Shown one piece after another: positions 1 through 32,298 of a stretch of 32,298 bases of DNA (within the stretch, counting starts at the first letter, position 1; each line of letters opens with the position of its first letter). The stretch is taken from the IMG/VR virus record IMGVR_UViG_3300020450_000060, positions 1-32,298 of that record, one strand, 5' to 3'. The notes beneath the pieces were generated by a model, which saw only the letters and a program-made list of their open reading frames with translations, was not told where the DNA came from and made no database searches. Both the position numbers and the translations under genes were made by a program. This DNA is from a virus.

Positions 1-71
1 AACTTGTTAGACTTTATCGGTTCTATCTTACAAGCCTCTTCAAATTCTTTGTATCTATCTTCCATCATCAT
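1..71 (-). CDS. Partial unknown gene running off the left edge
   Basis: Minus-strand reading frame opening with three consecutive ATG codons (71, 68 or 65) and reading MMMEDRYKEFEEACKIEPI before it leaves the window without a stop. The visible part is charged and helical. It overlaps the end of the small gene at 55-135 by 17 bases, the same overlapping style as its neighbours. No function can be given from about 23 residues. Confidence 0.5.
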   Translation of the reverse strand, partial: MMMEDRYKEFEEACKIEPIKSNK

Positions 72-135
72 AAGTCATCCATGCCATCAGAATAACCATG
101 GCTATAAAACTGTAATAAAATAATTCAAATGTCAT
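55..135 (-). CDS. 26-residue single-span membrane peptide
   Basis: ATG at 135 overlaps the stop of the upstream gene (ATGA), and TAG lies at 55-57. The peptide begins MTFELFYYSFIAMVILMAW and ends in a short acidic tail (YDDGR), so it is one hydrophobic span with little else. It is one of many tiny membrane genes in the first 5 kb. Translational coupling and composition are the only evidence; function unknown. Confidence 0.45.
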   Translation of the reverse strand: MTFELFYYSFIAMVILMAWMTYDDGR

Positions 136-482
136 CTTCTTTTTCCTGTGGCATCATCTTTTGCCTCTGTGGCACTTAGTACAACTAAGTTACCTTTGTT
201 ATATGCCTGACCTAATACAGCTGTACCATTGTATCGTTTGGCATCTCTCTTGGTTTGTATTCTCCAATCATAGTCCTTTATATCCCTAGAGGGTAACTGT
301 TTTGAAGCCCAATCCAGTTTTAGGGGGGCGGGCTTACGTTTGTAGTTTGGGTCTACACCCATTCTCCTTAAAAACTTCTCATGTTGAATCAACTCTTGTT
401 CCATACGTTTGGATACCTTTTTCTTCTTACGTTTCTTATGATTGTTAGTAGTCCAATATGCTGGAAGTAAATGCATTGTCAT
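132..482 (-). CDS. Basic conserved phage protein of unknown function
   Basis: 116 residues, strongly basic at the N-terminus (KKRKKKK near residues 16-22) with a conserved-looking C-terminal part around 'NKGNLVVLSATEAKDDATGKRR' read in two pieces. No membrane span and no recognisable catalytic motif. The type resembles small unknown proteins common in marine T4-like phages, but that is recollection, not a search. It starts one base after the end of the gene at 484-747 and is coupled to the tiny gene at 55-135. Nucleic-acid binding is possible from the charge; this is inference. Confidence 0.7.
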   Translation of the reverse strand: MTMHLLPAYWTTNNHKKRKKKKVSKRMEQELIQHEKFLRRMGVDPNYKRKPAPLKLDWASKQLPSRDIKDYDWRIQTKRDAKRYNGTAVLGQAYNKGNLVVLSATEAKDDATGKRR

Positions 483-483
483 A

Positions 484-747
484 TTATATCCCCATGTAGT
501 AATTCAGTATGCCAGTGATATTAATGAATATGCCAACACTGTTAATGACTATCAAAGCTCTATCATGCCACCAATAACCTACAAGTAACCAACCAGATAA
601 ACCAATGGCAAACAACATTAGATTGTATGGTTCTAAACCACCAACTGAAGTAAAGGCTTGTGCGACTATGAGTACTAAAGATGCTGCCCACTTGACATAC
701 CAATCTCTAGTATGTGTGGGAGATAACTTTTTAAAATCTATATTCAT
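484..747 (-). CDS. Three-span small membrane protein (DUF6552-like?)
   Basis: 87 residues. After a short soluble start there are about three hydrophobic spans (roughly residues 18-36, 42-58 and 66-85) and a central 'GYWWHDRALIVIN' stretch between spans two and three. This pattern recalls the small DUF6552-type membrane proteins, a weak assignment from memory. It is the first gene after the sigma70-like promoter at 774-802 and probably heads the leftward unit including 132-482. Function unknown. Confidence 0.65.
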   Translation of the reverse strand: MNIDFKKLSPTHTRDWYVKWAASLVLIVAQAFTSVGGLEPYNLMLFAIGLSGWLLVGYWWHDRALIVINSVGIFINITGILNYYMGI

Positions 748-773
748 ATTATATTCACTCTCATTATATTAGC

Positions 774-802
774 ATAGTAACATGATTCGGCTAGAATGTC
801 AA
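774..802 (-). promoter_or_regulatory. Sigma70-like promoter for 484-747
   Basis: Minus strand: TTGACA (802-797), 17-base spacer, TACTAT (779-774). The spacer contains the recurrent octamer CCGAATCA. It lies just after the tRNA-Cys and about 30 bases upstream of the membrane gene. Confidence 0.7.
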
Positions 803-812
803 CGCATATATT

Positions 813-886
813 TGGAGAGGTAGGAGAGAATCGAACTCTCGTAAATGGTTTTGCAGACCATCTCCTCACCACTCGGACACTACCTC
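813..886 (-). tRNA. tRNA-Cys (anticodon GCA), CCA encoded
   Basis: Complete cloverleaf on the minus strand. Acceptor stem GAGGTAG (886-880) pairs with CTACCTC (823-817); anticodon stem ATGGT/ACCAT encloses loop CTGCAAA, giving anticodon GCA; T-arm GAGAG-TTCGATT-CTCTC. The discriminator base is U, the cysteine identity base, and CCA is encoded at 815-813. It sits at the 3' end of a promoter-driven, GC-richer transcript (promoter 1137-1165). Cysteine is notable because this phage carries several Cys-rich proteins, but codon-supply arguments would need genome-wide codon counts. Confidence 0.95.
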
Positions 887-921
887 AAAATTTCTCATTG
901 GATACTTATTACATTTATAGA

Positions 922-1041
922 TTACATGCCGCCTGCCAGAAACAATGCCGCCCCTGCTGTAGAAAATAGGTGGGAGCGCTTTGCAGTGGTTTTCACCCTA
1001 ACTCTTGCGAGTTCCAGTAAACGCGCCCTGGCCTCCACCAT
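922..1041 (-). CDS. Possible 39-residue protein inside GC-rich leader
   Basis: ATG at 1041, TAA at 922-924. The peptide starts MVEARARLLELARVRVK and ends in a hydrophobic HLFSTAGAALFLAGGM, so it reads as a basic helix followed by a short apolar tail. There is no convincing ribosome binding site. Codon use (GCC, GCG, CGC, CTG) is unlike the AT-rich neighbours, which suggests either recent transfer or that the region is RNA rather than coding. Doubtful. Confidence 0.3.
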   Translation of the reverse strand: MVEARARLLELARVRVKTTAKRSHLFSTAGAALFLAGGM

Positions 1042-1047
1042 GCGTAC

Positions 1048-1126
1048 CAGAGAGAGCTCAACACATCATCACACCATCATCATGGAACTTTACTGTGAAC
1101 CAACCCACCTTAATGAGCTCTCTCTG
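1048..1126 (-). repeat. Perfect 13-bp inverted repeat
   Basis: CAGAGAGAGCTCA at 1048-1060 and its exact reverse complement TGAGCTCTCTCTG at 1114-1126 enclose 53 bases. On the minus strand the stem would form within the first few bases of the transcript made from the promoter at 1137-1165. Confidence 0.75.
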
Positions 1127-1136
1127 ATTCTTCTTT

Positions 1137-1165
1137 ATAGTATCACAAATCTAAAACATTGTCAA
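1137..1165 (-). promoter_or_regulatory. Sigma70-like promoter for leader RNA and tRNA-Cys
   Basis: TTGACA (1165-1160), 17-base spacer, TACTAT (1142-1137) on the minus strand. It is immediately downstream of the 67-residue gene and upstream of the GC-rich leader, so the tRNA has its own promoter. Confidence 0.7.
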
Positions 1166-1172
1166 CGCCTTT

Positions 1173-1376
1173 CTATGCCAGCTCATCTGCGGTATAGTGC
1201 TGCGGCACCTGCACAGTTTCTATGCGCGATATCCAGCTGGCATCCATACCTAGCTTCACAAACTCTTCGAATGCCTCATCTATGGCATCTACTTCTCTGG
1301 TAGCAAAGGTAACCACCGATGCGTCCTCTTCGCCATCTATGAAAATCTCTGTCATAAATTCTGTTTTATTTTTCAT
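1173..1376 (-). CDS. 67-residue acidic unknown protein
   Basis: Starts at ATG 1376 with AAAGGA about ten bases upstream, after a consensus promoter at 1407-1435. The protein (MKNKTEFMTEIFIDGEEDAS... ending QHYTADELA) is acidic and soluble with no cysteines and no motif I recognise. Codon use is GC-richer than the rest of the window, like the adjoining leader region. Its own perfect promoter and single-gene arrangement suggest an early-expressed host-takeover protein, which is inference only. Confidence 0.65.
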   Translation of the reverse strand: MKNKTEFMTEIFIDGEEDASVVTFATREVDAIDEAFEEFVKLGMDASWISRIETVQVPQHYTADELA

Positions 1377-1406
1377 ATGAAATCCTTTCTCTCCGAATCA
1401 CAATTC

Positions 1407-1435
1407 ATTATAACAAACTATGGAGCGCTTGTCAA
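1407..1435 (-). promoter_or_regulatory. Full-consensus sigma70 promoter
   Basis: TTGACA (1435-1430), 17-base spacer, TATAAT (1412-1407), both boxes perfect matches to the bacterial consensus, on the minus strand. Between the -10 box and the start codon lies TGATTCGG, a motif seen at five other places in the window. Confidence 0.85.
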
Positions 1436-1529
1436 GTGCTTTCTGCGAATTATTCTGAAATATTTTTGATTATTTTGCGATATAAGCTGATAGGCTACAG
1501 ACACTAATCACAACAACTCTATGTTTTTT

Positions 1530-1589
1530 CTAGCCTTTTATTAAAGTGTCCGATAATCCCATAATATACCACAAATTCCCATTTATCAT
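1530..1589 (-). CDS. Possible 19-residue peptide ending a coupled gene chain
   Basis: ATG at 1589-1587 overlaps the TAA of the preceding small gene (TAATG), and TAG is at 1530-1532. The peptide is MINGNLWYIMGLSDTLIKG. Only the stop-start overlap supports it; it may be chance. From here to the promoter at 1435 (about 95 bases) I see no gene. Confidence 0.2.
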   Translation of the reverse strand: MINGNLWYIMGLSDTLIKG

Positions 1590-1696
1590 TACCAGAACCT
1601 TGCTATATCATGGTTGTTATACGCAAGTACTGTAGCCACTATGAGAAAGATTGTTACTATAGTTGGCACCATTATAAAGTTTATTAGATTGTTCAT
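1589..1696 (-). CDS. 35-residue membrane peptide
   Basis: ATG at 1696 overlaps the stop of the upstream gene (ATGA). The peptide has one hydrophobic span (about residues 5-25, FIMVPTIVTIFLIVATVLAY) and a short polar tail. Part of the chain of coupled membrane mini-genes 1589-2131. Function unknown. Confidence 0.45.
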   Translation of the reverse strand: MNNLINFIMVPTIVTIFLIVATVLAYNNHDIARFW

Positions 1697-1782
1697 TTCA
1701 TCATTATCCCTACACTACAATACACTATGGCTATGACTATAATATAAAGTAATACAAAGTCTGCAGTCTTCAAAGGTTTCAT
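1693..1782 (-). CDS. 29-residue membrane peptide
   Basis: ATG at 1782 shares its first bases with the TAA of the upstream gene (TAATG); TGA at 1693-1695. MKPLKTADFVLLYIIVIAI then a short tail: a basic start followed by a single apolar span, as in small inner-membrane peptides. Function unknown. Confidence 0.4.
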   Translation of the reverse strand: MKPLKTADFVLLYIIVIAIVYCSVGIMMK

Positions 1783-1952
1783 TACCACCACCCTAGCACT
1801 CTACCATTGCCTGTGATAATCATTAGACAAGTTACGATATGTAATAGAAACCAAAAGGTGCGTATAATAAGATGCACATAGTCATCTTTCCTATCATCAT
1901 CATACGCATGACTACCCATGGCTTTACACCAGTATTTCCACAACCGAATCAA
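1782..1952 (-). CDS. 56-residue membrane protein with TTG start
   Basis: The best start is TTG at 1952, overlapping the TGA of the upstream gene (TTGA) with AGG about seven bases before it. This adds (M)IRLWKYWCKA to the ATG-started version. The protein has an N-terminal amphipathic Trp-rich segment, an acidic run DDDRKDD (residues 18-24) and one hydrophobic span (about 29-47), ending GRVLGWW. I recall similar small 'LWKYW...GSHAYDDD' proteins in marine T4-like phages, unverified. Choosing the ATG at 1920 would lose the conserved-looking start. Confidence 0.6.
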   Translation of the reverse strand: MIRLWKYWCKAMGSHAYDDDRKDDYVHLIIRTFWFLLHIVTCLMIITGNGRVLGWW

Positions 1953-2131
1953 TTGTTACCTACCATCACTAATATTGCAATATAGAAGAATGCAAAGATG
2001 AATACTGGTTTTGCGTTCTCTATACGTTTGTCTGATTGTTGTATGGGTTTCTTATATCCGTATGGCATATAATCTCTATCCCATGCATCTCTTCTGGTAT
2101 CTTTCTTTATCTCTGGGTCATTGATAGCCAT
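1949..2131 (-). CDS. 60-residue single-span membrane protein
   Basis: MAINDPEIKKDTRRDAWDRD opens a charged cytosolic half, followed by a hydrophobic C-terminal span (about residues 42-58) ending VMVGNN. C-tail-anchored topology. It overlaps the genes on both sides (14 bases with the upstream frame, 4 with the downstream one). Unknown function. Confidence 0.55.
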   Translation of the reverse strand: MAINDPEIKKDTRRDAWDRDYMPYGYKKPIQQSDKRIENAKPVFIFAFFYIAILVMVGNN

Positions 2132-2246
2132 TTGATTTATTTCTCTTTGTAAGTGTTATAAGCTGTTGTAAGCGCACGCGTAATTGTGCTATTTTCTCTC
2201 TGTAATTGTCCATAAACTTCTTCTCTACGAACAAAGGTTTTTTCAT
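2118..2246 (-). CDS. 42-residue basic helical peptide
   Basis: ATG at 2246 lies just after the TAA of the upstream gene; TGA at 2118-2120. The peptide (MKKPLFVEKKFMDNYREKIA...) is basic and predicted to be one amphipathic helix with heptad-like leucines (QLRVRLQQLITL). It fills the otherwise empty gap 2132-2247 and overlaps the next gene by 14 bases. Unknown function. Confidence 0.5.
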   Translation of the reverse strand: MKKPLFVEKKFMDNYREKIAQLRVRLQQLITLTKRNKSNGYQ

Positions 2247-2247
2247 T

Positions 2248-2451
2248 TTATCCAGATTTATTTTCATATTGTCTGAGTAACTCTCTATATTCTCTTATGA
2301 CCATCAAACATTTAGGCATATCACTTCTGTAGTTTATCCAGATAGGTCTAAGTTCTTTTGTGCTTGAGCTGTCGTTTAAACAATCTGCTGTACTTAAATT
2401 ATCAGACACTATTTTCTCAAGTTCATTTAATTTTTCTATATTATAAAACAT
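2248..2451 (-). CDS. 67-residue unknown protein
   Basis: Starts with an ATG overlapping the TAA of the upstream gene (TAATG at 2449-2453). Soluble, mixed charge, two cysteines, helical composition, no membrane span or known motif. Translational coupling to 2451-2744 is the main support. Confidence 0.55.
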   Translation of the reverse strand: MFYNIEKLNELEKIVSDNLSTADCLNDSSSTKELRPIWINYRSDMPKCLMVIREYRELLRQYENKSG

Positions 2452-2744
2452 TAATCCATCTCACTTTTATGTAGTTTATCTTCTTTTATAAGGGCTAGAG
2501 CAGCGTAAATCACTCTCTTTGGATACTTTATATCATAGCCAGTACCTGCTTTGAGTGATTCTAAATTTAGTAATGGTTTATGCCAGTGTTTGATTGTATC
2601 CCATTTTTCTATTAATTGTTTACATATATCGTCATATTCATGGTCAGATATAAGTGATTCATTCTCTTTATAGTACGCATATGAGTACATTAAATAGTAT
2701 GGTACTAGCATATTAGGATTCGTTTGGTACGATTTCACTTTCAT
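2451..2744 (-). CDS. Small protein resembling NAD-ligase N-terminal Ia region
   Basis: 97 residues. The central part 'YYLMYSYAYYKENESLISDHEYDDICKQL' (read in two pieces, about residues 16-44) matches the Tyr-rich helix followed by a xSDxEYDxLxxxL turn that marks the Ia domain of bacterial NAD-dependent DNA ligases. The catalytic lysine domain is absent, so it cannot be a ligase. Marine T4-like phages carry small proteins of this kind, from memory. Probable role is unknown; NAD or protein binding is speculation. Confidence 0.6.
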   Translation of the reverse strand: MKVKSYQTNPNMLVPYYLMYSYAYYKENESLISDHEYDDICKQLIEKWDTIKHWHKPLLNLESLKAGTGYDIKYPKRVIYAALALIKEDKLHKSEMD

Positions 2745-2868
2745 TTGGTCTGCCTCTCATCATTGTTCGCATGTTTCTCATATCATCATTATAACTTATA
2801 GTAACATAAATTAGTCCACAAATCAAGTAAAATTTAATAAAAAAACTAATCATCTTCTTTCTTTCCAT
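2713..2868 (-). CDS. 51-residue single-span membrane protein
   Basis: ATG at 2868, TAA at 2713-2715. Basic start (MERKKM), one hydrophobic span (about residues 6-25, ISFFIKFYLICGLIYVTISY), then a Met/Arg-rich soluble tail. It overlaps both neighbours (23 and 32 bases). Without it 2745-2845 would be empty, unusual in this packed region. Confidence 0.45.
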   Translation of the reverse strand: MERKKMISFFIKFYLICGLIYVTISYNDDMRNMRTMMRGRPNESEIVPNES

Positions 2869-2995
2869 GATATACTTCTACATACGCTTCACACTCTGGA
2901 CACGATAGATTTGTTATCATAGAATGTGTTTCGTCTTCTTCTAAATCATGGTCGCCACCCCAAATAAGTTCTGTATCACACGCCCAACATTTCAT
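2846..2995 (-). CDS. 49-residue zinc-ribbon-like protein
   Basis: MKCWACDTELIWGGDHDLEE... then SCPECEAYVEVYHG: two CxxC knuckles at residues 3-6 and about 32-35, the layout of a small zinc ribbon. The rest is acidic. This 'CWxCxTELIWGGDHD' type is familiar from marine phages (from memory, not searched). Start at ATG 2995, three bases past the stop of 2998-3183. Likely a nucleic-acid or protein adaptor; no direct evidence. Confidence 0.7.
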   Translation of the reverse strand: MKCWACDTELIWGGDHDLEEDETHSMITNLSCPECEAYVEVYHGKKEDD

Positions 2996-2997
2996 AA

Positions 2998-3183
2998 TTA
3001 CTTACTCTCCAATCTTCTCTGTACATACCAAGCCCACAATAATTCCATAACAAAAAACATTATAATGTTCAGTGATAGCACTGCAATCCAGTATCCGTAT
3101 GCAAATCCGACACATACGATTCCGTCATATAAATTAAAAGGTCTTGGCCTTTTAGGTTCTGGATATTGCACTTCCCAACGCAT
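2998..3183 (-). CDS. 61-residue membrane protein
   Basis: Proline/arginine-rich soluble start (residues 1-17) followed by two hydrophobic stretches (about 20-34 and 36-52) and a basic tail QRRLESK, consistent with a hairpin in the inner membrane. It overlaps the end of the upstream gene by 32 bases. Unknown function. Confidence 0.55.
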   Translation of the reverse strand: MRWEVQYPEPKRPRPFNLYDGIVCVGFAYGYWIAVLSLNIIMFFVMELLWAWYVQRRLESK

Positions 3184-3364
3184 AATTTTCTGCTATATTT
3201 TCTGCTTCTTGTTCTGTATTATATATGCCTACAGATTCCCCCTGCCACATTACTTCAAACATTGTGGTCTGTCCGATGCCTGTGGTGTCTGTTTTCTGAA
3301 TTGCCCGTACTGTGGCTTTTTCTTTCATATCATCACTAAAATATTCCGACAATACCTCTACCAT
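3152..3364 (-). CDS. 70-residue unknown soluble protein
   Basis: A beta-rich small protein (ATVRAIQKTDTTG...FEVMWQGESVGIYNTEQEAENIAENYALG). The pattern of strand, 'G-x-YNTExEAENIA' helix resembles small RNA/DUF-type phage domains with a beta-sheet and one helix, but no family name is secure. Overlaps genes on both sides. Confidence 0.6.
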   Translation of the reverse strand: MVEVLSEYFSDDMKEKATVRAIQKTDTTGIGQTTMFEVMWQGESVGIYNTEQEAENIAENYALGSAISRT

Positions 3365-3531
3365 TTTGTCTCCTTATTTTCTTCTATGCTCTTTTTGACT
3401 TCTTCAACACGACTTTCAAGTGTTGATATAGTGGTGTATATGTGGCCAGTATCCTCTGGCTGTATTTTTGTTTTCAGTATGGCTATCTCTTCCATCAAAA
3501 ATACTAATCTATCTACTTCTTTTACTAGCAT
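3358..3531 (-). CDS. 57-residue coiled-coil protein
   Basis: ATG at 3531 overlaps the stop of the gene at 3525-3881; TAG at 3358-3360. The sequence (MLVKEVDRLVFLMEEIAILK ... TISTLESRVEEVKKSIEENK) has two heptad-patterned helices around a short proline-containing turn, typical of a small coiled coil. It fills the gap between neighbours. Function unknown. Confidence 0.55.
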   Translation of the reverse strand: MLVKEVDRLVFLMEEIAILKTKIQPEDTGHIYTTISTLESRVEEVKKSIEENKETKW

Positions 3532-3881
3532 CCAACATTCTCCTCATTAAATAAATCTAGTTGCTCTTCATTATAATGTAAACCATCATTACCATTTTGT
3601 CCTATGATATCCATACGTTTATTTGCATCTTCTTCTGACATCACTGGTTTCATGTCATGCCAAGATTCGTGTAGTCCAATATACTGTCTTTCCATCTCAT
3701 TAAATTTAGCTAGACAATCTGCAAATTTTATTTTATACAAAGTTGATATTGCATTCAATGCTCCGTCTAAATCATCAGCATATTTCTCTGATACTTTGAT
3801 ATCATAAATTATATTTTTACACTCGTAAATTGACCTTTCTAAATCGTACAATTCATCTGGTAATTTTGGATATGTTTTCAT
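3525..3881 (-). CDS. 118-residue unknown helical protein
   Basis: Starts MKTYPKLPDELYDLERSIYE; mostly helical, with three cysteines and an acidic C-terminus (NEEQLDLFNEENVGC). No membrane span and no motif known to me. Its start overlaps the stop of the MazG-like gene by four bases, so both are made from one message. Confidence 0.6.
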   Translation of the reverse strand: MKTYPKLPDELYDLERSIYECKNIIYDIKVSEKYADDLDGALNAISTLYKIKFADCLAKFNEMERQYIGLHESWHDMKPVMSEEDANKRMDIIGQNGNDGLHYNEEQLDLFNEENVGC

Positions 3882-4150
3882 ATTAAACTACTCCACCTTT
3901 TTAGTTTTTCTCTTTTTTTATTTCGTTGTTCTTCTATCTCATCCCAAGATAATACATCCCACTCTACTAACAAATCAATCATTGCATACACATCGCCAAC
4001 CTCTTGTTTGAGTTTTTGTTCTGAGTCAGAGTATTGAAATAATTCACCTCTGCGTAGAGCTTTTGAACAAGCGTGAATTAGTTCTCCACACTCTTCCATA
4101 GTGATAACTAAAAGCTCTTGCCGTGCATCAAGTTTTGTCATATCACTCAT
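3878..4150 (-). CDS. MazG-like NTP pyrophosphohydrolase
   Basis: 90 residues. The metal-binding pattern of the all-alpha NTP-PPase superfamily is present: EECGEL at about residues 19-24 and EVGDVYAMIDLL at about 50-61, separated by one helix pair. Family members hydrolyse (d)NTPs to the monophosphate and pyrophosphate; phage copies are thought to clean the nucleotide pool or alter ppGpp signalling. The short single-domain length is usual for phage versions. Its flanks overlap neighbours by four bases on each side, so it is translationally coupled. Confidence 0.75.
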   Translation of the reverse strand: MSDMTKLDARQELLVITMEECGELIHACSKALRRGELFQYSDSEQKLKQEVGDVYAMIDLLVEWDVLSWDEIEEQRNKKREKLKRWSSLI

Positions 4151-4566
4151 TTTTTAAAATTCACCGAATATTGTTTACCCTCATATACAAATGTAATTGT
4201 ACTATGTGAGTACACAGTTTTAGATTGCTCTGTATATCTAGTTTCAGTTCTACAAACATTACCAGATGCAGTTGAGTTCTGATTACCTAAAATACCACCA
4301 ATGATTGCTCCTGCAGTTGCACCATCTGGTAAATCTTTTGTTATGTTCTGTCCTATTGCACCACCAATAATCGCACCTAAAAGTGTATCACCAGTTTTAT
4401 CGCCAGACCCCTCATAACAAACCTCTACTTGACTAGGTTTTTTGTATATAATATTTTTGTAATGGTCTTGAACTGTAGTATCAGCCTTGACCGAGTTTGC
4501 AATAAATGTAAAGGCAATAAATCCTATACCACCCCACACCAAAGTTTGTCTTTCAAATAAATTCAT
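4147..4566 (-). CDS. Glycine-zipper envelope protein (17 kDa antigen-like)
   Basis: 139 residues. An N-terminal hydrophobic segment (about residues 8-27) ending SVKA-DT looks like a signal peptide. Residues about 59-95 form a glycine-zipper double hairpin (GDTLLGAIIGGAIGQ then GATAGAIIGGILGNQ), the hallmark of the Rick_17kDa/SlyB-type outer-membrane families. Two cysteines flank the zipper. A phage protein of this sort probably inserts into or stabilises the host envelope during infection, or acts in lysis or exclusion; this is inference. Confidence 0.7.
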   Translation of the reverse strand: MNLFERQTLVWGGIGFIAFTFIANSVKADTTVQDHYKNIIYKKPSQVEVCYEGSGDKTGDTLLGAIIGGAIGQNITKDLPDGATAGAIIGGILGNQNSTASGNVCRTETRYTEQSKTVYSHSTITFVYEGKQYSVNFKK

Positions 4567-4763
4567 TTTGATTCTCCAAAATCTCTTTTTAGTTCATAAA
4601 TCATATATTCTCTATACATATTGTAATCACCATTAAAATGGTATTCTACTGTAAACTGTTCTGCTTGTCTACAGTTAAATGCCTCAGATGGTTGTAGATT
4701 ACTACCCATAGCGAGTATACCACACATTTTGAGAAGTGCTATCAATGTAGATAGTTCTGTCAT
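4563..4763 (-). CDS. 66-residue possible secreted protein
   Basis: The start chosen is ATG 4763 (MTELSTLIALLKMCGILAMG...), which has AAGGAG eight bases upstream; the longer frame from 4796 would place its start in the promoter. A hydrophobic N-terminus (residues 5-19) may be a signal peptide, followed by a soluble part with two cysteines. First gene of the long leftward operon from the promoter at 4788-4816. Confidence 0.6.
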   Translation of the reverse strand: MTELSTLIALLKMCGILAMGSNLQPSEAFNCRQAEQFTVEYHFNGDYNMYREYMIYELKRDFGESK

Positions 4764-4787
4764 ATAGATTCTCCTTATTTTGTATAT

Positions 4788-4816
4788 ACTATACACTAAA
4801 ACAAAGGCATTGTCAA
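4788..4816 (-). promoter_or_regulatory. Sigma70-like promoter of leftward small-gene operon
   Basis: TTGACA (4816-4811), 17-base spacer, TATAGT (4793-4788) on the minus strand, with a Shine-Dalgarno and start codon 25 bases further on. It would drive the genes from 4763 down to at least 2713. Confidence 0.8.
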
Positions 4817-4861
4817 CAACTAAATAGCATTATTAACAAATAATTATTTAGAGGATTTATT

Positions 4862-5053
4862 ATGGGAATATTAGTATTAGCAATCGCACTTTTTAGTGTA
4901 GATACAGAAGAATTTAGAACAACCGCAAATCAACAGATGAAAGATGGATATGAGTGGAATTATATAGGGAAAACAAAACCCTCTGGAGTTCCAGCCATAA
5001 CTATAAACCCACAAATGGGTGATGAGTATATTTTATTTAAGTTACAAAAATGA
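4862..5053 (+). CDS. 63-residue protein upstream of glutaredoxin
   Basis: Preceded by GAGG at 4850-4855. Apolar start (MGILVLAIALFSV) then a soluble part with 'MKDGYEWNYIGKTKPSGVPAI' near residues 27-47. Its end overlaps the glutaredoxin start by four bases (ATGA), so the two are co-translated. No recognised family. A small signal-anchored partner of the redoxin is possible but unsupported. Confidence 0.6.
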   Translation: MGILVLAIALFSVDTEEFRTTANQQMKDGYEWNYIGKTKPSGVPAITINPQMGDEYILFKLQK

Positions 5054-5271
5054 TATACACGATTTACACACAGAACTTATGTGGTTATTGTGATGCAGCT
5101 AAACTACTTATGAAAGAGTGTGGTATTCCATACAATGAGATATCTCTTGACAAAGACCAAGACGCAAAAAACCTAATGAAAGAAAAAGGTTTTAAAACAG
5201 TTCCACAAATATTTGATGGGGAACTACATATTGGTGGTTACACCGAGTTACGAACTTTCTTGACCAAATGA
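5050..5271 (+). CDS. grx: Glutaredoxin
   Basis: 73 residues, the usual size of small phage/bacterial glutaredoxins. Dithiol active site CGYC at residues 11-14, cis-proline in KTVPQIF (about 48-54) and the GGYTEL glutathione-side motif (about 61-66). Family members reduce disulfides with glutathione, notably in ribonucleotide reductase, and some carry Fe-S clusters. The 3' end runs 34 bases into the end of the convergent cytochrome b gene, an overlap of two real genes on opposite strands. Very confident in family; substrate unknown. Confidence 0.93.
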
Positions 5272-6488
5272 GGATTTTTTGGTTCTAATACAGGCGTGCT
5301 TATTCCTATGGGTAAAGGTTTCGTAGGTTCAAACTTTGGAAGTAAAGGTAATAACACACAGAAGTGGAAAAAGTAATATAGTGTACAAATTCTACTTGCC
5401 CAGACATACCAACCCTCAGCTGGCATAGCACCAAGATATCCTAATGCTATACAATCAACAAATAGTATCCAGAAAAATATTCTGTACAATGGTCTGAAGT
5501 TACTACTTCTTATTGGTTGTCTGTCTAGCCATGGTAACACAAACAATACTGCAATAGCACCAAACATTGCGATTACACCACCTAGCTTATCTGGCACAGC
5601 TCGTAGTATCGCATAAAAAGGTAGAAAATACCATTCAGGGACAATATGAGCTGGTGTTACCATAGGATTAGCTGGGATATAATTATCTGGATGACCCATA
5701 AAATTTGGAAAGAAAAATACTGCAGCTGCAAAGAACGTCAGAAATATTCCAAGTCCAAACAAATCTTTTATGGTGTAGTAAGGATGAAAAGGTATCGTAT
5801 CTTGTTTACCCTTAACATCTATACCTATTGGATTATTACTCCCAAACCTATGTAGAGCTACCAAGTGTAAAATTACTGTTCCTACTATGACAAATGGTAA
5901 CACAAAATGTAAACTAAAGAATCTGTTTAACAATGCGTTATCTACACTAAAACCACCCCATAACCATGTGACAAACTGTTCACCAATTAGAGGTATTGCT
6001 GAAAATAGATTTGTGATTACAGTTGCACCCCAAAAACTCATTTGACCCCACGGCAATACATATCCCATGAAAGCAGTTGCCATCATCAGGAGTAGTATTA
6101 GAACACCAAGAATCCACAGAAGTTCTCGTGGTGCTTTATACGAACCATAATATAATCCACGAAATATATGTATGTAAGTGACTATAAAAAAGAAACTAGC
6201 ACCATTCATGTGAATGTATCTTATCAACCAACCATGATTAACATCTCGCATGATTCTCTCTACAGAGTCAAATGCATAATCAACATGAGCAGTGTAATGC
6301 ATACTAAGAACTATACCAGTGATAATCATCACTACAAGTGATATACCAGCTAGAGAGCCAAAGTTCCAAAAATAATTTAGATTTTTTGGTGTTGGATATT
6401 CGTTTAGTTCGTGGTTAAGAAAACTGAATAGACCAAGCCTATGGTCTATCCAATTCACCACTGGATTCTTAAATTTCTTTTTAGCCAT
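5238..6488 (-). CDS. petB: Cytochrome b of the bc1 complex (complex III)
   Basis: 416 residues, full length for an alphaproteobacterial cytochrome b with eight membrane helices. Heme ligands are present as two pairs: H93 ([11 protein letters not shown]) with H107, and H194 with H208, both 14 apart as in bc1-type proteins. Quinol-oxidation site: [13 protein letters not shown] at 148-160 and PEWY at 284-287. Quinone-reduction site: H213, K241 and D242 (TIKD). The b6 and subunit IV parts are fused, so this is bc1, not b6f. No Rieske protein or cytochrome c1 gene is nearby, so it would have to assemble with host subunits. Base composition matches the phage. No clear Shine-Dalgarno; a 31-residue frame ends ten bases upstream. 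Confidence 0.97.
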
Positions 6489-6497
6489 TAATGCTAT

Positions 6498-6593
6498 TTA
6501 TGAGCCGTGTCCATAAGTGTCGTAATCCCAATCAGACTTAGATTGTTTTTCCTCACTTATAAATTCGTTTTCTTCTTCTGTGTAGGGCCACAT
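6498..6593 (-). CDS. 31-residue acidic peptide upstream of cytochrome b
   Basis: ATG at 6593, TAA at 6498-6500. The peptide opens MWPYTEEENEFISEEKQ and ends YDTYGHGS; it is acidic, Trp/Tyr-rich and soluble. It starts five bases after the stop of 6598-6822 and ends ten bases before cytochrome b, so all three genes form one unit. It may serve translation coupling for the cytochrome, which lacks its own ribosome binding site, or be a small partner; both are inference. Confidence 0.5.
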   Translation of the reverse strand: MWPYTEEENEFISEEKQSKSDWDYDTYGHGS

Positions 6594-6597
6594 TTTA

Positions 6598-6822
6598 TTA
6601 TTTTCCGTGATACTCTTTTATAGTTCTGTCATTCATTTGTTGAATGATTTGATTGTACTCTTTTTGATTACTAAAACCAAGACTTACCAATTCTCTGGCC
6701 ACTCGTCTATTTGCATTCATCTGCATACCAAACTGTATTTTTCTTAATACTTTTTTTAATGATTTATTTACTATCTCACACACATGGCAAGTTTCTTTAT
6801 AAATTGCTGTTGCAACCGACAT
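6598..6822 (-). CDS. 74-residue helical unknown protein
   Basis: MSVATAIYKETCHVCEIVNK... has a CHVC pair at residues 12-15, then a basic helical body. AAAGGA sits about ten bases before the ATG. It follows the late promoter at 6872-6879 and a strong hairpin, and heads the unit that contains cytochrome b. A metal- or redox-active role for CxxC is possible but unproven. Confidence 0.6.
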   Translation of the reverse strand: MSVATAIYKETCHVCEIVNKSLKKVLRKIQFGMQMNANRRVARELVSLGFSNQKEYNQIIQQMNDRTIKEYHGK

Positions 6823-6842
6823 TTTTATTCCTTTCTTATGAA

Positions 6843-6870
6843 AATGGAGAACAAAAAATTGTTCTCCATT
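6843..6870. other. 12-bp perfect hairpin between late promoter and gene
   Basis: AATGGAGAACAA (6843-6854), AAAA loop, TTGTTCTCCATT (6859-6870). On the minus strand it would form at the very 5' end of the message from the TATAAATA box at 6872-6879, before the gene at 6598-6822. It could protect the 5' end, or terminate transcription coming from 6931-7029; the following run on the minus strand (TTTTCA) is short. Confidence 0.65.
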
Positions 6871-6871
6871 A

Positions 6872-6879
6872 TATTTATA
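6872..6879 (-). promoter_or_regulatory. T4-type late promoter (TATAAATA) for cytochrome b unit
   Basis: Exact TATAAATA on the minus strand. T4-like late promoters consist of this -10 box recognised by the gp55/gp33 system. It would drive 6598-6822, the 31-residue peptide and cytochrome b, placing the respiratory gene in late expression. Confidence 0.6.
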
Positions 6880-6930
6880 TTGGAAACACTATTTCAAAAT
6901 AGATAATCAGCCTTTCCAAAAAGGAACTAA

Positions 6931-7029
6931 TCATGTCCTATATCTTGGTCTACAGTTCAACATCAGATGTAATTTATCACGCTGATACTGTTTTGCAAGT
7001 CTTAATAATTGGTAAATTATCGTATTCAT
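6931..7029 (-). CDS. 32-residue basic peptide
   Basis: ATG at 7029 with AAGGAGAG five bases upstream, TGA at 6931-6933. Peptide begins MNTIIYQLLRLAKQYQRDKL and ends CRPRYRT: a basic amphipathic helix. Good ribosome binding site and a late box at 7122-7129 are the support. The rest of 6823-7148 holds only the hairpin and promoters described here. Confidence 0.5.
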   Translation of the reverse strand: MNTIIYQLLRLAKQYQRDKLHLMLNCRPRYRT

Positions 7030-7121
7030 AACACTCTCCTTTCGATTAGTTACCAAAAGTTAAGTGCGTTCCTTCCCCTTGATAGGTACTTCCGTCTATT
7101 TGAATAGATGAACGATACTAT

Positions 7122-7133
7122 TATTTATAAATA
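7122..7133. promoter_or_regulatory. Palindromic bidirectional late promoter
   Basis: TATTTATAAATA contains TATAAATA on the plus strand (7126-7133) and on the minus strand (7129-7122), overlapping by four bases. The plus copy stands 16 bases before the gene at 7149; the minus copy reads toward 6931-7029. Confidence 0.6.
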
Positions 7134-7148
7134 CTAGTGAGGTGAGAG

Positions 7149-7364
7149 ATGGAATTAGTATTTGCTTTAGTAACATATTTGGGTATGCAAAAAATTGATA
7201 CCTCATATTTTCGTGATATAGATGATTGTCGTTATTTTGCTGTTAGAATAAACGATAATGAAAGAGTGCCAGAACTAAGAGATGACAAAGTTGTGCCTGG
7301 CAGAAAATACATAGCAGTATGTCAACCTGCAAAGGTTAACCCAAAAAGAGAGAGAGTATTTTAA
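7149..7364 (+). CDS. 71-residue unknown protein
   Basis: GAGGTGAGAG precedes the ATG. A mildly hydrophobic start (MELVFALVTYLG) may be a signal or anchor; then a soluble part with 'DIDDCRYFAVRI' and 'PGRKYIAVCQPAKVN', two cysteines about 29 residues apart that could form a disulfide. First gene of a late plus-strand cluster 7149-8650. Marine phages have similar small proteins next to the 160-residue gene below, from memory. Confidence 0.65.
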   Translation: MELVFALVTYLGMQKIDTSYFRDIDDCRYFAVRINDNERVPELRDDKVVPGRKYIAVCQPAKVNPKRERVF

Positions 7365-7847
7365 ATGATAGACCCAGTTACCGCATTAGCAGGAGCAACA
7401 GCTGCATTTAATGCAATAAAAAAAGGTTTTGAAGTAGGACGCGATATTGAATCCATGTCCGGCGATTTATCACGCTGGATGGGCGCAGTATCTGATATAG
7501 ACAAGTCTAGTGAGTATGCTAAGAAACCACCCCTTTTCAAAAAATTATTTAACTCTGGTTCTGTAGAGGAAGAAGCACTTGCTGCATTCATGGCAAAGAA
7601 AAAAGCCGAGGATATGAGATACCAACTTAAACAAATAATATCACTAACCAGAGGCCCAGCCGCATGGGAGGAGTTACTGGCCACTGAGGGTGCAATCAGA
7701 AAAAAACGTCAAAAAATGATATACGAACAAAAAGAAAGACAAAGACAAATAGTAGAGTGGACAGCAATTATTATTGGTATCGGTGGTTGTGGTAGTTTCT
7801 TAGTTTGGTTAGTGGCGATGGCATTGAAAGCACAAGGAGTTATTTAA
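7365..7847 (+). CDS. Conserved marine-phage membrane protein (virion-type)
   Basis: 160 residues. N-terminal MIDPVTALAGATAAFNAIKK helix, a long helical middle (RDIESMSGDLSRWMGA..., K/E-rich 60-120) and a C-terminal membrane span (about residues 133-155). The stop of the upstream gene is one base before this ATG. Strong recollection of 'IDPVTA...A-F-IKKGF-GRDIESM' proteins across marine T4-like phages, where they are listed as structural or unknown. Role not established. Confidence 0.7.
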   Translation: MIDPVTALAGATAAFNAIKKGFEVGRDIESMSGDLSRWMGAVSDIDKSSEYAKKPPLFKKLFNSGSVEEEALAAFMAKKKAEDMRYQLKQIISLTRGPAAWEELLATEGAIRKKRQKMIYEQKERQRQIVEWTAIIIGIGGCGSFLVWLVAMALKAQGVI

Positions 7848-8231
7848 TTGAGGTGGTATGTCATAATAGGAAATAGTTTGTTAATTATATTTTTCATACT
7901 GTTTTTAACGCCATGGCAATTGTTTGCTGGTGGTAAAGTATATGAACCAAAAGACCCAAAGTATGGAACTAAAAAGAATTATACACACCAACAAAAAATA
8001 AATAGAGGTACAAGTGCAAGTAAAAAAATATATACAACTTGCAGATTATTGAAAAGAATTAAATCAAGAACAACTGGTAGACAGGCGTGTATATATCAAG
8101 GTGGTAATAAAACATATACATTGATGTATGAAGATAACTGTCCTAGACAATATAAATGTAAGTATCAGCCTTGGGGTAAAGAACCTAACATAGATGACGT
8201 AGTAGATAGTTTAAACTCTATAAAAAAGTAA
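7848..8231 (+). CDS. 127-residue secreted or anchored Cys protein, TTG start
   Basis: Starts at TTG 7848 directly after the TAA of the previous gene, with AAGGAG nine bases upstream. A hydrophobic segment (residues about 4-27) ends near FAGG, consistent with a signal peptide or anchor. The rest is basic with four cysteines (TCRLL, ACIY, NCPRQYKCKY), suggesting periplasmic disulfides. No known family. Confidence 0.6.
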   Translation: MRWYVIIGNSLLIIFFILFLTPWQLFAGGKVYEPKDPKYGTKKNYTHQQKINRGTSASKKIYTTCRLLKRIKSRTTGRQACIYQGGNKTYTLMYEDNCPRQYKCKYQPWGKEPNIDDVVDSLNSIKK

Positions 8232-8241
8232 GGAAAATAAA

Positions 8242-8373
8242 ATGAGTGGTAGTCCAGAAAGATGGTGTAAAAAATGTAAATGTAGATGTCATTGTTATGC
8301 ACCAGAGTGTCAATCTTGTCCAAATGATGTGTGTTACAAATGTGATTGTAGCGAGAAAAGAGATGATATTTAA
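8242..8373 (+). CDS. 10-cysteine mini-protein (metallothionein-like)
   Basis: 43 residues with cysteines at 9, 12, 14, 16, 18, 23, 26, 31, 34 and 36, arranged as CxxCxCxCxC, CxxC and CxxCxC. This density and the CxC/CxxC spacing are those of metallothioneins or of proteins binding two or more zinc ions. AGGAAA lies eight bases before ATG 8242. It overlaps the next gene by 11 bases. Metal storage, zinc supply or a compact zinc finger are all possible; binding itself is inference from spacing. Confidence 0.7.
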   Translation: MSGSPERWCKKCKCRCHCYAPECQSCPNDVCYKCDCSEKRDDI

Positions 8374-8650
8374 ACATGAAGATATGTTGATGGATATGTC
8401 AGTATCATCTAAGACAAAATTATATAAAAATGATAAATTACTTTTTATTGGTGATGGGTATAAGGCTATCAGTATAATGTTGAACAATTCAAAAAATCAA
8501 CAACCAGTGAGAGAAAAATTTCATAACCAATTGACCATGAGAGAGAAGCCTAAATTTAGTAAAATGGATGAGTTAGAAAAACTACGACAACAAGCAGAGG
8601 CAAGTCTTGCACAACAAGAATTAGTAAAGAAATCAAAGAAGAGAAACTAA
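8363..8650 (+). CDS. 95-residue unknown basic protein
   Basis: The start used is ATG 8363 (MIFKHEDMLMDMSVSSKTKL...), inside the end of the Cys-rich gene; the longer frame upstream is only the shadow of that gene. The C-terminal third is a charged helix (MDELEKLRQQAEASLAQQEL) ending KKSKKRN. It converges on the nuclease gene with an 18-base overlap. No known family. Confidence 0.6.
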   Translation: MIFKHEDMLMDMSVSSKTKLYKNDKLLFIGDGYKAISIMLNNSKNQQPVREKFHNQLTMREKPKFSKMDELEKLRQQAEASLAQQELVKKSKKRN

Positions 8651-9046
8651 TCCTCGATTTTTTATGTGTTGTTCTTCTATATCTTCTTTTGATTGTCCAT
8701 AATATCTTACTGCGTGATGTTTTTCTATCATGTACTCATTGATTGATTGGTCTGCATAGTTTGTGATTCTCCAGAGTTCACCCAGAATACGACCAAACTT
8801 ACCCTCTTTGTCTTTATATGTCTTGAGTGTAATACCAGCCTCATCATCTAACATTCCAGTAAGAAACTTTTTTGCAGCTAGTCCATATTTCTTTTCTTCT
8901 AAATCTCTGGTACGACTTTCTGGTGTATCAATACCATACAATCTAATACGTTGTTTTCTCATCCATACACCAAACCCCAAGTCAATATCTACATCAACTG
9001 TATCTCCGTCTACTATGTGCACTACTTTACATCTATACTCATACAT
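8633..9046 (-). CDS. Thermonuclease-family (SNase-like) nuclease
   Basis: 137 residues of the staphylococcal nuclease fold. Motifs: IVDGDTVDVDIDLGFG (about residues 11-26) with the calcium-site aspartates, RIRLYGIDTPE (33-43) with the catalytic arginine, EKKYGLAAKKFL (51-62) with the general-base glutamate, and FGRILGELW (84-92) with the second arginine. The family cuts DNA and RNA, often for nucleotide salvage or host-DNA degradation. No signal peptide, so it acts in the cytoplasm. All key residues appear intact. Confidence 0.85.
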   Translation of the reverse strand: MYEYRCKVVHIVDGDTVDVDIDLGFGVWMRKQRIRLYGIDTPESRTRDLEEKKYGLAAKKFLTGMLDDEAGITLKTYKDKEGKFGRILGELWRITNYADQSINEYMIEKHHAVRYYGQSKEDIEEQHIKNRGLVSLL

Positions 9047-9055
9047 ATTTTTCTC

Positions 9056-9361
9056 CTAAACTGCAAAACTTTCTCCACAACCACACGATGCTGTTGCGTT
9101 TGGATTTATGACTTTTAAATAAGACCCACCTAATTCTGTAACATAATCTATCGTACAACCAACGACAAACATTTCTGCTATAGGGTCAAGGACTAAACAA
9201 TCATCATACGGCTCACTCCATTTTACATTTGGCCAATTTTTCTTGTAGTCCCAGACGTATTGAAAACCAGAGCAGCCACCACCATTGACTCCAAGAGTGA
9301 CATAATCATCTTTTGCAACACTACTCAAATAGTTTTTTGCATTTTCAGTAAGTGTAATCAT
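9056..9361 (-). CDS. A-type iron-sulfur carrier (IscA/ErpA/HesB family)
   Basis: 101 residues from ATG 9361, whose TGA-overlapping position (ATGA) couples it to the SufT-like gene; a GTG at 9367 would add two residues. The three conserved cysteines are present: GGGCSGFQY (C30) and SCGCGES (C93, C95). Members carry [4Fe-4S] or [2Fe-2S] clusters from scaffold to target proteins. Known in some marine phages; here paired with a second Fe-S targeting protein, which is rarer and suggests real cluster delivery. Confidence 0.9.
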   Translation of the reverse strand: MITLTENAKNYLSSVAKDDYVTLGVNGGGCSGFQYVWDYKKNWPNVKWSEPYDDCLVLDPIAEMFVVGCTIDYVTELGGSYLKVINPNATASCGCGESFAV

Positions 9362-9678
9362 ATCCACCCCATAGCCATTTTAGTTTCTTCGGGCACCATG
9401 TCCATAGTAAATGGTGGTTGGAAAGTACAGTTTGCAATACTTTCTTTTATACCCTCGACCATACCAGCTTTCTGTATGTCTTGATTTATCTCATCTGCCA
9501 TAGGACAAAATGCACTTGTAAGTGTGTGAGTAATTTTTACCACAGTATTGTCTTCTAGTATTTCTATGTCATATATCAAACCCAAATGTATTACAGAAAT
9601 ACTAGGCATCTCTGGGTCATAGACTTGTTCTAAGTTTTTGACAACCTGAGCCATAATTCTATTTCGTTCCTTATTCAT
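9358..9678 (-). CDS. MIP18/DUF59 (SufT/PaaD-like) Fe-S assembly protein
   Basis: 106 residues. Hallmark segment VYDPEMPSISVIHLGLIYDI (about residues 19-38), then ITHTLTSAFCPMADEI with the conserved reactive cysteine (about residue 58), and the C-terminal FQPPFTMDMVPEETK stretch of the family. These proteins help mature Fe-S enzymes in bacteria (SufT) and act in cytosolic Fe-S targeting in eukaryotes. Start at ATG 9678 with GGAG five bases before; an inner start at residue 9 is possible. Overlaps both neighbours. Confidence 0.85.
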   Translation of the reverse strand: MNKERNRIMAQVVKNLEQVYDPEMPSISVIHLGLIYDIEILEDNTVVKITHTLTSAFCPMADEINQDIQKAGMVEGIKESIANCTFQPPFTMDMVPEETKMAMGWI

Positions 9679-10558
9679 AGTACTCCATACTTACATTACC
9701 TTGTTGTTTAGTAATCTTTTTCATACCATTAGGTTGTTCTGTAACAGTAGTCTTTACCTTACCCTCATTTTGTTTTTCTAACATTTTTCTTTTTTTGTTT
9801 ATTGCTCTTTTTCGTTTCTCACTATACTCTGCAAAACTCATGTTTGCAGATACAATCAACAACACAGCTAGAGGGTCAAAAACAAATACTAATATCAATA
9901 TAACTGCACGAACAGCTGTGTCTATGTAATCAAGAGCCTTATCACCATATATGATTGCAGATATGTATTTGATAGGCCCAATCTCAACTTCAAAACTATT
10001 TATTTGTAATTGATATTCAGCCCTTTCAGTAAGTAATAAATCTATCTTTTCTTGTGCTTTGTTTATCAAACTTACCAGCTCTTTTCTCTCTGGCTCTTGT
10101 TCTTCTCTTTTTGCGAGACCTTTTGAAACTGCACCTAAGTCAAGATATTTGTTGAGTGCTGTATCTAGATTTGTAAGTTGTTTTTCATATCTTAATATTG
10201 TGTTTCGTTCTGTTTGTATTCGATTGTCTACTCGTTCTACTTTTAGATATATCTCTGCAACACCTTTGCCTTGGTCTATATGTGCCTTAGATAAATAACC
10301 AAAGATACCCATGCTCGTTATGAACATGAGTACCACTACTGCTATTGTAAGATAAGATTTAAGTAGGAGAGGAACTCTTTTCCAGTTTTGGTATAACCAA
10401 CTGGCAGTAATTAATTTACCTACTTCTAGAACTATACCCATAACTGCGATAGACATAGCTGATGCTGAAAAGATGGCCATAAGACCAACTATTGAGTAGA
10501 ATGCTGCAACTGCACTAATAGCTAGTGCAGTAAATAAAGTACATATTGCTAATATCAT
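9671..10558 (-). CDS. Four-span membrane protein with central coiled coil
   Basis: 295 residues. Three N-terminal hydrophobic spans (about 2-20, 25-52, 70-90), a long charged coiled coil (about 100-195, many heptads), a fourth span pair near 200-240 (VRAVILILVFVFDPLAVLLIVSAN) and a basic tail. The start region 'SIVGLMAIFSASAMSIAVMG...LEVGKLITASWLYQNWKR' in pieces is one I recall from many marine T4-like phages, always unnamed. A role in the host membrane is certain from topology; its nature is not known. Confidence 0.75.
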   Translation of the reverse strand: MILAICTLFTALAISAVAAFYSIVGLMAIFSASAMSIAVMGIVLEVGKLITASWLYQNWKRVPLLLKSYLTIAVVVLMFITSMGIFGYLSKAHIDQGKGVAEIYLKVERVDNRIQTERNTILRYEKQLTNLDTALNKYLDLGAVSKGLAKREEQEPERKELVSLINKAQEKIDLLLTERAEYQLQINSFEVEIGPIKYISAIIYGDKALDYIDTAVRAVILILVFVFDPLAVLLIVSANMSFAEYSEKRKRAINKKRKMLEKQNEGKVKTTVTEQPNGMKKITKQQGNVSMEYYE

Positions 10559-10699
10559 TTAATTATTTAGTCGAGCATTCAACTTCCTAACTAGGGCACC
10601 TATTACATTGTTCCAATAGTTCCAAGCCCAAGAATTTTCTTCACACATATCTCTAGCGTAGAATGCGTTTTCAATTCGTCTTTCTTCTAGTTCATACAT
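10559..10699 (-). CDS. 46-residue Trp-rich peptide
   Basis: ATG at 10699 shares a base with the stop region of the upstream gene; TAA at 10559-10561 abuts the next start. MYELEERRIENAFYARDMCEE... then WAWNYWNNVIGALVRKLNARL: a single amphipathic helical peptide. It exactly fills the gap between two genes, which supports it. Unknown function. Confidence 0.55.
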   Translation of the reverse strand: MYELEERRIENAFYARDMCEENSWAWNYWNNVIGALVRKLNARLNN

Positions 10700-11004
10700 T
10701 ATACTTTTTCCCAGCCAACTGGAGCACATTTGTATTTTGTATTTCCAATCAACACAAAGTCACCACTAGTAGTGCTTCGACAAGAGGCACCACCAAACAT
10801 AGGTGTTACACTTTTGTTTTCCCACCATGCCTTGTCAATGGTATTAGTTTCTTTGAATGCAAACTCACACTTTTCCAAGTCAGATAAATTTTTGTTGACC
10901 TCAACAAAAGCCACTGTGGTTGGTGCATCCTCAAACTTAGAGTGTATGACCGCCACACTTTCCATAAAAGTTTTCTCGTAATTTTTCATTAATGCTTCAT
11001 TCAT
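10699..11004 (-). CDS. 101-residue unknown protein
   Basis: Start chosen at ATG 11004 (MNEALMKNYEKTFMESVAV...), preceded by GAGGGA, rather than the longer frame from 11046 that runs into the upstream gene. Two halves: a helical/beta N-terminus and a C-terminal part with three cysteines (SCRS, YKCAP). No family recognised. Follows 11006-11305 by one base. Confidence 0.6.
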   Translation of the reverse strand: MNEALMKNYEKTFMESVAVIHSKFEDAPTTVAFVEVNKNLSDLEKCEFAFKETNTIDKAWWENKSVTPMFGGASCRSTTSGDFVLIGNTKYKCAPVGWEKV

Positions 11005-11005
11005 A

Positions 11006-11305
11006 TCATGTGATTCCCTCTGTTGCAAATTCTGACCAGATGCCAAACTCTTTTTCTACGACACCAATGTCCTCGTTAAATCCACCCTCATCAATAGGTG
11101 TGTCAAGACAGACTTGTGCCTTTTCTTGAGTCATATACTCTGTGTATCTATCGTAAGGTTGGACAAAACCATCTTCCTTACAAATCTTACCAACATACCA
11201 ACCAGCAGCAGATGCCATCACGATTGGTTCTGAAACCTCAATCCACTCACCATAACTGTTGATTTTCTCAAACTTGATATCTTCTATTTTCTTCGCAAAT
11301 TTCAT
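11006..11305 (-). CDS. 99-residue unknown acidic protein
   Basis: Soluble acidic protein (MKFAKKIEDIKFEKINSYGE...) with 'AAGWYVGKICKEDGFVQPYDRY' in the middle and two cysteines. It is the first gene after the promoter at 11336-11364, with GAGAGAAAGG before the start. Function unknown; early expression is inferred from the promoter type. Confidence 0.6.
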   Translation of the reverse strand: MKFAKKIEDIKFEKINSYGEWIEVSEPIVMASAAGWYVGKICKEDGFVQPYDRYTEYMTQEKAQVCLDTPIDEGGFNEDIGVVEKEFGIWSEFATEGIT

Positions 11306-11335
11306 AATTAAACCTTTCTCTCTATTTTACTATTC

Positions 11336-11364
11336 ATACTACCACATAATTCTTGTATTGTCAA
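11336..11364 (-). promoter_or_regulatory. Sigma70-like promoter for 11006-11305
   Basis: TTGACA (11364-11359), 17-base spacer, TAGTAT (11341-11336) on the minus strand, just beyond the end of the gene at 11370-11768. Confidence 0.75.
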
Positions 11365-11369
11365 GGGCA

Positions 11370-11768
11370 TTATGCAACTTTTGGTAACATACTGCTACCC
11401 ATATTTTCAATGTCTAATTTGTAGGGCTTATTCCACTTACCAATATTAATATCTGTATAATGTGACCTATCAAAGTAATCAATCATAGCATTATCATTAT
11501 TGTAGTAATTCTTACCTTTCATCTCAGCAAGTAACTCATTTAGAAACTGTTTTGCAATTCCTTTATAATGGTCATCAATCCAATAAGTGTTAACTTGACT
11601 ATAACCCTCACCATGACTAAAATCAAAATTAATAGGGCCAGACATAACATCAACGTATAAACTCATATGATTTTTAACACCGATATTGGCTTTCATACCA
11701 TACTTTTTTAGAACTTTCTTAATACCTACTGAAAGTTCTTTTTTCATTTCTTGAGAAACATAAGCCAT
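11370..11768 (-). CDS. Conserved phage protein of unknown function
   Basis: 132 residues: MAYVSQEMKKELSVGIKKVL..., a helical start, then beta-strands with 'NFDFSHGEGYSQVNTYWID' and a C-terminal 'DYFDRSHYTDINIGKWNKPY'. No cysteines, no membrane span. I recall closely similar proteins in unrelated phage and plasmid genomes, without a known function. It has its own composite terminator-promoter (11799-11833) and a 5' leader nearly identical to that of 29423-29782, so the two genes are probably regulated together. Confidence 0.7.
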   Translation of the reverse strand: MAYVSQEMKKELSVGIKKVLKKYGMKANIGVKNHMSLYVDVMSGPINFDFSHGEGYSQVNTYWIDDHYKGIAKQFLNELLAEMKGKNYYNNDNAMIDYFDRSHYTDINIGKWNKPYKLDIENMGSSMLPKVA

Positions 11769-11798
11769 ATTTTTTTCCTTTCTTTATCTTACTCTTAG

Positions 11799-11827
11799 AG
11801 TATATACGAAAAAAGGGGGTTTGTCAA
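11799..11827 (-). promoter_or_regulatory. Sigma70-like promoter built into a terminator
   Basis: TTGACA (11827-11822), 17-base spacer, TATACT (11804-11799) on the minus strand. The -35 box forms the loop and inner stem of the terminator at 11809-11833. Followed by the leader AAGAGTAAGATAAAGAAAG, repeated at 29793-29812. Confidence 0.75.
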
Positions 11828-11833
11828 CCCCCC
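11809..11833 (-). terminator. Intrinsic terminator after the kinase gene
   Basis: Minus strand: GGGGGTT-GACA-AACCCCC followed by TTTTTT, a seven-pair GC-rich stem with a four-base loop and a six-T run. It ends the unit containing 11906-12568. A second hairpin (CTGACACT/AGTGTCAG, 11848-11872) lies between it and the gene. Confidence 0.8.
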
Positions 11834-11847
11834 TGCTGTAATCCTTG

Positions 11848-11872
11848 CTGACACTACATTACAGAGTGTCAG
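11848..11872. other. 8-bp hairpin downstream of the kinase
   Basis: CTGACACT (11848-11855), nine-base loop, AGTGTCAG (11865-11872). It stands between the kinase stop and the strong terminator. On the plus strand it is followed by TATTTTTG, so it could stop antisense transcription. Confidence 0.5.
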
Positions 11873-11905
11873 TATTTTTGTGAAAATTAAGACTTAGCCG
11901 AATCA

Positions 11906-12568
11906 CTACCGCCTTTTCATGTCTAGTTGAGTTTGTATCCATTTCTTACCTGTTGGATTTTGAACTTTCTTTTTAGCTAGTGCTCTGACTTGTTTAAATA
12001 CTGGGCCCATAACATCTTCATCTGAATCATTATTATCTACCACTAAAAAGTTCTGTCTAAAGTATTGACTAAACTTACCCATATTCTTTTGCACATCATT
12101 CCATGATTGAATTGTAATAGACTCTGGAACACTTCTATCTCTTTTAGCATTTCTTTCAAGTGCAGTATCAAGTGATGTGTTCACGAATATCATATGCACA
12201 TCATAACCAAGTTGTTTTAACTGTGTCGCTTGTGTTGCAATCTTATCATAGTCATGCCCAGTCCCATCAATGATAAGTCCCAGTCTGCCTTCGATATAGT
12301 TTGCCTGTCGGGCAGCAGTAACTTGTTTAGCCCTAGCACGAAGCTTGTCTCTAGGCTTCTCTTCGCTCTTTGGCATTTTCATAGATAGGCCTGCGTCTTT
12401 CAGGTACTTCTCAAAAACATCATCTGAGTTTACAATCTTCATACCCAGACCACCAGTGCCTCGTTTTACAACGTAAGACTTACCACTGCCAGGCCCACCT
12501 GCTAGAAAAAATGCTTTAAGTATGTTGGGGTCGTAAACTCCCTCTTGTAAATCTTGGAATGTTCTCAT
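11906..12568 (-). CDS. P-loop kinase (zeta-toxin/AAA-like)
   Basis: 220 residues. Walker A GGPGSGKS at about residues 24-31, NSDDVFE (about 47-53) in the position of the substrate-side aspartates, and LIIDGTGHDYDK (about 98-109) as the Walker B/second motif, followed by a basic LERNAKRDR lid-like segment. This is the layout of zeta-toxin/polynucleotide-kinase-like P-loop phosphotransferases common in T4-like marine phages. Substrate (RNA end, nucleotide or sugar) cannot be told. First gene after 12516-12692, ended by the terminator at 11809. Confidence 0.8.
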   Translation of the reverse strand: MRTFQDLQEGVYDPNILKAFFLAGGPGSGKSYVVKRGTGGLGMKIVNSDDVFEKYLKDAGLSMKMPKSEEKPRDKLRARAKQVTAARQANYIEGRLGLIIDGTGHDYDKIATQATQLKQLGYDVHMIFVNTSLDTALERNAKRDRSVPESITIQSWNDVQKNMGKFSQYFRQNFLVVDNNDSDEDVMGPVFKQVRALAKKKVQNPTGKKWIQTQLDMKRR

Positions 12569-12692
12569 GTTTTATTCTCTCTATAGTTTCTAGTATGTAT
12601 TTATCAGTTTCCGTCATTAGTGATATCTCCCTATCTCTGTTAGTAAAGGTATTCATTTTCCTTAATTTGAGTTTGGTATTTTGTTTTGGCAT
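12516..12692 (-). CDS. 58-residue basic protein overlapping the kinase start
   Basis: ATG at 12692 with GAGGG six bases upstream, TAA at 12516-12518, overlapping the kinase by 53 bases in another frame. MPKQNTKLKLRKMNTFTNRD... is basic, and the downstream half (ETDKYILETIERIKHE) is helical. A shorter start at residue 13 is possible. It fills most of 12569-12752, otherwise empty. Confidence 0.5.
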   Translation of the reverse strand: MPKQNTKLKLRKMNTFTNRDREISLMTETDKYILETIERIKHENIPRFTRGSLRPQHT

Positions 12693-12752
12693 TTAGCCCT
12701 CCCTAATTTAAATAATGATTTTCATAATATAATCTATAGAGTCTCCTTTCTA

Positions 12753-14099
12753 TTAAGTTAAGAGTGTTGTACTACCAGATTTAGTTCTAGGTATTGGTGA
12801 TGCAACACTTGGTAATTCTGATGGTAAAGAATCTTTTGATGCTGTCAAAAGTATCTCGTGTCTTTTATCTGGTTGATTAAATGTATGTCTTGCCTTAGTA
12901 ATTAAATATCTTCCAGAGTAAAATTTATCATTCTCTTTGTCATGTGCTCTGCCTGATACTGGAACAGTAAGGTTCATAGTCTGCCCTGCAGAAATTGTGG
13001 TGTTCCCATTGATTTTCATGGTAATACTAACACCATTATTAAGTTCCATCAACTTTGCTCTTCTTGCAGCAATGGCATTACTAATACCACTTGGTGAAGT
13101 AAAATAAGCTGAAGTTGTGTTAGTGTGTGATGAATCAGTGGCTCCCTTAAAATTAGTTGGATGTAGAAATATTCTAGAGTTGGAAAAATTTTCTCCTATA
13201 TCATTGTAGCTAGGATTTTCGTGAAGTCTAGGAAATTTTTCAAAGTCCTTAAAATAATCATATTCAAATGTATCAAATGATTTATTATATATGTTATAGT
13301 TTATAGTTTTAGAACCTAACATACCACTCATTCTATTTAGTAACATATCACTGTTAGAATTTATTTGAAATTCTAATGCTCTGTTAAAATCTTTTTCTAT
13401 GTCAATCGTCACACCTCTATCTTTTGGTGAAACAGTTAAATCCCCTGTGTTAAAATCTCCAACAGCATTATCTGCTAATATTGAGCCAAGACTTTTTACT
13501 TGTATTCCTTTTAAATTTTCAAAAAAGAAAAAGAATGGTGCACCGTCTTTTTCTGTTTGTGCTTCATTTATCAAATTATTAATAAAGTCATATGGGTGTA
13601 AGTTAGGACAAATAACTTTTCTGATGCCTGCAGTTTTTTCTATAAAAATTGGTCTATCTGTACCAATGTATCTTGTATCTCTTAGAATTTCTTCAATGAT
13701 GTCGTGTATTTGGTCTGTATAACTTTGTGAGATACGAACTTTTTTGTTATTAAGTAAATCTATTGATGTAAAAGATATTGCAATAAATTGTACATCTTGA
13801 TTTATTGCTTCTCTAGTTTCAACTTTATAAGTTGCAAACATTATCTCAATCTTTTCATCATCTAATGTGGGAGTAGAAATTTTAAGTGTGATAAATTCTT
13901 GACCAATAATAGGGCCATTTTCAGCTATATTATCAACATCTAAAATTGTGACCACACCAGACAATGATGTTGAAAACATATCTTCATATATGTCTATACT
14001 TTGTACAGCCTGTGTCAAAGGTAACACATTACCTGCAGAGGTGTGTAGTAACAATTCTTTTAACCGATATTCACCAGCATATTGTATATTTTTTTGCAT
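12753..14099 (-). CDS. Baseplate hub protein (gp27/late-control-D like)
   Basis: 448 residues. N-terminal part 'AGEYRLKELLLHTSAGNVLPL...VQSIDIYEDMFSTSLSGVVTI' reads like the first barrel of phage baseplate hub proteins, and the C-terminal part (GRYLITKARHTFNQPDKRHEILLTASKD) has the strand pattern of their closing barrel. Length is close to T4 gp27 (391). Position directly after gp53 and gp48 fits a tail-hub component. The name is by analogy; sequence identity to T4 gp27 is not visible by eye. Confidence 0.6.
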   Translation of the reverse strand: MQKNIQYAGEYRLKELLLHTSAGNVLPLTQAVQSIDIYEDMFSTSLSGVVTILDVDNIAENGPIIGQEFITLKISTPTLDDEKIEIMFATYKVETREAINQDVQFIAISFTSIDLLNNKKVRISQSYTDQIHDIIEEILRDTRYIGTDRPIFIEKTAGIRKVICPNLHPYDFINNLINEAQTEKDGAPFFFFFENLKGIQVKSLGSILADNAVGDFNTGDLTVSPKDRGVTIDIEKDFNRALEFQINSNSDMLLNRMSGMLGSKTINYNIYNKSFDTFEYDYFKDFEKFPRLHENPSYNDIGENFSNSRIFLHPTNFKGATDSSHTNTTSAYFTSPSGISNAIAARRAKLMELNNGVSITMKINGNTTISAGQTMNLTVPVSGRAHDKENDKFYSGRYLITKARHTFNQPDKRHEILLTASKDSLPSELPSVASPIPRTKSGSTTLLT

Positions 14100-14665
14100 T
14101 AGATAATTGACTCTGCCATTAGTTCTTCAAATTCTTGAACAAACTGTTCGATATACTGTGGGTCTAGTAATCTTATGCTTCTTCTTTCATTCTGTAAATT
14201 TTCTTCGTACTCTCTATTTGTAACTGTGGTAGCTGATGCATAAAAATCTGTATCACCAGTAAATAATGCTGAATTATTATACACTTCAATTTTAGTATCA
14301 GTATTTCCAGATGATTGAGCTATTTCGTAGTGGTGAACACCATCAACATTTGAAGTTCCATCAGTATTTACATATTTGTCATTTATATATTGGTTGAACT
14401 GGGCGTAGTTCATAGGCCATTGGTGATACCTATCTGTTATATCATTCACAAGTAAAACAACCCAATGAAGTTCTGGGTCATCATATAACTTATCAGCGAT
14501 TGATTCTGGAGTTTCGCCTTCTTTTACATCATAAGTGTCAAACAAAAGTGTATTAGTTTTTATCTTAGACCTTATTGCTACACGCCTCAAAAGATTTTTA
14601 ACATCTTTAGTTTGGCCAGAACCGAAAGAGTCATATAGTATCGTTGGAAAATTACTAAAATACAT
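14099..14665 (-). CDS. 53: Baseplate wedge protein gp53
   Basis: 188 residues, close to T4 gp53 (196). Hallmark is a LysM-like N-terminal segment: YDVKEGETPESIADKLYDDP (about residues 45-64) followed by HWVVLLVNDI. gp53 completes the wedge and ties the wedges around the hub. Its start is two bases from the gp48 stop, and its stop overlaps the hub gene start, so the three are one translational unit from the late promoter at 15854-15861. Confidence 0.85.
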   Translation of the reverse strand: MYFSNFPTILYDSFGSGQTKDVKNLLRRVAIRSKIKTNTLLFDTYDVKEGETPESIADKLYDDPELHWVVLLVNDITDRYHQWPMNYAQFNQYINDKYVNTDGTSNVDGVHHYEIAQSSGNTDTKIEVYNNSALFTGDTDFYASATTVTNREYEENLQNERRSIRLLDPQYIEQFVQEFEELMAESII

Positions 14666-14667
14666 AA

Positions 14668-15831
14668 TTAAAATCCCTCGTTTGCTTTTTCTCTGGTAAT
14701 TAAATCCATCTCTTTAAATGCAAGTTGTATCTGAGTCATTACTGGAGGTGCACCATCAGCATCTGCTTCAAAAGTTTTATATCTATCTCCACCATAAGTC
14801 ACGCTCATAGACTCTAAAACACAAGTTGATATTTTGTGTAATTTTTGATTTTCTCTACCATTATACATATACGCAATGTCAAACGTATTCGGAGTTGTTA
14901 ATCTGTTTACACTACCTTGTTTCATCTCTGGTAACATATTTAATTTAAATGCTTGTATTATTTTTTGTATCTCATTTGCTTCTTCTGCACTTTTTGGTAT
15001 CATTGTAAAACTATATTGAAATGCTCTTTTAGGTATACCCTTAAATGCTAACTCTAATCTAGGTGTTTTAACAAACCCTCTTTGTATATCAACAACCTCT
15101 TGTACACCCTCAAGGCCAGGTATCATGTCTACTGCACCTAATAACTTTCGTATGGCACCCTCTCCTAACTCTTCACCTACTGATTTTGCAGCCGAGATGA
15201 TAGTATCTGTGGCTGCTTTACCTGCAACAATGTCTGCATAAGCTTGTGCACCAATTGCAGCTGATTCACCTATTGGTGTATCAGTAAAATTGGCACCATA
15301 TGTAACTTGCACTTGTGGTGGCATGTATAGAGTGATTGCAGTATCCATTCTTACTGTTGGTGGTCTTGCTACAGCAACAGTTGATACTTTTTTAAGGTCT
15401 TCTGCTTTTGCCTGTATTGCTTTATCTCTTTTAGCTTTATCTCCTGCAGCTGCCCCACCAACATTACCAGTTGGGTCAACAGAAACATTTGAGGCAGGAA
15501 CATTACCTTGTTCCTTTTGAGCCTTTGCCATTTGTGCTCTACCCTCAGCTGTAGCTGGTTTCCCAAAACTTAATTTTGCATTAGTTTGTTGATTAACATA
15601 AAAAATAATATAATGACCTTGATTACCAGTGCCTGGCGGCCCTTCAACATCTAATGGGAATGAATAATTTTTAGTGCTAAATTTAGTATTAGTTAATCCT
15701 GCCGAGCCAGATAGATTTGAACCACCTCTTTGAAATGAGTTGAGTAGTCCACCTCTAATATTACCTGCAACTTTTTTTAGTGTTCTACCAGCAATACCTT
15801 GAGCAGCACCTTTTAATAAATCTAAAGCCAT
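14668..15831 (-). CDS. 48: Baseplate tail-tube cap protein gp48
   Basis: 387 residues (T4 gp48 is 364). A glycine/alanine-rich start MALDLLKGAAQGIAGRTLKK, a central segment TLYMPPQVQVTYGANFTDTP in marine T4-like gp48, and a C-terminal tail-tube-like domain (RAFQYSFTMIPKSAEEANEI...TCVLESMSVTYGGD). gp48 caps the hub and nucleates the tail tube with gp54. The start lies 23 bases after the minus-strand late box. Confidence 0.8.
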   Translation of the reverse strand: MALDLLKGAAQGIAGRTLKKVAGNIRGGLLNSFQRGGSNLSGSAGLTNTKFSTKNYSFPLDVEGPPGTGNQGHYIIFYVNQQTNAKLSFGKPATAEGRAQMAKAQKEQGNVPASNVSVDPTGNVGGAAAGDKAKRDKAIQAKAEDLKKVSTVAVARPPTVRMDTAITLYMPPQVQVTYGANFTDTPIGESAAIGAQAYADIVAGKAATDTIISAAKSVGEELGEGAIRKLLGAVDMIPGLEGVQEVVDIQRGFVKTPRLELAFKGIPKRAFQYSFTMIPKSAEEANEIQKIIQAFKLNMLPEMKQGSVNRLTTPNTFDIAYMYNGRENQKLHKISTCVLESMSVTYGGDRYKTFEADADGAPPVMTQIQLAFKEMDLITREKANEGF

Positions 15832-15832
15832 T

Positions 15833-15840
15833 TATAAATA
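15833..15840 (+). promoter_or_regulatory. Late promoter for the plus-strand tail operon
   Basis: TATAAATA on the plus strand, 30 bases before gp4. It begins two bases after the first base of the divergent gp48 start codon. Confidence 0.75.
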
Positions 15841-15853
15841 CTCCTGTAACTTC

Positions 15854-15861
15854 TATTTATA
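15854..15861 (-). promoter_or_regulatory. Late promoter for gp48-gp53-hub
   Basis: TATAAATA on the minus strand, with GGAG before the gp48 start. Together with the box at 15833-15840 it makes two late promoters firing in opposite directions through each other. Confidence 0.75.
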
Positions 15862-15870
15862 AAGATTAAC

Positions 15871-16317
15871 ATGGCATATAGTGGCAAATACATTCCAAGT
15901 AACCCTAAAAAATATAGGGGTAATCACGCTCAAATAATATATCGCTCTCTTTGGGAACGTAAACTTATGGTCTATTGTGACAACAGTGAAAAAGTTTTAG
16001 AGTGGGGTAGTGAAGAAGTAGTCATACCTTATGTATCGCCATGGGACAATAGAATACATAGATATTTTCCAGACTTTTATATGAAAGTCAAACAGGCAAA
16101 TGGTTCAGTAAAAAAATTCATTATTGAGGTCAAACCAAAACATCAATGTAAACCACCACCAAAAAATCCTAAAAGAAAAACTAAACAATGGTTTAATTCA
16201 GTAAAAACATGGACAATTAATGAGGCTAAATGGAAATCAGCAAATGAGTTTTGTTTAGATAATGGCATGGAATTTAAGATACTTACTGAAGACCACTTGA
16301 ATCCAAAGTATAAATAG
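15871..16317 (+). CDS. 4: Head completion protein gp4
   Basis: 148 residues (T4 gp4 is 150). Begins MAYSGKYIPSNPKKYRGNH and carries a TnsA/PD-(D/E)xK-like core: YRSLWERKLM with the glutamate, FPDFYMK with the aspartate, and FIIEVKPK with the E-x-K pair. T4 gp4 is needed to finish the filled head so that the tail can join. Motifs suggest a nuclease fold with residues intact. Its stop codon supplies part of the next late promoter. Confidence 0.9.
   Translation: MAYSGKYIPSNPKKYRGNHAQIIYRSLWERKLMVYCDNSEKVLEWGSEEVVIPYVSPWDNRIHRYFPDFYMKVKQANGSVKKFIIEVKPKHQCKPPPKNPKRKTKQWFNSVKTWTINEAKWKSANEFCLDNGMEFKILTEDHLNPKYK
16309..16316 (+). promoter_or_regulatory. Late promoter inside the end of gp4
   Basis: TATAAATA formed by the last Tyr and Lys codons and stop of gp4 (TAT AAA TAG), so the box starts with the codons themselves. 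The next start is at 16322, too near for a leader, so transcripts from here would mainly serve 16443 onward. Confidence 0.5.
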
Positions 16318-16321
16318 TAAT

Positions 16322-16456
16322 ATGGAAACTTTTGGACTCACAATGGGCCTTATGACAATCCTTGTATTAGGAATGTCTTTTGGGTTACTTGCAAACAAAC
16401 CACTCAGGGGTAGTTGTGGTGGGCTAAACTGTAGGTGTAAAAATGGCACAAAGTAA
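16322..16456 (+). CDS. NqrM-like small membrane protein
   Basis: 44 residues: one hydrophobic span (about residues 5-24) followed by ANKPLRGSCGGLNCRCKNG. The sequence K-P-x-x-GSCGGL immediately after one membrane span is the signature of NqrM (DUF539), a small protein required to mature the sodium-pumping NADH:quinone reductase, thought to deliver iron. NqrM has four cysteines; here three are visible (C32, C37, C39). It overlaps the next gene by 14 bases. Homology is by motif only. Confidence 0.5.
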   Translation: METFGLTMGLMTILVLGMSFGLLANKPLRGSCGGLNCRCKNGTK

Positions 16457-17000
16457 ATTCATACAAGCAGTTGTAAAGGCAGCAAAAGGCAGACCAAAAT
16501 CAACTGCATGGTATCAGGATAAAATCAAGGAATTTGGTAAGCCAGGAGCCATGGATTTAATTCGTGATGGTAAAAGAAATAACAATCCTTTTTTTGGTAG
16601 ATTAAATATGTTTTTCTATGACCCAAAATTAAAAGCCAAATTACCTTATTATGATACGTTTCCATTAGTATTGCCACTAGAGAGATATAATGATGGATTT
16701 TTAGGTATAAATTTACATTATTTACCTATGACACTTAGAATACAACTATTAGATAGATTAGTTGACTTTAGTAATAATACAAAGTTTGATGAGAGCACAA
16801 AACTTGATGTTGATTATAGTGATTTAAAAAAAGTAAAATTAGTTAAACCAACTTTGAAAAGATATTTACGAGGTCGAGTAAAAACACAGTTTCGTAGAAT
16901 AGATGCAGATGAGTTTACAGTGGCTGCATTACTACCAGTTGCTAGATTTAAGAAAGCATCTGCAGCTGAAGTTTATAGAGATAGTAGAGGTATGATTTAA
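16443..17000 (+). CDS. Conserved T4-like structural protein
   Basis: 185 residues: MAQSKFIQAVVKAAKGRPKS..., then 'FFGRLNMFFYDPKLKAKLPYYDTFPLVLPLE' in pieces (about residues 50-80) and a basic C-terminus. I recall this protein sitting between gp4 and the tube-like protein in marine T4-like phages, where it is annotated variously. Its place in the tail operon argues for a virion or assembly role. No enzymatic motif. Specific name withheld. Confidence 0.7.
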   Translation: MAQSKFIQAVVKAAKGRPKSTAWYQDKIKEFGKPGAMDLIRDGKRNNNPFFGRLNMFFYDPKLKAKLPYYDTFPLVLPLERYNDGFLGINLHYLPMTLRIQLLDRLVDFSNNTKFDESTKLDVDYSDLKKVKLVKPTLKRYLRGRVKTQFRRIDADEFTVAALLPVARFKKASAAEVYRDSRGMI

Positions 17001-17728
17001 TGGCTACAGGATTTGGTGGATTAATAGATGCAGTAGCATTTGGTGCACTGAATGAGGTTCTAGGTTCATTCAGCGGTAATGATGGTCTTTCAAGACCTCA
17101 TAGATATGAGGTCACTTTGTTTCCGCCAACTGGAACTGGTGGTTCTAAAGGTCTAGGCTCTAATATTTTTTCTAAAATTATGGGGGAAGTTTTAGGAAAT
17201 GGAACTGTAAGAGCCACTGGATTAAAATGTGAATCTATTACTTTTCCTGGCCGTAATATGGACACCACAGATGATATAAACATATATGGCCCCGTAAGAA
17301 GTATCGTTACTGGGTATAGTTTTGGAGATGTAACTGGGACATTTCAATGCTCATCTGATATGAAAGAGAAAAAGTATTTTGAAACATGGCAAAGATTAAC
17401 ATTCAATCCACAAACTTTTTCTATGGGATATTATAAAGATTATATTGGCTCAGTAGAGATACACGCTTTAGATGAAAAAGATAACAGACGATATGGAGTA
17501 AGACTTGTTGAGTGTTTTCCAGTAAGCATAGACGCACAAAATTTAAGTTATGGAGATAATAGTTCATACCAAACAATAGGTGTTACATTTAAATATCGTT
17601 ACTGGCAAAATTTAACAGACGAGGCAAACTTACCAAAACCATTACTTGATAGAATTGCAGAATCAGCAGTAAATACAGTAACAAGAAGAATTACTGCGAA
17701 TATACCAAGTGTATTAAGAAGATTATAA
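17000..17728 (+). CDS. 54: Tail-tube-family baseplate protein (gp54-like)
   Basis: 242 residues. The tail-tube fold is suggested by 'RPHRYEVTLFPPTG' near residue 32, 'KCESITFPGRNMDT' near 75, and 'QTIGVTFKYRYW' near the end, the strand layout shared by gp19, gp48 and gp54. It could be gp54 (tube initiator) or another tube-domain protein; gp54 is favoured because it travels with gp48, gp53 and gp4 here. Its ATG overlaps the previous stop by one base. Confidence 0.6.
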   Translation: MATGFGGLIDAVAFGALNEVLGSFSGNDGLSRPHRYEVTLFPPTGTGGSKGLGSNIFSKIMGEVLGNGTVRATGLKCESITFPGRNMDTTDDINIYGPVRSIVTGYSFGDVTGTFQCSSDMKEKKYFETWQRLTFNPQTFSMGYYKDYIGSVEIHALDEKDNRRYGVRLVECFPVSIDAQNLSYGDNSSYQTIGVTFKYRYWQNLTDEANLPKPLLDRIAESAVNTVTRRITANIPSVLRRL

Positions 17729-17741
17729 AGGATGAAATATT

Positions 17742-18449
17742 ATGGCTTTACCAAAACTCAAAACTCCAACTCATACGTTGGAGCTGCCATCCACTGGCGA
17801 AAAAATTAAATTCAGACCATTTTTAGTAAAAGAACAAAAATTGCTCATGATGGCTCAAGAGTCTGGCAATGAAGATGAATTAGCTAGTGTCATGTCTGAA
17901 TTAATAGCTGAATGCACATTTAATGCTATAGATGCAGAAACTGCTCCCATGTTTGATGTTGAGTATATTTTTCTACAGGTAAGGGGTAAATCTGTAGGGG
18001 AAACAATTGAATTAAATGTGTTATGTGATGATGATGGAAAAACTAGAGTACCAGTGAGTTTGAATATTGAAGATATTTTTATTACTGTAGACGATAAACA
18101 TACGAATGAAATCAATATAACAAATGATGTAAAACTTACTTTTAGATATCCTATATTAGCTGATATGAAAAATCTAATTGGTACAAAAAGTAATACAGCT
18201 TTAATGTACAAACTTCTTAGTAAATGTATTCAAAAAATTGAGTATGGAGATGAAACTTATGAAAAGGCTGACATGACAGAAAAAGACATAGATGATTTTA
18301 TTGATAGTCTTACGTCTGAACAGTTTCAAAAACTTATAGAATTTTTTGAAACCATGCCCAAACTTCGCCATGTAATTAAAATAACTAATCCTAAAACAAA
18401 GAAAAAGAATGAGGTAGTATTGGAGGGCCTCCAAAGTTTTTTAGAGTAG
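17742..18449 (+). CDS. 26: Baseplate hub/tape-measure chaperone gp26
   Basis: 235 residues (T4 gp26 is 208). MALPKLKTPTHTLELPSTGE... with 'KFRPFLVKEQKLLMMAQES' (about residues 23-41) is typical of marine gp26 proteins. In T4, gp26 and gp51 are hub-assembly factors, and by position before the tape measure they act like tail-assembly chaperones. The last codons before the TAG contain a UUUUUUA slip site; a -1 shift adds the gp51-like tail (see 18437-18628). Confidence 0.75.
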   Translation: MALPKLKTPTHTLELPSTGEKIKFRPFLVKEQKLLMMAQESGNEDELASVMSELIAECTFNAIDAETAPMFDVEYIFLQVRGKSVGETIELNVLCDDDGKTRVPVSLNIEDIFITVDDKHTNEINITNDVKLTFRYPILADMKNLIGTKSNTALMYKLLSKCIQKIEYGDETYEKADMTEKDIDDFIDSLTSEQFQKLIEFFETMPKLRHVIKITNPKTKKKNEVVLEGLQSFLE

Positions 18450-18466
18450 GACTATCTCACGATAGT
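18422..18466 (+). promoter_or_regulatory. Programmed -1 ribosomal frameshift signal
   Basis: GGAGGG (18422-18427), an internal Shine-Dalgarno nine bases before the slippery heptamer T TTT TTA (18437-18443, in the gp26 frame), then a seven-base spacer and a hairpin ACTATC-TCAC-GATAGT (18451-18466). The gp26 stop TAG is at 18447-18449. These are the three elements and spacings of dnaX-type bacterial frameshifting. Confidence 0.7.
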
Positions 18467-18628
18467 TTATATAATCACTACAAAACTAATTTTGCAATGA
18501 TGCAACATCATAAATATAGTTTAACAGAACTAGATAACATGATTCCGTTTGAAAGAGAAATATATGTAAATTTATTGATGCAATACATTAAAGAGGAAAA
18601 TGAAAGAATAAGTAAAGAAAGTTCATAA
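18437..18628 (+). CDS. 51: gp51-like extension made by -1 frameshift from gp26
   Basis: The frame has no good start codon; after the slip site it reads AGA-GTA-GGA and runs 61 codons to TAA 18626-18628. It contains MIPFEREIYVNLLMQYIKEE, which I associate with gp51-type hub assembly proteins of marine T4-like phages. Slippage at UUUUUUA would give a gp26-gp51 fusion of about 295 residues. The only inner ATGs (18497, 18500) have no ribosome binding site. This is the layout of the lambda G/GT chaperones, directly upstream of the tape measure. Confidence 0.65.
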   Translation, partial: FFRVGLSHDSLYNHYKTNFAMMQHHKYSLTELDNMIPFEREIYVNLLMQYIKEENERISKESS

Positions 18629-18639
18629 GGAGAGAGATT

Positions 18640-18966
18640 ATGGCTGCTCAAAAAAAACTAGAAAAGGATAGTCAATATGCACATCTAGATATTGATGGCG
18701 ATGGTGTTGTGACAGATGAAGAACTTGATATGGATGAGAGAATAATGCGATTAGAAAATGAGGATAAAAGACAAGATGCTCAAAGATATATGGCATGGTT
18801 TGCTCTCTGGGGAATGTTACTCTACCCATCAATGGTTGTCATATCTTTACTCATAGGACTAGACCAAGCAGCCAAAATATTAGGAGATATGGCTGCAGTT
18901 TATTATGTATCTGTTGCTGCTATAGTTGCGGCATATTTTGGTACACAAGCTCTAAAGAAAAAATAG
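18640..18966 (+). CDS. Membrane protein with an EF-hand loop
   Basis: 108 residues. Residues about 17-28, DIDGDGVVTDEE, form a perfect 12-residue EF-hand calcium loop (D1, D3, D5, T9, E12). It is followed by a charged helix and two hydrophobic spans (about 50-72 and 83-102). Preceded by AAGGAGAGAG. Located between the gp26/gp51 chaperones and the tape measure, so likely packaged with or acting on the tail tip. Similar proteins occur in marine T4-like phages at this position, from memory. Confidence 0.7.
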   Translation: MAAQKKLEKDSQYAHLDIDGDGVVTDEELDMDERIMRLENEDKRQDAQRYMAWFALWGMLLYPSMVVISLLIGLDQAAKILGDMAAVYYVSVAAIVAAYFGTQALKKK

Positions 18967-18975
18967 GAAATTCAA

Positions 18976-20733
18976 ATGGCAACAATTAAAGATTTAATTG
19001 AGAATATGAATAAAGGTAAAGCTGAGGAAAGAGCCGAGAAGAAAAAAGAGATTGAGGCTGAAAAACTTTTACTACAAGATTTAGCTAGTAAGATTGAGGC
19101 ATCAGGTAACAAAGCCACTGATAATGCACAGTACAATGAACAAGCACTTAAAATACAAAAAGATGAATTAGCACTAAGAAAAAGTGGTACTACAAGTAAG
19201 GCTGCACAAGAAGAGATTGCAAAAGAGGAGGCAGCAATTCGTGCAAAAGATACGAGTATACTTGGTAAGATAGCCAATGGTATTAGTGGTATTGTACAGA
19301 GTGGTAAGGATGCTGCAGCAAAAGCTGGTGGTGGTTTAAAAAGTTTATTGAAAGGAACTCTATTTGCTGGTTTATTCTTTGCAATTGCAGAGTTTTTACA
19401 AAGTCCTACTTTTGCAAAAGTTGCTAAATTCATAGGTGAAAAAATAATACCTCCATTAAAAACATTTTACAATGAAGTTATATTACCAGCATTTACTGCA
19501 GTGGTTGATTTTCTTATGAATGATGCATTTCCTGCAATAGGTAAGTTTCTTGATAAAACTCTTATTCCATTACTTAAATCAACTTATGAAAATGTCATCA
19601 AACCTGCTTTTGAAGCAATAAAAAACTTTGTTACTAATAATGTATTTCCTGCTTTAGAACAGATATTTGCAAAATTAAAAGAAACTTATGAAAAAATAAA
19701 ACCTAGTCTTGATGCTTTATTCACATTTTTAAAAGAAACCACTTTACCAGTTCTCATGGATACATTGAAAAAACTTTTTAAAAACTTCAAAGATATAATT
19801 GTAAACATAATAGATTTCGTTGGTAATATTATTTCTGGTGATTTTGGTAAAGCTTTTGATAATTTAAAAGATATTGGTGGATTAATTGTAGAAGCAATTG
19901 ATAATGCAATAACTGGTGTCCTCAAGATGGTTGGAATAGATTTTGAGGGAAATGTGAGTGATGTGATTGGTAGATTTTTTGATAATATTTTTAACAGTAT
20001 TAGTAATGCAATTACTGGTGTTATACAGGGTATAGAAAATTTTGTCAGAGCACTGCCAGGTGGTGACACAATAGCTGATTCAATATTTGGAGAACAAACT
20101 GAAGAGGAAAAAGCTCTTATAGCACAAAAGAAAAAAGAGGCAGAATTAGCAGAACAACAAGCTAAACGACAAGAACAGATATTAACCAACTTAAAAAAGA
20201 AAGCAGAATTAGAAGAAAAAATTGCAGAAGAACAGGCAAAAATTACAAGAGTTCAAGAGGGTGTAACTACGGCTCGTGAGGAATTTGGTATTACAGGAAG
20301 TCAAAGGGTTTCTGAGGCAACTATCAAGAGAGCTGAACTAGAATTATCAAAATTGGAAAAACGTAATGAAAGTCTAGGATTGGCACAACAAGAAACTCAA
20401 TCACGCTTTGGAGCTGACCAAATGAGAATGGGTAGAGGTGGCCCAACAACTAATCAACTTGTAGCTGATAAACAAGAGGGCCAAACAATGGGTATTTTTG
20501 CAAAGAGAGCAGAGATAGCCAGAAAAAGACGTGCTAAAATAGCTGAAGAAATACAACAAAGAAAAATTGACGAAAAAATGAGGTCTGCATCAATGGCCAT
20601 GAGAGAGCCTGTAATAAATGCACCAAATACTACTGTCAATTCGAGCCAATCTAACAGTTCAGTTTCTTCAACATCATTTATTGGAAATCCAGATTTAGCA
20701 TTTAAATTAGCTGCAGCAAGTTCTGGTACATAA
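18976..20733 (+). CDS. 29: Tape measure protein (gp29-like tail length determinator)
   Basis: 585 residues (T4 gp29 is 590). A charged coiled-coil start, a long middle of hydrophobic-helix repeats with recurring PAF/FPA segments (about residues 120-270: 'VILPAFTAVVDFL', 'VIKPAFEAIKNFV', 'VFPALEQIF'), and a coiled-coil C-terminal third (about 370-500). That is the composition of tape measures. Matching length to T4 suggests a tail near T4's, an inference from the tape-measure rule. Positioned after its presumed chaperones and ended by the bidirectional terminator at 20732-20757. Confidence 0.8.
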   Translation: MATIKDLIENMNKGKAEERAEKKKEIEAEKLLLQDLASKIEASGNKATDNAQYNEQALKIQKDELALRKSGTTSKAAQEEIAKEEAAIRAKDTSILGKIANGISGIVQSGKDAAAKAGGGLKSLLKGTLFAGLFFAIAEFLQSPTFAKVAKFIGEKIIPPLKTFYNEVILPAFTAVVDFLMNDAFPAIGKFLDKTLIPLLKSTYENVIKPAFEAIKNFVTNNVFPALEQIFAKLKETYEKIKPSLDALFTFLKETTLPVLMDTLKKLFKNFKDIIVNIIDFVGNIISGDFGKAFDNLKDIGGLIVEAIDNAITGVLKMVGIDFEGNVSDVIGRFFDNIFNSISNAITGVIQGIENFVRALPGGDTIADSIFGEQTEEEKALIAQKKKEAELAEQQAKRQEQILTNLKKKAELEEKIAEEQAKITRVQEGVTTAREEFGITGSQRVSEATIKRAELELSKLEKRNESLGLAQQETQSRFGADQMRMGRGGPTTNQLVADKQEGQTMGIFAKRAEIARKRRAKIAEEIQQRKIDEKMRSASMAMREPVINAPNTTVNSSQSNSSVSSTSFIGNPDLAFKLAAASSGT

Positions 20734-20757
20734 AAAAAGGGGGTCTCCCCCCTTTTT
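20732..20757. terminator. Bidirectional terminator between tape measure and gp32
   Basis: A7-GGGGG-TCT-CCCCCC-T5. A GC stem flanked by A and T runs works on both strands, fitting two genes that converge here. Confidence 0.9.
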
Positions 20758-20758
20758 G

Positions 20759-21637
20759 TTATTGAGCTAGTTTTGCAAAGTAATCCATAGTATCCTCTTC
20801 TTCCTCTTGAGTTGAAGTAGATTCTACTGGAGCGGTATCAACCTTTGGAGTTTCCATAGGTTCATCTTCCATCTGTTCTGCAACATTACCAACTGTAACA
20901 CTACCAGATAAAACTGCATCAAGACGAGCTTTAAGTTCTTCATAGGACTTAAAGTTAGTGGTAGCAGTAAACTCACTTAGAGGATACTGTTTCTTCCATA
21001 CTTCCTCAATCTTTGCATCATTATCAAACAATGCAGATGGGTTATCAAAGTCAGAACTATCATAGTTCCAATAACCAGCAACTTTTCTGATTTTTAGTTT
21101 AAAGTTTGCACCTGTCCAAAAATCAAATGGATTGATTGCTTTTTCATCTTCAAACTCTGGTTGCATCGCAGCCATAATCTTGTCAAAGATTTTCTTACCA
21201 TATCTGAATAGAAAAACTTTACCCTCATTCTCTGGGTGTTTACTATCTGACACCACATAGATATTAGAGAAATACTGTAACTTTCTTTTCTGCTTTCTAG
21301 CAATCTCTTTATCAGACTCTAATCCAGTATTCCAATATTGAGTATTCAATTCTGAAACTGGGTCTTTCTGACCAAGAGTTGTCAAGGAGTTTTCAATATA
21401 CCATTGACCAGTTGGGCCTTGGAATGCATGATTCCAGACTTTTGCCCATGGCATATCTTCACCCTCTACTGCAGGTAGAAAACGAATGACTGCATAACCA
21501 TTACCAGATTTATCTACTTCTGGTTTCCACAATCTTTCATCTTTGTAAGATTTTTTCTCTTGAGGTGCGTTTTCTTTCTGTACTTCGCCAAGTAACTTAT
21601 CAAGAGAATTGCTTCTCTTTAGACTTTCTAACGACAT
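20759..21637 (-). CDS. 32: Single-stranded DNA binding protein gp32
   Basis: 292 residues (T4 gp32 is 301). Core motifs: KSGNGYAVIRFLPAVEGEDM (about residues 43-62), HPENEGKVFLFRYGKKIFDK (133-152) and GANFKLKIRKVAGYWNYDSS. The C-terminus is a strongly acidic tail (EEEEDTMDYFAKLAQ) used for partner contacts. There is no cysteine in the whole protein, so the zinc site of T4 gp32 (H64, C77, C87, C90) is missing. Preceded by AAGGAG; replication and recombination protein, abundant early/middle product. Confidence 0.95.
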   Translation of the reverse strand: MSLESLKRSNSLDKLLGEVQKENAPQEKKSYKDERLWKPEVDKSGNGYAVIRFLPAVEGEDMPWAKVWNHAFQGPTGQWYIENSLTTLGQKDPVSELNTQYWNTGLESDKEIARKQKRKLQYFSNIYVVSDSKHPENEGKVFLFRYGKKIFDKIMAAMQPEFEDEKAINPFDFWTGANFKLKIRKVAGYWNYDSSDFDNPSALFDNDAKIEEVWKKQYPLSEFTATTNFKSYEELKARLDAVLSGSVTVGNVAEQMEDEPMETPKVDTAPVESTSTQEEEEDTMDYFAKLAQ

Positions 21638-21651
21638 ATTTTCTCCTTATG

Positions 21652-22386
21652 TTATCGTATGTTATTTTGTAGTTCTTCGTATGTTAAATCTGTTCCAACC
21701 TTAAAAAACTTGACATTGGGAAAATCCCTCTGTACCAGTTTGAATTGGTTGTCCCAGTTAATCGTGTTATATCCACGACTATCAGCAGGAAGATAATTCT
21801 CACTGCCTTTGTATATGTTATTTATAGGTTCTGCGTAATTACTTCCGTCAAAACCACACATATACACTTCCTTTGCACCATCCTTACAAGCAAGATATAG
21901 TGCAGTATTTCCTGCAGACCATCCTCTTGGATAGTCTATGTTAATTACTTTATCATTATATTCATCAACCCAAGTGATATACATTCCAACATTAAACATA
22001 GCTTTTTTTGTAAAATCTTTTGGGTCTAATTGTGGATTGTATATAAGTATTTCCTCTATCTTCTTTTGCACCATAGATTTATCTTTACCTTGAACCACAC
22101 AACTTTTTCTATTGAGTTTTGCAGTTTCATACACAGGGCCATCATTATCAATCAATAATGTGTGAGGGTCAAACTCTGCAGGTAATACTTCCCAATCACT
22201 AAACCAACATTTGTGTTTCATTACATAGCCTGATTCATATATCTCTTGTTGCATATTATAATCTACTGAAACAAGATTGTCAACAGAAAAATCGCGATAT
22301 ATTGCATTACAACCCCATGTAGTAATCCAATCACTCTGGTTTAGTAATTGTCTAGATTCACCATTACCATAAACTATATGTTTCAA
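21652..22386 (-). CDS. Rossmann-like protein resembling MAF/sialyltransferase fold
   Basis: 244 residues. Begins HIVYGNGESRQLL, then TWGCNAIYRDF, LVSVDYNM and later SAGNTALYLACKDGAKEVYM followed by GFDGSN. The order 'GNGxS ... CN ... D ... G-x-TALxLA--G--EVYMxGxD' is that of the DUF115/motility-accessory and GT42 sialyltransferase-like families, which handle sugar nucleotides. Catalytic identity cannot be set by eye. Its start overlaps the coiled-coil gene by four bases. A role in surface-sugar modification or nucleotide metabolism is possible. Confidence 0.45.
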   Translation of the reverse strand: MKHIVYGNGESRQLLNQSDWITTWGCNAIYRDFSVDNLVSVDYNMQQEIYESGYVMKHKCWFSDWEVLPAEFDPHTLLIDNDGPVYETAKLNRKSCVVQGKDKSMVQKKIEEILIYNPQLDPKDFTKKAMFNVGMYITWVDEYNDKVINIDYPRGWSAGNTALYLACKDGAKEVYMCGFDGSNYAEPINNIYKGSENYLPADSRGYNTINWDNQFKLVQRDFPNVKFFKVGTDLTYEELQNNIR

Positions 22387-22604
22387 TGGCGTTGCTCATG
22401 TTTCTTTTTTTCTTGCCATGGCCTACGAGTTGGCCTGTAACCTTTTGGCCACTCTGGAGTTCTACTAGCAAGTAGTTTAACTCGCTCAGATAACTCCTTG
22501 TTCTTAACAACAAGTTCGGCGTTGTCGGCTTCGAGTTGTTTAACTCGATTCTTGAGTTGCATGTCCTCAAGTGCTTGAAATGCATTTTTAGCATTGATAT
22601 TCAT
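22383..22604 (-). CDS. 73-residue coiled-coil protein
   Basis: Start at ATG 22604 (MNINAKNAFQAL...), nine bases after AGGAG; a GTG two codons earlier is less likely. Residues about 15-45 form an acidic leucine-patterned coiled coil (VKQLEADNAELVVKNKELSE), followed by a basic Pro-rich tail. It overlaps the neighbour downstream by four bases. Unknown function. Confidence 0.6.
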   Translation of the reverse strand: MNINAKNAFQALEDMQLKNRVKQLEADNAELVVKNKELSERVKLLASRTPEWPKGYRPTRRPWQEKKKHEQRH

Positions 22605-22616
22605 TACCACATTCTC

Positions 22617-22829
22617 CTATATCGGTAAGGTTGCTGTTTTCTCCAGAAAGTTTAACTCTCTGGCGTTTGCCTCAATTTTCTCTTTGAGTCCTTTTGTAAT
22701 TAATCTATTTACTGAATCTGGTTCTAGGTCATTTTTTTCACAGTACCATAAAACAGCATCTATATGATTAATTTCTTTTTCTTTTGCTACTTTCTCTATT
22801 TCAAGTGAGAATGATTTAGGTGTTTGCAT
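22617..22829 (-). CDS. 33: Late transcription accessory protein gp33-like
   Basis: 70 residues: MQTPKSFSLEIEKVAKEKEI ... DAVLWYCEKNDLEPDSVNRL ... LREL-like ARELNFLEKTATLPI. In T4, gp33 is a 112-residue coactivator that bridges RNA polymerase and the sliding clamp for late transcription. The pattern 'DAVLxYCEExxLExxxVxxLI-x-LKEKIExxAxxLNxLxKxxTLPI' is one I recall as gp33 in marine T4-like phages. The many TATAAATA promoters require such a factor. Moderate confidence. Confidence 0.55.
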   Translation of the reverse strand: MQTPKSFSLEIEKVAKEKEINHIDAVLWYCEKNDLEPDSVNRLITKGLKEKIEANARELNFLEKTATLPI

Positions 22830-23203
22830 TATTCATGTTCTCCGCCAACGTCATTTTTATCTAAAGGGATTCTTTTACCATTATACCACATATATCTACT
22901 ACGACTTGGTGTATGGTAACCATTTGTTGTTTGTTCTAATCTTAATTCGAATGCTCTTGGATTATTTTTTGCAGTTTCAAATGTTGCAACAGTTATCACA
23001 ATTGCAGCCAAAAATAAAATGTGTGCAATCATTGTTACACCCATTACAAAGATACTACCCATGTACATAGAGAAAACAATACACCACATCCACGCTAAAA
23101 CTTGTAGCACCATGTGTCTTGTGTTTGTATCTGGGATATGTCTTAGTGGATTGATATCAGCATTCATAACACCATTCCAACTATCGTATATAAATTCTCT
23201 CAT
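22829..23203 (-). CDS. Conserved marine-phage membrane protein
   Basis: 124 residues. MREFIYDSWNGVMNADINPL start, two hydrophobic spans (about 32-52 and 54-76), then a basic soluble tail with 'GYHTPSRSRYMWYNGKRI'. GGAG lies eight bases before the ATG, close behind the tmRNA coding piece. Recalled from many marine T4-like genomes beside gp33, never named. Function unknown. Confidence 0.65.
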   Translation of the reverse strand: MREFIYDSWNGVMNADINPLRHIPDTNTRHMVLQVLAWMWCIVFSMYMGSIFVMGVTMIAHILFLAAIVITVATFETAKNNPRAFELRLEQTTNGYHTPSRSRYMWYNGKRIPLDKNDVGGEHE

Positions 23204-23217
23204 AAAAGCTCCATGTT

Positions 23218-23545
23218 AAAGTAGTAGGTTATTCTGTTACTAGGAAACCTACTGAAACCCTATCCGATTATGCAGCTAGTGCAAAATCTTGAGGTGCAAA
23301 GTTATCGTTTGCATTTACTTTTTTGACCTATTAGGCAGTCAACCCACAATTCTCCGCTCGTCTATCTCTGCCAGTCGAACCTATTTCACCCCCATTATAA
23401 ACACACCAAACAGGCCTATTTGGAAAAGAGTTTATGTTTTATACTACACAACTAGTCTGAGGCCTTGACTCTCTGTGTTTATGGTGGAGGTGATGGGTAC
23501 TGCCCCCATGTCCTGCCCAGTATTCAACTCGAATCAACAAATTGT
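23218..23545 (-). ncRNA. ssrA: Circularly permuted (two-piece) tmRNA
   Basis: Acceptor piece comes first on the minus strand and ends CACCTCC-A-CCA (23492-23482); the coding piece begins GGGGGTG (23393-23387). The seven bases pair perfectly with one G-U, making the acceptor stem. Next to it AAATAGGTTCGACTGGCAG matches the tmRNA D-region. The 88-base intervening segment closes with an 8-bp stem (23398-23405 with 23474-23481) and would be cut out. The tag frame is at 23312-23268, followed by an 8-bp stem (AGTAGGTT/AACCTACT). The T-arm stem ATGGG/CCCAT encloses loop GGCAGTA instead of the usual TTCAANT. Rescues stalled ribosomes and tags their products for proteolysis. Ends of the mature pieces are approximate. 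Confidence 0.9.
23268..23312 (-). other. tmRNA proteolysis tag reading frame
   Basis: Resume codon GCA at 23312-23310, then AAC GAT AAC TTT GCA CCT CAA GAT and on to TAA at 23270-23268, giving the tag ANDNFAPQDFALAA. The start AND and end ALAA are the typical ends of bacterial tags; the latter is what ClpXP recognises. Confidence 0.92.
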
Positions 23546-23552
23546 AAGTATA

Positions 23553-23581
23553 TTTATATCATAATCCTTTTCAAATGTCAA
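23553..23581 (-). promoter_or_regulatory. Sigma70-like promoter of the tmRNA, overlapping a late box
   Basis: TTGACA (23581-23576), 17-base spacer, TATAAA (23558-23553). The -10 region also spells TATAAATA (23558-23551), the T4-type late box, so the tmRNA could be made both early and late. Confidence 0.75.
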
Positions 23582-23584
23582 GTG

Positions 23585-23839
23585 CTAAAGCTGAACTTTT
23601 GGAGTTTTTTCTGGTGGTTTTTGATTCATATATTTTATAAAGTTGTCCTCCCTAAAACAGTAAACCTTAGCTGGGCCATTAAATTCTCTTATTGCAATAT
23701 CTTCTATGTTTTTCATATTTATTTGTGCAATCGCTTGGCATTCCTCTACACTATGATACATTGTGTTTGTGAATACAAAGTGGTCTGCAGAACCATCAGC
23801 ATACAGATTCATTGATATTAGTACTAGTATCCATTTCAT
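23585..23839 (-). CDS. 84-residue secreted Cys protein
   Basis: The start used is ATG 23839 (MKWILVLISMNLYADGSADH), giving a clear short signal peptide; the longer frame from 23923 lies inside the exonuclease gene. The mature part has two cysteines (ECQA, YCFR) likely to form a disulfide in the periplasm. It ends four bases before the tmRNA promoter. Function unknown. Confidence 0.6.
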   Translation of the reverse strand: MKWILVLISMNLYADGSADHFVFTNTMYHSVEECQAIAQINMKNIEDIAIREFNGPAKVYCFREDNFIKYMNQKPPEKTPKVQL

Positions 23840-24503
23840 TTTTTTCTGTCCAATCTTTGATGGCATCTGATAACAAGGGTAAATAGTCTGTCTTATTTTT
23901 GACAAACTCTTGAACAATACCATCCTCTGTTACAACTAGAATTGCAACTTGTTCTATTGCTATACCAGTTCGTTCTTCAAACATCTCTGCATAGGCAGAA
24001 GCTTGAATATAGTAACTTTCGTTCCATTCATCGCTTCGTTCTTTTGATGAGGTCTTAAAGTCGATAATAGATAACTTTCCATCATACTCAGCGATACAAT
24101 CGACACGACCAGCTACCTTATATTTATCAGAATAGAGCCCTACCTCTTGTGCATGTACGTTATTCACTTTTGTCAACACTGATTCTCTAAGTTGATTGAA
24201 TAGAACATATGGTAAGAAATTTTTTTTGTGTTTTTCTTCATCAAAACTATTATTTATGTAATCCTCACACATATGATGAACATGAGTTCCACGAGTTGCT
24301 GCTTTACGTGCAACATAGTTTGCTACATCATCACCTACTCTTTTTCTCCACTCATGGAGTCCTTTTTTGTTTCTTACAGATAAAACTGTAGTGATTGATG
24401 GATAAAAATTACCCTCTGGCGTTTCATAGAGTCTGACGCCATCAGTTGTCTTTGCTTTTATCTCTGGTAGATTTATCTTCTTGTGGTTGTACATTTTTAT
24501 CAC
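23796..24503 (-). CDS. RecB/Cas4-like PD-(D/E)xK exonuclease
   Basis: 235 residues. Motifs: ATRGTHVHHMCEDYIN with the histidine/glutamate of motif I, AGRVDCIAEYDGK with the aspartate (about residue 132), LSIIDFKTSSK with D-x-K (about 147-153) and the QASAYAEMF motif (about 166-174). This is the RecB-type nuclease core as in phage exonucleases and MGME1. Likely 5'-3' or 3'-5' single-strand exonuclease for replication or recombination. A second start three codons in (MYNHKK) is possible. Confidence 0.8.
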   Translation of the reverse strand: MIKMYNHKKINLPEIKAKTTDGVRLYETPEGNFYPSITTVLSVRNKKGLHEWRKRVGDDVANYVARKAATRGTHVHHMCEDYINNSFDEEKHKKNFLPYVLFNQLRESVLTKVNNVHAQEVGLYSDKYKVAGRVDCIAEYDGKLSIIDFKTSSKERSDEWNESYYIQASAYAEMFEERTGIAIEQVAILVVTEDGIVQEFVKNKTDYLPLLSDAIKDWTEKNEMDTSTNINESVC

Positions 24504-24582
24504 TTTCTTTAATACTATATTCTGGTGGAACTTTACCCCACCCTACTGTTCTATCCCATTGACGCTGGGTATACTTAGACAT
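24442..24582 (-). CDS. 46-residue polar protein overlapping the exonuclease
   Basis: ATG at 24582 inside the end of the lysozyme gene, TGA at 24442-24444, overlapping the exonuclease by 62 bases. MSKYTQRQWDRTVGWGKVPP... then a charged disordered tail. Without it the 71 bases between the two genes would be empty. Unknown function. Confidence 0.45.
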   Translation of the reverse strand: MSKYTQRQWDRTVGWGKVPPEYSIKESDKNVQPQEDKSTRDKSKDN

Positions 24583-25015
24583 TTCTCATTCTTTCAACAA
24601 GTCTATCTGCTCTTTTAGTCACTTGGCGATACCATCTGCTATCAACCATCTCATCTGCAGCCTTATTCCAATCTCTTGCATCTACTCCAGCCTTCATACC
24701 TTTGAACTTGGATAGTCGCGGACGGCCCATGTTGAACATCATGTTTGCAATTATTCTCTGCACTTCTTCTGGTAAGTCATTAAAGTCTGGATATAGTTGC
24801 TCGCAGTCTGACAAGACAATTTGGATATCGGAGTCGAATACTTCATTGCATCTATCTTCGCTGACAGGTGTTCCAACTTCCCATCCATATTCTTCATCCC
24901 ATTCAGTAACAAGATGGCCAATGCCAAAAGTAGCAAGACCAAGATGGTCAAGGTATATTTCATTAACACTTCCCTCATCATATTTGATTTCCTCTCGTAG
25001 TTTTTCGATATCCAT
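24575..25015 (-). CDS. e: T4-type lysozyme (endolysin)
   Basis: 146 residues of the GH24 family (T4 lysozyme is 164). Catalytic triad as in T4: E in KYDEGS (about residue 14), D in YLDHLG (about 23), T in ATFGIGH (about 29). Later conserved pieces are GRPRLSKFKGM and SRWYRQVTKRADRLVERM. No signal peptide, so a holin is needed to reach the wall. Hydrolyses the glycan chain of peptidoglycan. Confidence 0.92.
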   Translation of the reverse strand: MDIEKLREEIKYDEGSVNEIYLDHLGLATFGIGHLVTEWDEEYGWEVGTPVSEDRCNEVFDSDIQIVLSDCEQLYPDFNDLPEEVQRIIANMMFNMGRPRLSKFKGMKAGVDARDWNKAADEMVDSRWYRQVTKRADRLVERMRNV

Positions 25016-25024
25016 TTATTTCTC

Positions 25025-25225
25025 CTATTTAATATCTTCAACTTTTGAACCACCTTTACAAACAAACCCAGGCGGTGCCCACAATGTATGGTTTAAATCA
25101 TTCTCTTCTGTACAATCTGGACAAAATCCAAACCCATTAGTTAAAATTTTTACAACATGACCTTTATCACATTTACCTACCAAACCAGTAAACTCAAATA
25201 AATGTTTTGTTACTCCAATTGCCAT
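25025..25225 (-). CDS. 66-residue small zinc-binding-like protein
   Basis: Cysteines at C19 (KCDKGH), CPDC near 35-38 and C56, with a histidine at 23, a plausible zinc site built from CxxxH and CxxC. No known family. It ends two bases before the next upstream gene begins on the message, so co-translated. Confidence 0.55.
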   Translation of the reverse strand: MAIGVTKHLFEFTGLVGKCDKGHVVKILTNGFGFCPDCTEENDLNHTLWAPPGFVCKGGSKVEDIK

Positions 25226-25226
25226 A

Positions 25227-25487
25227 TTAATATTCTATACCACATAAACGAGCTGCCCACATATCATTACATAATTCAAGCAGTTCGTGTTCAGTAAGTT
25301 CTTTATGTAATTTTTTTCTTTTTAATTTTTTCTGTGATTTATCATAAATTACTAAACAATGAGTAGATGTCTTTTTTACTCTTTTAATAATTCCTCTAAC
25401 TATATCTACAGCTTCTTTTTGTTTTTCACTATATTCTTCTATTGGTGTACGATACTTAAAAGCTGTAAATTTAGACATCTCTTGCAT
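25227..25487 (-). CDS. 86-residue basic unknown protein
   Basis: MQEMSKFTAFKYRTPIEEYS..., basic (KKLKRKKLHKE), soluble, with a C-terminal helix. Its ATG overlaps the stop of the PhoH gene (TAATG). A second start (residue 4) has no ribosome binding site of its own. Unknown function. Confidence 0.55.
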   Translation of the reverse strand: MQEMSKFTAFKYRTPIEEYSEKQKEAVDIVRGIIKRVKKTSTHCLVIYDKSQKKLKRKKLHKELTEHELLELCNDMWAARLCGIEY

Positions 25488-26188
25488 TATTCGAGTCCCA
25501 TTCCAAGTTTAGTTTTTTGTATCAAATAATTTCTCACAAAGCCAGACCTAACAATATCCCCAATGTTAAATTCTAAACAATTAAATTCTTCCATCTCATG
25601 TAATATTTGTAGAAAATCCATGAGGCCATTTCTTTCATTTAGTTTTGATAAGTCTGATTGACTAAAATCACCACAGAACATTATTTTAGAATCTTGGCCA
25701 ACTCTGGTAACTATTGTGTCTAGTTCATGGAAGTTTAAATTTTGACACTCATCCACGATAATTATACTGTTGTCAAAAGTCAACCCTCGTAAAAATGATG
25801 TAGATAAAAAGTAAAAACTTCCTTGCTGCTTTAACCTATCGTACAACATACTAAAAGCTTGTTCGTTTGGTTGTTCAAACATAAACTGCATCATATTAGA
25901 ATATGGAACTTGATACAGAGCAGATTTATCCTCCTCATCTCCCGGCAAGAAACCTATCTCTCTTGTAGGTATAAGGGAGCGAACCATGATAACTTTATCA
26001 TATGGTGTTTCATTTTTTAACACCTCTTGTAATGCTAAATACAATGAAATAAATGTTTTTCCAGTTCCTGCACAACCATACAAGAATTGATTTTGTCCTT
26101 GTTTCCAAGTATCAAAAACTATCTTCTGACTATCTGTCACTGGCTTTATATTGGTAAGTTGATTGAAAGTTATTTCTTTTTTTGCCAT
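25487..26188 (-). CDS. phoH: PhoH-like ATPase
   Basis: 233 residues, typical of phage PhoH. Walker A YGCAGTGKT (about residues 38-46), Walker B NSIIIVDECQN (about 139-149), MVRSLIPTREIGFLPGDEEDK (substrate-side loop) and MFCGDFSQSDL (sensor). Family is widespread in marine phages and is thought to be an RNA-binding or phosphate-stress ATPase, with no firm phage role. Preceded by a hairpin and a late box. Confidence 0.9.
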   Translation of the reverse strand: MAKKEITFNQLTNIKPVTDSQKIVFDTWKQGQNQFLYGCAGTGKTFISLYLALQEVLKNETPYDKVIMVRSLIPTREIGFLPGDEEDKSALYQVPYSNMMQFMFEQPNEQAFSMLYDRLKQQGSFYFLSTSFLRGLTFDNSIIIVDECQNLNFHELDTIVTRVGQDSKIMFCGDFSQSDLSKLNERNGLMDFLQILHEMEEFNCLEFNIGDIVRSGFVRNYLIQKTKLGMGLE

Positions 26189-26208
26189 AATCTATCCCAT
26201 TTTAAAAT

Positions 26209-26232
26209 GGAGTAGGAGTTTTCTCCTACTCC
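26209..26232 (-). terminator. 10-bp hairpin before phoH
   Basis: GGAGTAGGAG (26209-26218), TTTT loop, CTCCTACTCC (26223-26232). On the minus strand it is followed by ATTTTAAAAT. It lies between the late promoter at 26276-26283 and phoH, so it is either a terminator of the upstream message or a 5' stabiliser of the late phoH message. Confidence 0.55.
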
Positions 26233-26275
26233 TATATGGAAGCTGATAAACAATATGTTGCGTTCCATACATTTT

Positions 26276-26283
26276 TATTTATA
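26276..26283 (-). promoter_or_regulatory. Late promoter TATAAATA for phoH
   Basis: Exact TATAAATA on the minus strand, immediately below the stop of 26284-26634 and about 90 bases before phoH. Confidence 0.55.
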
Positions 26284-26634
26284 TTAGTATAAGCCTGTAG
26301 TCTTATTCTTTTCATAATGTTTAGTAACATTTTGTCCAGCCACATCTACGAGTTTATGTTTTTTTGCTACATTTTTTACTTTGATTGTATTGTTTGATTG
26401 TTTGTTTCCATATCTTTCTGCTAATGGTGAGTTTGGATGTTTATCTGCAATCTTGGCCATTGTTTCATTGAAACCAGCATCAGTTTTTACTCCAGTTCCA
26501 GATACAATATTTGGGGCTGTTATAATTTTTCTACAATGTGGATTTTCATCTAAAAATAATTGTAGTTCACCCCATGTGCAAATTGTGTCAAAATATTCAT
26601 TTTCATTTGTGTCATGTATTGTGTAAGTTGGCAT
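26284..26634 (-). CDS. Conserved marine-phage protein MPTYTIHD...
   Basis: 116 residues. The start 'MPTYTIHDTNENEYFDTICT' followed by 'LQLFLDENPHCRKIITAPNI' and a GFNETMAKIADKHPN helix is a type common in marine T4-like phages, superficially like the N-terminus of FmdB-type regulatory proteins but without their zinc cysteines. C-terminal half is basic. Overlaps the upstream gene by 23 bases. Role unknown; virion protein is possible. Confidence 0.65.
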   Translation of the reverse strand: MPTYTIHDTNENEYFDTICTWGELQLFLDENPHCRKIITAPNIVSGTGVKTDAGFNETMAKIADKHPNSPLAERYGNKQSNNTIKVKNVAKKHKLVDVAGQNVTKHYEKNKTTGLY

Positions 26635-27013
26635 TTTCTTCTTTCAGTTTTTGGTTCTCTTCAATTAGTTCTTTGTTTCTTCTCAGAACATCATAATAAC
26701 ATTTTGTTAATTCTTTTATATCTAACTCTAATGCACCTAGAAGTTTTGGTGGTGTCTTTTTTGTTTCCTCTGGTAAAGGTTCAAGGTCATCTTGCATTTG
26801 TTGACTATAGGTTTTTTCAGCAGTCCACCTTTTATCCCATATAGGGTCATTCAGTTTATACATTTTTTCTTGAGTGCTTTGTATTCTTTTATTTTTAGAA
26901 TATTCTTTCATCTCACGCCATTTTTCACTTTTTCTTAATTTCCAGAGCATCCAATCGTAGTATCGCTCTGGTTCTTTTTCATAAACCATTTTGGCATTTC
27001 TCCATTTTTCCAA
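26612..27013 (-). CDS. 133-residue basic protein with C-terminal coiled coil
   Basis: A Trp/Lys-rich N-terminal half (WMLWKLRKSEKWREMKEYS) and a C-terminal coiled coil (DVLRRNKELIEENQKLKEEN). Starts inside the end of the gene above; an inner ATG at residue 9 (26989) is equally plausible, neither having a strong ribosome binding site. Unknown function. Confidence 0.55.
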   Translation of the reverse strand: MEKWRNAKMVYEKEPERYYDWMLWKLRKSEKWREMKEYSKNKRIQSTQEKMYKLNDPIWDKRWTAEKTYSQQMQDDLEPLPEETKKTPPKLLGALELDIKELTKCYYDVLRRNKELIEENQKLKEENANLHNT

Positions 27014-27510
27014 GTTGCAAATCTTTTCTTCTCATTTATATAGTAGTTACGATAAGCCTTAATTGGGTTACCTTTTACTTTACAATATTCTGGCATTGCT
27101 TGTGGCATCTCTGTCCCTACTTTTGGTGGTATATTTTTTGGCGGTCTAATCAACATCAATGATGGCTTACTAGCACCATGTATTTTTCCATAACGATTTG
27201 TAAATTCTGCTAGTGTTGCCATGTAAAGTTTATACATTTGAAAATAGTTTGTTATAGATTCGCGAACCCATATTGCAGATGGGTGATTCACATGAGAAGC
27301 TTTGTATAATATATCTTGTCGTTCATCATGTAAATACCATCTTTTAATTTTACGACCATTTTTAGTTTGACCCCAATACATTGTACCATCAAGTAATCTA
27401 TGTGCAGTTGACATAAGTTGTGCATACTCAATAGGCATCTTGACTATATGTTTATCTATATGCCATTTGGCATTTTGCACAGGGTCTTCATGTAGATAGA
27501 ATATGTTCAT
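26935..27510 (-). CDS. Conserved phage protein 'MNIFYLHEDP'
   Basis: 191 residues from ATG 27510, which overlaps the stop of the SleB-type gene (ATGA); three codons of the longer frame are dropped. Conserved-looking blocks: HIDKHIVKMPIEYAQLMSTA (about 18-37), SHVNHPSAIWVRES, and FTNRYGKIHGASKPSL...RPPKNIPP. Familiar in T4-like and other phages, without a settled function. Many His, Trp and Tyr residues suggest an enzyme or ligand-binding protein. No transmembrane span. Confidence 0.65.
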   Translation of the reverse strand: MNIFYLHEDPVQNAKWHIDKHIVKMPIEYAQLMSTAHRLLDGTMYWGQTKNGRKIKRWYLHDERQDILYKASHVNHPSAIWVRESITNYFQMYKLYMATLAEFTNRYGKIHGASKPSLMLIRPPKNIPPKVGTEMPQAMPEYCKVKGNPIKAYRNYYINEKKRFATWKNGEMPKWFMKKNQSDTTIGCSGN

Positions 27511-28040
27511 TTTTCCCACCTATAAAAAATGTGGTCGCCAATCTCTACAGTTTTAGTTTTAGATTTTCTCCATGCTGGTTGAACATAGTCAGCATGATAG
27601 TGTGTCGCACCATCTGTTATATCTAAAAGATTCACGCCAGGGATTAGAGATATGTGAGCGAGGTCTTTAATTTTTTTATATATCTTTTTATCCTTTTTGT
27701 GTATCAAATCTTTTTTACCATCACAGTACCATGAGAATTGGCATCTATGTCTGATAGGATAGTAATTACCATTTTTCTTCCAAGACTCTCTTGTAGGGCC
27801 TTGTTTGACTACTTCACATACTGTATTAGGAAATCTTTTATCTTTTACTCTATTTAATGTTACTGATATCACAGCAGACCAACCAGCTGTTCCTTGATTC
27901 CTAGCTTCAAAATATACGTTGTCTGCAAGACATGATACTTGCACTGGGTCTACACCAATGACTTTAGGTTTTTTTGTTGGTAGTGATGGGTCTGCTGTTG
28001 CAATTCCCATAAGAACCAACATCTCTTGTAAACTAAGCAT
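27507..28040 (-). CDS. SleB-type cell wall hydrolase
   Basis: 177 residues. Family core: CLADNVYFEARNQGTAGWSA (about residues 37-56) with the catalytic glutamate in FEAR, VTLNRV, a CQFSWYCDG pair of cysteines, and the end block GATHYHADYVQPAW. An N-terminal hydrophobic segment (MLSLQEMLVLMGIATA) may be a signal peptide. SleB/CwlJ enzymes are lytic transglycosylases or amidases of peptidoglycan. With the T4-type lysozyme at 24575, the phage has two different wall enzymes. Confidence 0.85.
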   Translation of the reverse strand: MLSLQEMLVLMGIATADPSLPTKKPKVIGVDPVQVSCLADNVYFEARNQGTAGWSAVISVTLNRVKDKRFPNTVCEVVKQGPTRESWKKNGNYYPIRHRCQFSWYCDGKKDLIHKKDKKIYKKIKDLAHISLIPGVNLLDITDGATHYHADYVQPAWRKSKTKTVEIGDHIFYRWEK

Positions 28041-28476
28041 ATACTCCCCTTTCCTTATATTCTTTTAATAAAATTTCTTGTTGTTCATAAGCTTCTTTTT
28101 CCCATGGCAAGTTCATATAATCTATACCAAGATAAATCTCACCTTTCCACATTTTTTCAATGCCAGAGTTAGCAGGGTATTCTTTTAAATGACCTTTGAA
28201 TTGTTGTTTTACATGAACTAGCTCGTGTAGAACACAAGTGATAAAATTATCACCTTTGAGTCTTTTATCAATCTCAATGTGAGAGCAGTTCTTACCAACT
28301 TCCATACACCAACCTTGAACATCACCCTCTATCTTTGTAAGGTCAAACTCAATATTGAAATATTTAAATCTACTAAAATATTTATCACAGAACCACCAAG
28401 CAATATCTTCGATTAGGTTTCGTTGTTTTTTAGTGCCACCATTGACTAAAACAAAATGTCCACTATCTTCTATCAT
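28033..28476 (-). CDS. Zinc metallopeptidase-like protein (HExxH)
   Basis: 147 residues. Zinc motif HELVHVKQ at about residues 84-91 (HExxH), preceded by CVL and followed by an acidic stretch that could hold the third ligand (E at about 99 or 127). The layout is like SprT/IrrE-type small peptidases of phages. A histidine-rich SHIEIDKRL strand precedes. Target unknown; phage versions may cut host regulators or help head/tail maturation. Stop overlaps the next start. Confidence 0.7.
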   Translation of the reverse strand: MIEDSGHFVLVNGGTKKQRNLIEDIAWWFCDKYFSRFKYFNIEFDLTKIEGDVQGWCMEVGKNCSHIEIDKRLKGDNFITCVLHELVHVKQQFKGHLKEYPANSGIEKMWKGEIYLGIDYMNLPWEKEAYEQQEILLKEYKERGVYA

Positions 28477-28751
28477 TATAGAGCCCTACAACCAATATTA
28501 AAATCTAAACCAATCATCTCAAGAGCTGTGTCAAACATGACCCAAGCATCTCCATTCTTTTTGAAACCCTCTTCGGCAGCAAAGTCCATTGAAGAACTAT
28601 GTCCAATAGTATCAGCTATACCTTTTGTTTCCAAAACATAGGCAGCAACTTTGGCTGACTTGGCAAAACCGACTTGATTAAGAACTGAACCAGAACAGAA
28701 CACAATTCCACCATTACTGGCATAAATATAATCAATAACATTTTTCTTCAT
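28476..28751 (-). CDS. 91-residue unknown protein
   Basis: Start taken at ATG 28751 (MKKNVIDYIYASNGGIVF...) with GAGAGG ten bases before, rather than at 28787. Glycine/serine-rich, with 'KGIADTIGHSSSMDFAAEEG' and two cysteines. Soluble, no known family. First gene behind the composite terminator-promoter at 28797-28831. Confidence 0.55.
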   Translation of the reverse strand: MKKNVIDYIYASNGGIVFCSGSVLNQVGFAKSAKVAAYVLETKGIADTIGHSSSMDFAAEEGFKKNGDAWVMFDTALEMIGLDFNIGCRAL

Positions 28752-28796
28752 TTTTGAAACCTCTCTATTTGTTTTCTTTTTTCTCATTACATATAT

Positions 28797-28825
28797 AGCT
28801 TAACATAAAAAGGGGGGCTTGTCAA
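28797..28825 (-). promoter_or_regulatory. Sigma70-like promoter built into a terminator (second copy)
   Basis: TTGACA (28825-28820), 17-base spacer, TAAGCT (28802-28797). The -35 box is the loop of the terminator at 28807-28831, exactly as at 11799-11833. Confidence 0.65.
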
Positions 28826-28831
28826 CCCCCC
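28807..28831 (-). terminator. Intrinsic terminator with promoter in its loop
   Basis: Minus strand: GGGGGG-TTGACAAG-CCCCCC followed by TTTTT. It ends the unit carrying 28954-29412 and the two inverted repeats. Confidence 0.8.
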
Positions 28832-28836
28832 TTAAA

Positions 28837-28950
28837 TTCTCAATGATTTCAAGTACTTATCGTACACCACTTACTCATCATATATCTCATTGAGAAAAGT
28901 GATTCGGCTGGCTAGTTTTTTGATGAGAGAGAGAGGTGCCAACCGAATCA
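28837..28950 (-). repeat. Two tandem inverted repeats before the terminator
   Basis: Inner pair: TTCTCAATGA (28837-28846) with TCATTGAGAA (28887-28896), a 10-bp perfect stem with a 40-base loop. Outer pair: TGATTCGGCTGGC (28900-28912) with GCCAACCGAATCA (28938-28950), 13 bp with one G-U on the RNA and a 25-base loop. Both arms of the second carry the recurrent TGATTCGG octamer. They form a structured 3' region of the message ending at 28807. No gene is seen in 28837-28950. Confidence 0.7.
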
Positions 28951-28953
28951 AAC

Positions 28954-29061
28954 CTATTCCATACAACCCTGCATCAATCCCTCTGTAGTGCAAGGGTCTT
29001 CGACATAACCTACAATCATTATACAACTAACAATGATTATTGAAAATATAAAGCTCTTCAT
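28954..29061 (-). CDS. 35-residue secreted peptide with two cysteines
   Basis: ATG at 29061, AAGGAG seven bases before; TAG at 28954-28956. MKSFIFSIIIVSCIMIVGYV is a signal-peptide-like or lipoprotein-like start (cysteine at 13), followed by EDPCTTEGLMQGCME. Overlaps the end of the upstream gene. A small periplasmic peptide or membrane peptide; function unknown. Confidence 0.5.
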   Translation of the reverse strand: MKSFIFSIIIVSCIMIVGYVEDPCTTEGLMQGCME

Positions 29062-29161
29062 TACTATACTCCTTACGGCATTCATCACATAAATCTTTGT
29101 GTTCTTGTGGTTCGTCAGCCCAGAATTTTACATTACAATCTGAACACTCATATTCACCCAC
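29027..29161 (-). CDS. 44-residue zinc-ribbon protein, GTG start
   Basis: Starts at GTG 29161, seven bases after GGAG at the end of the previous gene. VGEYECSDCNVKFWADEPQE then LCDECRKEYSNEELY: CxxC at 6-9 and at 24-27, a compact zinc-ribbon. TAG at 29027-29029. The same size and cysteine pattern as the protein at 2846-2995, unrelated in sequence. Confidence 0.55.
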   Translation of the reverse strand: MGEYECSDCNVKFWADEPQEHKDLCDECRKEYSNEELYIFNNHC

Positions 29162-29163
29162 AA

Positions 29164-29412
29164 TTATACTCCATTATCAAAAATACTAACATCAGCATCA
29201 GCTATAAAATCATTTGCTACATCATTAAATATTTTAGTGAAATGGTCATAATTTTTCCAATACTTGGTTTTAGCTCCGAGGGCATCCATGTAAACTGTAT
29301 CTTTAACATTTTTCCAATCAATGTCATTTAGATTTTTGTTCCAAACTTTTGGTTTTACCCACTCATAAATGTGTCCATAAACCAACAAATCAATTTCTTT
29401 TTGATTAACCAT
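29164..29412 (-). CDS. 82-residue unknown protein
   Basis: Start at ATG 29412 (MVNQKEIDLLVYGHIYEWVK...) with AGGAGAG seven bases upstream; the upstream extension to 29466 falls in the neighbour's coding region. Trp/Tyr-rich, soluble, acidic end (ADADVSIFDNGV). Unknown function. Confidence 0.6.
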   Translation of the reverse strand: MVNQKEIDLLVYGHIYEWVKPKVWNKNLNDIDWKNVKDTVYMDALGAKTKYWKNYDHFTKIFNDVANDFIADADVSIFDNGV

Positions 29413-29422
29413 AATCTCTCTC

Positions 29423-29782
29423 CTATAAGTACAACGGGCCAGTCCAATTAATATTGAACCCACCATCTAAAACATTACCTCGTGCGGCATTTGTAGCAGG
29501 TTTGTTAAAACCAGCTGCTTTTAGTAAGTCACCTTTTTTGAATTTACCATTATCTTCTATAACAACAAAGGCCCAAACAGAACCCATCTTCGTTGGGTCA
29601 TAACTAGATACTTGACCAATCTTGATGTATTTCTTACCTAAACTATAAATGAAATCATTACGAAAATCTTGGCCAGTCTTATGCTTATAATTATTTTTTC
29701 CATAATCGTGAGCCGCGGCATCTAACATATTTTCGATACCTTTTTCTAAACTATCGAACTTCTTTTGAATTTGAACTGTCAT
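29423..29782 (-). CDS. 119-residue conserved unknown protein
   Basis: MTVQIQKKFDSLEKGIENML..., a helical start followed by a beta part with 'GSVWAFVVIEDNGKFKKGDLLKAAGFNKPATN' in two pieces. Soluble, no cysteine. Leader sequence before the gene is nearly identical to that of 11370-11768. Unknown function, probably early. Confidence 0.6.
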   Translation of the reverse strand: MTVQIQKKFDSLEKGIENMLDAAAHDYGKNNYKHKTGQDFRNDFIYSLGKKYIKIGQVSSYDPTKMGSVWAFVVIEDNGKFKKGDLLKAAGFNKPATNAARGNVLDGGFNINWTGPLYL

Positions 29783-29928
29783 TTTTCTCTCTCTTTCTTT
29801 ATCTTACTCTTAACAGTATCACGATTCTGCTCAGAAGTCAAGGGCTTTTCTTGCTTTTTTGCAAAAAAAGTTTGCTGTCTTCTTCTATTATTAAATAAAG
29901 TTCTATGAATAGGTGTTACTTTAAGCAT
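29779..29928 (-). CDS. 49-residue very basic protein
   Basis: ATG at 29928 overlaps the stop region of 29921-30427; TGA at 29779-29781 overlaps the next start. MLKVTPIHRTLFNNRRRQQT... ends in KSKIKKEREK. It contains the promoter at 29813-29841 within its coding region. Codon and charge pattern look plausible, and it fills an otherwise empty gap. Unknown; may bind nucleic acid. Confidence 0.45.
   Translation of the reverse strand: MLKVTPIHRTLFNNRRRQQTFFAKKQEKPLTSEQNRDTVKSKIKKEREK
29813..29841 (-). promoter_or_regulatory. Sigma70-like promoter for 29423-29782
   Basis: TTGACT (29841-29836), 17-base spacer, TACTGT (29818-29813), a near-consensus pair. Its downstream leader shares 20 bases (29793-29812) with that of 11370-11768. 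It lies inside a possible small gene. Confidence 0.5.
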
Positions 29929-30427
29929 CTGCCACTAGGCCACTGGCAGAACGACTTGCCTGTGGATACACATCTGGTGCAGGAACTTTAAAATCTTCAT
30001 CCCAACCAAAAGCTTCTCTTACAACATTTGCGGATAAACCTTTATAATGTTGATGTAACTTTTTTTCTTTACAACGAACTAATAATTCAGCTTCACTTTT
30101 ATGTAAACCCTCTAACATCTGAAAGAACATATTTTCTTTTTGATGTTGTTTAGTTGAATTATCAGCACCTTTGATAAAATGCCATAATCTTTTAGCTTCC
30201 TGTGCTAACACAGTATGCTCTGCTCCCTCTGGTGCATCATTAGGTGTATAAGGAACTTCACCATCTGGAAACACCCATTCTATTTTTGGGTCAAATGCAG
30301 ACTTTAGAACCATTCTCAATGCATCAGTATTATTTTCTCTTAGGATTGCAACTTTTCTATCTTTAGTTTTTGCTTTATGCACTTTGTCAAGTATCTCTGA
30401 AAAGAGTGGGGTATAAGTTTTTTCCAT
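29921..30427 (-). CDS. Conserved phage protein (DUF6433-like)
   Basis: 168 residues: MEKTYTPLFSEILDKVHKAK..., then KIEWVFPDGEVPYTPNDAPE (about 50-69) and HQHYKGLSANVVREAFGWDE (about 123-142). This 'TYTPLFSEILxKVxKAKT...VPYTPNDAPxGxE' protein is common in T4-like marine phages, recalled as DUF6433. No function known. It is one base from the RNase H gene upstream. Confidence 0.7.
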   Translation of the reverse strand: MEKTYTPLFSEILDKVHKAKTKDRKVAILRENNTDALRMVLKSAFDPKIEWVFPDGEVPYTPNDAPEGAEHTVLAQEAKRLWHFIKGADNSTKQHQKENMFFQMLEGLHKSEAELLVRCKEKKLHQHYKGLSANVVREAFGWDEDFKVPAPDVYPQASRSASGLVADA

Positions 30428-31267
30428 TTAAAATTCTCCAATTTCATTAGTAAGATTTTTTAATCTTGATTGTATAAAATAATTTAATAATTTACTCCTA
30501 TCACCACAAGGTGCTTTTGTAAACTCATCCATGATTACTTTTTCAAGTATCTCTGGGACATTATCCAAGTTAATAAGTTTATCATTTCTTTGGTAATTTC
30601 TTTTGACTTCATCATGTAAATCATCTATATCTTTTGACAACCAATTCTCAATCTTTTTTCTTCCTAAAGGTCTTTGTCTTAATCCATCTACAAATGTATT
30701 ATCTGGCGATAGAACATTTGGTATTCCATCACTAGTATCGCCTTTAAGTATATGTTCTTTTATATAGGTGTTTGGGTCATGGCCATTTACATACTTCTTC
30801 AGTATAGGACTAAACTGTTCAACATTAGGATATTTTTGTAACTGTATGAAATCTTTATCACCAGATATAATCATAATTTTTTCTGAATAGTTTTTACATA
30901 AAGTTGCAATAATATCATCAGCCTCTGCACCATATACCTCTAGATATTTGTATGGTAAATTTTCTTTGAACTCTGCTTTGATTTTATTAAGACAGTTGAA
31001 AATAGCATCCCAATCTTTCTTATCATTTTCTCTACCTTTTTTACGACCAGCTTTATATTGAGGAAATATCTCTCGCCTCCAATAGTGTTTGGAATCATAA
31101 GTGAGAACAACTTCTCCATAATCATTATGAAACTGTTGTCTGTACATACGAATAGAATTAAGTATCATATGTCTTACCATACCCTCATCTACTGTATTAC
31201 TTCTTCTCATATTCATATCCATCATTAGACTAGCTAATGAGATTTGGTTCATATCAATAATAATCAT
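30428..31267 (-). CDS. rnh: RNase H / 5'-3' exonuclease (T4 Rnh type)
   Basis: 279 residues (T4 Rnh is 305) of the FEN-1/5' nuclease family. Acidic metal-site residues: D5 in IIIDMN, D in LTYDSKHYWRREIFPQYKAG, EADD in YGAEADDIIA (about 109-112), D in ISGDKDF (about 131) and the TSDGIPN helix-hairpin element with its aspartate (about 180). Removes RNA primers and flaps on the lagging strand. The stop of the neighbouring oxygenase overlaps its ATG. Confidence 0.92.
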   Translation of the reverse strand: MIIIDMNQISLASLMMDMNMRRSNTVDEGMVRHMILNSIRMYRQQFHNDYGEVVLTYDSKHYWRREIFPQYKAGRKKGRENDKKDWDAIFNCLNKIKAEFKENLPYKYLEVYGAEADDIIATLCKNYSEKIMIISGDKDFIQLQKYPNVEQFSPILKKYVNGHDPNTYIKEHILKGDTSDGIPNVLSPDNTFVDGLRQRPLGRKKIENWLSKDIDDLHDEVKRNYQRNDKLINLDNVPEILEKVIMDEFTKAPCGDRSKLLNYFIQSRLKNLTNEIGEF

Positions 31268-31935
31268 TTGTATATATGATAAGCATTAAAGCTCATGCTC
31301 CTTCTTTCACCATCAACATAAAATGGATACACACTATGTTTTAACCATGATGGAAATAATAACATAGTTCCAACTTCAGGCTTAAACTTTAAATTGTCAC
31401 TTCTAAAATCAGCCTTTTCTCCATACATAAATTCAATCAAACCACTAGCTGGATAATGGTCTTTAAATTCTTCATCATATTGTTTATTCATATCTTTTGG
31501 TATCTTGAGATATATGACACCACTAAAATGACCACTATGAGTATGCCATGGATTGTACTCATGTTTATATTGACTTACAATCCAAGATTGTGCTAAATGA
31601 ATATTATCTCTAGTTGGTTCACTTGAACCACCACCTTTTGTCCATTCATAAGCTCTTTTCTTTTCTATCATAGTTTTTAGATATTGTAAACAAGCTTCTT
31701 TAATCGTATCTCTATAATAATTTCTATCACTCTCATTTAGTATTGGTATTTTAACTTCTTTTGAAACCTTACCAACAAGACTATTTGAAAAATCAAACTT
31801 TTTTGATAGTCCATCATCAGGCAGTACTGCATCTCCAGTTTCATTAACAATGTTTACAAATCTATCTGATACCTTAAATTGCATAATAGTTGGACTAAAT
31901 CTCTCAAAGGTTTCAATTTTTTCAAGCATCATCAT
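31264..31935 (-). CDS. 2OG-Fe(II) oxygenase
   Basis: 223 residues. Double-stranded beta-helix with iron ligands in NPWHTHSGHFSGVIYL (about residues 130-145: HxH then the jelly-roll strand) and the distal histidine in FPSWLKHSVYPFYVDGERRS (about 195-214), where the arginine binds 2-oxoglutarate. Phage versions hydroxylate or modify nucleic acids, proteins or small molecules; the target is unknown. The coding start overlaps the upstream gene by 14 bases. Confidence 0.85.
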   Translation of the reverse strand: MMMLEKIETFERFSPTIMQFKVSDRFVNIVNETGDAVLPDDGLSKKFDFSNSLVGKVSKEVKIPILNESDRNYYRDTIKEACLQYLKTMIEKKRAYEWTKGGGSSEPTRDNIHLAQSWIVSQYKHEYNPWHTHSGHFSGVIYLKIPKDMNKQYDEEFKDHYPASGLIEFMYGEKADFRSDNLKFKPEVGTMLLFPSWLKHSVYPFYVDGERRSMSFNAYHIYK

Positions 31936-32298
31936 CTTCCTTTTTTATCACAGCATCTGCAGCTTTACTTATTTGGTCAACTAACTCACCATCAAAAATA
32001 GCATATGTATCATCGGCAGGTTCAGTTTTTACTCTCATAACATTTTTAATTAACTCTTGCATTGGGTGTTTATAACCTAAATGTCTAAAAACTAAAGACT
32101 TAACTACCTCATTCATAAAACCTACCTCTTGAACAAAAGTATCGTTTTTTATATCTAAACCATTTTCATTAAAAGATTGTATCATAGGAATCATAACAGC
32201 CTCAGCCATATCCTCTACAAATAACATATCTATTGCAACCTTTTCACTTTTTGCTTTAGTGATAGTCTTGGTTGTTCTCCAAGGCCCTCTTATTACGT
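31922..32298 (-). CDS. Partial conserved phage protein at right edge
   Basis: The frame does not start at the ATG at 32227: it stays open through 32228-32298 (reading VIRGPWRTTKTITKAKSEK then VAID before MLFVEDMAEAVM) and no Shine-Dalgarno precedes that ATG. So the gene is cut by the window edge. The visible 125 residues are acidic at the C-terminus (VIKKEDDDA) with 'FVEDMAEAVMIPMIQSF' and 'SLVFRHLGYKHPMQEL'. Familiar in T4-like phages beside RNase H, unnamed. Confidence 0.65.
   Translation of the reverse strand, partial: VIRGPWRTTKTITKAKSEKVAIDMLFVEDMAEAVMIPMIQSFNENGLDIKNDTFVQEVGFMNEVVKSLVFRHLGYKHPMQELIKNVMRVKTEPADDTYAIFDGELVDQISKAADAVIKKEDDDA

Follow-up and report, generated by a model that had tools for sequence, protein, structure and literature searches.

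A predicted two-piece, alphaproteobacterial-type tmRNA in a T4-like phage and its marine viral relatives

The 32,298-nucleotide stretch of viral DNA analyzed here (the window) carries what is, judged by its sequence, a complete permuted tmRNA gene of the alphaproteobacterial type, a maintained gene and no relic. A tmRNA releases stalled ribosomes and marks their incomplete proteins for degradation. Very probably the phage encodes a working two-piece tmRNA (ssrA) of this alpha type. A gene of this kind is already described, as ssrA of Methylophilales phage Melnitz (Buchholz 2022, PMC9004378). New here are the evidence for covariation and for selection on the tag, a conserved promoter, a separate viral clade, an unannotated copy in phage HTVC008M, and the uncoupling of the gene from a glutamine riboswitch.

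Two Rfam families match the minus strand in cmscan searches: alpha_tmRNA (RF01849) at 23585-23223, with 113.8 bits (E = 1.4e-30; curated cut-off 50 bits), and tmRNA_permuted (RF04321) at 23545-23268, with 112.8 bits (curated cut-off 47 bits). ARAGORN also calls a permuted tmRNA, with the tag ANDNFAPQDFALAA. The original prediction of a circularly permuted, phage-borne tmRNA, for which a covariance-model search had been proposed, is thereby confirmed, as is the tag. The acceptor piece precedes the coding piece, with the intervening segment between them (Table 1), so the two pieces are swapped as claimed. The acceptor stem, described beforehand as perfect, forms 7 of 7 pairs, including G3-U70, and is followed by an encoded ACCA. 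G3-U70 is the alanine identity pair. The tag frame contains a resume alanine, a hydrophobic/alanine end, and then a stop (ANDNFAPQDFALAA*). PK1 and the 3' pseudoknot are visible by eye in the window and its close relatives, with 56–76% pairing across the wider set in an imperfect alignment. About 40 positions of the alpha_tmRNA model, between the tag stop and the 3' pseudoknot, are absent from the window gene, whose score is far lower than the 211–290 bits of cellular alphaproteobacterial tmRNAs.

Table 1. Features of the tmRNA locus and of other window regions discussed in the text.
Feature	Position in window	Strand	Evidence or context
-35 element TTGACA of tmRNA promoter	23576..23581	-	sequence and conservation
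-10 element TATAAA, spacer 17 nt from -35	23553..23558	-	sequence and conservation
Acceptor piece: P2 strands, T arm, acceptor 3' strand CACCTCC, encoded ACCA	23482..23545	-	cmscan tmRNA_permuted and segmentation
Intervening segment, 88 nt, presumably excised on maturation	23394..23481	-	closing stem, fold
Coding piece: acceptor 5' strand GGGGGTG, D-loop-like region, PK1, tag frame, 3' pseudoknot	23223 (about)..23393	-	cmscan alpha_tmRNA
Tag reading frame ANDNFAPQDFALAA and stop TAA	23268..23312	-	ARAGORN
3' pseudoknot of coding piece: UAGG/CCUA and AGUAGGUU/AACCUACU	within 23223..23393	-	pair counts; alignment poor there
gp33-like late-promoter transcription coactivator gene, downstream of tmRNA	22617..22829	-	identity to annotated phage ORFs
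PD-(D/E)XK nuclease gene, upstream of tmRNA	23796..24503	-	Pfam PF12705
Glutamine riboswitch, 57.8 bits (cut-off 35)	7063-7116	-	upstream of 74-aa ORF (6598-6822) and cytochrome b
Cytochrome b of respiratory complex III, full-length	5238-6488	-	Pfam PF00033/PF00032

Viral relatives were collected as IMG/VR matches to the pattern AAATGCAAACGATAACTTTGC, in which ARAGORN then placed the tmRNAs; these matches are so numerous that the gene appears to be common in IMG/VR viruses. Over the 53 distinct viral sequences among the matches listed, pairing is complete (100%) in the acceptor stem and T arm; 3 of 7 acceptor-stem pairs and 4 of 5 T-arm pairs have changed in both partners, and G3-U70 is invariant (53/53). 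As a control, sliding the partners by 1–3 columns leaves only 33–66% pairing. P2a is 99% and P2b 87% paired in the same 53 sequences among the matches listed. P2c, PK1, and the 3' pseudoknot are weaker in this set (38–76% paired), partly owing to poor automatic alignment of these parts. The A-L-A-A end of the tag is kept in 42–43 of the 43 distinct viral tag DNAs among the matches listed, encoded by 3–4 synonymous forms per position, and this constancy over varying synonymous codons argues for selection on the peptide. The start of the tag lies within the pattern used to collect the relatives, so that the conservation of A-N-D-N-F-A is biased and this part carries no weight as evidence. That tmRNA occurs in only a few phages, as had been stated, overstates its rarity: the gene is common in marine T4-like phages and has already been published. 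A survey of 18,146 phage genomes found 133 unique tmRNA structures in 402 of them; 53 of the 133 were two-piece, 50 of these 53 came from marine or aquatic phages, and permuted tmRNA was present in 17 of 47 Melnitz-like contigs (Buchholz 2022, PMC9004378).

The tmRNA has its own predicted sigma70-type promoter. The pattern TTGACN-16/18-TATA[AT]A is found in 19/19 members of the window's viral tmRNA group, where 0.01 would be expected from shuffles, and it stands at the same distance in them, 38–39 nt before the T-arm GGAC. The strict pattern is absent upstream of all 15 cellular tmRNAs examined. A generic promoter scan of the region performs at chance level (6 found versus 7.4 expected), so that the promoter claim, which agrees with the original prediction, is carried by conservation and not by the scan.

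An 8-bp stem, formed by UAAACACA (23481-23474) and UGUGUUUA (23405-23398), closes the intervening segment, as had been predicted; the z-score of the folded segment, −2.24, is not strong alone. Closing stems of at least 8 bp at a near-fixed offset occur in 44 of the 54 distinct viral segments among the matches listed, against 0.43 expected, and spacer lengths among these matches range from 18 to 296 nt. One relative has a tmRNA 91–94% identical to the window's, yet its spacer is 22 nt long and stemless, which rules out the stem-closed spacer as an essential feature. A cellular tmRNA from a Sneathiella MAG, with a 9-bp stem, rules it out as a phage-only feature. Given the variable length and the stemless close relatives, the spacer has the look of a structurally closed insert that is tolerated but not essential.

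By its gene content the window is assigned to a T4-like myophage; it encodes a baseplate wedge, tail tube cap, tail tube, DNA end protector, gp32, RNase H, and PhoH. The 70-aa ORF downstream of the tmRNA is 58.6% identical over 70 aa to an HTVC008M ORF annotated as a putative late promoter transcription factor, 55.6% identical to its Melnitz counterpart, and 50.7% to that of Pelagibacter phage Mosig. We call it gp33-like because of its 51–59% identity to the so-annotated HTVC008M and Mosig ORFs. The nuclease upstream is 58% identical to that of Melnitz and 54% to that of HTVC008M. The order phoH, nuclease, tmRNA, gp33-like gene, gp32 is common to the IMG/VR relatives and Melnitz, and related marine phages that infect SAR11 and OM43 bacteria (Melnitz, Mosig, HTVC008M) keep the gene in the same slot. 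Searching the tmRNA DNA against 50,697 phage records with blastn returned four Melnitz records only (MZ577095-98), so HTVC008M and Mosig were reached via neighboring proteins. HTVC008M (NC_020484) carries a permuted tmRNA in this slot, unannotated in its record, at about 145103-145414 (2104-2415 of locus L311). Elsewhere in the window, a tRNA-Cys (GCA) gene lies at 813-886 (-).

In a tree of mature tmRNA pieces, with cyanobacterial and beta-type tmRNAs left out, the window, Melnitz, and other viral tmRNAs form one clade (17 rows, support 96/93), and the cellular alphaproteobacterial tmRNAs, those of SAR11 and SAR116 among them, fall into another (13 rows, support 96/95). The separation of the two clades argues against recent capture from any sampled host. 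The window tag differs from those of SAR116 cells (ANDNYAPVAAAA or ANDNYAEARLAA) and of SAR11 cells (ANQKFALAA and similar).

The host is likely SAR116, a placement that draws on the phage cytochrome b. This protein has His pairs at 93/107 and 194/208 and PEWY at 284, and it is 86% identical to the protein of SAR116 cells. It lies inside a viral clade of more than 30 IMG/VR contigs (32 rows, support 100/98), whose sister group consists of SAR116 AG-337-O15 and AH-287-L13 (100/94 for all 34 rows). SAR11 was set aside as host, as cytochrome b points to SAR116. The alphaproteobacterial host originally proposed is thus likely, but an alpha-type tmRNA alone does not identify the host: Melnitz carries one and infects OM43. 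SAR116 and related genomes carry their own permuted tmRNA, so the candidate host has the two-piece form that the original prediction called for, and 6 of the 7 genomes of SAR116 and its alphaproteobacterial kin encode SmpB.

Cytochrome b is the most unusual thing seen in the window and is probably more novel than the tmRNA. No close copy was found in isolate phages, the only match being one of 39% that lies at the edge of a record from a Helicobacter phage. Among the papers returned by full-text searches, none reports phage cytochrome b in its title or abstract. In a second, distant group of viral contigs, eight in number, cytochrome b is ~58% identical to the window's; these contigs also have a tmRNA ~2–4 kb from cytochrome b, and its predicted tag is unusually long, at ~22 aa (ANKRALGFADLTVGMSELRLAA type). 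At 9056-9678 (-) and 5050-5271 (+) the window also holds two iron-sulfur assembly genes, of Fe-S_biosyn and FeS_assembly_P type, and a glutaredoxin, which together with cytochrome b make a small redox set in one phage.

The simplest reading of these sequences is that the tmRNA would add ribosome rescue during infection. We infer its transcription, processing, charging, tagging, and benefit as follows. The host-like sigma70 promoter would yield a tmRNA precursor, from which host tRNA-processing enzymes would remove the stem-closed segment; the acceptor stem and P2 would then hold the acceptor and coding pieces together. The host's alanyl-tRNA synthetase would charge the RNA (G3-U70, ACCA), and host SmpB would bring it to ribosomes that have stalled because a message is broken or lacks a stop codon; such messages are expected to be abundant in infection. 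The ribosome would resume at GCA, add (A)ANDNFAPQDFALAA, and stop, and the LAA end would direct the product to destruction by host ClpXP-type proteases. Searches for SmpB in the window and 16 related viral records, some of them fragments, detected none, so the phage tmRNA would have to rely on its host for SmpB, alanyl-tRNA synthetase, processing enzymes, and proteases. The phage would gain rescue capacity and ribosomes would stay available; recycling of ribosomes stalled on degraded host messages is a plausible function.

A phage without SmpB would compete for that of its host, and the tRNA-like domain is the best conserved part of the RNA; both points would also suit a dominant inhibitor, one that binds SmpB of the host and so stops its trans-translation; such a role has been proposed in mycobacteriophage DS6A, whose tmRNA has the tRNA-like domain only (PMC4131195). 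Such an inhibitor, however, would not need the complete tag frame, stop, and A-L-A-A end that are under purifying selection here, unlike DS6A, and with the tag under selection we consider a DS6A-like role very unlikely. The strong conservation of this degradation end, and the difference between viral tags and those of sampled hosts, could alternatively mean that the phage tag serves to target particular proteins. That is quite improbable, as the analysis found no evidence for targeting and, to our knowledge, known tmRNAs have no selectivity for particular proteins beyond stalling.

A covariance score below those of cellular genes might instead indicate a decaying, recently captured host ssrA copy devoid of function, a reading that is hardly credible: it is contradicted by the compensatory changes, by selection on the tag, and by the conservation of both promoter and synteny, and the viral clade stands apart from the cellular alphaproteobacterial one. 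We give almost no credence to a rescue RNA controlled by a glutamine riboswitch, as proposed for Melnitz (Buchholz 2022, PMC9004378). The riboswitch of Melnitz starts 8 nt downstream of its tmRNA, and the window has a glutamine riboswitch too (Table 1), yet this nearest copy is 16 kb from the tmRNA; with none adjoining the gene, such control was rejected for the window. Glutamine riboswitches gave no match at 15 related loci, 14 of these with tmRNA, nor in 16 further viral records that carry cytochrome b and in some cases a tmRNA too. The Melnitz riboswitch, being 3' of the tmRNA, would more naturally serve as the leader of the next gene. The general form of the riboswitch-control idea for such tmRNAs is thus argued against.

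The phage two-piece tmRNA therefore reads as a gene that a viral lineage maintains in conserved synteny rather than as a stray host copy, and why phages want their own ribosome rescue becomes a question testable in cultured isolates (Melnitz, HTVC008M, Mosig). A broader idea, rather doubtful at present, is that marine T4-like phages keep a long-standing trans-translation RNA lineage of their own, equipped with a separate promoter, a tag specific to phages, and a spacer closed by a stem, and that the phage tag would replace the host tag on rescued proteins in infection, altering how or how fast they are degraded.

Compared with known systems, the window gene shares with cellular alphaproteobacterial tmRNAs (RF01849; SAR116, SAR11) the piece order, the G3-U70 acceptor stem, the T arm, the resume GCA, and a tag ending in alanines. 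It differs in its 88-nt stem-closed intervening segment (8–42 nt in sampled cells), its 14-aa tag (9–12 aa in SAR11/SAR116), the lack of part of the 3' region found in the cellular RNAs, and its place in a separate clade. The truncated tmRNA of DS6A is likewise a phage-borne tmRNA-like RNA, but it consists of the tRNA-like domain only, whereas the window tmRNA has a full tag reading frame. The HTVC008M copy scores lower (83.8 bits) and has a shorter tag, ANFNEYALAA (ARAGORN). Mosig (MT647606) has an annotated permuted alpha-type tmRNA between the nuclease and the gp33-like gene, as in the window, with a lower score (67.6 bits) and a shorter tag, GEDNFALAA (ARAGORN). The Melnitz ssrA is, like the window's, a permuted alpha-type tmRNA of a T4-like marine myophage, in the same slot and with the same promoter spacing. 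It is 79% identical in DNA over half of the query and encodes the tag ANDNYVPVDYALAA rather than ANDNFAPQDFALAA; Melnitz infects OM43 and has a glutamine riboswitch directly after the tmRNA, whereas the window, with SAR116 as its likely host, has none there.
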